Source of the DNA: Candidatus Zixiibacteriota bacterium
GTDB lineage: Bacteria; Zixibacteria; MSB-5A5; GN15; FEB-12
Reading direction: 5' to 3'
Length of the DNA: 46,074 nt
Assembly: GCA_024276275.1 (NCBI GenBank)
Contig: JAJRXM010000005.1
Coordinates: forward strand, 1-46,074
The position numbers were made by a program, and so were the translations under genes. Each line of letters begins with the position of its first letter. The stretch's first letter is position 1. Below the pieces are notes generated by a model that was not told the origin of the DNA, made no database searches, and was given only the letters and a program-made list of their open reading frames with translations. This document shows positions 1 through 46,074 of this stretch, one piece after another.

Positions 1-2165
1 AATTCAGGATGTTTTTCGTATTCTTTTTTATTTGCTTCTAAAACAATCGGACGATCTTCCATCGACCAATGGTCCTGTACATTAGCAAGTTCAAATGTAC
101 GACCTGTACCTACGACCGTCGCACCCGAGACAAAAGACATAGCCGAAGAAGTACGGGCATGGTAAATATCAAAACCGGCTTTATCGGCAATTCTACCGAT
201 ACCTTTGCGACCGTAACCTAATTCAAGAATTATCGCATCGTCGGCTGTACCGGGGACAACCCACAACGGCATTTGAATTTCTGAACCGTTTACAGTGATA
301 TCAATTAAATCTTCAGATTTTAAACCAAGCTTGTCGGCAGTCTTTTTAGAAACCTGAGCTACATTGTCCCACGCAATGCGTGTAACGGCACTTGGCAGTT
401 CCTGCATCCAACCGTTGTTGGCAAAACGTCCGTCAAATACAGACGCAGACGACACGAACAAAATCTCAAAACCGTCTTTCATGCTCAAATCATAAGCACC
501 GGTAGAAGCAGCAATATTTTTCTCTTTAACAGAAGGTGTTACGGTTTTTAATGATGAATTCGCAAGAACGCCGTCATGTAAAACTTTTCTCCACGACGAA
601 TCAAAAGAACCCTGCAACAATTTGCTCCAAGTTTCTTTTACAACATCATGTCCTTCTTTATATTCACCCGAAACAACCAAAGAAAGAACTTCTATAGCCG
701 ACTTCCCCTCAAAAAGAGGAGCTATCAGCGGCTTAACAACCGAAGCTGTACCGTCTACCGAACGGGTATCAGACCAATTTTCCAAATAATGAGTTGTTGG
801 GATATGCCATGTTGAAACTTTTGCGGTTTCATCGTTATAAAGTCCCACATGAATTGAGTTCTCAACTTTTTTCAAAGCAGAAGAAAACTTCAAATCAGCA
901 GGAGCATTATATATAGGGTTTGTATTCAACATTAAAAGAGTTGAAACAGCACCCGACTTCATATTTTCAGTTAATAAAGCAAGAGATTTAACAGATGAAA
1001 CTTCAGTATCTTTGCGTTCGACATACTTTACAGACTTACCGTTGTTGTCAAGTTTTTCATTTATAGCATAAACTAATGCATGAACTTCTTTTGGCATCCT
1101 TCGACCCGCAACAACAATTGACTTACCTTTTGTGGCAATCAATTCTTGCATAAGCGGATCAATCCACGCCGGACATGGTGAGGGAAGACTAATATCTGAC
1201 CGTGAACCTGTTTCGATTCCCAGTTTTTTTGCTATCGCAAAAACAAAACGAACTATTTCACTCTGCTTAATAACTAATCTATGGTCAGCCACTCCGCCTG
1301 TTACCGAAAATTGTGTTTCGACAACATATAAGCGGTTCATTTTGTCATTTTCATCTTTTAAATTACGACCGGAGGCAAAACCTGCATTGGCAGTTATATC
1401 TTCAGATTCAGTCAGACTGAAATCGGAGTCAAGCGACAGAATAACATCGGCTTGCGAATAATCATAAATCGGCTGTAAATCTTTACCTGTGGCAAGTTTC
1501 AGTCCGTCATATATATTTTCATCAGAAACAGCTTCATAAGTAGCCCATGCTGCTTTTGGAAATGATTTTTCAAAATTTTTCTTTAATCGAGCAAGGGTCG
1601 GCGAAGCAAATGACTCTGATAAAACCGCAAGCCCTTTACCTTTGCTATCTTTATAAGCGGCAAACTTTTCAACCCAAAAAGCTGTAAAATCTTCAAAAGT
1701 CTTTTCCTGACCACCCTGTAAAACTTTTTTCGAGCGGTCGGGGTCATACAGACCAAGAATTGACGCTTGGATAATTGCATTCGACGAACCCAAAGTGGAA
1801 GGATGCAGTTTATTACCCTCGATTTTAGTAGGACGACCCTCATGACTTTCTACTACTATTCCGTACGATGACGTACCTATCGGCATTGTAGTAGCATATT
1901 GTCGGGCAATTCCGGGGATAACATCTTCAGGCGGATGCACATAAGGGACAATTTTTTCTTTCGGACGACGACATCCCGCTAAACCGGCAAGGGCCATTGA
2001 AGCACCCATGATCCCGATAAAATTACGGCGAGACCAGTCGTTATTCATCTCGGAAGCACCTTCAGGAAATTCCCGCCCGGTTTTTTCTTTATATTCTTTT
2101 GAACCTTCAAGATGCTCTAAAGAACGAAAATATTTTTTCTCTTGCACTTTGTTTTCTTTTTTCAT
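1..2165 (-). CDS. actB: ActB, Alternative Complex III molybdopterin-like/iron-sulfur subunit (3' end off window)
   Basis: Large periplasm-facing subunit of Alternative Complex III, the quinol-oxidising complex that replaces cytochrome bc1 in many FCB bacteria. About 721 codons are present and the C-terminus lies beyond base 1. The N-terminus has the family hallmark: a stretch with SLEHLEGS, then FPEGASEM, then a twin-arginine signal WSRRNFIGIMGAS running into LAGLAGC, which looks like a lipobox. Near the window edge HWSMEDRPIVLEAN matches the conserved HxSMEGRP segment of ActB. The ATG at 2165 overlaps the actA stop by 4 bases (ATGA), so translation is probably coupled. The frame was spot-checked near both ends and is open there. 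Known for the family: the molybdopterin-like domain lacks the cofactor, and ferredoxin-like clusters lie toward the C-terminus, not visible here. Confidence 0.9.
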   Translation of the reverse strand, partial: MKKENKVQEKKYFRSLEHLEGSKEYKEKTGREFPEGASEMNNDWSRRNFIGIMGASMALAGLAGCRRPKEKIVPYVHPPEDVIPGIARQYATTMPIGTSSYGIVVESHEGRPTKIEGNKLHPSTLGSSNAIIQASILGLYDPDRSKKVLQGGQEKTFEDFTAFWVEKFAAYKDSKGKGLAVLSESFASPTLARLKKNFEKSFPKAAWATYEAVSDENIYDGLKLATGKDLQPIYDYSQADVILSLDSDFSLTESEDITANAGFASGRNLKDENDKMNRLYVVETQFSVTGGVADHRLVIKQSEIVRFVFAIAKKLGIETGSRSDISLPSPCPAWIDPLMQELIATKGKSIVVAGRRMPKEVHALVYAINEKLDNNGKSVKYVERKDTEVSSVKSLALLTENMKSGAVSTLLMLNTNPIYNAPADLKFSSALKKVENSIHVGLYNDETAKVSTWHIPTTHYLENWSDTRSVDGTASVVKPLIAPLFEGKSAIEVLSLVVSGEYKEGHDVVKETWSKLLQGSFDSSWRKVLHDGVLANSSLKTVTPSVKEKNIAASTGAYDLSMKDGFEILFVSSASVFDGRFANNGWMQELPSAVTRIAWDNVAQVSKKTADKLGLKSEDLIDITVNGSEIQMPLWVVPGTADDAIILELGYGRKGIGRIADKAGFDIYHARTSSAMSFVSGATVVGTGRTFELANVQDHWSMEDRPIVLEANKKEYEKHPE

Positions 2166-2808
2166 CGATGACACCCCGAACAATTAACCGGTGGAGAAAT
2201 ATTTTTCTCTTTTATTATCCTGGCAGCGTACTCCGCCTGGTCATCAGGTTTTTCCCAATACATATTGGTTACTTCATTAACAGGCCTTAAGTTCGGACCC
2301 GGATTACGGTGACAATCCAGACACCACCCCATCGAAAGAGGTTCGGCTTGAGTCACTTTTCCATCTCGGCCACATTTCCATGACAGGAGATACAACTGAC
2401 CCCTCTATCAATATGTATAGAATGGTCAAAATAAGCATATTCGCCAATTTTGTTGACTCTTGTCCACTCAATCGGTTTACCCGTTTGCCAACTTTCTCTT
2501 ACTTTTACAAGTTTGTCGGAGTCTGCCTTTACTAAAATATGACAATTCATACAAGTAGAGGTCGGAGGAACATTGGAAACGGCAGAAGTTTCCACTGAGA
2601 CATGACAATAACGACAGTCCATTCCCAAATCACCGGCATGCAGTTTATGACTGTATTCAACAGGCTGCTCCGGACGGTAACCGACATCGGTAAATTCAGG
2701 TGAACCGTAATAATAGAAAAAACCGACTTTACCGGTGCCTCCAATAATTACAGCAATTAACAATATAAGTGGAAGTTTATTAGTCCATGAAGGAAATATC
2801 TGTGCCAA
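2162..2808 (-). pseudogene. actA: ActA, pentaheme cytochrome c of Alternative Complex III, interrupted by a -1 frameshift
   Basis: Membrane-anchored multiheme cytochrome that passes electrons from ActB toward the oxidase. Five CXXCH motifs are visible when two frames are joined: CRYCH, CMNCH, CISCH, CLDCH and CSGCH. The first frame (2353-2808) ends at TGA just after GNVAEMEK; the second resumes at VTQAEPLSMGWCLDC. Adding one A in the run near 2350-2355 joins them into about 215 residues, the usual ActA size. The start is TTG at 2808 preceded by TAGGAT; it gives MAQIFPSWTN, the usual ActA N-terminus, followed by one membrane anchor (about residues 12-32). Either a homopolymer sequencing error or a true indel explains the break. 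Programmed slippage is possible but the site is weak. It lies immediately upstream of actB. Confidence 0.85.
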
Positions 2809-3142
2809 GTATTAATCCTAAAATTTATAAATCCGTGAAACCTATCACAATCAAATTTTAACTACGTCTATCAATAGACTAAATCAAATATTTGACTACC
2901 CAATCAGCGACAAACATAGATGATAATTATCTCAATGTCAATAGAAAAATAGACGAGTAAGAACCAATTAGTCCATAAAAGCTATTTTACTTTAATAATA
3001 ATTATCCCTTCTTACCATGCTATACACTAAAGTATGTACAAATAGTAAAACAACTAATCAACAACAAAATATAGACATTTTGGGTTTTGTAAATAAAAAC
3101 AGACATTTACGTCAATTATACCAAAATGCATATGTTTTACAA
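2809..3142. other. Spacer between ctaB and actA, presumed actA promoter region
   Basis: This AT-rich stretch of about 330 bases has no ORF with coding character. It must hold the 3' untranslated region of ctaB and any promoter for actAB, both read on the minus strand. I could not identify a convincing -35/-10 pair or a T-tailed hairpin. Confidence 0.4.
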
Positions 3143-4006
3143 CTATGACGAAATAAATCCATCAACAACAATTGCCGTAAACAATGCAAAAAGATATAGA
3201 ATAGAATACCCAAAAAGTCCTTTTAAAATTTTGTCCGAACTATTATGTAAGGCGAAGATAGTTTTTTTAATCATAATCAAACCTAACAGAACAGCTGTAA
3301 TGAAATAAAACCACCCCGCACCAAATGCAAGTAATGACAAACTTACGCCGAATAAAATGATACTATAGACCAGTATTTGCCTTAGAGTTGATTTATCACC
3401 TCTGACAACCGGCATCATAGGTAAATTTGCTTTTTTGTAATCATCTTTACAAAATAAAGCCAATGCCCAAAAATGAGGTGGTGTCCAGAAAAAGATTATA
3501 GCAAACATAATCCACGGCACTATATCCATCTGCCCGGTTGCGGCAGTCCAAGCTCCTACAGGAGCCATTGCTCCGGCAATTCCACCGATAACAATATTTT
3601 GGTCAGTATTCGGTTTTAAGTATAATGTATAAAAAAGTGAATAAAATAAAATTGTCGATAGCGAAAGCATTGCTGTCAACCAATTAAAGACAAACCCGAA
3701 TATTAAAACTCCGACAACACCAATCGTAATTGAAAAAATCAACGCATGAGTTGAGCTTAATCTTCCCGACGGAAGAGGTCTTTTGGCGGCTGTACGTTCC
3801 ATTTTGGCATCAATTTCTCGTTCTAAGTATTGATTGAGTGCATTGGCACATCCCCCTGTCAAATAAAGGGCAAACAAACAGAGAAAAAAACGAAAAGGTT
3901 CTTGCAGCATAGACCCTTCAAGTATCAACGCTGCCGATCCTGTAAAAATAACCAAGAACATTATTGTCGGTTTCGTAAGGTCTATATAATCTTTAATTCG
4001 GCTCAT
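3143..4006 (-). CDS. ctaB: Protoheme IX farnesyltransferase (heme O synthase)
   Basis: UbiA-family membrane prenyltransferase that adds farnesyl to heme B, giving heme O for heme-copper oxidases. The signature is clear: NALNQYLEREIDAKMERT followed by KRPLPSGRLSS (the NxxxD...D metal-diphosphate site), the second loop with GGIAGAMAPVGAW, then FFWTPPHFWALAL. About nine hydrophobic segments cover the protein. A longer frame reaches 4051, but the ATG at 4006 opens MSRIKDYIDLTKPTIMFLV, as in homologues, and has AAAGAAAG in front, so 287 residues are preferred. It is on the same strand as actA and upstream of it, which suggests the respiratory chain here runs quinol -> ACIII -> heme-copper oxidase. 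No oxidase genes are visible in the window. cyoE is a synonym. Confidence 0.93.
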   Translation of the reverse strand: MSRIKDYIDLTKPTIMFLVIFTGSAALILEGSMLQEPFRFFLCLFALYLTGGCANALNQYLEREIDAKMERTAAKRPLPSGRLSSTHALIFSITIGVVGVLIFGFVFNWLTAMLSLSTILFYSLFYTLYLKPNTDQNIVIGGIAGAMAPVGAWTAATGQMDIVPWIMFAIIFFWTPPHFWALALFCKDDYKKANLPMMPVVRGDKSTLRQILVYSIILFGVSLSLLAFGAGWFYFITAVLLGLIMIKKTIFALHNSSDKILKGLFGYSILYLFALFTAIVVDGFISS

Positions 4007-4206
4007 AATTCTTTCTTTTCTTTTACTAATCATATGAACATTAAAATACATAGAGTATAAGCATCCAATATGACCTCGTTAATATACGGAATAAAAAATT
4101 ATATTCTAATCATTTTTTCTAATTTTTATTTGTTTTATGAAACTGATTAATATAGTTATCGTACAACGGTTAATAAAGACGGCTCAAAAATAATAATGGG
4201 AAATAT

Positions 4207-6555
4207 ATGACAAAATTGATATTGTTTTTACTTCTTAATTCTATACTATTTTCCCCTACGTCTCAAGCAGCCGTATTAAAAGGGAAAGTGCATAATATAA
4301 AGACCGGTAAAGCGGTTCCGTATGCCACTATCACATCATCACAAGACTCACAAATAATAATGACAAACGAAAACGGTAGTTTTATTCTCTATCTCGAAAA
4401 GGGTAAAACAACTCTTAATTGCTCGCATATCGCTTATTTCACAAACAAATCAACAATTGAAATTGATAGGGATACCGTTGAAATAGAAATCCAACTCAAT
4501 CCCTCATTATTAGAACTTCCGTCAATTTCTGTATATGAGAGGGATTATGATGCCGCCCAGCGAATTATTATTGAGGCGATCCGCAATAAAGATAAGATAC
4601 TTTCCAAACTAAACAGTTACCAATTTGATGCTTACACAAAAATGACCATCTGGAATGCCTCAAACCCGGATTCCTTGAAACCTTGGTTTATGGCTGAAAC
4701 TCAATTAACTGCATATTGGAAATACCCCTCTGAATACAAAGAGATTATTACAGCACGGAAACAATCTGCCAACATGGAGGCAGAAAATAACCTTATGTCA
4801 ATCGGTGAAGTTCTGAATTTTAACAATAACCGTATTGATATCGGAACAAGCTCTTTAGTCTCTCCCACTGCAAAAGATGCATTAGACTATTACAACTATT
4901 ACCTGCTCGATACCCTTTTTTACGATTCTTTAGCAGTTTATTTATTAGAAGTAGAACCAAAAAATAACGTAAATCCTCTCTTTATAGGGAGTATTCAAAT
5001 CAATGCAAATACTTATGAAATAATGGGAGTTGATTTTAGAATAAATGAAGGTCTTGATAACCCATATCTCAAAAAACTACAAGTAAAACAGGAATATCAT
5101 TTTTTTGACGACAGTTACTGGATGCCGACTATAATAAAATATGACGGTATTTTTGATATCCCTTTCCCCTTAGTTCCGACTGTTGAATTTTCCTATACTG
5201 CAGCTCTTCAAAGGTATCAATTTGAAAAAAATTATGGAGATACTATTTTTGATAAGTATGAATTAGAAGTTGATATCAATGCTGATAATTATGACTCTAC
5301 TCAATGGCAGGCAAATAAATTTCTCCCCTTAACTATCAAAGAACAAAAAGCGTATGAACATATTGATTCTGTAAAACAGAATAGACCTCTTTTAAAAAAG
5401 TTACTCCCAATTATACCGGCGATTCTTTTTGCCGCTACCAATATGCCGGACTATTTCCATTTTAATCGGGTAGAAGGAGCTTACCTAGGCATAAAAAAAA
5501 GGTTATCATTTGATGATGATAAAGTTAAAATTCTGGGTAAATTTGGTTATGCTTTTGATGCAAAACTTTGGCAGCAAAGTTACTCACTTAAATATACACT
5601 TTCGAAAAAACAAAATCTGACAATTCACACAACATATCATGATAACATTCAAACAAGAACGACAATAAACTCTTCTCGGTACGGTAACGCCACAGGTCTT
5701 TCACTTTTATCGAAACATGACCCATATGATTATTATAAAGAAACAGGCTTTAGTTTAGGAGTATCTTTTAGTCCTTTATCGCGTACATCTGTATCACTTT
5801 CCTATAAAGATAACAATCAATACACGTTAACAAATAAAACAAACTATTCCCTACTAAATAAAGACAGCACCTACAGAGAAAATTTACCAATCATAAACGG
5901 AAAACTCCGTTCTGTTAATTTTAACTTTCAATATAAAACAACACAACTGATGAAAATAAAAGGGAAGGAAGTAGCATATTCAACATATCCATACGCTGTC
6001 TTAAGAGCCGGAATAGAAATTTCTGACCGTTCTAGATTAAAAAGTGATTTTGATTTTAAAACTATTTACGGTCAATTTTATACTGATCGTCAATTTTTTG
6101 GTTTGGGTTATTTCTCTTTTGGAATTTATGGTACAACAAAACTATCGGGCAACCTTCCTCCTCAAAGATATACAGTAATGGATTTCGGTGGAAACATACT
6201 AGATGCAGCTATGACTTTTCGAACATTACAATTCACAAACTTTTCCGGTAACAATCTGCTCTCTATCTATTATAACCATAGATTCGGTACAAAACTGTTC
6301 AAAAAGTCTCAACTTCCTTTGATTAAAAAAATACCGTACAGCCTTTCTATTCATGGCGGTGTTTTTTGGAGTAGCTTAAAAGACAATAACTATAATGAAG
6401 GGGATTTATCTATTTCTCAAACAGGTGATAAACCGTATAGTGAAATAGGCTTTTCTATCGGCAGGTTACCTTTTCTTATACAACTTTCATTCACATGGCA
6501 ACTGTCTGCTTATGATACAGATAAATTCTATTTTGGAATAGGGTTAGCTCTTTAA
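4207..6555 (+). CDS. DUF5686 family protein with carboxypeptidase-regulatory-like domain
   Basis: Secreted/outer-membrane protein of the type common in Bacteroidota and relatives; function is unknown. Residues 1-21 are a signal peptide (hydrophobic core, cleavage near SQAA). Residues 22-100 form a carboxypeptidase-regulatory-like beta sandwich: GKVHNIKTGKAVPYATI, then NENGSFIL, as in TonB-dependent receptor N-termini. The remaining about 680 residues fit DUF5686. The last 350 or so alternate polar and aromatic residues in beta-strand patterns and end in FYFGIGLAL, a typical outer-membrane barrel terminus (hydrophobic last residue). No Ton-box or plug motif was recognised, so it is probably not a classical receptor. 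The gene follows ctaB divergently and is 41 bases upstream of the glycosyltransferase. The start ATG has only a weak purine stretch (ATGGGAAAT) before it. Confidence 0.75.
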   Translation: MTKLILFLLLNSILFSPTSQAAVLKGKVHNIKTGKAVPYATITSSQDSQIIMTNENGSFILYLEKGKTTLNCSHIAYFTNKSTIEIDRDTVEIEIQLNPSLLELPSISVYERDYDAAQRIIIEAIRNKDKILSKLNSYQFDAYTKMTIWNASNPDSLKPWFMAETQLTAYWKYPSEYKEIITARKQSANMEAENNLMSIGEVLNFNNNRIDIGTSSLVSPTAKDALDYYNYYLLDTLFYDSLAVYLLEVEPKNNVNPLFIGSIQINANTYEIMGVDFRINEGLDNPYLKKLQVKQEYHFFDDSYWMPTIIKYDGIFDIPFPLVPTVEFSYTAALQRYQFEKNYGDTIFDKYELEVDINADNYDSTQWQANKFLPLTIKEQKAYEHIDSVKQNRPLLKKLLPIIPAILFAATNMPDYFHFNRVEGAYLGIKKRLSFDDDKVKILGKFGYAFDAKLWQQSYSLKYTLSKKQNLTIHTTYHDNIQTRTTINSSRYGNATGLSLLSKHDPYDYYKETGFSLGVSFSPLSRTSVSLSYKDNNQYTLTNKTNYSLLNKDSTYRENLPIINGKLRSVNFNFQYKTTQLMKIKGKEVAYSTYPYAVLRAGIEISDRSRLKSDFDFKTIYGQFYTDRQFFGLGYFSFGIYGTTKLSGNLPPQRYTVMDFGGNILDAAMTFRTLQFTNFSGNNLLSIYYNHRFGTKLFKKSQLPLIKKIPYSLSIHGGVFWSSLKDNNYNEGDLSISQTGDKPYSEIGFSIGRLPFLIQLSFTWQLSAYDTDKFYFGIGLAL

Positions 6556-6596
6556 ATAATTCGGAACGATTATTATCTTTTGCTGTTGTAGTCTAT

Positions 6597-7295
6597 ATGC
6601 CAAAAGATAAAAGACTAACTGTATCTATTATTATTCCAACTTTAAATGAGGGGAAAAACATCAAGTGTTTACTTTCTCATATCCAAAAAAACTATCCGAT
6701 TTGTGAGCTTATAATTGTTGACGGCGGCAGTTCGGACAATACAGTATCAATTGCACAAGATTTTGGAATAGTTGTACATTCTCAAAAAGGACGAGGCAGG
6801 CAACTAAACAAAGGTGCCGAACATGCCTCGGCTGATATTCTCTGGTTTCTGCATGCCGACACAATTCCCCACCCGGATTCTGTCAATCAGATTCATTCTA
6901 AAATGCATAATAAAATTATTGTAGGTGGCGGATTTGAGTACAACTTTAACACCTCTAGCAAGTCACTACAATTTATAAGCTGGTTTTCAAATAAAAAAAA
7001 CAGATTGTTCAACCGTATATATGGAGATATGGGGATTTTTGTACGGAAAGACATCTTTGAACAAATGGACGGTTTTCAGGAAAGTCATCTTATGGAAGAT
7101 TTTGAGTTCAGTAGAAGATTGAAAAAAATAGGTCGTATAACAATTCTTCCTCATCAAATTGCAACTTCACCCAGAGATTGGTACAAAGAAGGGTTTCTAA
7201 AAAAAGTTTCCAAAGACACTTTTATTAGAATGGCATATTGCATGAATGTTGACAATCAAATTTTATATAACTGGTACTACGGAGTAAAAAGATGA
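6597..7295 (+). CDS. Family 2 glycosyltransferase, TIGR04283-like
   Basis: GT-A fold glycosyltransferase of the group named after arsenosugar biosynthesis. Visible motifs: VSIIIPTLNEGKNI at the N-terminus (nucleotide-sugar site), IIVDGGSSDNT, the QKGRGRQLNKGAEH segment diagnostic of this subgroup, and WFLHADT, the DxD-like metal-binding position. Length 232 matches the family (about 220-240). The C-terminus is basic and lacks a clear membrane anchor. Its stop overlaps the ATG of the DUF547 gene (ATGA), implying coupling. TIGR04283 and DUF547 genes are often found near one another, sometimes with ArsS-type genes. No ArsS or ArsM is in this window, so an arsenosugar role is not supported here. 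The acceptor is unknown. Confidence 0.85.
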   Translation: MPKDKRLTVSIIIPTLNEGKNIKCLLSHIQKNYPICELIIVDGGSSDNTVSIAQDFGIVVHSQKGRGRQLNKGAEHASADILWFLHADTIPHPDSVNQIHSKMHNKIIVGGGFEYNFNTSSKSLQFISWFSNKKNRLFNRIYGDMGIFVRKDIFEQMDGFQESHLMEDFEFSRRLKKIGRITILPHQIATSPRDWYKEGFLKKVSKDTFIRMAYCMNVDNQILYNWYYGVKR

Positions 7296-8068
7296 AAAAA
7301 TTATTTCTATCGCTGACAATTATTTTTCTATTCGGCAGTAACGCATTTGGCTTTGACCACTCATATACAGGATATAGAACTCTTCTAGGTAAATCAGTAG
7401 ACAACGGGTTGGTTGATTACAAGAAGATTCAAAGTAATCCTAAAATTCTTCAAGATGCTTTGCTGGATTTTTCAGAGTTGTCTAAAAAGGGATATGAATC
7501 GTTTGACCGTTCACAAAAAATAGCATATATGATTAATGCATATAACCTCTATACCATAGAGGGAATACTAAAAGAATATCCTGTGAAAAGCATAAAAGAT
7601 ATCAAAGGAATATGGAATAAAGCAAAACATAAGGTTGCCGGACAAATGCTGACACTAGACAATATTGAACATGATATATTACGGAAACAGTTTAAAGAAG
7701 AACGAATACATATTGCCATTGTTTGTGCTTCAATAGCATGCCCGGAAATTTGGAACCAACCATTTACCGCTGATTCTCTCGACCAACAACTAACAGCACG
7801 AGCAGAACGTTTTGTAACTGACATGACCCGCAATAAAATTAGTTTTGAAAAACATGAATTGAAACTGTCTAAAATTCTCAGTTGGTACGGAAATGATTTT
7901 AAAGAGAAGTATTCAGATGATTCTATCTTTCTATACCTGTACGGTAAAAAAAGAGCTGTTGCCAATTTTATTTACAATCACTCACCTAAAGAAACACAAG
8001 AAAAACTTCGACAAGGGAAATTTAAGGTTGGATATCTTTCCTATGATTGGAACTTAAACGAGCAGTAA
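7292..8068 (+). CDS. DUF547 domain-containing exported protein
   Basis: Probable periplasmic protein of unknown biochemical function. Residues 1-20 form a signal peptide (MKKLFLSLTIIFLFGSNAFG). The DUF547 core is recognisable by YMINAYNLYTIEGIL, then MLTLDNIEHDILR, then the Cys-containing HIAIVCASIACPEI and finally ILSWYGNDF. The two cysteines and nearby His and Glu have suggested a papain/transglutaminase-like fold to others; that is not tested here. The gene starts inside the end of the glycosyltransferase gene, so the two are a translational pair. Its last 47 bases overlap the 3' end of the O-antigen-ligase-like gene on the other strand. Confidence 0.85.
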   Translation: MKKLFLSLTIIFLFGSNAFGFDHSYTGYRTLLGKSVDNGLVDYKKIQSNPKILQDALLDFSELSKKGYESFDRSQKIAYMINAYNLYTIEGILKEYPVKSIKDIKGIWNKAKHKVAGQMLTLDNIEHDILRKQFKEERIHIAIVCASIACPEIWNQPFTADSLDQQLTARAERFVTDMTRNKISFEKHELKLSKILSWYGNDFKEKYSDDSIFLYLYGKKRAVANFIYNHSPKETQEKLRQGKFKVGYLSYDWNLNEQ

Positions 8069-9452
8069 CATAATTTGAAATTACGGACTCATAGTTTCTT
8101 ATATTAAGGACTAGGAAGAAAATAAATATATAACTCATCTGCCCCCACATCCATCCTGCCTCTATAAACGATGTAACAAGTATGAGTAATGCTACGACAA
8201 ACAAGCAGATATCTACTTCGGATAAATCTGATTTCTTTTTCCTATACACTTTCAAAGCATAACGAAACTGATTAACTATAAGTGCAAATACTGCTGTGGT
8301 CCCTACTATTCCTGTTTCTGCCAAGTAATGAAAAAACATATTATGAGCTGAGTAGTTTTGTATATATGGAAACATGTAATGCAAATGCATAGAACTATAA
8401 ATCGTATATAAAATTTTATAATGTCCCAAACCGATTCCAAAAATCGGATTATCGGCAAATGTTGTTAAAGCATTTGTCCACAATACTATTCGCACTAAAA
8501 ATGTTTCTGAGGGAGCACTGCTTAACAGACTTTGAAACCTATCTATTAGTGCCGTCATATATATAGGAGCAAAAATTAAAAGTAATACAACAAACGACAC
8601 TCCTGAAAAAACTATCCACTTGATTCTCTTATTAGATTTCTTTTTATGTTTTTCCATAGCAAGATAAAGTGCTATTGCTCCAAACACGAAGGCAAACATA
8701 ATTGAAAGACGCGACTGTGTTGCCATCAACGCTCCAATAATCAATAATAGAGAGATAAGATAAAAATACATTTTTTGTGATGAAGATTTTATAAAATAGA
8801 TAAGCCCTATTGGAAAAGCAATCATCATGATATCATCAAGAGTCGATCTGGCAAAACCAAAAAGCCTTTCAACTTTTGATGCACCAATAAATGGCAGTAA
8901 AGCAATAAAAGCATGTAACAAAGCAAACAGATAAAACAGATGGAGCAATGTTTCTACATGAACATATCGGGAAAGTCTATACAGAGATAGAAATGTAATA
9001 AAGATATATAAAACATGTAAAATCGGCATAATAGAAAGTGACGGCTTATATCCAAACAAAAAAACGATAAAAAATGCGGTACCTATAAATAGAAAATTCA
9101 TACCCAATTTCGGAATTGAGAGTTGGGGTTCCCCCTTTAATAATAAGTCAAACATAGCAGTAACTATTACCAGTAAAGCAGCTAAATCAACATACATAAC
9201 AACAGGTTGTTCAAGAAAAAGGTAATTTGTAAACATTACAAAAAGAAACAGATACAATGAAATCTTCGGTTGCGTTACAACCCATGATGAGATAAGTATA
9301 CCGACAAAAGCAGCAGCAAACAGCAGTTTCCCCTCAAATATCAAATAAGAAAAAATAGTTAATACAGCAATACCTGTAAGTAATAAATACAACCTGATTG
9401 TACTTTTGTTTTCTGTCCAAAAATTGCTCAGTACTTGAGAGTCATTTTTCAT
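8022..9452 (-). CDS. O-antigen ligase/polymerase family membrane protein
   Basis: Polytopic inner-membrane protein of the Wzy/WaaL (O-antigen_lig) superfamily, likely joining or polymerising surface polysaccharide. Ten or more hydrophobic segments span the protein. The large periplasmic loop at about residues 330-375 carries the family signature: NPIFGIGLGHYK followed by SAHNMFFHYLAETGIVG, where the His of the HN motif is the conserved ligase position. Length about 476 is usual. Two starts are possible, GTG at 9479 and ATG at 9452; neither has a good Shine-Dalgarno and I prefer the ATG. It converges on, and overlaps, the DUF547 gene. The adjacent glycosyltransferase hints at shared cell-surface glycan work, which is inference. 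Confidence 0.85.
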   Translation of the reverse strand: MKNDSQVLSNFWTENKSTIRLYLLLTGIAVLTIFSYLIFEGKLLFAAAFVGILISSWVVTQPKISLYLFLFVMFTNYLFLEQPVVMYVDLAALLVIVTAMFDLLLKGEPQLSIPKLGMNFLFIGTAFFIVFLFGYKPSLSIMPILHVLYIFITFLSLYRLSRYVHVETLLHLFYLFALLHAFIALLPFIGASKVERLFGFARSTLDDIMMIAFPIGLIYFIKSSSQKMYFYLISLLLIIGALMATQSRLSIMFAFVFGAIALYLAMEKHKKKSNKRIKWIVFSGVSFVVLLLIFAPIYMTALIDRFQSLLSSAPSETFLVRIVLWTNALTTFADNPIFGIGLGHYKILYTIYSSMHLHYMFPYIQNYSAHNMFFHYLAETGIVGTTAVFALIVNQFRYALKVYRKKKSDLSEVDICLFVVALLILVTSFIEAGWMWGQMSYIFIFFLVLNIRNYESVISNYVTARLSSNHRKDIQP

Positions 9453-9484
9453 GATTGGAAATATAATCAAATAACGCACAATTG

Positions 9485-9510
9485 AAAAGCTCTATATATA
9501 GGGCTTTTTT
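9485..9510. terminator. Hairpin with T-run in the 5' region of the O-antigen-ligase-like gene
   Basis: Two 12-base arms (AAAAGCTCTATA and TATAGGGCTTTT) pair with one G.U and almost no loop, followed on the plus strand by six T. It sits between two divergently transcribed genes, so it may stop antisense transcription coming out of the DUF547 gene or act as a leader structure for the ligase-like gene. Confidence 0.45.
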
Positions 9511-9599
9511 CATAATTCCCCCTAAATATCGTTACTAAAAATTCCGATAATTATAAATACAAAACAAAATTAACAAAAATTCAAATTGAGGAAATTACG

Positions 9600-10007
9600 A
9601 TAAAGACTAAAAACATTGCAGTATGTTGTTTGATTTTTGCCTTCATGGTAATCGGCTGTTCAAGTTCTACACCTCCGGCAGCACCTCTTTCAAACTTTTC
9701 ACCGGAAATTATAAATAACCCTGATGCTTTTTCATTTCAAATCACTAACGGTGAAAACATCACTACAACTGTAGATTATACATGGCAAAACACAGGTACT
9801 CAAGCAACTATCAATCATTCAACTACTACTACAGCCGGATCTGCGTCTATGTTTATTTATGACGCTGACTCTGTCCAAGTATATACAAACGGGTTGGTAG
9901 CATCTGCTAACGAACCTAGCTCGGTCGGAACAACAGGTAGTTGGAGAATTCGTGTTGTTTTTACAAATTATAGCGGTACATCGAACTTCAGAGTAGATAA
10001 ATTATAA
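9600..10007 (+). CDS. Small exported lipoprotein, unknown function, non-canonical start
   Basis: Not a recognised family. With an upstream start at 9597-9600 the N-terminus reads KTKNIAVCCLIFAFMVIGCSSS, a textbook lipoprotein signal (charged n-region, hydrophobic core, IGC lipobox), so Cys becomes the lipidated residue. The only conventional start, TTG at 9630, would leave nine residues before that Cys and no charge. The good Shine-Dalgarno GAGGA at 9588-9592 is 7 bases before an ATA and 4 before an ACG; no ATG, GTG or TTG is in reach. After the lipobox comes a Ser/Thr/Pro linker, then about 95 residues rich in Thr, Asn and Tyr with beta-sandwich character (NITTTVDYTWQNTGT...). A strong terminator follows. 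The gene stands alone. Confidence 0.6.
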   Translation: MKTKNIAVCCLIFAFMVIGCSSSTPPAAPLSNFSPEIINNPDAFSFQITNGENITTTVDYTWQNTGTQATINHSTTTTAGSASMFIYDADSVQVYTNGLVASANEPSSVGTTGSWRIRVVFTNYSGTSNFRVDKL

Positions 10008-10032
10008 CTTATATAGTTATAAACGAGAATCA

Positions 10033-10064
10033 AAAAAAGCTGTCATAATTTTGACAGCTTTTTT
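10033..10064 (+). terminator. Rho-independent terminator after the lipoprotein gene
   Basis: AAAAAAGCTGTCA pairs perfectly with TGACAGCTTTTTT across a 6-base loop and runs into T-rich DNA, 25 bases after the lipoprotein stop. Confidence 0.85.
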
Positions 10065-10086
10065 CTTTTATTAACGATTCTACAAC

Positions 10087-10115
10087 TTGACTATTACTTT
10101 AGAAACTTCTATCAT
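10087..10115 (+). promoter_or_regulatory. Sigma-70-type promoter of the alcohol dehydrogenase gene
   Basis: TTGACT at 10087 and TATCAT at 10110 are separated by exactly 17 bases, about 35 bases before the ATG at 10151, which has its own AAGGAG Shine-Dalgarno. Confidence 0.55.
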
Positions 10116-10150
10116 ATACTTATAAAATCTACTATATACAAGGAGTTGTT

Positions 10151-11164
10151 ATGAGTAAAGTACAAGCATATGCGGCCCTGTCTGCCGGTTCAACTTTAGA
10201 AAAATTTGAATATGAACTTGATAAGATACAGCCTGAAGAGGTTGAAATAAAAGTTCATTACTGTGGTATCTGCCATTCAGATCTCTCCATGATTAACAAT
10301 GCATGGGGAATGTCGGCTTATCCCTTGGTGCCGGGTCATGAAGTAGCAGGTGAAATTATTGCTTTAGGAGAAAAAGTCACTCATTTAAAGGTTGGACAAA
10401 AAATCGGTCTTGGATGGTACTCAAAAAGTTGTATGGTTTGTGATTCCTGCATGAATGGTGACCATAACTTATGTGCTAACAACGAATCGACAATCGCAGG
10501 ACGCCATGGTGGCTTTGCCGACAAGGTTCGCTGTCATGCAAGCTGGGCGATTCCAATCCCTGACGCTTTGCCTCTTGAAAAAACAGGACCTCTTTTTTGC
10601 GGTGGGATAACTGTTTTTAATCCAATTGTACAATATAATGTAAAACCGACCGACCGCGTCGGTGTAGTTGGAATCGGTGGGCTGGGACATATGGCTATAC
10701 AATTTCTCAATAAATGGGGATGCGATGTAACCGCCTTTACATCGTCAGCAAGTAAAGCCGACGAAGCAAAAAAACTAGGTGCTCATCATGTAGTAAATTC
10801 TTGTGATAAAAATGAACTTGATAAAATTTCGGACTCTTTAGACTTCTTACTCGTTACTGTTAATGTGCCACTTGATTGGGACCTCTATATAAATGCTCTC
10901 AAAGCAAAAGGGCGACTTCATTTTGTAGGAGCTGTTTTAGAACCGATTCCTGTTGGTGCTTTTCCTTTAATCATGAGACAACGTTCTATTTCCGGAACTC
11001 CACTAGGCTCTCCTGAAACAACAAGAAAAATGCTTGAGTTTTGTGTGCATCACAACATTGTACCGCAAACAGAACTATTTCCAATGTCAAAAGTAAACGA
11101 GGCTATTGAACATTTAAACGCAGGTAAAGCTCGATATAGAATTATCTTACAAAATGATTTTTAA
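10151..11164 (+). CDS. Zinc-dependent NADP alcohol/aldehyde reductase (YahK/CAD-type)
   Basis: Cytosolic medium-chain dehydrogenase of the cinnamyl-alcohol-dehydrogenase group, expected to interconvert aldehydes and primary alcohols. Catalytic zinc ligands are visible: Cys in CGICHSD (about residue 41) and His in PGHEVAGE (about 63). The structural-zinc lobe has the four cysteines in SCMVCDSCMNGDHNLC. The Rossmann motif GIGGLGHMAIQF binds NAD(P); the AFTSSASK stretch after the second strand, with Ser rather than acid, favours NADP. Length 337 is slightly short of the usual 345-350 but complete. Start ATG has a strong AAGGAG 8 bases ahead and a good promoter upstream. Flanked by terminators, so monocistronic. 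Physiological substrate cannot be told from sequence. Confidence 0.92.
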   Translation: MSKVQAYAALSAGSTLEKFEYELDKIQPEEVEIKVHYCGICHSDLSMINNAWGMSAYPLVPGHEVAGEIIALGEKVTHLKVGQKIGLGWYSKSCMVCDSCMNGDHNLCANNESTIAGRHGGFADKVRCHASWAIPIPDALPLEKTGPLFCGGITVFNPIVQYNVKPTDRVGVVGIGGLGHMAIQFLNKWGCDVTAFTSSASKADEAKKLGAHHVVNSCDKNELDKISDSLDFLLVTVNVPLDWDLYINALKAKGRLHFVGAVLEPIPVGAFPLIMRQRSISGTPLGSPETTRKMLEFCVHHNIVPQTELFPMSKVNEAIEHLNAGKARYRIILQNDF

Positions 11165-11198
11165 TTTTCAAGCTATATGTCTTTAGAATATAAGAAAT

Positions 11199-11231
11199 AA
11201 CCTCGTTCAGTATAAGCTGTACGAGGTTTTT
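11199..11231 (+). terminator. Terminator after the alcohol dehydrogenase gene
   Basis: AACCTCGT pairs with ACGAGGTT across a 14-base loop (partly paired by CAG/CTG) and ends in a short T-run. Confidence 0.75.
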
Positions 11232-11339
11232 ATATGAAGTTATTCGAAGAATTTTCGGTTATCGCATCGTATTCTTGAGAAGTTGAACCGTATCTATGAC
11301 ATTGTTGTCTATTTTTATTCTCATATTACGAAATACTAC

Positions 11340-11368
11340 TTGAAACTTTTTACTAATATATCTATTAT
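11340..11368 (+). promoter_or_regulatory. Promoter placing the start site on the ATG of the metal transporter gene
   Basis: TTGAAA at 11340 and TATTAT at 11363 are 17 bases apart. Only six bases (AGAAGT) separate the -10 from the ATG at 11375, so transcription would begin at or within one base of the start codon: a leaderless mRNA. No Shine-Dalgarno is needed or present at normal spacing. Confidence 0.5.
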
Positions 11369-11374
11369 AGAAGT

Positions 11375-12124
11375 ATGTCAGATTTACAAACAGCCTTAGC
11401 ATCGGGAAACCTTATAGTCCTTCTTTGGACAGCAGGAACTCTTGGAGTTATTCATACAATCTTAGGACCTGACCACTATATCCCGTTCATCATGATGTCA
11501 AAAGCACAAAACTGGTCACGCCGTAAAACTGCTTTAATAACTTTTGTATGCGGGATTGGCCATGTCGGCAGTTCGTTAATAATCGGCATTTTCTTAGCTT
11601 GGCTCGGTATGGCAGCCACAGATTGGGCAGACAGCCGTTTTGCTTTTTGGCAGGGTGTTCGAGGAAGTTTATCCGCATGGCTTTTAATCGGAGTCGGAGC
11701 AGCATTCATGATATGGGGCATAAAAAAAGCATGGCGGGGAGAAACTCATTCGCATGCACATTTTCATTCTGATAAATCTGAACATACTCACGAACATGAC
11801 CACAATAATGAACATATGCATGTCCATAAAAATAGTGCATCCCGTATGACTCCCTGGATATTGTTCACTATATTTATTTTTGGACCGTGCGAATCTTTGA
11901 TACCGCTCATGCTGTCTGCTTGGTCGGTCTCCGGATATACCGGAATTACTTTGGTATCTTTAGTGTTTGGTATAGCAACGATTGTTACCATAATGGGAAC
12001 TGTTGCTGTTTTAATGGCCGGAATTCAGAAGATTCCTTTAGGTAAATTAGACCGATGGTCGACTGCTTTGGCAGGTTTTTCCTTGGTTGCCTGTGGTGCC
12101 GCTATTCAATGGTTGGGATTATAA
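11375..12124 (+). CDS. Nickel/cobalt-type membrane transporter (UreH/RcnA/NiCoT-like) with His-rich loop
   Basis: Six-helix integral membrane protein resembling the UreH/SafE and RcnA/NiCoT groups. Helix 1 ends with LGVIHTILGPDHYIPF, like the HxxxxD/GPDH metal motif of nickel/cobalt permeases. Helix 2 has CGIGHVGSSL. A cytoplasmic or periplasmic loop at about residues 127-152 is packed with about ten His plus Asp/Glu (HSHAHFHSDKSEHTHEHDHN), a metal-binding buffer as in RcnA or UreH. The second half has FGPCESLIPLM, a mirror of the first metal site. Substrate (Ni, Co or another divalent ion) and direction cannot be decided. It stands alone, with a possibly leaderless promoter. No urease or hydrogenase genes are nearby. 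Confidence 0.7.
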   Translation: MSDLQTALASGNLIVLLWTAGTLGVIHTILGPDHYIPFIMMSKAQNWSRRKTALITFVCGIGHVGSSLIIGIFLAWLGMAATDWADSRFAFWQGVRGSLSAWLLIGVGAAFMIWGIKKAWRGETHSHAHFHSDKSEHTHEHDHNNEHMHVHKNSASRMTPWILFTIFIFGPCESLIPLMLSAWSVSGYTGITLVSLVFGIATIVTIMGTVAVLMAGIQKIPLGKLDRWSTALAGFSLVACGAAIQWLGL

Positions 12125-12203
12125 AAAACAGCAATTCTTTTGTACTCCTCTCCGTGCATGACACGAAGTCTGGAGTAAAGCCGATCAGCAATAATTCCGA
12201 AAT

Positions 12204-12240
12204 CAAAAAAAAACTGACAGAATTATAATATCTGCCAGTT
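12204..12240 (-). terminator. Terminator of the bacilliredoxin gene
   Basis: Read on the minus strand, AACTGGCAGA pairs with TCTGTCAGTT (one G.U) and is followed by nine T. It may also serve the converging transporter gene. Confidence 0.75.
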
Positions 12241-12259
12241 CAAAGTTCAATAGAGCATA

Positions 12260-12280
12260 CTTCGACATGCTCAGTATGAC
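12260..12280. repeat. CTGAGC-type intergenic repeat, copy 1
   Basis: CTTCGACATGCTCAGTATGAC. Related copies (TCACCCTGAGCAAAGTCGAA and variants) occur at 13729-13751, 19511-19532 and 19553-19574, always intergenic. Confidence 0.6.
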
Positions 12281-12296
12281 TTAATTTTAATATTTA

Positions 12297-12788
12297 TTAA
12301 CGACCGTTCCGTTCATCTGAACTAAATGCTTCTTTCAGTTTTTCTTCAGATACCAACGGTCCTTCTTTTGTACAATACTCATCAAATGCAGGAGTCAACT
12401 TTTCCGCAATTTGTTCGTAGTCGAACCCTTCGATTTCATGACGAGGTATAAAATGCACCAGCTGCCCGTCTTTAAACAAGGCTATAGACGGTGACGACGG
12501 TGGCACTTCGGGGAAATATGATCTTGCATTTGCGGTAGCATCTTTATCTACACCTGCAAATACAGTAGCTATATTATCTGGTATTGTTTTGTGCTGTAAA
12601 GCAAATCCGACACCCGGTCTTGCTCCTCCGGCAGCACATCCGCATACCGAATTAATTAAAATCATCGAACTACCGGACTTTTTCATAAATGCTTCGACAT
12701 CGGACTCTGCCTTTAAGGCTTGTACACCTATATCGACTAATTCTTTTTCCATCCACCCGACTACTTGCGGGTCATACTTTGCCATCAT
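12297..12788 (-). CDS. BrxA/BrxB family bacilliredoxin
   Basis: Thioredoxin-fold protein of the YphP/YqiW family, which removes bacillithiol from protein thiols in organisms making that thiol. The diagnostic active site NSVCGCAAGGARPG is present (Cys49 and Cys51, CGC rather than CXXC), as is the cis-Pro region SPSIALFKDGQLVHFIPRHEIEG. Length 163 compares with about 145 in Bacillus; the C-terminal tail is slightly longer. The start ATG at 12788 has AAAGGAA ahead; a second ATG follows immediately. It implies bacillithiol in this organism, although no bsh genes are in the window. The neighbour sodA, divergent from it, fits an oxidative-stress theme. Paralogue (A or B) cannot be told. Confidence 0.9.
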   Translation of the reverse strand: MMAKYDPQVVGWMEKELVDIGVQALKAESDVEAFMKKSGSSMILINSVCGCAAGGARPGVGFALQHKTIPDNIATVFAGVDKDATANARSYFPEVPPSSPSIALFKDGQLVHFIPRHEIEGFDYEQIAEKLTPAFDEYCTKEGPLVSEEKLKEAFSSDERNGR

Positions 12789-12990
12789 AAAAATAAATTC
12801 CTTTCGTATAAATTCATCATTTCAAACTATAATACAATAATATACGTAATGGTTCCACGAAAAAAGAAGAATAATAGATTATTTTCCTCTTTTTAGCCTA
12901 TTTTTGCTTGTCTTTAGTTTTATTACGTAATATATCTATATAAAGAGAAGCCATATTTCGACTCAGCTTATAGGAATATAGAAAAATTTC

Positions 12991-13017
12991 AACAAGCTCT
13001 TAGGTTATTAGCTTGTT
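12991..13017 (+). promoter_or_regulatory. Leader hairpin upstream of sodA
   Basis: AACAAGCT and AGCTTGTT are perfect 8-base arms with an 11-base loop, 65 bases before the sodA ATG. No T-run follows, so it is a stem in the leader or an operator rather than a terminator. Function unknown. Confidence 0.35.
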
Positions 13018-13081
13018 TCACGGAACAATCATACATTTGGACTGTTTGAAGTTTAACATAATAAATGAAAGGATTACAAAA

Positions 13082-13684
13082 ATGGCATATTCACTACCTG
13101 AATTACCATACTCATACGATGCTTTAGAGCCGTATATCGATGCAAAGACGATGGAAATTCATCACAGTAAACATCACAATGCATATATCACCAACGTAAA
13201 TAAAGCTTTGGAAGGGCATGATGACTTAGCATCCAAATCAGGCGAAGAACTAATCACCGATTTAAACGCAATCCCTGAATCTATCCGTGGGGCTGTTCAA
13301 AACAACGGCGGCGGATATGTAAACCATGCTATGTTTTGGGAAGTCATGAAAAAAGATGTTCCCTTTGCAGGTGAAGTAGCCGATGCTATTAATGCCGAAC
13401 TTGGCGGGTTTGATAAATTTAAAGAAGAGTTTGCCAAAGCAGGTGCCACTCGGTTTGGCTCCGGTTGGGCTTGGCTTGTTGTCAACGGTGGGAAACTTGA
13501 AATCATGTCGACTGCCAATCAAGACTCTCCTCTTTCTGTCGGTAAAAAACCTGTTTTAGGTCTTGATGTCTGGGAACATGCTTATTATTTACATTATCAG
13601 AACCGTCGTCCAGATTATATTCAGGCTTTCTTTAATGTTATCAACTGGGAAAAAGTAAACGAGCTTTATTTAGCAGCAAAATAA
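13082..13684 (+). CDS. sodA: Superoxide dismutase, Mn-type (Fe/Mn family)
   Basis: Converts superoxide to oxygen and peroxide in the cytosol (no signal peptide). Metal ligands are His27 (MEIHHSKHH), His81 (YVNHAMFW), Asp161 and His165 ([10 protein letters not shown]). The second-shell Gln lies in STANQDSPL (Gln146), and the matching position in GGGYVNH is not Gln; this arrangement is typical of Mn rather than Fe enzymes, though cambialistic activity is possible. A longer frame from 13013 exists, but the ATG at 13082 has GAAAGGA at the right distance and yields the standard [21 protein letters not shown]-terminus and 200 residues. A leader hairpin lies upstream and a terminator-like palindrome follows. 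Single gene next to divergent bacilliredoxin. Confidence 0.95.
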
Positions 13685-13720
13685 CCCACTGCGTAGGACT
13701 TACACGCAAGCGTGGGTTAT
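13681..13720 (+). terminator. Imperfect hairpin overlapping the sodA stop
   Basis: ATAACCCAC pairs with GTGGGTTAT, with an inner GCGT/ACGC stem and no strong T-run. It probably protects the 3' end, with true termination at 13771-13800. Confidence 0.45.
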
Positions 13721-13728
13721 ATAAATTT

Positions 13729-13751
13729 GTCACCCTGAGCAAAGTCGAAAG
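13729..13751. repeat. CTGAGC-type intergenic repeat, copy 2
   Basis: GTCACCCTGAGCAAAGTCGA followed by AAG, the best-preserved member of the family in this window. Confidence 0.6.
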
Positions 13752-13770
13752 GTACAAATTAAATAATGCG

Positions 13771-13800
13771 TGGTCAGGAACCCATTCCTGACCATTTTTT
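13771..13800 (+). terminator. GTCAGGAA palindrome with T-run
   Basis: TGGTCAGGAA-CCCA-TTCCTGACCA is a perfect 10-base stem with a 4-base loop followed by six T. It is both one of three copies of the GTCAGGAA palindrome family (others at 17215-17234 and 24269-24292) and a credible sodA terminator. Confidence 0.7.
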
Positions 13801-13806
13801 ATAATC

Positions 13807-13834
13807 GGTAGGACAGATATTCGGGTCTGCCTAT
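13807..13834. repeat. GGTAGGACAG-type palindromic repeat
   Basis: GGTAGGACAGATATTCGGGT continuing to CTGCCTATT; an imperfect palindrome related to the copies at 24687-24718 and 44042-44076. Confidence 0.5.
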
Positions 13835-14271
13835 TTTATTAAAGTTATCCACATCGTTTAAATTAACTTTTTCGTTGTAACCTTATTATTCTTATGTTGT
13901 TATAGCAAAATGGGTTTGTTTCGTACAAATTTTATTTTTTCTTCTTGATTGTTTCTTTAAAATGGGTTCGTTTCACATATAAAGGGAACCTACTTTCCCG
14001 TTTTTTCTGTGTTTTTTCTTGATAATAATAAGCCCTGCAAACGGTTACAGCGAAATGGCTTTGCCTGAAAAAATGGCTTAAGCCATTTTCGCTAGTATTA
14101 ATTGTAGTGATTTTGTTCATACTAAAACTCCTGTTATCTGTAACTCCAGATGTCATCCCAAACTTAATTTGGTATCCAACATTGTTGTTTTTTTCTTATA
14201 AAATTAAGTTGTTCATAGTATACGATTAGATATGAAACAAGGGAGGATGTGTAGAGAAAATGATTATGAAG
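13835..14271. repeat. Non-coding spacer with AGCAAAATGGG-type repeats
   Basis: No credible gene. At 13895-13926 is TTATAGCAAAATGGGTTTGT followed by TTCG, with a second block AAAATGGGTTCGTTT at 13960-13975. The same two-block arrangement recurs at 24464-24545. At 14041-14093 an inverted pair AGCGAAATGGCTT / AAGCCATTTTCGCT belongs to the same group. At 14151-14179 is a copy of the GTCATCCCAAA...TTTGGTATCCA palindrome. A 74-codon minus-strand frame across 13932-14156 is just a translation of these repeats. Confidence 0.55.
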
Positions 14272-17073
14272 TTATATTCTTTTTCGTTTACGAGTAACTT
14301 TTTTCTTAGCAAATAAACCGGATGTATATTTATCATATAACTCAAATAGAAATTTTATTCGGCTTGCTTCGTTTTTGAAAGGTTGGGAACGGTAACAAAG
14401 GTCAACTGCTTTATCAAGTTTTTGATGAGCTTTCACTAATGCTTGGGGCATACTGAGTGGGTCATAGAGATCTGCCAAACTGCTCTCTGGAAATTGTAAC
14501 CTGACATCCAAAACTTCTTGAGCAAATTTTTCAACAGCTTCTTTTTTCTTCTTTGTTGGTTTCTCAGCCCACGGATAGTTGTTGTATACAATATTTGCGG
14601 AATATTGATAATCACTTTTCATCCTACCACAGATATAAGAAGTCCAAGTCATATGCATAATAGAGCTTAGAATACCGAAATTATATAATGAAGCTTCTTG
14701 TATTATCAATGAACTTCCACTAGCTATTATATTTTGTTTTAGAATTCCAATAGGTATATACTTCCTATTAGAAGATGAAACTTTAGGAATAATTATATAG
14801 TCTGAAATAGGTTGACGAATTTCGCCAAATAAACTTGGGAAGTTAGCAAGATTATTAGTTGCCCCTCGATTACTTTCTAACCTAAAATCTTTAGTTCTTT
14901 TTATTCTAAGATGAATCTCTTTTGAGTCTTTTATTGAAATAGGATTTACATCTTTTAACCAAAGACACCAACGCTTAATGTTGTTTAGAAATTCTTTGCC
15001 ACCAGTATAAGGTCTTATAAATTTACTAGAAGTAGGTTCTTTCTTTAGAATGCTTTCCTTCTCTGAATCAGATAATATCAAATGTCCATTATCAATTGGC
15101 ATACTTCCATAATTCATTGTCGATACATTACAAATTGGAGTTGTCCTATTCATTATAATAGAGCTTAGCCCTTCAACTAAATAAGGGTTGATATTTTTAA
15201 CAATATGCTCATGTGGCTCATCTCCAGTATTTTCATATTCATATATTTTTTTATTAGCAACTTCAAAGTTTGAAAAACCGATAATTACAACATGCACTGA
15301 AGCGTTACCCCTTGCTTCATTATTCCATTTAAAAGTTCGGTGAGCAAAATGTATTTTTATGCTGTATTTATTAAATAATTCATTCCAGAGAATTCCTACT
15401 TGTTGTCCCTGTGAGATTGAGTTAGTAGATACAAATGATACTTTCGTATCTGATTTCAAATCTGTTTCTTCAGTATTATATTTTTTAAGATACTGAGCAG
15501 CTTTAATATACCAAGCGGTTACATAGTCAAGAATTCCAGCACCTTTCACATCTTTAAAAATTATTTTCATGTCGTACTTTTGTTCTTGGTTTTGTTCTTT
15601 TTTTCCAACAAAAGGGGGATTGCCTAATATGTAATCAAACTTTTTTATACTGCTTTCTGTTTCAGATGGAAGTGGTTCAGTTATTGTATCCCATTCAATT
15701 CGTAATGCGTTACCATGAACTATTTTTGCTGATTTTCTTAATGGAAGTCTAACAAAATATTCACCAAATTCTTGAGAAATTATCATATTCATTTGGTGGT
15801 CGATAAGCCAAAGAGCTACTTGTGCAATTTGAGCAGGAAATTCTTCATATTCAATACCATAAAAGCGATCAACATTGCATTGGACTAAAAGTCCTAAATC
15901 AGTAACCAATTGCTGTTTAATGTATAATTGTTTTAAAATTGATAGTTCAAGAAGTCGTAACTCTCTATATGTAATCACTAAGAAATTACCACATCCGCAA
16001 GCAGGGTCTAAAAATCGTAATGAAGCAATTTTTGTATGAAACTCAATTAATTTCTTTTTGTTGTTTTTGATTTTCTCAAACTCACCCCAAAGCTTATCAA
16101 GAAAAAGTGGTTCAATAAGTTTTAGTATATTTTTTTCACTCGTGTAATGTGCACCAAGATTTCTTCGTTCTTCTGGATTCATTACACTTTGAAACATTGA
16201 ACCAAAAATAGCAGGGGAGATATAACTCCAGTCAATATAACAACACTCTAACAATATAGACCGCATCTTGCTGTTGAATGAAGCTAGATGTAAGTTTTCA
16301 GCAAATAACTGACCGTTTACAAAAGGGAATGTAGTTAGTATTTCATCTAAAGTATTCTGTCTTTCTTTTTCAGAAGTATTAAGAACATCAAAGATTTGTT
16401 GTAAATATAAACCGAGGTCAGTGCCGTCTTCATTTGTTTTTAATTCTATATAATCTTGGAATGCTTGTTTTTCAAAAATACCAGTATCTTCAGCAAAAAG
16501 ACAAAATAAAAGCCGTACTAACAAAACTTCCAGTTCATGCCCTACATATCCAGCTTCTTTTAAAGCATCATGAAGTTTACCCATTTTTTCTGCGGCATGA
16601 ATATTTACAGGGTCTTCATCTTTAAAAACTTTCTTCTTGTACCCCGCAATAAAATCAAAAAGTTGGATATTTTTTACAAGCTCTGTTAGTTGAAAATCAG
16701 ATTGTTTGTTTTCTTCAAGGTCATAAAGCCTAAAATTTTCAAAGTCACAAACTATTATATATTTAGGTAATTCATGGTCTTTTAGTCCAGGCATATAATC
16801 TTTTGCTTGCTTAAATGCTTTATCAAGGTTTTTCCCCCGACTTTTCATTTCAACAACTAACATACCTTTCCAAATTAAATCTATAAACCCATCTCTTTCA
16901 TCTAACTTTTGAACTCTTTTTTCAAAAAGTCCAACTTTTCGTCGACTAACACCAAATACATCAAAAAAGCCTTCAAGAAAAGGTTGTGCTTCTGCTCTTT
17001 CGTTAGATGCATCTTCCCAATCTTTTGAAAATTTCGTAGCTCGCTCTTTTATTTCATTCCAGCTTAAAGCCAT
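14272..17073 (-). CDS. MmeI-like type IIL restriction-modification enzyme (endonuclease plus N6-adenine methyltransferase)
   Basis: One polypeptide predicted to cut and methylate the same site. The N-terminal nuclease domain has the PD-(D/E)XK-like pattern: Asp65 in GFIDLIW and Glu75-Met-Lys77 in VVEMKSRGK. An alpha-helical spacer follows (about 150-330). The gamma-type methyltransferase has motif I FLDPACGCGNFL (near residue 354) and motif IV GNPPFVGKKEQN (near 482), as in N6-adenine enzymes. The C-terminal third, with RPYTGGKEFLNN and WAEKPTKKKKEAVEKFAQ, matches the MmeI target-recognition and end domains. Length 933 is typical. No separate specificity or methyltransferase gene is adjacent, as expected for type IIL. 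It lies in a repeat-rich island, consistent with horizontal acquisition. The frame appears intact. Recognition site cannot be read from sequence by eye. Confidence 0.92.
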   Translation of the reverse strand: MALSWNEIKERATKFSKDWEDASNERAEAQPFLEGFFDVFGVSRRKVGLFEKRVQKLDERDGFIDLIWKGMLVVEMKSRGKNLDKAFKQAKDYMPGLKDHELPKYIIVCDFENFRLYDLEENKQSDFQLTELVKNIQLFDFIAGYKKKVFKDEDPVNIHAAEKMGKLHDALKEAGYVGHELEVLLVRLLFCLFAEDTGIFEKQAFQDYIELKTNEDGTDLGLYLQQIFDVLNTSEKERQNTLDEILTTFPFVNGQLFAENLHLASFNSKMRSILLECCYIDWSYISPAIFGSMFQSVMNPEERRNLGAHYTSEKNILKLIEPLFLDKLWGEFEKIKNNKKKLIEFHTKIASLRFLDPACGCGNFLVITYRELRLLELSILKQLYIKQQLVTDLGLLVQCNVDRFYGIEYEEFPAQIAQVALWLIDHQMNMIISQEFGEYFVRLPLRKSAKIVHGNALRIEWDTITEPLPSETESSIKKFDYILGNPPFVGKKEQNQEQKYDMKIIFKDVKGAGILDYVTAWYIKAAQYLKKYNTEETDLKSDTKVSFVSTNSISQGQQVGILWNELFNKYSIKIHFAHRTFKWNNEARGNASVHVVIIGFSNFEVANKKIYEYENTGDEPHEHIVKNINPYLVEGLSSIIMNRTTPICNVSTMNYGSMPIDNGHLILSDSEKESILKKEPTSSKFIRPYTGGKEFLNNIKRWCLWLKDVNPISIKDSKEIHLRIKRTKDFRLESNRGATNNLANFPSLFGEIRQPISDYIIIPKVSSSNRKYIPIGILKQNIIASGSSLIIQEASLYNFGILSSIMHMTWTSYICGRMKSDYQYSANIVYNNYPWAEKPTKKKKEAVEKFAQEVLDVRLQFPESSLADLYDPLSMPQALVKAHQKLDKAVDLCYRSQPFKNEASRIKFLFELYDKYTSGLFAKKKVTRKRKRI

Positions 17074-17377
17074 GATTAGGTTTTTCCCTAAATAGTTAAT
17101 TTTTATTCAATGAATTATATTACATTATTTACTATCGGTAAACATAAAAGATGAGATTGCCGCATTCGCCCAGGTGAATTCGCAATGACTGATAAATACA
17201 TTTGTTGCTTAATCGTCAGGAAAGGGTTCCTGACAACGCATCCAAAAGAGTATCGAAACCGCAGGGGTTTTGATCTACAAGACTGGTTCCCAGCCTTCGC
17301 TGGGATGACAATAGTGAAAGAGTTGACAATAGTGAGAAAATTGACATTTTTGTAGAAAACAAACTCCATTCCCACCC
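17074..17377. repeat. Spacer with three palindromic repeat families
   Basis: No gene. At 17140-17196 is AACATAAAAGATGAGATTGC...TTCGCAATGACTGATAAA, shared with 26299-26346. At 17215-17234 is the GTCAGGAA-AGGG-TTCCTGAC palindrome. At 17283-17310 is CTGGTTCCCAGCCTTCGCTG continuing to GGATGACA, a member of the GTCATTCC...GGAATCCAG family also at 14151, 26201 and 44889. Short frames here are artefacts. Confidence 0.6.
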
Positions 17378-17411
17378 ACAAAAAAACCCGCATCCAAATG
17401 AATGCGGGTTT
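17378..17411 (-). terminator. Terminator of the histone-like gene
   Basis: AAACCCGCAT and ATGCGGGTTT form a perfect 10-base stem with an 8-base loop. On the minus strand it runs into a T tract, about 48 bases past the stop of the histone-like gene. Confidence 0.85.
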
Positions 17412-17458
17412 ATAATTAAAAAATTCGTTAAATGATATTCAACGAATCAATAGTTGTC

Positions 17459-17890
17459 TTAGCGACGAGTTCTTTTTGTGCGACGTGCAGCAGTTGCTTT
17501 ACGTGTTGTTCTTTTTTTAGTTGTAGCTCTGTAAGAACGAGTTTTTGAAGTACCGCGACGTGCAGTAGCTTTACGTGCTGTAGGTCTGGTTGATTTACCA
17601 AAAGCTTTAAATGCGTTGGCTGGTCCTTTGTTACCTCTCCATACTGATGGAGATGCTTTTTTCAAAGATAAATCTACAGCTTTGTAACGTACTGAATATA
17701 CTGTACGACCTAATTGACGTGCACACCATGCAGTTTCAAACTTACGATAGTACTTACGCATGAAAGACATTTCAGCTCTTGTCCATGGACGAGAAACTTT
17801 GCGTGAAGTTGATTTACGTGTAGCAGCTCTACGTGTAGCCGGTTTACGTGTGGTTGAAGCGCGTCTTGTTTTAGTTTTACGAATAGCCAT
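17459..17890 (-). CDS. Histone-H1-like Arg/Lys-rich protein with central Myb/SANT-like DNA-binding domain
   Basis: A 143-residue, extremely basic protein. Residues 1-33 and about 98-143 are low-complexity tails of Arg, Lys, Thr, Ala and Ser (TRRAA, TRKAT repeats), like bacterial H1-like (Hc1/AlgP) nucleoid proteins. Between them, residues 34-90, is an ordered segment starting RPWTRAEMSFMRKYY and ending LGRTVYSVRYKAVDLSLKKA. Its pattern (Trp-Thr, helix, short loop, LGRT-x3-V-x2-KA) fits a Myb/SANT or related three-helix domain. Start ATG has AAGGAG 6 bases ahead, and a strong terminator follows, so it is a real, probably well-expressed single gene. I know of H1-like tails and of Myb-like domains separately in bacteria. 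The tail-domain-tail arrangement is inferred to bind and condense DNA with some sequence preference. Confidence 0.75.
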   Translation of the reverse strand: MAIRKTKTRRASTTRKPATRRAATRKSTSRKVSRPWTRAEMSFMRKYYRKFETAWCARQLGRTVYSVRYKAVDLSLKKASPSVWRGNKGPANAFKAFGKSTRPTARKATARRGTSKTRSYRATTKKRTTRKATAARRTKRTRR

Positions 17891-18401
17891 ATGTTACTCC
17901 TTGTTTGACAAGTTACATTATGCGGATAAGACTATGGCATAATCTTCCCGCAGTATTATTGAATTACTTACTCAAACATATCGACCGTATCATAAAATCC
18001 TTAACGCCAGTTGCTTAAGTTTTTGAAAAAGCTCGATAAAGTCTATGATGTGCAAAACTTGCACAGACAAAATAATCAACTTTAAATAGGTCAATTTAAC
18101 TTTATCTATCGGATTAATACCATAAATACACACTTCTGCTATACATAGTTAAACTACTGTCGTGATTTAAGTTACAGCGAAACAGCGAAATAGGCTAAGC
18201 GTAAAAATATCAATAAACATATTTTATAAAGCATAAGAGAGACCGGTCGTAAAATTCATACTTTATAGAGAAAGCTATATATTATTTTTTTTTGGAATTT
18301 TTGTTTTTTGTTGATAAAAATGCTCTAAACTCGCACATTTTTATCAGTATGACAAGAATGCGAACCTATTGTAAAACAAATTTAGTTTTCTTGGAGAGTT
18401 A
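17891..18401. other. Long spacer holding divergent promoters of the histone-like and AI-2E genes
   Basis: About 510 bases without a gene. A GTTACAGCGAAACAGCGAAA fragment at 18171-18195 resembles the AGCAAAATGGG repeat group. At 18312-18346 are perfect 11-base inverted arms TGATAAAAATG and CATTTTTATCA with a 13-base loop, in the leader of the AI-2E transporter gene, 55 bases before its ATG. No T-run follows. It could be a stem or an operator. Confidence 0.4.
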
Positions 18402-19484
18402 ATGAAAAGCGAATATATATTAGTCACATTGTTTTTTTTAATCGCAGCTATATTTTTCTATCTGTTTTATCAGTTAGTAGTTCCATTTTTTGCACCTATT
18501 TGCTGGGCCGCGGTTTTTACAATCATCTTCTACCCTCTCTATGAAAAGATGTTGAAAAAAATAAAGTCGAAAGCACTTACTTCAATTTTAGTTTGTCTTA
18601 TAATTATTATTTTAATAATCGGACCTATCGCATATCTGTTTGGTGCCTTGGTAAGTGAAGCGACTACGGCTGTTGCAAAAGTTAATGATATGATACATGC
18701 GGGTGAGTTTAAAACATTTCTCTCTATCAATCTTCCATGGCTTGAATCAATTAAAGGAAAATTACAAGGTTATTATGATTTTTCTAATTTAGAAGCAGAA
18801 CAGTTAATAAAAAATGCAGTTCAATATGCAAGTGCAGTTATTCTAAACCAAACAAGTTGGATAATCGCCAATGTAACCCGTATGGTATTTTATTTTATTC
18901 TTATGATTTTTACCATGTACTACTTTTTCACCGACGGTGATTTACTTATTCATAAATTACGCCGTTTAATGCCGTTAACTCCTAATCAAGTAAATGTAAC
19001 ATTTAATCAACTGCGTGATGTTATCCAGGCTACTATGTATGGGGGTATTACTGTTGCTCTTTTACAGGGATTATTAGGCGGTATTATGTTTGCAATTGTC
19101 GGAATCCCCTCGGCTGTTTTTTGGGGTGCAATTATGGCATTCCTATCAATTATCCCGTTTGTCGGTGCCTTTATAATTTTTATTCCGGCCGGTTTAATAC
19201 TGATACTTGGCGGAGCGTATGTAAAAGGTCTGGTAATTATAATCATAGGATCTTTAGTTATAAGTCAGGTCGACAACATTATAAGACCGTTATTAATTGC
19301 CGGTAAAGCGTGTATGCATCCTTTGCTTTTGTTTTTCGCTCTAATGGGCGGAGTATATCTTTTCGGTTTATTAGGTGTAGTTTTGGGACCATTAATCGCC
19401 GCAGTATTTGTTACATTGATTACTATATTTGAATACAAACTACATCCCGAGTCAGAAGTCAACTTTTCCGATGATATTGATTAA
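18402..19484 (+). CDS. AI-2E family transporter (PerM/TqsA-type membrane protein)
   Basis: Inner-membrane protein with about eight membrane helices. The family pattern is clear: N-terminal pair of helices with FFAPICWAAVFTIIFYPLYEK, a middle cytoplasmic/extracellular region of about 100 residues, then GGITVALLQGLLGGIMF, IPSAVFWGAIMAFLSIIPFVG and the C-terminal VYLFGLLGVVLGPLIAA. Length 360 is typical. Members include TqsA (autoinducer-2 export) and PerM-like permeases or Na+/H+ antiporters, so the name does not prove a substrate. GGAGAG lies 4 bases before the ATG. It is transcribed alone, between a long leader with an inverted repeat and a spacer containing CTGAGC-type repeats. Confidence 0.9.
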   Translation: MKSEYILVTLFFLIAAIFFYLFYQLVVPFFAPICWAAVFTIIFYPLYEKMLKKIKSKALTSILVCLIIIILIIGPIAYLFGALVSEATTAVAKVNDMIHAGEFKTFLSINLPWLESIKGKLQGYYDFSNLEAEQLIKNAVQYASAVILNQTSWIIANVTRMVFYFILMIFTMYYFFTDGDLLIHKLRRLMPLTPNQVNVTFNQLRDVIQATMYGGITVALLQGLLGGIMFAIVGIPSAVFWGAIMAFLSIIPFVGAFIIFIPAGLILILGGAYVKGLVIIIIGSLVISQVDNIIRPLLIAGKACMHPLLLFFALMGGVYLFGLLGVVLGPLIAAVFVTLITIFEYKLHPESEVNFSDDID

Positions 19485-19510
19485 CAAATGATATTTATAA
19501 CAAACCCCCT

Positions 19511-19574
19511 TCTACTCCGCTCAGGGTGACTGGAAAAGGTAATATCAAATATGTTATACTGAGCAGAGTCAAAG
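19511..19574. repeat. CTGAGC-type repeats, copies 3 and 4 in inverted arrangement
   Basis: TCTACTCCGCTCAGGGTGAC at 19511-19530 and GTTATACTGAGCAGAGTCAA at 19553-19572 are oppositely oriented copies of the repeat seen at 12260 and 13729. They lie between the AI-2E gene and the peptidase gene. Confidence 0.55.
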
Positions 19575-19709
19575 TATTTACTGTTTAAACTATCATTTAA
19601 AAGTACTCTACTCATTTTTCTATCACATTCTTTAGAATTATACTTTACAATTACAATTCAGCTATGTTAATTTGAGTTTACTTTTCTACTCATAAATATA
19701 GGAGTTTGT

Positions 19710-22568
19710 ATGCTCAAACAAATTATTTCCACTACAATTATACTATTTACTTTTATAGTAATTTCACAAAACATAAACGCATCGGTTAATCCCTCATACT
19801 CAGAACATCTCCCGGTTGATACCGTTGCTTTTTATCCGGGTGGTACATACAATAATGCTATCACAAAACCGGATGATTTTTTCCCGGAACGAATCGGTTT
19901 CTGGCCTCTAAGGTATCCCGATCTTGTTTCATATATAAAAATGTTAGACAAGCAGTCAGACCGTGTGTTTGTCGAGCAGGTAGGTTTTTCTCATGAAGGT
20001 CGGGCTTTGTATAACATCTTTATAAGTACGCCTGAAAATATAAGAAAAATGAATACTATACAACAGAGTGCATCAACTCTTGCCTCACCTGATTTGTTAA
20101 ATACAAAAAAAGAACTGAATACACATATTGCTTCAATGCCTGCTATCGCCTGGCTTGGATATTCAATTCATGGAGATGAGATTTCCGGTGTTGATGCGGG
20201 AGTGCAGCTTGCTTATCAATTAGCAGCCGGAACAGATTCGGCTACAATGCACCTGCTTGAAAATGTCTTAGTTATTATAGACCCGATTGAAAATCCTGAC
20301 GGTCGGGAAAGATATTTATCTATGCTAGCCAGTTACCGTTCGCATGTCCCAAATTATGACCGTAATGCACAACAGCATCAAGGTGTCTGGCCGTGGGGTC
20401 GGGGAAATCATTATCTATTTGACTTAAACCGTGACTGGATTTTTCTCACACAACCTGAAACAGAAAAACGAACCCGTACGATTTTAGATTGGCACCCTCA
20501 ACTTGTTGTTGATGCCCACGAGATGGGAACAAATGCGACCTATTTATTCACACCTCCTCGTCAGCCTATAAACTATAACACACCAAAAAACATATATAAA
20601 TGGTGGGATGTTTTCTCAAAAGAACAAGGCCAAGCCTTTGATAAAAACGGATGGCCGTACTATATCAAGGAATGGCATGAACAATGGTATCCGGGTTATG
20701 GTTCTGCATGGCCGACCTTTATGGGGTCTATCGGTATTTTATATGAACAGGCAGGTGTAGACGGTTCTTTTGTTAAGCAGAGAAACGGCTATCTTTTGTC
20801 ATACCATGAATCTGTAAATCATCAGTTCAGTTCCTCATTGGCAAATCTATTTACTCTTGCTGATAATAGAATTGAGATTTTAAAAGACTATAGTCATACT
20901 CGAAAACAGATTGTTGCTGACGGCAAAAAATCAAACCTCGCCTTTCTATTTGTACCGGATGATGATGAAATTAAGATGAACCGTTTTATCTCATCACTCA
21001 CAAAGCAGGATATAGTTGTCGAACAGGCTTCCGATAATTTTACCGTTTCTCAATCAACAGATATTTTCAGAAACAAACATAAATCAAAAAAATTCCCAAA
21101 AGGTACTTTCATTATTCGTACTGCCCAAGCTCATGGAGCGCTGGCAAAAGCTATTTTGGAATTTGACCCTCATTTTAAATTAGAGTTTTTAAAAGAAGAA
21201 CGACGGGAAATTGAAAAATATAACGGTACCAAAATGTATGAAGTTACCTCGTGGTCTGCTCCGCTTGCATACGGCCTGGATGCCTACGAAACAAAATCAT
21301 CTATCTCTGTAAAAACTGATATTGTAAAAGCAGCATCTCTTTCAAGCGGTAAGCTTATCAACCGTGATGCTCAATTCGGATTTATTATCAATATGGTTGG
21401 AGAAAAAACATATCAACTGCTGAACAAATTATTCCAACAACAAATTATTGTATATGCCTCGGAAAAACCTTTTCAGTTAGAAGGAAAAGATTACAAAGCA
21501 GGTTCCTTGGTAATTCGTAATAGAGGAAACAAAAACAATATTGTCGATCAATTAGAAAAATTGGCAAACGAAACTAGTATCAATATTGTCGGTGTGAACA
21601 CCGGAATTGCTACAAAAGGTTCGTATCTTGGAGCAGATACATACAAACTACTGACTCAACCAAAAATTGCATTACTAACGGGTAACGGAATTAACTTTAC
21701 CTCGTTCGGTTCTTTATGGTTCACAATCGACAAAGAACTTGAGGTTCCTCATTCCCTGATTAACATAAACAATCTGACATACTCAGACATATCAAAATAC
21801 AATGTCTTAATCATACCTTCTGCCTGGGGAAATTCTTTAGGCGGTATCCTGAATAAAAGCGGTAAAAGTAAAATTGAGAAATGGATTTCAAACGGAGGTA
21901 CCTTGATTGCCATAGGTGCCGCAGCTGTTTGGGCAGCCGACAGTTCTACCGGACTTTCACAGGTAAAACTGAAGCGGCAAGTATTAAGCGAGTTAGCCTC
22001 GTTTGAAAAAGCGGTGAAAAAAGCACAAGATGCCGAGGCACCTTCTGTTGATACGATGGCTCTCTACCATCCGACTGATGACTCTTCTGAGGATAAAGCA
22101 GATGAAAAGAAAAAATCTCTGACCAAGGATGCTGCCGCAGAGAAGGATGAATGGCAGCGTCGATTTATGCCTCGCGGTGCATTTTTAAAAACATATCTTG
22201 ATTCGGAACATTTCCTTAATTTCGGTTTAGGTCAATTTCTGCCGGTTCAGCTTTATACTTCGCATGCTTTTATGGCAAAATCTCCCGTACGGGTTGCGGC
22301 AAGACTAAGCAGTAAAAAATCAGACCTTCGTTTATCAGGACTACTTTGGCCCGAGGGTCAGGAACGTTGGAAAAGTACTGTCTTTGCAACAACCGAGTCT
22401 CATGGCAAAGGGCAGATTATTCTTTTTGCGGGTGAACCGAACAGCAGAGCATATTTTTACGGAACAAGGCAAATGTTTATTAATGCTCTTATGTACGGTC
22501 CGGGGTTTGGAAGTAGATTTGAAGGACCGTACAACCAAACAGAAAATGAATTTATCAGGAAACAATAA
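19710..22568 (+). CDS. Secreted M14 family zinc carboxypeptidase
   Basis: Large exported peptidase of the type widespread in FCB bacteria. Residues 1-25 form a signal peptide. The M14 domain (about 60-400) has zinc ligands His154 and Glu157 in IHGDE and His270 in VDAHEMGTN, with ENPDGRERY and FDLNRDW, the Asn-Arg substrate-binding segment, between them. The likely general base is Glu in ILYEQAGVDG. The C-terminal half (about 400-952) includes a glutamine-amidotransferase/ThuA-like segment (NVLIIPSAWGNSLGG ... WISNGGTLIAIG) and a charged low-complexity linker near residue 785 (SSEDKADEKKKS). Start ATG has TAGGAG ahead. It is followed after 24 bases by the glutaredoxin gene. Substrate is probably protein in the periplasm or outside. 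Confidence 0.9.
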   Translation: MLKQIISTTIILFTFIVISQNINASVNPSYSEHLPVDTVAFYPGGTYNNAITKPDDFFPERIGFWPLRYPDLVSYIKMLDKQSDRVFVEQVGFSHEGRALYNIFISTPENIRKMNTIQQSASTLASPDLLNTKKELNTHIASMPAIAWLGYSIHGDEISGVDAGVQLAYQLAAGTDSATMHLLENVLVIIDPIENPDGRERYLSMLASYRSHVPNYDRNAQQHQGVWPWGRGNHYLFDLNRDWIFLTQPETEKRTRTILDWHPQLVVDAHEMGTNATYLFTPPRQPINYNTPKNIYKWWDVFSKEQGQAFDKNGWPYYIKEWHEQWYPGYGSAWPTFMGSIGILYEQAGVDGSFVKQRNGYLLSYHESVNHQFSSSLANLFTLADNRIEILKDYSHTRKQIVADGKKSNLAFLFVPDDDEIKMNRFISSLTKQDIVVEQASDNFTVSQSTDIFRNKHKSKKFPKGTFIIRTAQAHGALAKAILEFDPHFKLEFLKEERREIEKYNGTKMYEVTSWSAPLAYGLDAYETKSSISVKTDIVKAASLSSGKLINRDAQFGFIINMVGEKTYQLLNKLFQQQIIVYASEKPFQLEGKDYKAGSLVIRNRGNKNNIVDQLEKLANETSINIVGVNTGIATKGSYLGADTYKLLTQPKIALLTGNGINFTSFGSLWFTIDKELEVPHSLININNLTYSDISKYNVLIIPSAWGNSLGGILNKSGKSKIEKWISNGGTLIAIGAAAVWAADSSTGLSQVKLKRQVLSELASFEKAVKKAQDAEAPSVDTMALYHPTDDSSEDKADEKKKSLTKDAAAEKDEWQRRFMPRGAFLKTYLDSEHFLNFGLGQFLPVQLYTSHAFMAKSPVRVAARLSSKKSDLRLSGLLWPEGQERWKSTVFATTESHGKGQIILFAGEPNSRAYFYGTRQMFINALMYGPGFGSRFEGPYNQTENEFIRKQ

Positions 22569-22592
22569 AAATTACAAACAGTTATAGCTAAT

Positions 22593-23108
22593 ATGAAAAA
22601 TGAAAAACTATATATTTACCACAACTCTGACCGGATAGAACAGGCTGAGCTTTTGCTCAAACGGTTGCAGACTTTTGATTTAAAAGCTGAAACAATAAAC
22701 TTAGAAAATCAAAAAGAAGATTTAGAGCTAGTTAACGGATTGATTGAAAAGTCTGATAATCCCTTTCCTATTCTACGAATCGGTAATGAGAAAATAAGAG
22801 CTATGCTTGAAAATCCTAAACCGGAAATACTGCATAAACTATTTTCAACCGAAGATGCCGACAAACACGAACTACCACAGGCAACTATATACTCTACAAA
22901 ATGGTGCGGTGATTGCAAACAGTTAAAAATTTGGATGAACTCTCAAAATATCCCATATTCTGAAATTTTAATTGAAGACTCCGAAGAGTTAAAAGAACAG
23001 ATTACCAGATGGTCAGGCGGTCGACGGGTTGTACCGACTGTCGAGTATGAATCAATCGGACGGCTGTTTAATCCGGGGATTGCTGTTTTTCAAAAACTGT
23101 ATAAGTAA
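22593..23108 (+). CDS. Tandem glutaredoxin-like protein with one degenerate domain
   Basis: Small cytosolic thioredoxin-fold protein. The C-terminal domain (about 94-171) is a glutaredoxin: TIYSTKWCGDCKQLK active site (CGDC), then RRVVPTVEY with the cis-proline, then a NPGI turn. The N-terminal about 85 residues look like a second glutaredoxin fold (KLYIYHNSDR ... NPFPILRIGN mirrors the strand-helix-strand and cis-Pro positions) but contain no Cys at all, so this copy cannot do redox chemistry. The two-domain reading is my inference from pattern; an alternative is an unrelated N-terminal extension. It lies 24 bases after the peptidase gene, probably co-transcribed, and is followed by a strong terminator. 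Shine-Dalgarno is weak. Confidence 0.75.
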   Translation: MKNEKLYIYHNSDRIEQAELLLKRLQTFDLKAETINLENQKEDLELVNGLIEKSDNPFPILRIGNEKIRAMLENPKPEILHKLFSTEDADKHELPQATIYSTKWCGDCKQLKIWMNSQNIPYSEILIEDSEELKEQITRWSGGRRVVPTVEYESIGRLFNPGIAVFQKLYK

Positions 23109-23110
23109 TC

Positions 23111-23140
23111 TTGACAATTCAGATAAATATAAGATATTAT
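23111..23140 (+). promoter_or_regulatory. Possible promoter before the SDR epimerase gene
   Basis: TTGACA at 23111 and TATTAT at 23135 are 18 bases apart. Transcription would begin inside the terminator hairpin that follows, so the assignment is uncertain. Confidence 0.35.
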
Positions 23141-23141
23141 A

Positions 23142-23170
23142 TAAGCCGTTAGATTTCTAACGGCTTATTT
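23142..23170 (+). terminator. Terminator after the glutaredoxin gene
   Basis: TAAGCCGTTAG and CTAACGGCTTA form a perfect 11-base stem with a 4-base loop (ATTT), followed by TTTATT. Confidence 0.8.
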
Positions 23171-23199
23171 ATTGAACATTGAAAAGTCAGGATAATAGG

Positions 23200-24258
23200 T
23201 TGCAAAATAAACGGGTTCTTATAACAGGCGGTGCAGGTTTTTTAGGTCTGCACTTGGCAAAAAATCTCCCTCAGCGTGGTGTTTCATTTTTAGCTCTTAA
23301 CGATATAGCTCCATTTATGGAAAATGAATATACCGATGATATGCTTTTAGTCAAACAGGATGTCCGCGATGCTGACGGTATGTATAAACTTATTTCAGAT
23401 AATAAAATAGACATTATCATTCATTGTGCAGCGGCACTTCCTCTTTGGAAAAAAGAAGAAATTTATTCTACCAATATTCAGGGTGTCCGCAACACTTTGG
23501 AACAGGCTAAAAAAGCAAATGTTGAACGGGTTATTTTTATCAGTTCCACAGCTGTATATGGTGTGCCGGATAAACATCCGCTTGTAGAAGCTGACCCGAT
23601 GGTCGGTGTCGGTGCTTATGGAGAAAGTAAAATTGCCGGTGAACATGTTTGTCAGGAGTTCCGTGAACAGGGAATGTGTATTGCAACTATCCGTCCGAAA
23701 ACATTTATAGGTACTGCTCGACTCGGCGTTTTCCAAATCCTTTATGATTGGGTTGATTGCGGTAAAAAAATTCCGATTATCGGTAAAGGGGATAATCTCT
23801 ATCAACTTCTGGAAGTTACTGACCTTATTGAGGCAATTTCTTTGGCGGCATCATGTCCGGCTGAAGATGTCAATGATACATTTAATGTCGGTTCGCAAGT
23901 GTATGATAAAGTAAAACTCGATGTCGGAGCGTTGTGCGAATATTCCGGTAACGGTGCCAAAATTATGCCAACCCCTGCTATTATTGTAAAACCTGCTTTA
24001 GCGTTTTTTGAATTGATACGAGTCTCTCCTCTTTATAAATGGGTCTATGGTACCGCCGATAAAGATTCCTATGTATCGACTGAAAAGATTGAGAAAAAGC
24101 TCGGATGGAAATCTAAGTTTTCAAACAAAGATGCTCTTATCACTTCACACAAATGGTATTTAGAACATAAAGAAGAACTCAAACACCGCGAGGCAGGTGT
24201 TACTCACATGGTCGGCTGGGATCAAGGGATATTGAAATTTTTCAAACGGTTCTTGTAG
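23200..24258 (+). CDS. NAD-dependent epimerase/dehydratase (extended SDR family)
   Basis: Nucleotide-sugar or sterol-type epimerase/dehydratase acting in the cytosol. The N-terminal Rossmann motif is GGAGFLGLH; DVRD and CAAALP follow, and the catalytic triad is SSTAVYG (Ser) plus YGESK (Tyr-x3-Lys). A frame from TTG at 23179 exists, but the second TTG at 23200 has AGGA 8-11 bases ahead and gives LQNKRVLITGGAGFLG, the usual family N-terminus, hence 352 residues. Both starts are TTG. The segment at about 265-290 (IVKPALAFFELIRVSPLYKW) is hydrophobic, as in 3-beta-HSD-like SDRs that touch membranes. The substrate cannot be told; no sugar-pathway neighbours are present. Confidence 0.85.
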   Translation: MQNKRVLITGGAGFLGLHLAKNLPQRGVSFLALNDIAPFMENEYTDDMLLVKQDVRDADGMYKLISDNKIDIIIHCAAALPLWKKEEIYSTNIQGVRNTLEQAKKANVERVIFISSTAVYGVPDKHPLVEADPMVGVGAYGESKIAGEHVCQEFREQGMCIATIRPKTFIGTARLGVFQILYDWVDCGKKIPIIGKGDNLYQLLEVTDLIEAISLAASCPAEDVNDTFNVGSQVYDKVKLDVGALCEYSGNGAKIMPTPAIIVKPALAFFELIRVSPLYKWVYGTADKDSYVSTEKIEKKLGWKSKFSNKDALITSHKWYLEHKEELKHREAGVTHMVGWDQGILKFFKRFL

Positions 24259-24731
24259 GTAGGTTTTTGTGTCAGGAACCCCTTCCTGACACCGAAAAAA
24301 TTAAAACGCCTGTAAAACAGATATTTTTATTTTACGATTACTTACGGTTTAATATTTTCAATTTTAGATAAAGTATTCTCAATTCTCAAGAGACTCCTTT
24401 CCGTGCTTGACACTGAATCCGGTCAATTTAACTTTTTCTCTATAATCTTATCGCATTCTTCATGTTACAGCAAAATGGGTTTGTTTCGGTTATTTTTTAC
24501 TTTTTGTTCTTTTCTCTTTCCCGTAGAAAAGGGTTCGTTTTTTGAAATACGATTTTTCGATACAAGTTTTGTGGTGATTACAAAATTATTTACATATAAA
24601 ATTACCGTACACATATTTATTTGTAGAAGTATCCATATATTATTTTTAAGAATGACAAACAACTTTTATTTTGTAGAGAAAATGTGGGGATAGGGCAGAC
24701 GAGGGCGTCTGCCGCCCACAAAAACTAAATA
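24259..24731. repeat. Repeat-rich spacer
   Basis: No credible gene; a 96-codon plus-strand frame here has no family features and crosses repeats. Contents: GTGTCAGGAA-CCCC-TTCCTGACAC perfect palindrome at 24269-24292; ACTCCTTTCCGTGCTTGACA at 24389-24408, matching ACTCCTCTCCGTGCATGACA at 12143-12162; the two-block AGCAAAATGGGTTTGTTTCG plus AAAAGGGTTCGTTTT unit at 24464-24545; and GGCAGACG-AGGG-CGTCTGCC at 24687-24718. Confidence 0.55.
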
Positions 24732-25796
24732 TTAGTATTCATATTTTTTTATTGTGATTTCTTTATCAAATGGAAGTTTAATTTTGGTTTTTACTCTCTT
24801 AATATCTAACTTAAACTTAGGTAGAATATTCTTCTTTGAAAAATGAAAAGTTGCATCGCCTACATATTTTAATTTACCATCATCTTGAAAGATAGCAATA
24901 CATGGGATTAATTGGTTAACAATTCGAACTGAATTATTTTCCTCTGATGTTTGTAAAAATAAAGTTAACGAATGTTCATCATTAATAGGAAGAGGGACTA
25001 CTTTAACAGAAAAGTAATTAATATCTCATTCGTTTGAAAAAACAGGGAAGGAAGATGGATAAGAGATTATTTCAAAATTTTGACTAACTATCATTATATC
25101 AATTTCTTTTGTCCCCTTTTTTATTAGTTCTAAATTATAAGTTATTGTAGAAGTATCTCCGATATGAAAAATTGGCTCTACTACAATATCATATTTAAAC
25201 GAATTATAAGGTGAAGGAGTTGTTGATGAAGATTGAATGATATGGATTTGCTCCGTAGAGAAAAAAGTGTTTGTAAAATCATTCCAAGCATAGGTATTTT
25301 CTTTTAGTAAATCAGGATTTCCTAAATAAGTAAGATGTCCATCTGCATTTATATTCCATTTTATTTTTAAATAAGTATTCTTAGAAACACCTTGTATTCC
25401 TATATCAAGTCCATTAAAACCAGAGGTTAAAATCATGAAAGTAATTTCACCTGATATTTGATTACCTGCGTCATGATCTCCAATCCATTGAAAAATCGAA
25501 TCACTTAAAAGTTTAATATTTTTGTGATCATAAATAATTTCAATATTCCAATCACCATCAGGAAGAACTACTCTTTCATGATCAGCAACATTCAATGTAA
25601 AGTTACAAGTTATTTCTTTTAAAGGTTCAGGATTTTGTAAAAACTGAAAAGACCCAATGATAGGTCTTAGTGCAAGTATATTATTATTACCTCCATCAAT
25701 CTCTACTTGATTGATATCAATAGATAAATCAACCTCACAAAAAGAGGTTGATCGGCATAAGATAAGTAAAAAAATTATGTACATTATTTTTTTCAT
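24732..25796 (-). pseudogene. Exported protein of unknown family interrupted by an in-frame TGA
   Basis: The ATG at 25796 has a good AGGA Shine-Dalgarno and opens a signal peptide (MKKIMYIIFLLILCRSTSFC). The first 256 codons encode a beta-rich exported protein without a family I recognise, rich in Asn, Ile and Thr with alternating hydrophobics (CarboxypepD/Ig-like character). At 25026-25028 the frame meets TGA, right after FPVFSNE. The same frame then stays open for 97 more sense codons to TAA at 24732, beginning DINYFSVKVVPLPINDEHSL and ending KKYEY. The downstream part has no start codon and no Shine-Dalgarno, so it reads as the rest of one about 354-residue protein. A nonsense mutation or base error is the simplest view. 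No convincing SECIS-like hairpin follows the TGA. Confidence 0.65.
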
Positions 25797-25845
25797 GACG
25801 TCTTCCTACTTTAGATATACCATCTTCTTGGTAATATTTCTTTCT

Positions 25846-26082
25846 TTATTTATAACCCGTGCTATAAATAATAATAAATATTACAAGGCTCCAAATAACA
25901 GATGAAATCAAAAAAATAATTGTTCTCTGCATGAAGGTTTTATTTTTATCTACCAGATATCCACCTGACCAATAGTTAAATCTATCTTTTTTTTTCTTGT
26001 ACCTCTTTAATCCCATTAGTCCCCAAATAAACTGCCATCCAAGAAAGTAAAATGCCAACAAAATAAAATCAAGATTTTCCAT
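25846..26082 (-). CDS. Small two-helix membrane protein, unknown function
   Basis: A 78-residue protein with a hydrophobic segment at about 5-26 (ILLAFYFLGWQFIWGLMGL), a basic middle (KRYKKKKDR) and a second at about 54-75 (IIFLISSVIWSLVIFIIIY). No family recognised. ATG at 26082 is preferred over the GTG at 26094; both lie in a weak GTGGA context. It is 49 bases upstream of, and on the same strand as, the TGA-interrupted exported-protein gene and likely shares its transcript. The AT-rich composition is similar in both, unlike the GC-richer vWA gene next door, which could mean a small transferred block; that is inference. Confidence 0.55.
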   Translation of the reverse strand: MENLDFILLAFYFLGWQFIWGLMGLKRYKKKKDRFNYWSGGYLVDKNKTFMQRTIIFLISSVIWSLVIFIIIYSTGYK

Positions 26083-26094
26083 ATAATATTCCAC

Positions 26095-26483
26095 GGGTAT
26101 CCCATCCGCTTGTAGCGGGTTGAGTATAGTCTCTCCTCTGTTTTAGCATCATCAGATGTAAATAACGAATGACCTGAATAAATTGTCAATTATAAAATGA
26201 CTGGATTCCAAATCAAGTTTGGAATGACATCGGGAGAGCTTGGAATGACAACATATTTATTGTGTATAAACTGATAAATAACTGAATGTCAATTACAAAA
26301 ACATAAGATTGCCACACTCCCTTCGGTCGTTCGCAATGACTGCTAAACCGTAAGGAATACAGGACTCCATTCAATAGTAGGGGCGTTTTATAAAACGCCC
26401 CTACATGAGACAGGGCAATGCCCTATCGTTACAAAATATGACAAGGCAATGTCCTGTTAGTACAAAACATTCACAATCGGAAA
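26095..26483. repeat. Dense cluster of palindromic and tandem repeats
   Basis: No gene in about 390 bases. In order: CCGCT-TGT-AGCGG hairpin near 26107; CTGGATTCCAAATCAAGTTT continuing GGAATGACA at 26201-26229; AACATAAGATTGCC...TTCGCAATGACTGCTAAA at 26299-26346; a perfect 28-base palindrome GTAGGGGCGTTTTA/TAAAACGCCCCTAC at 26377-26404; then a tandem pair of about 33 bases at 26405-26437 and 26438-26470 (ACAGGGCAATGCCCTATCGT and ACAAGGCAATGTCCTGTTAG), each with its own small palindrome and each followed by TACAAAA. Confidence 0.7.
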
Positions 26484-28592
26484 TTAATTCTGTGCGAGAC
26501 TCTCTTCAAAGCGTTTGGTTTTGGCAATCATACCGATAAGCTCTATTAGTTCATCCGACTGACGTTCGCCTAAAAGTTCAGCAGCAATGTTCAGCAAGTC
26601 TTGCGGGTCGGAACCTTTTGCCCAGTAAGATTTGCGAAGTATCTCCGCATATTCTGCCGCAACCGTTGCGAGTTTGAACTCATACGATGCGTTTTGAAAT
26701 GCCGAATGAAACATTGATTTCCTCAGTCCTCTGTTTATTTCAGATACTTCTTTACCGCTGTCATCTTTGTAACGTACATACACCGTACCGACATAATCGG
26801 AACGGATTTGCTTATGAAACTTTACCTCATAGAGTGCGGTTACTTCGTGTCCGGCACCAATCTCGCCGCCGTCTTCTTTGTCATCACGAAACTTATTATC
26901 GGCAACATCACGGTTTTCATATCCAAGCAGACGGTACGACCGCACAACCTGCGGATTAAAGTCTACCTGAATTTTTACATCACGGGCAATCACCTGCAAG
27001 TTACCGGTTAAGTTTTCGATAAAGATTCGTTTTGCTTCTTTAATATCATCTACATAGGCATAGGAACCGTTCCCTTTGTTGCCCAGTTTTTCCATCAGAA
27101 CATCGTTGTAGTTTCCCATCCCAAACCCGATTGCTGATAAAGTTATACCTTGGTCGGCATATTTTTTTATCTGTTTTAGTATTTGGTCCGGTCCTGTTGT
27201 TCCGACATTAGCGACACCGTCGGAACAAAGAATTATCCTGTTGATTTTTCCGCTTTCAAAGTATCTTTGTGCCATTTCGTAGCCCATCTTGATACCTTGT
27301 TCGGCATTGGTTGCTCCAGCAGTATTAAGAGATTCAATAGCACGAATAATTTCAGCACGGTTCCGAATAGAGGTAGGCTGCAGTCGCACTTCCCCACGAG
27401 AACCATAGACAACAATCCCGACTTTATCATTTTGATTCAACTCATCCACAAGCATCCTGAGAGCTTTTCTCACTAAACCTAAACGGTTACCACTTGACAT
27501 AGAACCGGAGATGTCGACAACAAAAACCAAGTTGGCATCTTTACGGTTTTCCTTGGCAATCTCTTTGCCTTTGATACCGATTTTTATAAGTTGACTGTTG
27601 GAACCGAATTTAGACGGAGCCCCTTCAAAGAAAATAGAAAATGGTTGATTGCGTGGCGGAGCATAATTGTATTTGAAGTGATTGACAAATTCTTCGGTAC
27701 GGATTGCTTCGTTCGGCGGAAGGTTCCCGCTTTTGAGATATGAACGAGCCATCACATAAGATGCGTCGTCTACATCAATAGCAAATGTTGAAAGACGGTC
27801 ATCTTCGGTATCAACAAACGGGTTGACCCCATAATTTTTAAAGAACATCGCATCAAACGGTTCACCGTTGACAATAGCATTACCGCCATGGGCAGGGGAA
27901 CTTAAATTATCATTACTAGAAATAGCAGGAGTAGGTCTATAAATTCTAGTATATCGTTTGCCACTTTGAGGAACCGATTGTAATTGAATCTCTGATTGTC
28001 CAAGTCCGGTAACCGGATCACCCATAGGGGCACCGTCTACTATGTAACCGACCTCGTAAGCCCGACCACCTTTTATGAAAACTTCACCCTTGTCATTAGT
28101 TACAACACCTGAAACAGAAGATAATAATTCATCAACAGTTGTAACCGGTGCAGTTTTTTTTTGTTCCTTACCGATTACGACTTGATTTGAAGTTTTAAAC
28201 TTATCTAAAATATCATGCTTGGCTGTTACTTCAATTGTCTTACCTATCTCTTTAACACTTTTAGTTAATTGTACCGAGATAACTGTAAACGTGTCAGCGG
28301 TAACGACAATGTTTGTAACTTCCTCTGTGTTAAAGTCAAGGTGTGAAATTCTTAAAGAATACACACCCGGTCTAAGGCGTTTGATAAGATACTTCCCGTC
28401 AAAATCCGATATTGCCCCCGTCGAGGTTCCTACTACCATAATAGATGCCCCGACAACCGGGTCACCGGTTTTTATATTAGTTAAGGTTCCTTGTATCCGG
28501 CCGGTTTCCTGAGAGCCGGCATCAATCATGGCGTTTGCAACAAGCAGAAGTGTAAGGAGTAAAAGATACGGAATGATTTTTTTTAGGCACAT
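26484..28592 (-). CDS. von Willebrand factor A protein (YfbK-like) fused to a TonB-receptor-like N-terminus
   Basis: Exported 702-residue protein. Residues 1-28 form a signal peptide. Residues 30-112 are a carboxypeptidase-regulatory-like sandwich (GRIQGTLTNIKTGDPVVGAS, FDGKYLIKRLRPGVYSLRIS). Residues 125-205 resemble a receptor plug: VDELLSSVSGV, then EVFIKGGRAYEVGYIVDGAP. Residues about 245-335 match the YfbK N-terminal region (FVDTEDDRLSTFAIDVDDASYV, RTEEFVNHFKYNY). The vWA domain follows with an intact MIDAS: DISGSMS (DxSxS), the Thr in GATNAEQG and Asp in CSDGVANVG. The C-terminus, with LGYENRDVADNKFRDD and AAEYAEILR, fits DUF3520. No barrel is present. Start ATG has GGAGG ahead. Likely a periplasmic metal-dependent adhesion or scaffold protein; partner unknown. 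Confidence 0.88.
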   Translation of the reverse strand: MCLKKIIPYLLLLTLLLVANAMIDAGSQETGRIQGTLTNIKTGDPVVGASIMVVGTSTGAISDFDGKYLIKRLRPGVYSLRISHLDFNTEEVTNIVVTADTFTVISVQLTKSVKEIGKTIEVTAKHDILDKFKTSNQVVIGKEQKKTAPVTTVDELLSSVSGVVTNDKGEVFIKGGRAYEVGYIVDGAPMGDPVTGLGQSEIQLQSVPQSGKRYTRIYRPTPAISSNDNLSSPAHGGNAIVNGEPFDAMFFKNYGVNPFVDTEDDRLSTFAIDVDDASYVMARSYLKSGNLPPNEAIRTEEFVNHFKYNYAPPRNQPFSIFFEGAPSKFGSNSQLIKIGIKGKEIAKENRKDANLVFVVDISGSMSSGNRLGLVRKALRMLVDELNQNDKVGIVVYGSRGEVRLQPTSIRNRAEIIRAIESLNTAGATNAEQGIKMGYEMAQRYFESGKINRIILCSDGVANVGTTGPDQILKQIKKYADQGITLSAIGFGMGNYNDVLMEKLGNKGNGSYAYVDDIKEAKRIFIENLTGNLQVIARDVKIQVDFNPQVVRSYRLLGYENRDVADNKFRDDKEDGGEIGAGHEVTALYEVKFHKQIRSDYVGTVYVRYKDDSGKEVSEINRGLRKSMFHSAFQNASYEFKLATVAAEYAEILRKSYWAKGSDPQDLLNIAAELLGERQSDELIELIGMIAKTKRFEESLAQN

Positions 28593-28745
28593 AATCCACC
28601 TCCCATAAAAGGGTTTTTGTTTTATCTATCGAGGGGATTACAATATATAGACTGATTTCTTCCCTAAAATGTTTAGTTTTTTCGAATATATTTGTAAGTT
28701 GTTGGTGTGTATATCTGAAAGTATTGAAAATAAAAATTAGAATAC

Positions 28746-28769
28746 AGCGTTTTATAAAACGCCCCTACA
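28746..28769. repeat. Truncated copy of the GGGGCGTTTTATAAAACGCCCC palindrome
   Basis: AGCGTTTTATAAAACGCCCC then TACA. It matches the palindrome at 26377-26404 but has lost the first GTAGGG. It lies just past the stop of the DUF1648 gene. Confidence 0.65.
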
Positions 28770-28777
28770 AGAGTTAT

Positions 28778-29290
28778 TCAACGAAGGGTGTACCCTTTTC
28801 GGAAATACCAAATTATCGTTACAATAATTGCTCCGACAAAAAGCATTGGAGAACTCCCAAGGGTTTGGGCATTTCCAAGAGCTATCTCAATTGATTGATA
28901 ACAGAAAAAAGTCATCATGAGTACAATCTCACATTTCAAATATAGAATAAACCGCCAAACCAGTTTAATTTGTCTTTCCAAGTTTTCTTCTGTCAACTGC
29001 CAAGGGACATTCATAAGATGAGGATACCTATAGACCAAAGAGATAAGTCCAAAAAGAAAAACGGACAGTATCGGAAAAAGAAGAAGTATGTTTTTGCCGC
29101 CGAAACCGTCAGGTTCTCCCGACAGATTAAAATGTACCGGGATTGTTTCGGGAATTTGTTCCCAATAATAGAAAAGTGAAATAATTTGATAGAGAATGAT
29201 GAAAATCAAAACGAGATCAACGCTATATTCGTATCGTTCTCTTTTCAGTTCAAGCTTTTTAGAATATGTTATTAAATTATCAGGTAATAT
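28778..29290 (-). CDS. DUF1648 domain membrane protein, non-canonical start
   Basis: Small membrane protein with the DUF1648 signature: two aromatic residues, then IPETIPVHFNLSGEPDGFGG, after the first helix. Helices are visible at about residues 26-44, 70-87, 112-130 and 142-158. DUF1648 proteins accompany SdpI-type immunity/signalling proteins or occur alone; the role is unknown. The only conventional start in frame, TTG at 29209, falls inside the first helix and lacks a Shine-Dalgarno. Extending upstream adds ILPDNLITYSKKLELKRERY, a basic N-terminus as in homologues, and reaches AAAGGAG with ATA at 29290 (7 bases away) or CTG at 29293 (4 bases away). I use 29290. Only the start is in doubt; the gene itself is sound. 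Confidence 0.7.
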   Translation of the reverse strand: MLPDNLITYSKKLELKRERYEYSVDLVLIFIILYQIISLFYYWEQIPETIPVHFNLSGEPDGFGGKNILLLFPILSVFLFGLISLVYRYPHLMNVPWQLTEENLERQIKLVWRFILYLKCEIVLMMTFFCYQSIEIALGNAQTLGSSPMLFVGAIIVTIIWYFRKGYTLR

Positions 29291-29311
29291 CAGATAACTC
29301 CTTTGTCAATA

Positions 29312-29437
29312 AGTAGGTCGTGGTTCCGTTGGTTTGAAATCGTCAGATTTCAAAATCGAGAAACCCGACATCTTTGTAAAAATTATTGTCGGGTTTCTCA
29401 CAATTATATTTTTTTAGAATCGGAACACCGACCTACT
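29312..29437. repeat. Cloverleaf-like nested inverted-repeat element
   Basis: Outer arms AGTAGGTCGTGGTTCCG (29312-29328) and CGGAACACCGACCTACT (29421-29437) pair at 15 of 17 positions. Inside are two perfect hairpins side by side: TTTGAAATC/GATTTCAAA (29333-29354) and GAGAAACCCGACA/TGTCGGGTTTCTC (29358-29399, 13-base stem). The arrangement is a three-way junction. It lies between the 3' end of the transglutaminase gene and the DUF1648 gene on the same strand, where it could end transcription. The outer arm shares GTAGGTCG with the repeat at 44042. Confidence 0.75.
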
Positions 29438-29449
29438 ACAAAATAATTT

Positions 29450-31096
29450 CTACCACCAGACCTGATTACCGTCTTTGTCGATAGTGAAGATACGTTCTTC
29501 TTTATCAGACCCTTCAGCAATCAACCAGTAGAGACCACCCGTTGGTACGTCTTTAAAAACTAAAGGTTTGTCATCAACAGCGGTTTGTTTGCCAAGAGAT
29601 TGCCAGCCTGTTTTTTTTTCAAATGTCATAAGATGATAATTGTTAGAATCACCTTCCCAATAGAACAATTCATAAACTTTACCGTTTTCAAAACTTGATT
29701 GTATTGCTCCATCAGTTGATTTTATTAACTTTCTTTTTGTAGTTGAATATAGCTTCATTTTTTTCTTTTTCTTTTTGTCAATTGACAACCATTCTATTGA
29801 CCCATCTTTTTTCAGAAGCATTGGAGAGTATCCGTTTAAGGGGATAACTTTTCTTCCTAAATACACTGCTGGAATATAAACTACATCAGTTCCCATATCA
29901 GTAAATGACCAAATTGCTTCTTCACTAAGAGTTTCTCCAATTTGTTTTCCCCAATGTATCGGTTTCCATTCACCAGAATTAAATACACAGAGGTATGGTT
30001 TAAACCTTTCTATCTTAAATTGTATCTGCCCTATTATAAATTCAACATCAGCCACATCAGTATAATCCGCGGTTACATCCATGTAGTTTTTGCCTTTGAG
30101 CCATGGTGGGATTTCGGTACCTTCGGGAACCTGAAAAATAAGATTGTCTTTTTGTTGGTCATACGTCTTACGGTAGACTTTGCCAACCTTGCCCGACAAT
30201 TTATAATTTCCCGGTGAAGCTTCCGCTCCCATAAATGGGATAACATCCCCCTCGGCAGTTACGATTGCATTCCAGGCATGGTTGTTTCCGCTGTTTGCCC
30301 AGTATGGTGTATAGTCCGAGGTCACCGCCAGTCCGTTGGCACGCATAGCATAGATTGTGATATTGGTCATATCTTCGCATCGCCCCAGTTTGTTTTCTAT
30401 CATTTCAGAGAGTCCCTGGTCGGTCGGATGCAGATAAAAGCGTGGGTCGAAACCGAACCAAGTTTTTATATCGTCGTTAATTAGTGCGGCAGCCTCTAGC
30501 GGGTTAGATTTATTTTCCATACTGTCTGCAATATATGCATATTTGTCATAAAAGAATTTCCGCCACTGTTCAAGCGGTTCATTGGAACCGCGATAGGGAA
30601 GGATATATCTGCAGAACTGTGTGAAATCAAAATTTTTCGCCCACGGTTTTTCTTTCCATGCTAAAAACGCGTAGTCAATCTGGTTAATTAGAAAATCTGA
30701 AGTAATATTTTGCAGGTCATAAATTAGTTCTGATTTTTCATAATCAAGTTCGCCTCGTTCTTTTTCAATCTTACCGATTTCGACTTTCAGAGAATCATAA
30801 TTCGGATATGCCAAAACATCAAAATTTACATCAACATTTGCGGTATCAAACCAACGGTAGGTCGCATAAGAATGCTGTTCCATATTGGCAATTAAAAACA
30901 TAGCTGCCGTTAATTTTAGTCTGTCACCTGTTTTTTTGTAGTGGTCGATGACTTTTTGTAATTCGGGGGCATTTTCCCCTGCTTTTTCAAAAGCAATTTT
31001 AATTTCAGGTGAATCAAGAGAATATTCAAATGCTGATAGGCTTGAAATGATAAAAGTGAATATAATAAGGGTAAAAACAGCAATTAGTTTAGACAT
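29450..31096 (-). CDS. Exported transglutaminase-like (papain-fold) protein
   Basis: A 548-residue protein with a signal peptide (residues 1-22, IIFTFIISSLSAFEYS). The transglutaminase core is at about 235-320: catalytic Cys in LGRCEDMTNITIYAMRA, His in GNNHAWNAIV and an acidic partner just after in VIPFMGAEAS. Upstream is a helical region with VIDHYKKTGDRLKLTAAMF, and downstream a beta-rich C-terminus (about 345-548) of the kind seen in large FCB transglutaminase-like proteins. Such proteins may act as proteases, amidases or cross-linkers in the periplasm; which applies here is unknown. Start ATG has AAGGA 9 bases ahead. Transcribed alone or with the DUF1648 gene downstream, separated by the cloverleaf element. 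Confidence 0.85.
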   Translation of the reverse strand: MSKLIAVFTLIIFTFIISSLSAFEYSLDSPEIKIAFEKAGENAPELQKVIDHYKKTGDRLKLTAAMFLIANMEQHSYATYRWFDTANVDVNFDVLAYPNYDSLKVEIGKIEKERGELDYEKSELIYDLQNITSDFLINQIDYAFLAWKEKPWAKNFDFTQFCRYILPYRGSNEPLEQWRKFFYDKYAYIADSMENKSNPLEAAALINDDIKTWFGFDPRFYLHPTDQGLSEMIENKLGRCEDMTNITIYAMRANGLAVTSDYTPYWANSGNNHAWNAIVTAEGDVIPFMGAEASPGNYKLSGKVGKVYRKTYDQQKDNLIFQVPEGTEIPPWLKGKNYMDVTADYTDVADVEFIIGQIQFKIERFKPYLCVFNSGEWKPIHWGKQIGETLSEEAIWSFTDMGTDVVYIPAVYLGRKVIPLNGYSPMLLKKDGSIEWLSIDKKKKKKMKLYSTTKRKLIKSTDGAIQSSFENGKVYELFYWEGDSNNYHLMTFEKKTGWQSLGKQTAVDDKPLVFKDVPTGGLYWLIAEGSDKEERIFTIDKDGNQVWW

Positions 31097-31279
31097 ATTA
31101 AATCCTTACATTATAAGTATACCTTAAAATAACGGAACAAAAATTCTTTAGCAAGCATTTCAACCCGACAATCTGTTTGAAACTGAATAAATTACTTGAA
31201 AAATATCGGTTTTCAGCTTACTATTGACCATAATAATAAACCAATAATCGTCCTTTAGATAAATAATTCAGGTGTAAGT

Positions 31280-32950
31280 ATGTCACAAAGACTTAGATTT
31301 AATATTGAAGATGATCGGCTGCAGTACAGAGGTCAGAAAAAAGAATTTTCTCTCAATCAAGACAGAATAATTGAGTTTAATCATCGTCATATGTCGGTGT
31401 TAAAAAATTATGATTTACAACTGGAAGAATGTTCGATTATTACTTTGGCTGATGAGATAAACAATAAATCTAACTTAGGTGCATTACGAAACCGTCAACT
31501 CCGTCAATCTATTATTCTTTCGGCAGCTTTTTCAGCAATTGCGGTCGGACTGCATGGACGCGGGAAATTAAACGATTACCCAAAAGAACAGCATGATAAC
31601 AACTTAAAAAATAAACTGAAAAGAGCCAACGACCGCACCGCCGCCCAAGTTATGGCAGAAGTTTTACAAACTACCGCAAAAACACTCCCGATGGGTGAAG
31701 ATATATTAATAGAATCTGCTATTACAGAAGGTGCCAGGATGAAACCGGGCAAAGAAGCAGGCGGTAATCCTACTATCGCAGTCGGAGCTGTTTTCGGTAA
31801 AGAAGAACACCGAGCCCAATATGGACTCAACATGCCAACAAATGTTACTCTGCTTTCAATGGGTAACGATGTAATTGACGGTACCACAAAATCTATAACC
31901 GGCACGCACTCATCATTTACCGCTTTGTTTGTAACAGAAGCAAATATCAAACGACATTTACCTGATATTTATATCCAACGTTGGATGTCAGGTGCGTACT
32001 TTGAAAAGTTTAACCCTCGTGAAGTCAATGTCATTGAATCAGCTGAAATTATGGCAAAAGCGTATGGCATGAAAGATGTCTCTGAACTCAGTACATTTTT
32101 CTTAGACCGCCCAAGGCATCATCCTGCTATGGATGACTTAAATCAAATCGGAGTTTCGACACCGTATGATTTAGACGGTGATTTAATGCCCGGTATTTTA
32201 ATGGGGCTTGAAGGTTTACAGTTCCCCGACAAACGCGGACTCTCTTCAATGATCGGCGAAATCGGCGGTTCTGCCGAATGGGCTGTTGGAGTACTTCCGT
32301 TAGTATGGCGTGGTGGTCAGGCTATCGGAATGCTGACATCGCAATCATCATTAACAAGGAAAAATGCATCGCCTGATGATCTCTGGAATAACAGATTCCA
32401 TTTCACCGAAGAAGAATTTATGCAAATTCAGGATGCCCGTTTTGAACGGAAACCTTATTTTACTATTGAAGATATTGTTGATGATCCTTTCGCCGGAGGT
32501 ATCTCTGCTTTTGGTGCTATAACCGACAACTATTATCTTCCGTTTATTAAAGGTGTTACATTTGATAAAGATAAAAATCGTGTTTCTGTTTCTGTACTTA
32601 CCGTAAACTCATTAGGTGTAGTACAATGTTGGGATTTGACTTTCTCAGGAAAAACATCGCTAGATGCTTCTTTACAAAAGATGCTCTCCCCCAAAGAACA
32701 GTTAAACGGTTTAAAAGGTGATAAACTTGAATCTGCTATCGGTGCAATGCTTGAAGATGACTTTGCCAACGAACGGTATCATCTTTTCTTTAATAACGAA
32801 TACTATCCGGCACTTATTCCGATTAGACATCAAATGTATGTATTACATAAAGCTGTTAGTGGGTTGATTGAACGGGGAGCATTAAACCAGCAGGATAAGG
32901 AAATTGTAGAAATCACAGAACGTCTTGCTCCTCATTGGTTTACTACATAA
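31280..32950 (+). CDS. Divergent GlpX-like (class II fructose-1,6-bisphosphatase superfamily) protein
   Basis: Best match by eye is the GlpX fold, but the protein is large (556 against about 330 residues). Parallels: SAAFSAIAVGLHGRGKLND resembles the GlpX ALAAARWMGRGDK helix; MGEDILIESAITEGARM resembles the GTVVIGEGERDEAPM metal segment; GNDVIDGTTKSITG resembles the VDPLEGTNL motif; and DLDGDLMPGILMGLEG resembles the DGDVAAAI region. The Gly-Glu-Gly-Glu core is partly changed, so activity as a sugar bisphosphatase is uncertain. Another unassigned phosphatase of that superfamily is possible. No signal peptide or membrane helix. Start ATG has an imperfect Shine-Dalgarno (AGGTGTAAGT). RsmE follows after 19 bases on the same strand. 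Confidence 0.5.
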   Translation: MSQRLRFNIEDDRLQYRGQKKEFSLNQDRIIEFNHRHMSVLKNYDLQLEECSIITLADEINNKSNLGALRNRQLRQSIILSAAFSAIAVGLHGRGKLNDYPKEQHDNNLKNKLKRANDRTAAQVMAEVLQTTAKTLPMGEDILIESAITEGARMKPGKEAGGNPTIAVGAVFGKEEHRAQYGLNMPTNVTLLSMGNDVIDGTTKSITGTHSSFTALFVTEANIKRHLPDIYIQRWMSGAYFEKFNPREVNVIESAEIMAKAYGMKDVSELSTFFLDRPRHHPAMDDLNQIGVSTPYDLDGDLMPGILMGLEGLQFPDKRGLSSMIGEIGGSAEWAVGVLPLVWRGGQAIGMLTSQSSLTRKNASPDDLWNNRFHFTEEEFMQIQDARFERKPYFTIEDIVDDPFAGGISAFGAITDNYYLPFIKGVTFDKDKNRVSVSVLTVNSLGVVQCWDLTFSGKTSLDASLQKMLSPKEQLNGLKGDKLESAIGAMLEDDFANERYHLFFNNEYYPALIPIRHQMYVLHKAVSGLIERGALNQQDKEIVEITERLAPHWFTT

Positions 32951-32969
32951 CCGTGCTGTAACTTTTTAA

Positions 32970-33710
32970 ATGAATATAATAATTCTCTTTGAATCAGACA
33001 AAAAAGATGACGGTTTGTATCATCTGTCTGATTACCGAGCCGAGCATATTCGCTCTGTTTTAAAATCTCAAATAAATGACCAAATTGAAATCGGTATTTT
33101 AAACGGAGCACTTGGAACTGCATCGGTACAATCAATTGACGATGATAAGATTGTTCTATTTGACTTACAATTAAAAGAAATCCGACCTGTTGATAAAATT
33201 ATAGATATTATCGTAGCTCTCCCCCGTCCACAAACTGTAAAGAAAATTTTGTTTACCTCGGCAATGATGGGAATTCGGAATATCTTTTTTATTCGAAGTA
33301 ACCGAGTTGAAAAATCATTTTTTCACTCACCTCTTTTAGAAGAAGAAAACTATACAAAGTATTTAATCAACGGACTTCAACAAGGCAAGAATACACAAAT
33401 GCCTATTGTCTCGATTCATGATAAGTTCAAACCTTTTATGCAAGACAACCTCAGTCGGTTTTATGAAGAGAAAAACGAACAACCGTTAAAATTTCTACCT
33501 GAATTAGACGTTTCACAAACTCTTGTTGATGTCTATGATAAAAAAAACAAGCATCTGCTTGTTGCTATCGGTCCTGAAGGTGGATGGGTTCCGTTTGAGA
33601 CTGAGATGATGGAATCATTAGGTTTCCATAAATTCAAACTCGGCGATTGGACTCTTCGGGTCGAACACGCTCTGACTGCCTGCCTGGCACAGATAGGCTT
33701 GTTGAAATAA
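32970..33710 (+). CDS. rsmE: 16S rRNA (uracil-1498-N3)-methyltransferase RsmE
   Basis: SPOUT-class methyltransferase that modifies U1498 of 16S rRNA. The N-terminal PUA-like domain (HLSDYRAEHIRSVLKSQIND) precedes the knot domain: ALPRPQTVKKILFTSAMMGI, then the SAM-binding knot AIGPEGGWVPFE, then LGDWTLRVEHALTACL, all close to the family consensus. Length 246 is normal. The only oddity is an insertion with many charged residues around 155-185 (FYEEKNEQPLKF). It probably shares a transcript with the GlpX-like gene upstream (19-base gap). A GC-rich hairpin follows at 33734-33758. Confidence 0.93.
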   Translation: MNIIILFESDKKDDGLYHLSDYRAEHIRSVLKSQINDQIEIGILNGALGTASVQSIDDDKIVLFDLQLKEIRPVDKIIDIIVALPRPQTVKKILFTSAMMGIRNIFFIRSNRVEKSFFHSPLLEEENYTKYLINGLQQGKNTQMPIVSIHDKFKPFMQDNLSRFYEEKNEQPLKFLPELDVSQTLVDVYDKKNKHLLVAIGPEGGWVPFETEMMESLGFHKFKLGDWTLRVEHALTACLAQIGLLK

Positions 33711-34155
33711 GTTTAATTCTTAACCGAACTCCCCCCCTCCTATGAAGGCAGGGAGGGGATGCTATATCGTAGTTGTAGAGTTTGACAATCAATACAAAAA
33801 AGCTCTTATTAAAAACTTGTATAGATATTAAAATTGAGTAAGGTGTGCTTTGAAAATCTTTTTGATTGTAATTTGCATAGCGTTAGTAGTTTCATCTTCA
33901 GTGAATAGCCAAAATTCGTTTCAAGACAATGACTCTGTATTAAATATATATGGTGTGCTACTACTCATTAACACTACAAAACCTCATTAAACCCTCTCTT
34001 AACAATAGAGGTGTATAATAATAACATTAACAAAATTGCTACAATAAATATTACAGAAAATGATAAAAGTTATTTTGATTAGAACTTGTATTGGTCAGGC
34101 CTCGGAAAGACGTGACCTGCTTGATCGTTGTTTTCACAGGGATAACAATTGAAAA
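33711..34155. other. Spacer between rsmE and asnB with a hairpin and a possible gene remnant
   Basis: CCCCTCC and GGAGGGG arms flank TATGAAGGCAG at 33734-33758, a repeat-like hairpin without a T-run. A short signal-peptide frame at 33850-33990 is listed separately. The rest, 33991-34155, is AT-rich with no credible gene. Confidence 0.45.
33850..33990 (+). pseudogene. Probable remnant of a small exported protein gene
   Basis: A TTG behind AAGGTG opens a 46-codon frame. Its first 22 residues are a convincing signal peptide (KIFLIVICIALVVSSSVNSQ), and the rest, NSFQDNDSVLNIYGV, is ordinary. After the stop, another frame at about 34021-34080 gives INKIATINITENDKSYF before a stop. This looks like the decayed tail of one gene, but a genuine 46-residue secreted peptide is not excluded. 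No homology recognised. Confidence 0.3.
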
Positions 34156-35742
34156 TTACTCTCCGCTCTCGCCGTAGTTCGGCAAGGCTCTCGCAGATGG
34201 GTCTGATACATCACAGTTTGCCCAACTGTTGTTCGGCATCCAGAACCCTTTTATCAGCTCTGCTTTGTCTGGAAAGAGTTCCTCAAAAATCTCACGGTAC
34301 ATCAGCGATTCTTTTGAAATAGGTGTCGCATGAGAATATTTTTTAGAGATAAACTGATACTCTGTGTCTGAATAGAGCTGTTCAGCTTTTTCCTTTAATG
34401 AATCGGCAAGTGAATGACCGACGGCATCGGAAAAGGCTGCTTTCTCACGCCACAAGATATGATGCGGTAGATAGTTCTTTCGGTCGAATGCTTTTCGCAA
34501 AAGATACTTACCCTGACCCGTCGAGTTCATTTTTGATTGCGGGTCGATAGACATAACATATTGGACAAACGCTTTATCAGAAAACGGAACCCTTGCCTCT
34601 AAAGCATGAGCAGAAATACACCTGTCGGCACGGAGAACATCGTACATATAAATTTCCCGAATCCTTTTCTCTGCTTCTTTTTGAAACTCCCCTGCGTTGG
34701 GTGCAAAATCGGTATATTTATATCCGAATAGTTCATCGCTTACTTCGCCTGTTAACAGAACCTTTATATCAGAATGCTGTTGAATATATTTACATATTAA
34801 AAACATCCCAATCGATGCCCTGATAGTTGTAATATCATACGATTCTAAATGCCAGATTACATCTAAAAGCGAATCTTTAACATCTTGAGTTGTAATAATT
34901 ACTTCGGTATGGTCAGCACCGATATATTCGGCAGCATCGCGGGCATATTTTAAATCTATCGCATCAAAGTCCATCCCGACTGCAAAAGTCTTAATCGGTT
35001 TTTTTGAGTATCGCTGACCGACTGCACAAACTATCGAGGAGTCTAATCCCCCGCTTAATAAAAACCCGAGAGGAGCATCTGAGTTTAATCTTTTCTCGAT
35101 TGCTGCAACTAATGTATCGTGAATTCTGTCTGTGATTGTTGTTTCAGAATCTTTGTGAAATGCTGTCGTAGCTGCTATATCAAGATAGCAGATAAACTTA
35201 GTACCGTCATAAACATGACCGGGAGGAAACGGTGTTACTGTTTTACAATACGGCTGGATAGCTTTTACCTCGGAAGAAAATATTATTTTATTTTCCGCTT
35301 TGGTAAAACCATAAAAAAGAGGACGGATTCCGATTGGGTCACGTCCTGCAACAAATTTTTTCTCTTTTGCATCCCAAAGTACAAAAGCAAATTCGGCATC
35401 AAGCATTGAAGCCATTTTTTGCAGACCATATTTGTCATACAACGGCAACAGCACTTCACAATCAGAATCAGACTGAAAAGCATACATTATTTCTTTTCTC
35501 AGTGAATCAGAGTTATAAATTTCACCGTTGCAGACAACCATATTATGTGTAGAATTATCTTCAAAAGGCTGGTCGCCGTTATTGGTCAAATCCATAATCC
35601 TAAGCCGATGAAAGGCAATTAGCCCTTTGCCGTTATCGTGCAAAACTAAATGATCGGGACCACGGTGTAATATTTGCTGTACCTGTTCATGAAAGTTCTC
35701 TAAAACTTTGCTGTTTCCGGTATAAACTACTAGTCCGCACAT
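34156..35742 (-). CDS. asnB: Asparagine synthase, glutamine-hydrolysing
   Basis: Cytosolic enzyme making asparagine from aspartate, glutamine and ATP. The N-terminal glutaminase needs Cys as residue 2; the ATG at 35742 gives MCGLVVYTGN and has GGAG 6 bases ahead, so the longer frame to 35760 is rejected. Glutaminase motifs: HRGPDH, RLRIMDL, VVCNGEIYNSDSLR and SDSDCEVLLPLYDKYG. The synthetase domain has the PP-loop LLSGGLDSSIV (about residue 230), then LLTGEVSDELFGYKY and KAFDRKNYLPHHILWREKAA near the end. Length 528 compares with 554 in E. coli AsnB; it is E. coli-like rather than Bacillus-like. The gene is divergent from an AsnC-type regulator, which suggests asparagine-responsive control. 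Confidence 0.96.
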   Translation of the reverse strand: MCGLVVYTGNSKVLENFHEQVQQILHRGPDHLVLHDNGKGLIAFHRLRIMDLTNNGDQPFEDNSTHNMVVCNGEIYNSDSLRKEIMYAFQSDSDCEVLLPLYDKYGLQKMASMLDAEFAFVLWDAKEKKFVAGRDPIGIRPLFYGFTKAENKIIFSSEVKAIQPYCKTVTPFPPGHVYDGTKFICYLDIAATTAFHKDSETTITDRIHDTLVAAIEKRLNSDAPLGFLLSGGLDSSIVCAVGQRYSKKPIKTFAVGMDFDAIDLKYARDAAEYIGADHTEVIITTQDVKDSLLDVIWHLESYDITTIRASIGMFLICKYIQQHSDIKVLLTGEVSDELFGYKYTDFAPNAGEFQKEAEKRIREIYMYDVLRADRCISAHALEARVPFSDKAFVQYVMSIDPQSKMNSTGQGKYLLRKAFDRKNYLPHHILWREKAAFSDAVGHSLADSLKEKAEQLYSDTEYQFISKKYSHATPISKESLMYREIFEELFPDKAELIKGFWMPNNSWANCDVSDPSARALPNYGESGE

Positions 35743-35768
35743 GAAAAACTCCAATCTCAATACTTATA

Positions 35769-35777
35769 ATTATACCA
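35769..35777 (-). promoter_or_regulatory. Extended -10 promoter of asnB
   Basis: On the minus strand TGGTATAAT is an extended -10 element (TGnTATAAT). Transcription would start about 20 bases before the asnB ATG. No good -35 is seen, as is usual for this class. Confidence 0.45.
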
Positions 35778-35816
35778 ATATGATATATTTATATCGATAT
35801 TTATGCAATATATTTA

Positions 35817-35845
35817 TTGACTTCGCATTATTTTTATGATATTAT
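35817..35845 (+). promoter_or_regulatory. Promoter of the asnC-type regulator
   Basis: TTGACT at 35817 and TATTAT at 35840 are 17 bases apart, 50 bases before the ATG at 35895. Together with the asnB promoter it leaves about 40 bases (35778-35816) for a shared operator, which is AT-rich with the palindrome-like ATATCGATAT. Confidence 0.5.
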
Positions 35846-35894
35846 TAGTTAATTAGCATTATTGTTATATTATTCATATTCACAAGGTGATATT

Positions 35895-36362
35895 ATGTCG
35901 GAAAAATATGAAATTGATAGTATTGATAAACAGATTTTAGAGTTTTTAAAAGAAGATGCCCGTATGCCGTACACCGAAATCGCCAAAAAATTGATTCTTT
36001 CAGGCGGTACAATTCATCAAAGAATTAACAAAATGACCGAAGCCGGGATAATTTTGGGAAGCAAACTTATAATAGACTATAATAAATTGGGCTATGGAGT
36101 TACTACTTTTCTCGGTATCTATTTGCAGTCGGCAAAAGATCTTTCTATGGTCGTTGAAAAGCTTCGGGGTTTTAATGAAGTCATGGAAATTTATTACACT
36201 ACCGGAAGTTATGCCTTGATTATTAAAGCAAAAACAAAAACAACTGATGATTTTTATCTGTTTCTCATGAGAAAACTGCAGGCAATTCCCGAAATACAAT
36301 CAACCGAGTCATTTATCTGCCTCAATCAACCGTTAGATAGAGATATTTCACTTTTAGAATAG
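35895..36362 (+). CDS. asnC: AsnC/Lrp family transcriptional regulator
   Basis: One-component amino-acid-responsive regulator, 155 residues (E. coli AsnC 152). N-terminal winged helix: DSIDKQILEFLKEDARMPYT, EIAKKL, and recognition helix SGGTIHQRINKM. C-terminal RAM domain: TTFLGIYLQSAKDL, VMEIYYTTGSYALII and the final MRKLQAIPEIQSTESFI. The HTH sequence SGGTIHQRINKMTEAGII is very like AsnC itself, and the gene is divergent from asnB, so it likely senses asparagine and controls asparagine synthesis. The ATG at 35895, with AAGGTGA ahead, is preferred over the upstream in-frame start at 35862. Confidence 0.9.
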   Translation: MSEKYEIDSIDKQILEFLKEDARMPYTEIAKKLILSGGTIHQRINKMTEAGIILGSKLIIDYNKLGYGVTTFLGIYLQSAKDLSMVVEKLRGFNEVMEIYYTTGSYALIIKAKTKTTDDFYLFLMRKLQAIPEIQSTESFICLNQPLDRDISLLE

Positions 36363-36617
36363 TTTATGTGATATTTACTATTATAGTGAAACTTCTTAAG
36401 AAATTAACAGTTTCAATAAGAAACGACAAAGTAGTTAAAATTGCTTGTCTAATAGTTTTGAAGCACTTATTTTTAAAAGATGCAGGAAATATAGAACATT
36501 AGAAATACCCCTCGATATATGATAATTAAAAATTATCTCAATGAGGGAACTTACCTAGAGGCTATTCTGTTTGAAATATAAGAAGACAGAAAGCCGGTCA
36601 AGTTCAGAAAGAAGAAT

Positions 36618-37202
36618 ATGGCTGAGCATAATGCTGAAGCACTAAAAAAGAGAAAAGAATTTGAGGCACAAGCATTACCTCATATGGATGCTCTTTACAG
36701 AACTGCTCTTCGGATGACCAAAAATGAAAAAGATGCCGAAGATTTAGTGCAGGAAGCATTTGTAAAAGCGTATCGGTTTTGGGACAAATTTGATTCAGGT
36801 TCCAACTGCCGTGCCTGGTTATTTAAAATAATGACCAATATCTTCATTAACGATTATCGTTCAAAGTCTCGTTCACCGATGGCTATAAACATGGATGATA
36901 TCGATGACAACTTTTTGTACGGACAACTTGCCGTCGGTTCAAAAGAATCAAATCCCGAAAAGGATTTTTTTAATAAGATATTTGACGATGATGTCAAAAA
37001 GGCAATAGAAACTTTACCAGATGATTTCAGATTGGTTGTGATTCTTTCATTTTTGGAAGGTTTTTCATATCAGGAAATCGCCGATATAACAGATTTACAA
37101 TTAGGAACGGTAAAATCACGACTGCATCGTGGAAGAAAACTGTTACAAAAAGAACTATTTGAATACGCCGTTAGAAACGGTTATGTCAAGGACAACGTAT
37201 AA
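36618..37202 (+). CDS. ECF-type RNA polymerase sigma factor
   Basis: Group 4 sigma factor of 194 residues. Region 2 is at about 20-90: ALRMTKNEKDAEDLVQEAFV, then CRAWLFKIMTNIFINDYR. Region 4 is at about 130-185: LPDDFRLVVILSFLEGFSYQ, EIAD, then LGTVKSRLHRGRKLLQKEL. It resembles the RpoE/SigR group that pairs with zinc anti-sigma factors. Its TAA overlaps the ATG of that anti-sigma gene by one base (TAATG), a standard arrangement. The about 250-base upstream spacer may contain a self-recognised promoter; I could not identify one. The stress sensed is unknown; a zinc anti-sigma suggests redox or envelope stress. Confidence 0.93.
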   Translation: MAEHNAEALKKRKEFEAQALPHMDALYRTALRMTKNEKDAEDLVQEAFVKAYRFWDKFDSGSNCRAWLFKIMTNIFINDYRSKSRSPMAINMDDIDDNFLYGQLAVGSKESNPEKDFFNKIFDDDVKKAIETLPDDFRLVVILSFLEGFSYQEIADITDLQLGTVKSRLHRGRKLLQKELFEYAVRNGYVKDNV

Positions 37203-38008
37203 TGATCGACTGCCAACAAGCATTTGCCTTACTACAAGAGATATTAGATAAAGAAGCATCGCAGATAGATGAAAAACAGGTACGGGCACATTTAGAAAAA
37301 TGTGGTCACTGTTTTGAAAAATTCCGTTTGGAAGAATCTATCCAAGCTTTTCTGAACGAAAAAATAAAAGCAACTGCTCAATCCGATTTTAAATCCGATA
37401 AATTAGAATCATTGCGGTTAAATCTTATGGACCAGCTTGATGAGATTGATTCTGAATGTTCAAAACAAAGCAAATCACTTTTTGGAAATTCGTTAAAAAT
37501 ATTTCTATCAGCTGCTGCTCTGGTTCTGCTTGCAGGTGTTTGGTACGTTTCTGCCGGATTTTTTACCCATCAAGAATACTATATCCCGCTTGAACAAGCT
37601 CATTGGAAAGCATCGGATGATATTTCTCTCTACACCGAAAATATTGATAAAGCAAATTACTTGGGGGAAATTGAAAGAGACCTGCACTATAGTTTAAATA
37701 ATTCATTTGCCGATTATACTTTTGTGGGTGGGAAAAAAGAACAAATCATGGGTGCTGATTTTGAACATATCGTTTTTTCTAATAATACCGACTATATTTC
37801 AATTTTTATATCCGATGGTGATACGATAGAAATTCCTGAAGAATTACAATCTACAATGATTAAAAACGGTAACATCGAATTGTTTGATCATAACTGCCGT
37901 GGATGCCGTTTGGTATTTCATAAACTAGGCTCGTTATTGATTATTACTGCCTCAACAAACAGGGATATCGATTTAACCAAATTTATACCCGGACAACTGA
38001 CGATATAA
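37202..38008 (+). CDS. Membrane-anchored zinc anti-sigma factor (ZAS type)
   Basis: Partner of the sigma factor encoded immediately upstream. The cytoplasmic domain has Cys4 and the zinc motif His30-x3-Cys34-x2-Cys37 (AHLEKCGHC), which may bind and hold the sigma factor and release it on oxidation. A single membrane helix lies at about residues 97-119 (SAAALVLLAGVWYVSAGFF). The remaining about 145 residues would be outside the membrane; they have no recognised family, and contain one Cys pair (NCRGCRLVF, CxxxC). Translationally coupled to the sigma gene. The next gene, a TPR protein, follows after 45 bases and may be part of the operon. Confidence 0.88.
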   Translation: MIDCQQAFALLQEILDKEASQIDEKQVRAHLEKCGHCFEKFRLEESIQAFLNEKIKATAQSDFKSDKLESLRLNLMDQLDEIDSECSKQSKSLFGNSLKIFLSAAALVLLAGVWYVSAGFFTHQEYYIPLEQAHWKASDDISLYTENIDKANYLGEIERDLHYSLNNSFADYTFVGGKKEQIMGADFEHIVFSNNTDYISIFISDGDTIEIPEELQSTMIKNGNIELFDHNCRGCRLVFHKLGSLLIITASTNRDIDLTKFIPGQLTI

Positions 38009-38053
38009 ATTTTTAATATTGCCACAATAGTTTAAACTGTGTACTCTTTATTT

Positions 38054-39112
38054 ATGAATAGACACAGTTTTTTTTATTGCAAAAAAGTACCGACAATACA
38101 ATGTATATTTCTTATTTTCCTGCTAATTTTTTTATTTTCTCAGGCAGTAATTAGTTCTGAACTTTATTTAACTGAGACAAAAAAAGAAATAATAAAAAAA
38201 ATACAGGCAAATATCTATCTCGATAATTTTAAAACAGCTCATACATATTCCGATTCACTTATTTTGTTTTATAATGATGACCCTATCGGATATCTTTTTA
38301 AAGCAGCTGTTTATTTAGGTGAAATGACAGATGCCGAGAACAATCTCTACCCGATACAATTTAAACAAATGATAGATACTTCAATAATATTAGGTGAAAA
38401 AAATATTCTGAGTGCTGATTCAAACAGAACAGCCTGGAATTATCTCTGTATAGGTCATGCCCGTGCATATCGTTCGTTATATGAATCGAGATTTGGCTCA
38501 ATGGGCTCAGCACTCAAAAACGGCTTTAAGGCAAAATCAGCATATCAACACGGGTTACAGTATGACAGTAGCTTGTATGACCTTTATGGCGGATTAGGAA
38601 TGTACCACTATTGGAAATCAGCAAAGGCCGGTTTTTTACGATGGATTGGAGTTTTTAAAGATGATAAACAAAAAGGAATTGATGAGCTGTATCTTACTAT
38701 AGATTCATCTGAGATTTCAGCCGATGCGGCGAACTCTTCTCTTATCTACATATATATCGACACAAAACAGTATGATTCCGCTACTGTCATTGCTGAAAAA
38801 ATGCAAAATAAGTATCCGTCGGGGAAAATTTTCTTGTGGGCTTTGGCAAAAATATATTTTGAAATTAAACAGTACGATAAGGCTATAAAAAATTATCAAC
38901 AGATATTAGATAGAGTTTATTTAGAGAAAAATTTTTATAACACAATCGAATGCGAATACCAAATTTACAAAGCATACAAAAACAGTAAAAATGAAACAAT
39001 GGCAAAAACAATTGCTCAACGATTTATGTTATATGTAAATAAAATTCCTATGGAGATACGAAAAAGACAAAGAGATAAGATTAAAATACTGCTAAAAGTT
39101 GCGACCGACTAA
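38054..39112 (+). CDS. Exported TPR-type repeat protein
   Basis: A 352-residue protein with an N-terminal hydrophobic segment (IQCIFLIFLLIFLFSQAVIS) acting as signal peptide or anchor. The rest is helical with TPR-like repeats (AHTYSDSLILFYNDDPIGYL, ALAKIYFEIKQYDKAIKNYQ). No specific family recognised. ATG at 38054 is chosen; a GTG at 38039 is also in frame, and neither has a Shine-Dalgarno. It lies 45 bases after the anti-sigma gene and converges with the five-domain regulator gene, overlapping its end by 4 bases. It could be an envelope adaptor controlled by the sigma factor, which is only inference from position. Confidence 0.7.
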   Translation: MNRHSFFYCKKVPTIQCIFLIFLLIFLFSQAVISSELYLTETKKEIIKKIQANIYLDNFKTAHTYSDSLILFYNDDPIGYLFKAAVYLGEMTDAENNLYPIQFKQMIDTSIILGEKNILSADSNRTAWNYLCIGHARAYRSLYESRFGSMGSALKNGFKAKSAYQHGLQYDSSLYDLYGGLGMYHYWKSAKAGFLRWIGVFKDDKQKGIDELYLTIDSSEISADAANSSLIYIYIDTKQYDSATVIAEKMQNKYPSGKIFLWALAKIYFEIKQYDKAIKNYQQILDRVYLEKNFYNTIECEYQIYKAYKNSKNETMAKTIAQRFMLYVNKIPMEIRKRQRDKIKILLKVATD

Positions 39113-41253
39113 GTCCCCTGATGTACCCGTTTGGTTTCATCAAGTAGTCTACAACCTTCCATCAAGATTGATTCATTCGGCAGTTCATTGTTTGGCGGCG
39201 GCAGTTCTGATATCTCTACTGATTCTATCTGCCAGCTTCCCTCTTTCCATCCGATAGCATGATACACAGCTTCTGCACCCTGTTTATCTTCAAAAGAAGC
39301 AAAAGTAATTTTTCCTTTATCAAAATAAATCAACAATACTGTTTCAATATTTTCATCCTTAAAAACAGTTAATTTTGCTGTTCTGGTACTACTTCCCATC
39401 ATTTGGATAAGGTCTATAATATCAATATCGGCTAAAGAGCCTGATGTACTTCCTGAAATCTCCGCTCTATCAATATCGTTGGATTCATTTTCAAGTTCTA
39501 TTTGTATCTTTCTCGTCTTAGCAAGCAAGAATTCTATAGAACCGTCAATAGTAATTATATCTTCTATACCAAATGTAAACAAAGCAGACAACAATGAGAT
39601 AGATTCTCCGGGGGCTAATATAAAAGTAGGAGTATCTTTAAAATTTAATCCGAGTGTCTCTAGTTTTGTTACATGGTTTTTTGTTTCATCAGCAGAACAA
39701 TCAAGATAAAGAACAATAAAATCCGGTTTACTCCGCTTATATAATTCAATCATTGATGTTGACGAATCAGTTGAAACTATTCTGAATTTCTCTATTTTCA
39801 GTCTGTCTTCCAACTTCGAGAACTTTTCTTCTTTGGCGTAATAAATCATTATTTGATTAAATTGAGATTCCTGAGTTTCTGACATAATCTCATCTTTAAT
39901 CATATCAATAAACGCATCGGCTACTTCTATTAAAAATAAATCACCGGATAATTCTTGTATTTTTGTTTTGATAGAATCAAATTTATCAAATGATAACCGT
40001 TCATGTACGTTGATATGCTGGCAGAACAAATCACAGATTGTAATAATATTCCCGCCGAGTACTTCTATAGGCAGACGTTTTGTATATTTTTTCTTTAAAT
40101 CTATATACATAGATTTTAACATTTCTATAATGACCGGGGAATAATTTAATGAACTCAAGAGCTTGATAGTCTTATTTATTTGAACACGTATTTCTTCTTT
40201 TTCGGCTCCAACAGATGAATGATAAAATTTAGAAACATCATGAATATAAGCAGCATTAATTATCGACAACCTGTCTTTATGTGGAAGATTTATTTTAGAA
40301 CATAGATTTTTTACATAATGACCGACTATAGAATTATGGTTATACTCCAGATTATCTTTTTCAACTAAAAGCGATGTAAAGAGATCTAAATTATTTATAA
40401 GTAAATCGGTTTCTTTTTCAATTTCTGATTCATTTAGAAATAATGAAGTTATCGAATCATAATAACGTACTTTTGTCATCGGAGATTTTTTTCTAATCCT
40501 GTCTATTAAATCTATATAGTCTCCGGCTACCGTATCAGAAATATATACTGAATGATACTCCTCTTCTTCAAGAGTTTGAATAGCATTATCGGCGGTATCT
40601 TTGGTAATGACTTTATAGCCGTCTTTTTCAAACAATTTGACTAACAAAGGTTTTGTTACCTGATCATCGGTTACCAGTAGTATAACATCTTTTGCCTCAA
40701 CTTGAACAGCAATACCGGCACTCTCTAGAACCATCTGTTTTTGTAGATACTCATTATATACTTCCGGTAGTTCCAGAAGATAATTTTCAAGATTTTCTAT
40801 ATCATAATCAAGGTAATGTTTGGCAATTGCAGTATTTAAAACTAAATCGGCTGAGAGAAACAATTCGATATTTTGATTATTGGTTACAAACTGTAACTCC
40901 ATTTTCAAATCATCATCGGTCGGGTCTTCACATGCAAATTTAATAATATCATTATTTACATCATAGGTAAACGGCAAAACTTTACGAGCTACAGCAAATT
41001 TAGCAGGAATCAGTTTCAGAACTATGTCGGGAATAGCAAGATTGGTTAAAACAACTGCTTTGCAATTAAGCTGTTTTGCCAATGCTTTTATAAGACCGAC
41101 TTCGTCAATAAACCGATTATAAAGAAGCTGCGAACCAAATTTACCACCCCGCTCTTTCTGGTCCTGGAGGGCAATTTTGACCTGTTCTTCAGTAATCAGC
41201 CCCTCATACATCAAAATTTGGTCTAAGCGTAGTTTATTATTACTCTGATTCAT
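39109..41253 (-). CDS. Five-domain regulator: MshEN - receiver-like - HD - receiver-like - DUF4388
   Basis: A 714-residue cytosolic protein. Residues about 8-150 match the MshEN / type II secretion ATPase N-terminal domain (RLDQILMYEGLITEEQVKIA, LIPAKFAVARKVLPF), known in some proteins to bind c-di-GMP. Residues 188-275 are receiver-like (ILLVTDDQVTKPLLVKLFEK; an Asp is kept in YISDTVAGDY). Residues 300-470 look like a worn HD/HDOD-type domain with one HD pair in NAAYIHDVSKF, but no GYP motif. Residues 485-600 are a second receiver-like fold without clear acidic pocket. The end (605-705) is DUF4388 (GSLADIDIIDLIQMMGSSTR). Start ATG has AGAAGGAA. No kinase or ATPase is attached. Domain order is my reading; only MshEN and DUF4388 are strong. 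Confidence 0.72.
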   Translation of the reverse strand: MNQSNNKLRLDQILMYEGLITEEQVKIALQDQKERGGKFGSQLLYNRFIDEVGLIKALAKQLNCKAVVLTNLAIPDIVLKLIPAKFAVARKVLPFTYDVNNDIIKFACEDPTDDDLKMELQFVTNNQNIELFLSADLVLNTAIAKHYLDYDIENLENYLLELPEVYNEYLQKQMVLESAGIAVQVEAKDVILLVTDDQVTKPLLVKLFEKDGYKVITKDTADNAIQTLEEEEYHSVYISDTVAGDYIDLIDRIRKKSPMTKVRYYDSITSLFLNESEIEKETDLLINNLDLFTSLLVEKDNLEYNHNSIVGHYVKNLCSKINLPHKDRLSIINAAYIHDVSKFYHSSVGAEKEEIRVQINKTIKLLSSLNYSPVIIEMLKSMYIDLKKKYTKRLPIEVLGGNIITICDLFCQHINVHERLSFDKFDSIKTKIQELSGDLFLIEVADAFIDMIKDEIMSETQESQFNQIMIYYAKEEKFSKLEDRLKIEKFRIVSTDSSTSMIELYKRSKPDFIVLYLDCSADETKNHVTKLETLGLNFKDTPTFILAPGESISLLSALFTFGIEDIITIDGSIEFLLAKTRKIQIELENESNDIDRAEISGSTSGSLADIDIIDLIQMMGSSTRTAKLTVFKDENIETVLLIYFDKGKITFASFEDKQGAEAVYHAIGWKEGSWQIESVEISELPPPNNELPNESILMEGCRLLDETKRVHQGT

Positions 41254-41339
41254 AATTCCTTCTGTAAACTCTTTTGTCTATATAGAATTTATATCGGAAA
41301 GTAAGGGGAAAGACTTAAACAGTAATATCTTATAATTAC

Positions 41340-41360
41340 GCTGTGCATATTTTGCACAGC
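41340..41360. promoter_or_regulatory. Palindrome between the divergent regulator and ftsB/recO/glyQS genes
   Basis: GCTGTGCA-TATTT-TGCACAGC is a perfect 8-base inverted repeat with a 5-base centre. No T-run follows on either strand, and it lies between divergent starts, so an operator is more likely than a terminator. Confidence 0.45.
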
Positions 41361-41401
41361 TGAACAATTGACCAATTCTTAAGATATTTTAACCGAGAAA
41401 T

Positions 41402-41812
41402 ATGATTTTAGTTGATAAAAAACACAGATTGAAACATAATAAAGTTATGCCAAAGAGAGTCAAAAAAAATAAGTCAATATTCACTCCGATTGCTGATAAT
41501 TTCTTAAAAAAGATATCAACAGCCGACAAAAGAATCAGACGAAAAATATTTAAATACGGATTTTGGATTGTCGGTATCTTTTTCATATACTCTCTCATCA
41601 GCTCAACTTACGGAATTAAGCGGATTGTAACTTTGCAGCTTGAAAAAAACACTTTGATAGATATGAATCGCCAAGAATTTGTAAAACTAGTTGACGGTCA
41701 AAAAATACGAAATCTGCTTTTACATGACAAAGAATATATTGAATATATCGCCCGAACCCGCTACCACATGGTTTATCCCGGAGAGACAATCTACCGCTAT
41801 CAGGGTCAGTAA
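41402..41812 (+). CDS. FtsB/DivIC family septum-formation protein
   Basis: Small bitopic cell-division protein of 136 residues. A basic cytoplasmic tail of about 50 residues precedes one helix (FWIVGIFFIYSLISS), then a short coiled coil and the hallmark end: KEYIEYIARTRYHMVYPGET, as in FtsB/DivIC (D-xx-IE-xx-AR-x-x-x-MV-x-PGE). The divisome role is known for the family. ATG at 41402 is used; an internal ATG at 41447 would shorten the tail by 15 residues. The stop is only 4 bases before the recO ATG, so these are one operon with glyQS. The long basic tail is more than in E. coli FtsB. Confidence 0.85.
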   Translation: MILVDKKHRLKHNKVMPKRVKKNKSIFTPIADNFLKKISTADKRIRRKIFKYGFWIVGIFFIYSLISSTYGIKRIVTLQLEKNTLIDMNRQEFVKLVDGQKIRNLLLHDKEYIEYIARTRYHMVYPGETIYRYQGQ

Positions 41813-41816
41813 CTTC

Positions 41817-42602
41817 ATGGCACTTGATAAATCTGAAGCTATCGTTTTAAAAGCCTATAATTGGTCGGAATCTTCCCGAACAGTTGTCTTTTTTTCAAAA
41901 GAATTTGGGAAAATTGCTCTTTTTGATAAAGGAGGTAGATCTATAAAATCAAAAAGAGGCCGTATTATGCCGTTTGCCTCGCTTGAGTTAACTTTTTATA
42001 ACTCTGAAAAAGAGTCAACAGGATATATTTCAGATATAGAGATACAAGAAATCTTTACATTTGAAAAAGACGGTACTTTAGGACGATTAGCCTACGCCTC
42101 GGCAGCAGCGGAATTGCTAAAAATGCTCCTATCTGAAGAAGAACCGCACCGACAGTTATTCACCTATTATATCAACTATTTGCAATATATAAATTCTGTC
42201 AATAAACAATTCATTCCGGCACTTTTTATCGCCTTTTTTCTCAGATTACTCTCTCAGCTCGGGTACCACCCCTCTATAAAATACTGTATTACCTGTAACA
42301 AAGAAATCAGCCTGCATAATTCAAAACCGATTTTGTTTGGAGCAGATGCCGGCGGGTCTGTTTGTGATACTTGCCAAAAACCGGGAGAGTATTATATTAG
42401 CCTGTCGCCTGAAATGTTTAAGATATTTGCGTCTTTACAAACAGCATCACTTCAGGATGCTGCCGTCGTGCCGATTGGATTAACGCAGGTAACTCTTTTA
42501 CAAGAGGCGTTGACAAGGTTTATAAGTTCGCAGACACAATTAGACTGTAGACTAAAATCTTTGGCGTTTATAGAAAAGTTAAAAAACAGTAACAACAAAT
42601 AA
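41817..42602 (+). CDS. recO: DNA repair protein RecO
   Basis: Mediator protein of the RecFOR recombination-repair route, 261 residues. The N-terminal OB fold begins MALDKSEAIVLKAYNWSESS, then FSKEFGKIALFDKGGRS. A helical domain follows, with a four-Cys zinc site: YCITCNKE and VCDTCQKP (CxxC plus CxxC). The frame extends further upstream to 41691 inside ftsB, but that start would overlap the neighbour by 120 bases and lacks conservation, so 41817 is chosen. It has no strong Shine-Dalgarno and sits 4 bases after the FtsB-like stop, consistent with translational coupling. glyQS follows after 8 bases. recO next to glyS is a common arrangement. Confidence 0.9.
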   Translation: MALDKSEAIVLKAYNWSESSRTVVFFSKEFGKIALFDKGGRSIKSKRGRIMPFASLELTFYNSEKESTGYISDIEIQEIFTFEKDGTLGRLAYASAAAELLKMLLSEEEPHRQLFTYYINYLQYINSVNKQFIPALFIAFFLRLLSQLGYHPSIKYCITCNKEISLHNSKPILFGADAGGSVCDTCQKPGEYYISLSPEMFKIFASLQTASLQDAAVVPIGLTQVTLLQEALTRFISSQTQLDCRLKSLAFIEKLKNSNNK

Positions 42603-42610
42603 GGTTCATC

Positions 42611-43951
42611 ATGGCAAAAAAGAAAAACGAAAATGACACTATGGAAAAAATTGTATCGCTATGCAAACGGCGTGGATATATTTTCCCATCATCTGAAATA
42701 TACGGCGGACTTATCTCATGCTGGGATTACGGCCCGCTAGGTTCTGAACTCAAACGAAATCTTAAAAATCATTGGTGGACTGAAATGACTATCCGCCGCA
42801 AAGATATTGAAGGTCTCGATGCGGCCATTCTGATGCATCCGAAAGTATGGGAAACATCGGGACATGTCGAACTTTTCAATGACCCGATGGTTGACTGCAA
42901 AACTTGTAAAGCACGTTTTAGAGCCGACAAACTCGATGATGCTAAATGCCCAAACAAACCGTCAAAATCTCCTATTGAACACAACTGTGACCTTACCGAA
43001 GTAAAACAGTTTAATCTGATGTTTAAAACTTTTATGGGGCCTGTTGAAGACAGCTCCAATGTTATCTATATGCGTCCTGAAACAGCTCAGGGTATTTATG
43101 TTAATTTCCTGAACGTAAAAAATTCATCGCGTCAGAAAATTCCGTTCGGTATAGCACAAATCGGGAAAGCATTCCGTAATGAAATCACTCCGGGGAATTT
43201 TATTTTCCGTACCCGCGAGTTTGAACAGATGGAAATGCAGTTCTTTATCCATCCTTCTGAAGATGACCAATGGTTTGAATACTGGCGGGAACAACGTATG
43301 GCATTTTACAAAGGTCTCGGCATTAATATGGAAAAACTCCGATGGCATGAACATGGTTCCGATGAATTAGCTCACTACGCCAAAGCTGCCTATGATATCG
43401 AATATGAGTATCCATTCGGATGGCAGGAACTTGAGGGTGTCCATAACCGTACCGATTTTGATTTAGGTCGTCACATGGAAGCGACCAAAAAAGATATGCG
43501 TTACTTCGACGAACGCTTTGATGAAAAATTTATTCCGTATATTATCGAAACATCGGCAGGATGCGACAGAACATTGCTGACTCTCTTAGTTGATGCCTAC
43601 GATGAAGTTGAAATCAAAGGTGAGAAACGGGTATTCCTACGGCTCTCTCCAAAAGTTGCACCGATAAAAGCAGCGATACTTCCTCTCGTTAAAAAAGACG
43701 GTATGCCTGAGTATGCCGAAAAAGTATATGGTGTTTTAAATAAAAAATTCAAAGTGTTCTACGATGTTGCCGGTGCAGTCGGACGACGTTATGCCCGTAT
43801 GGATGAAGCCGGATGTCCGTTCTGTATTACTATCGACGGTCAAACACTTGAAGATGATACTATGACTGTCCGCGACAGAGATACGATGGAACAGACCCGT
43901 ATGAAAACCGACGAGATAGTTGCTTTCTTAGACAAGCAGGTAAACGGGTAG
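42611..43951 (+). CDS. glyQS: Glycyl-tRNA synthetase, alpha2 type
   Basis: Class II aminoacyl-tRNA synthetase, 446 residues, the single-chain homodimeric form rather than the alpha2-beta2 form. N-terminus: RRGYIFPSSEIYGGLISCWD, then LGSELKRNLKNHWW. Zinc-like insert with CKTCKARFRADKLDDAKCPN. Motif 2: FRNEITPGNFIFRTREFEQM. Motif 3: IIETSAGCDRTLLTLLVDAY. The anticodon-binding domain ends KVFYDVAGAVGRRYARMDEA, then IDGQTLEDDTMTVRDRDTMEQ (slightly abridged in reading). It is complete and close to consensus. Last gene of the ftsB/divIC-recO-glyQS operon; a small hairpin with T-run follows. Confidence 0.96.
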   Translation: MAKKKNENDTMEKIVSLCKRRGYIFPSSEIYGGLISCWDYGPLGSELKRNLKNHWWTEMTIRRKDIEGLDAAILMHPKVWETSGHVELFNDPMVDCKTCKARFRADKLDDAKCPNKPSKSPIEHNCDLTEVKQFNLMFKTFMGPVEDSSNVIYMRPETAQGIYVNFLNVKNSSRQKIPFGIAQIGKAFRNEITPGNFIFRTREFEQMEMQFFIHPSEDDQWFEYWREQRMAFYKGLGINMEKLRWHEHGSDELAHYAKAAYDIEYEYPFGWQELEGVHNRTDFDLGRHMEATKKDMRYFDERFDEKFIPYIIETSAGCDRTLLTLLVDAYDEVEIKGEKRVFLRLSPKVAPIKAAILPLVKKDGMPEYAEKVYGVLNKKFKVFYDVAGAVGRRYARMDEAGCPFCITIDGQTLEDDTMTVRDRDTMEQTRMKTDEIVAFLDKQVNG

Positions 43952-43969
43952 GAGCTTAAGGCTCTTTTT
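43950..43969 (+). terminator. Terminator after glyQS
   Basis: AGGAGC and GCTCTT form a short stem (loop TTAAG) followed by Ts, overlapping the glyQS stop. Confidence 0.5.
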
Positions 43970-44041
43970 AATCAGTAGTTATTGCTAAGTCAACTTGTTT
44001 GCTACTGTAATCTCATGTTTTTATTAAATAGCTTAATAATA

Positions 44042-44076
44042 TCGGTAGGTCGGACAAGAATGTCTGTCCTACCATA
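44042..44076. repeat. GGTAGGTCGGACA palindromic repeat
   Basis: TCGGTAGGTCGGACAAGAAT continuing GTCTGTCCTACCATA. An imperfect palindrome (GGTAGG...CCTACC, GGACA...TGTC) of the group seen at 13807, 24687 and the outer arms at 29312. It occupies the 304-base spacer between glyQS and the hemerythrin gene, which otherwise holds only the promoter at 44179. Confidence 0.6.
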
Positions 44077-44178
44077 CTATAGAATCAAACTGTACCGACA
44101 ATCTTGAAGACCGGAATTTCCCAAGTGTGCGGTATATTCAATTTCCATCCAAATAGACAATCAAACCTCTCTTTATTA

Positions 44179-44208
44179 TTGACAACAGACTACAATTTTT
44201 CTTATTAT
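44179..44208 (+). promoter_or_regulatory. Promoter of the hemerythrin gene
   Basis: TTGACA at 44179 and TATTAT at 44203 are 18 bases apart, about 48 bases before the ATG at 44256; AAAGG is the Shine-Dalgarno. Confidence 0.55.
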
Positions 44209-44255
44209 GCATCTATCTTTAGTAAATCAAATCATCAAGAAAGGTACAATTCAAC

Positions 44256-44831
44256 ATGACTATGAAGATTAATGAAGCCTTAATAGCCGAACATGAACAG
44301 ATTAAAGTATTTCTTGGTGTTGTAAATGTTATTTTTAAAAAACTTGCTACAGGTGAATCCGTTAATAAAGAACATTTGGAACAACTGATTCTTTTTATGA
44401 CTGACTATATAGATAAATTTCATCATCTGAAAGAAGAAGATATCCTTTTTAATAAATTAGAAAAATATGAGATGTACGGAGAGAATGATCTTGTCGGAGA
44501 ACTTAAAGCCGACCATACCTTAGGCAGAATGCTCAAAAAATCTCTTGAAGAGTCAGTCTAATCGTACACCTTAGACAACAAAGAAATCGCTTTTGAGATT
44601 GCAGGTACACTACAAGTTTTTTCATCAACTCTCTTACATCATATATGTCGTGAAGATACGATACTTGTTCCGTATGTAGAGGAACAACTTTCAGAAAATC
44701 AAAAACAGTCTATTGAAAAAGAATATGCAGTTTTAGAAGAAGACCACTTGTTATCAGAGCGGGAGTTATCCAAACTCAATCGTTTAGTTACATTTTATGA
44801 TATAAATGTCGAAGAGTGCAAGGGTTGTTAG
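44256..44831 (+). pseudogene. Hemerythrin-like protein split by an in-frame TAA
   Basis: Four-helix hemerythrin-like domain, normally with a di-iron site binding oxygen, NO or iron. The first 101 codons hold AEHEQI, FHHLKEEDILF and ADHTLGRMLKK. The frame then meets TAA at 44562-44564-adjacent codon (right after LEESV, ending 44561), but continues open for 89 codons to TAG at 44829: SYTLDNKEIAFEIAGTLQVF, then LLHHICREDTILVPYVEE, finishing with EECKGC. The second part contains the fourth-helix His and Glu ligands, so neither half can make the fold alone. It has no start or Shine-Dalgarno of its own. A nonsense mutation or base error is the simplest cause. The double-Cys tail is seen in other bacterial relatives. 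Confidence 0.75.
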
Positions 44832-44888
44832 AGATATTATTTATACTATCGGTTATTTTTCCTCATAGTAATTTTCCTTCATCCTAAA

Positions 44889-44917
44889 TGTCATTCCCAA
44901 CTTGATTGGGAATCCAG
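44889..44917. repeat. GTCATTCC...GGAATCCAG palindromic repeat
   Basis: TGTCATTCCCAACTTGATTG continuing GGAATCCAG: TTCCCAA pairs with TTGGGAA. Other copies are at 14151-14179, 17283-17310 (opposite orientation) and 26201-26229. Confidence 0.7.
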
Positions 44918-44985
44918 TAAAAATAGCAGAACAGCTAAAAGCTACCCTGCGATACTTTTAAATGAATCAATAAAGTGAATTGGTT

Positions 44986-45567
44986 TTAATACCAACCTGA
45001 TAGTTGTAGCCAATAAAATAGACCTGACAATGACACTCTTAACAAAGTTCCTGCTTGAATTATAGCTTTATGTTTTTTATCTTCACCTACGTACTTAATC
45101 TTCATACCTAGTTCATCGCTCACATAATAATGACCAAATTCATTTAGAGTATATTTACTTATCCAAAATCCTGTACTACAACTTGGCATATCTGTTGGTT
45201 CAATAAAATGTGACCCTGAATCTTTCTTTTTAAGTTTACCTTCAAATAAATTATTATCATCCCATATCGTAATGTTTGGTACTTTTCTAATCGTTGAATC
45301 TAGGTCTTTTACAATTTTTAATTTAGAATAATTTTGAATTACTATATCTTCAATGTGAGGCGGAGTTAAGTACGGATTATCAATAAATTCAATTTCATAT
45401 ATATCGCCAACTTTGAACGGTGTATCAATTTCATGGAATTTACTTCCTAAATCGTCCTTGTTAAATTCTTTAGGTAGCAATCTAAAACTTTCTCCAGTAT
45501 TTGTTATTGCTCCAATACACCATCTACCGTTAAATTTAGTTTTGCTGACAATCAAAATCCGTTTCAC
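44986..45567 (-). CDS. Dual OB-fold domain-containing protein
   Basis: A 193-residue cytosolic protein of the poorly characterised dual-OB family. Visible: KRILIVSKTKFNGRWCIGAI, then GESFRLLPKE, then PFKVGDIYEIEF, and a second barrel with SCSTGFWISKYT and IIQAGTLLRVSLSGLF. The start is GTG at 45567; the codon overlaps the stop of the DUF488 gene upstream (GTGA), so the two were translationally coupled. Dual-OB and DUF488 genes are commonly paired; the joint role is not established, though DNA- or nucleotide-related functions have been suggested. Since its upstream partner is broken and cut by an insertion element, expression here may be reduced. Confidence 0.7.
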   Translation of the reverse strand: MKRILIVSKTKFNGRWCIGAITNTGESFRLLPKEFNKDDLGSKFHEIDTPFKVGDIYEIEFIDNPYLTPPHIEDIVIQNYSKLKIVKDLDSTIRKVPNITIWDDNNLFEGKLKKKDSGSHFIEPTDMPSCSTGFWISKYTLNEFGHYYVSDELGMKIKYVGEDKKHKAIIQAGTLLRVSLSGLFYWLQLSGWY

Positions 45568-45935
45568 ATTATATCCATTTGAGGAATCTTTAACTTTTCA
45601 CTAAAGTATTTTGCAACTAAAGAGCGATGACATGCTTCTGGAATTCTTTCTACGCAAAAAAAGCTACTTTATTGGATTTGTCTCCTAATAAAGTTTTTAG
45701 AATATCAAAATCATAATTTTTAAGATATTCATTATGATATTGACTTATAAAAAAGTCTGAAAGTTTATCTCTTGTAGATTTTAGAACATTATTATGCGAA
45801 TCAATTTTTTTTGTTCTTCTCTTAATAATTTACTAGGAGCTAAATCTTTCAAGTGGATATATTTTATGTCTAACAGTTTTAATTTGTTTTGTAGATAATT
45901 ACTATTGACAAATTTATACTTTGAACTCCATACTA
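45564..45935 (-). pseudogene. DUF488 family gene, two frameshifts and truncated by an IS3 element
   Basis: Reading minus strand in three frames joins a DUF488 protein: WSSKYKFVNSNYLQNKLKLL, YIHLKDLAPSK; then after an A-run shift, DKLSDFFISQYHNEYLKNYD; then after a T-run shift, VERIPEACHRSLVAKYFSEK, ending PQMDIM. CHRS is the DUF488 signature. The shifts lie in eight-base (about 45812-45819) and seven-base (about 45656-45662) homopolymers, so assembly error is possible. The 5' end is missing: next to it begins the terminal region of an IS3-type element. The words DVRQF read just beyond, but they lie in IS-like sequence and may be coincidence. Its stop overlaps the dual-OB start. Confidence 0.7.
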
Positions 45936-46074
45936 ACCCTCCCCCGAATTGACGGACATCAAGTTAAGAAGTATATTCCGTAATAGGAGGTGTCCAAATG
46001 ACACGCAGACGTAAATATGACCGTCAATTTAAGATAGAAGCTGTTCGTTTAGTAACAGAGAACGGTCGCAAAGC
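45921..46074 (+). mobile_element. Left end of an IS3-family insertion sequence
   Basis: CCCTCCCCCGAATTGACGGA followed by CATC is typical of IS3-family termini, and AGGAGGTGTCC precedes the transposase ATG. The outer boundary cannot be fixed because the right end is off window; it lies between about 45921 and 45945. Confidence 0.7.
45998..46074 (+). CDS. IS3-family transposase OrfA (partial, 3' end off window)
   Basis: Twenty-five codons: MTRRRKYDRQFKIEAVRLVT followed by ENGRKA. This is the start of the HTH_Tnp_1 domain of IS3-family OrfA (R-x-Y-x2-x-FK-x-EAV-x-LV), the DNA-binding half of the transposase; OrfB (rve integrase) would follow beyond the window. AGGAGG lies 7 bases before the ATG. 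It reads away from the broken DUF488 gene. Confidence 0.88.
   Translation, partial: MTRRRKYDRQFKIEAVRLVTENGRK

Follow-up and report, generated by a model that had tools for sequence, protein, structure and literature searches.

What does the short, very basic open reading frame in this stretch of DNA encode, and in which state of the cell might its product be made? The window, the whole stretch analysed here, comprises 46,074 nucleotides from a genome of Candidatus Zixiibacteriota (3.39 Mb, 95% complete) that holds one copy of the gene. A first-pass annotation placed a histone H1-like protein with a Myb/SANT-like core at 17459-17890; these coordinates are exact, but the annotation missed that the gene lies on the minus strand, the plus-strand reading of the same interval being interrupted by 9 stops. 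The answer that we favour, with a probability of roughly 0.6, is that the gene belongs to a Zixibacteria family of H1-like nucleoid proteins with a Myb/GcrA-type anchor, the Arg-tailed type of which is part of a sigma28 programme. The features of the gene and its product are as follows.

17459-17890, minus strand: open reading frame of the tailed protein, 143 amino acids plus stop (ORF list, orthologues)
17792-17890, minus strand: N-terminal basic tail, residues 1-33 (composition; pLDDT 53-58)
17621-17791, minus strand: core, residues 34-90, three predicted helices of Myb/GcrA type (structure prediction and comparison, profile matches)
17462-17620, minus strand: C-terminal basic tail, residues 91-143 (composition; low pLDDT)
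17522-17539, minus strand: conserved tail element RSYRAT, residues 118-123 (the loose pattern basic-x-aromatic-[RK]-A-[ST], in 26 of 33 orthologues)
17897-17902, minus strand: Shine-Dalgarno sequence AAGGAG (near-invariant context in relatives)
17384-17411, minus strand: intrinsic terminator (similar structures downstream in relatives)

The computed layout agrees with the earlier description of an ordered 57-residue segment between Arg/Lys/Thr/Ala tails. The segment RPWTRAEMSFMRKYY...LGRTVYSVRYKAVDLSL is found in the encoded protein, as a confidently predicted core that follows one basic, disordered tail and precedes another. Lysine and arginine make up 39% of the N-terminal tail, 40% of the C-terminal tail and 25% of the core; aspartate and glutamate are absent from both tails, and the whole protein has a pI of 12.0 and a net charge of +45. 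Modelled at full length, the protein has tails with pLDDT values near 55 that are devoid of secondary structure. With long disordered tails of Lys, Arg, Ala, Pro and Thr and a pI of about 12, the protein falls into the descriptive class of H1-like proteins. The short element of the C-terminal tail has the form basic-[ST]-aromatic-[RK]-A-[ST]. The strong Shine-Dalgarno sequence and the terminator noted previously are both present: AAGGAG stands six bases 5' of the ATG, and its context (AACAAGGAGT) and the downstream terminator are seen again in relatives.

The ORF is real, as judged by conservation far beyond chance: within the genus, orthologues share 72-88% identity, 50 of the phylum's 132 genomes have a close orthologue (E below 1e-29), and identity among the cores of orthologues is mostly 60-98%. 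All 50 of these genomes belong to families f1 and f2 (the f-numbers are anonymous labels for taxonomic families). The core profile (A2) has matches in 81 of the 132 genomes, and a broader profile (A7, E below 1e-6) finds at least one member in 83, distributed over f1-f5, f9 and f10; among good-quality genomes 50 of 78 match A7. The two most conserved peptides, a query that reaches close relatives only, were compared with 84,980 species genomes and gave 40 loci, labelled mostly Zixiibacteriota, GN15 or Zixibacteria and in some cases 'bacterium' or 'FCB group'. The one locus labelled Calditrichaeota (L053) belongs to genome G001, which GTDB places in the same genus as the window's genome. A search of the open-access literature, which leaves most subscription journals outside its scope, found no paper on this tailed family of Zixibacteria.

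The surroundings of the gene are also recurrent. An AI-2E-family transporter, always of one gene family, is present at 28 of 41 compared loci, in most cases next to the gene and divergent from it; superoxide dismutase, an epimerase and a carboxypeptidase-like protein also recur over the 41 loci. In the window a complete MmeI-type (Type IIL) restriction-modification protein (14272-17073, minus strand) lies between the tailed gene and the superoxide dismutase, and it is not found at that spot in related loci with the same dismutase neighbour. Farther away, 39109-41253 (minus strand) encodes a 714-amino-acid protein composed of MshEN, a response-regulator-like segment and a C-terminal DUF4388.

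To judge from sequence comparison, the tailed gene is chromosomal, single-copy and inherited vertically. This bears on its possible arrival as the DNA-binding protein of a phage or mobile element, acquired recently. Myb-like repeats are common in phages, and such an origin would fit a match to PHROG_323 ('D5-like'), the tandem repeats of a viral protein (L073) and structural matches in BFVD. Yet tblastn gave no match in 50,697 phage records, the viral matches amount to two distant contigs only, synteny is conserved and the distribution follows that of the host; we rejected phage or mobile origin as highly improbable. The PHROG_323 match was downgraded, since that model has matches in all 14 of 14 control genomes. 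The viral protein (L073:4647-5450, on a viral contig of 149 kb) is 267 amino acids long, with several tandem Myb/D5-like repeats, and is distant kin of the core.

The first-pass annotation had named two outcomes that would speak against it, a core with some other fold and absence of the gene from close relatives. The gene is conserved in those relatives, and residues 34-90 are predicted to form three helices of the Myb/GcrA type, with pLDDT above 90 over the helices. AlphaFold2 predicts three helices from 39 aligned cores as well, with pLDDT between 92 and 96. In the structure comparison that the annotation had proposed, the best VIA-align match was the Caulobacter GcrA DNA-binding domain (5yiu, Z 6.8, rmsd 1.5 A over 47 residues, 28% identity; 5yiv, Z 6.4, rmsd 1.0 A over 43 residues), values of Z that, being below 8, are modest and common among small helical domains; next came Tc3 transposase and a number of Myb domains, that of c-Myb among them. 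Foldseek gave no match reaching E 0.001. A family-wide profile compared with the PDB matched GcrA chains at E 7e-4 and the uncharacterised protein 2lvs at E 3.8e-5. Pfam models for Myb and GcrA match weakly, the best GcrA match having E 0.017, in 2 of 34 cores. The window protein itself has no match to the GcrA family (PF07750), and it scores 7.3 bits (E 6.4) against HC2 (PF07382), for which the curated cut-off is 40 bits. Membership by sequence in HC2, GcrA or any NCBIfam family was rejected, there being no match. Thus the modelled core superposes on the GcrA DNA-binding domain and on Myb repeats, and the Myb/GcrA three-helix fold class is supported by these predictions; close kinship is not.

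The core is much more conserved than the tails. Its invariant residues include W36, Y48, W55, R62, Y65, R68, Y69, K70, A71 and W84, and the conservation extends to helix 3 (TVYSVRYKA). Such a pattern, with the GcrA DNA-binding domain as the best structural match, would suit a dedicated GcrA-like transcription regulator, whose core recognises one particular DNA motif, with a possible role in the cell cycle or the sigma28 regulon, while the tails merely raise affinity. However, the protein has nothing like the C-terminal sigma-interacting domain of GcrA, and no other domain for contact with sigma factor or polymerase; the remainder of the protein, half of its length, is disordered basic tail, and the Lys-tailed paralogue described below retains the layout though its core has diverged. 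We regard a regulator of this kind as unlikely, although conservation of the core would seem stronger than a non-specific binder needs and to that extent counts against the H1-like reading.

For an H1-like nucleoid protein, we infer DNA binding and condensation of the following form. The third helix of the core would fix the protein to duplex DNA, and the two disordered tails would neutralise charge and bridge neighbouring duplexes, the mode of action proposed for tails in eukaryotic H1 and in chlamydial Hc2. Arg/Lys tails bind any polyanion, and the H1-like protein AlgP works in polyphosphate granule spacing (PMC9239181); the protein could then act mainly on RNA, on ribosomes or on polyphosphate granules and bind DNA only secondarily. 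That the core is predicted to have a DNA-binding fold argues against this, as does the lack of any recognisable polyphosphate gene in the conserved neighbourhood, as read at the compared loci, and we consider the proposal improbable.

The H1-like family is represented twice in the window's genome, which also encodes two full-length copies of HU. The second member (L002; contig C45:858-1307, 149 amino acids) has the layout of the window protein, with a diverged core and tails rich in Lys, Ala and Pro (22 Arg, 43 Lys). Many genomes hold both a Lys/Ala/Pro-tailed and an Arg-tailed version, and the plan of tail, core and tail is kept across many genomes of the phylum. Since the Arg and Lys types occur side by side in one genome, the difference between their tails is not due to genome GC content. 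Arg-rich-tailed members are found in f1, f2, f3, f5, f9 and f10, those of f5, f9 and f10 being shorter, with a mainly N-terminal tail; Lys-type members are found in f1-f5 and f9.

The region upstream of the window gene contains two further features.

17978-18004, minus strand: putative sigma28 (FliA/WhiG)-type promoter element, TTAAGGAT-N11-GTCGATAT (conservation in relatives)
17921-17952, minus strand: 5'-leader RNA hairpin with a GCCAT loop and a covarying stem (covariation; covariance-model search)

The sigma28 consensus is TAAAGTTT-n11-GCCGATAA (PMC2859248). The window element agrees with it in 11 of 16 letters, which alone is not significant, and the strict pattern has 2 matches over the window's whole genome, the number that its reversed control also gives. 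Counting matches within a single genome thus tells nothing, and the case for sigma28 rests on conservation. Most f1 and f2 members have TTAAGTAT-N11-GACGATnA about 105-120 nt 5' of the ATG, in which AAG, A and CGA are invariant (28 sequences). In f5, f9 and f10 the upstream regions otherwise look dissimilar and the match to sigma28 is closer than in f1 and f2: 12 of 12 genes score 12-15 of 16 letters with a spacer of exactly 11, as in TAAAGTGT-N11-GCCGATAA, TAAAGCTT-N11-GCCGAATA and TAAAGCTT-N11-GCCGAAAG. Two f3 members have CAAAG(T/G)TT-N11-GCCGATA(C/A) 250-300 nt upstream, and a third has no element within the 300 nt read. Arg-tailed members with the element thus come from five to six taxonomic families. 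The same element is found in front of most of the phylum's flagellin genes, at a distance of about 200-245 nt from the start. Of the 27 upstream regions that score at least 12 letters of 16, out of 452 at these loci, 20 belong to the tailed family itself; for other genes at these loci the figure is 7 of about 410. At f1 and f2 loci a conserved TTAAGC..nTTG stands just upstream of the -35-like element (about 18005-18020 in the window, minus strand), possibly an activator site.

A sigma28 (FliA/WhiG) gene is present in the window's genome (262.9 bits against a cut-off of 189.6) and above cut-off in 123 of the 132 phylum genomes, and flagellin in 40 of 41 relatives. Sigma28 is not sufficient for the tailed gene, since it is also found in families lacking the gene. 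An element at a fixed upstream place, together with a sigma28 gene, was found for f1, f2, f3, f5, f9 and f10, and this conservation suggests that the Arg type is part of the sigma28 programme. No single origin of the sigma28-linked members emerges from the core tree: 4 changes are needed, at least 2 of them forced, and the backbone is unresolved. Among Lys-type genes most score 11 or lower and three reach 12-14; many show TTGACA, which is probably a housekeeping promoter. We infer dependence on sigma28 in vivo for the Arg-tailed version, expression of which from such a promoter would tie packaging to the late flagellar genes and a motile or differentiated state; the Lys/Ala/Pro-tailed version would be made mostly without a sigma28-type element, often with TTGACA.

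The leader hairpin lies between the sigma28-type promoter and the Shine-Dalgarno sequence. In an alignment of 24 sequences 9 of its 10 pairs are changed on both sides, and the covariation score is 0.493 against 0.289 (sd 0.027) for shuffled and 0.11-0.16 for slid alignments. A covariance model of the hairpin applied to 41 genomes (E below 0.01) has matches in 16, in each case ahead of the type-A gene, and none elsewhere; some of these loci, such as that of G015, were outside the set from which the model was built. Rfam has nothing near gathering score, its weak matches falling in the terminator region and not in the leader. As far as these alignments tell, the hairpin is a cis element of the tailed gene, and it probably tunes translation or mRNA stability, although this role is a guess. 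The f9 Arg-type loci L200-L203 show, by eye, an inverted repeat resembling TCGAATA...TATTCGA about 60-90 nt 5' of the start codon, perhaps a counterpart of the f1 hairpin.

A bolder proposal combines these elements into a sigma28-controlled chromatin switch, in which the Arg-tailed H1-like protein and its leader riboregulator would be produced in a particular state of the cell, either motile or differentiated, and re-package the nucleoid, as an independent counterpart of chlamydial sigma28-hctB with a folded anchor; we put this forward tentatively and hold it to be somewhat doubtful. The first-pass annotation, for its part, was borne out in its layout, in its fold and in the conservation of the gene; what escaped it, and is added here, is a Lys-tailed paralogue, a promoter of sigma28 type and a leader hairpin that covaries.

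Hc1, Hc2 and AlgP are known chiefly for their basic tails. In Zixibacteria, a phylum known from metagenomes, the family has a folded anchor flanked by two such tails, which is the three-part organisation of eukaryotic linker histones. Eukaryotic linker histone H1 shares the order of tail, globular domain and tail, but its globular domain is a winged helix whereas that predicted here is of Myb/GcrA type, so that the likeness is one of plan only. The DNA-binding domain of GcrA resembles the core in its three-helix fold and as a distant profile match, but GcrA runs on into another domain and has no basic tails. PHROG_323 and the viral L073 protein share a related repeat, W..E...L.......A..L.R...SV..K...L.L, which L073 carries several times in tandem without basic tails, while the Zixibacteria protein combines one repeat with tails. 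The Lys-type paralogue is like AlgP in the Lys/Ala/Pro composition of its H1-like tails; the tail of AlgP, however, is C-terminal and made of KPAA repeats (PMC9239181), and those of Zixibacteria flank the core. Chlamydial Hc2 (HctB) is likewise small, very basic and tail-rich, and its gene is transcribed by sigma28, which in ChIP-seq of C. trachomatis binds only hctB and tsp (PMC12282069); here the promoter is putative, the HC2 family is unmatched and the protein has a folded core. The sigma28 parallel between Zixibacteria and Chlamydia is probably convergent, because the protein falls outside the HC2 family. If confirmed, a packaging protein under the flagellar sigma factor would tie chromosome packaging to cell state in bacteria beyond Chlamydia, and it poses a testable general question, whether control of H1-like packaging proteins by a motility sigma factor is a recurring link between packaging and cell state.
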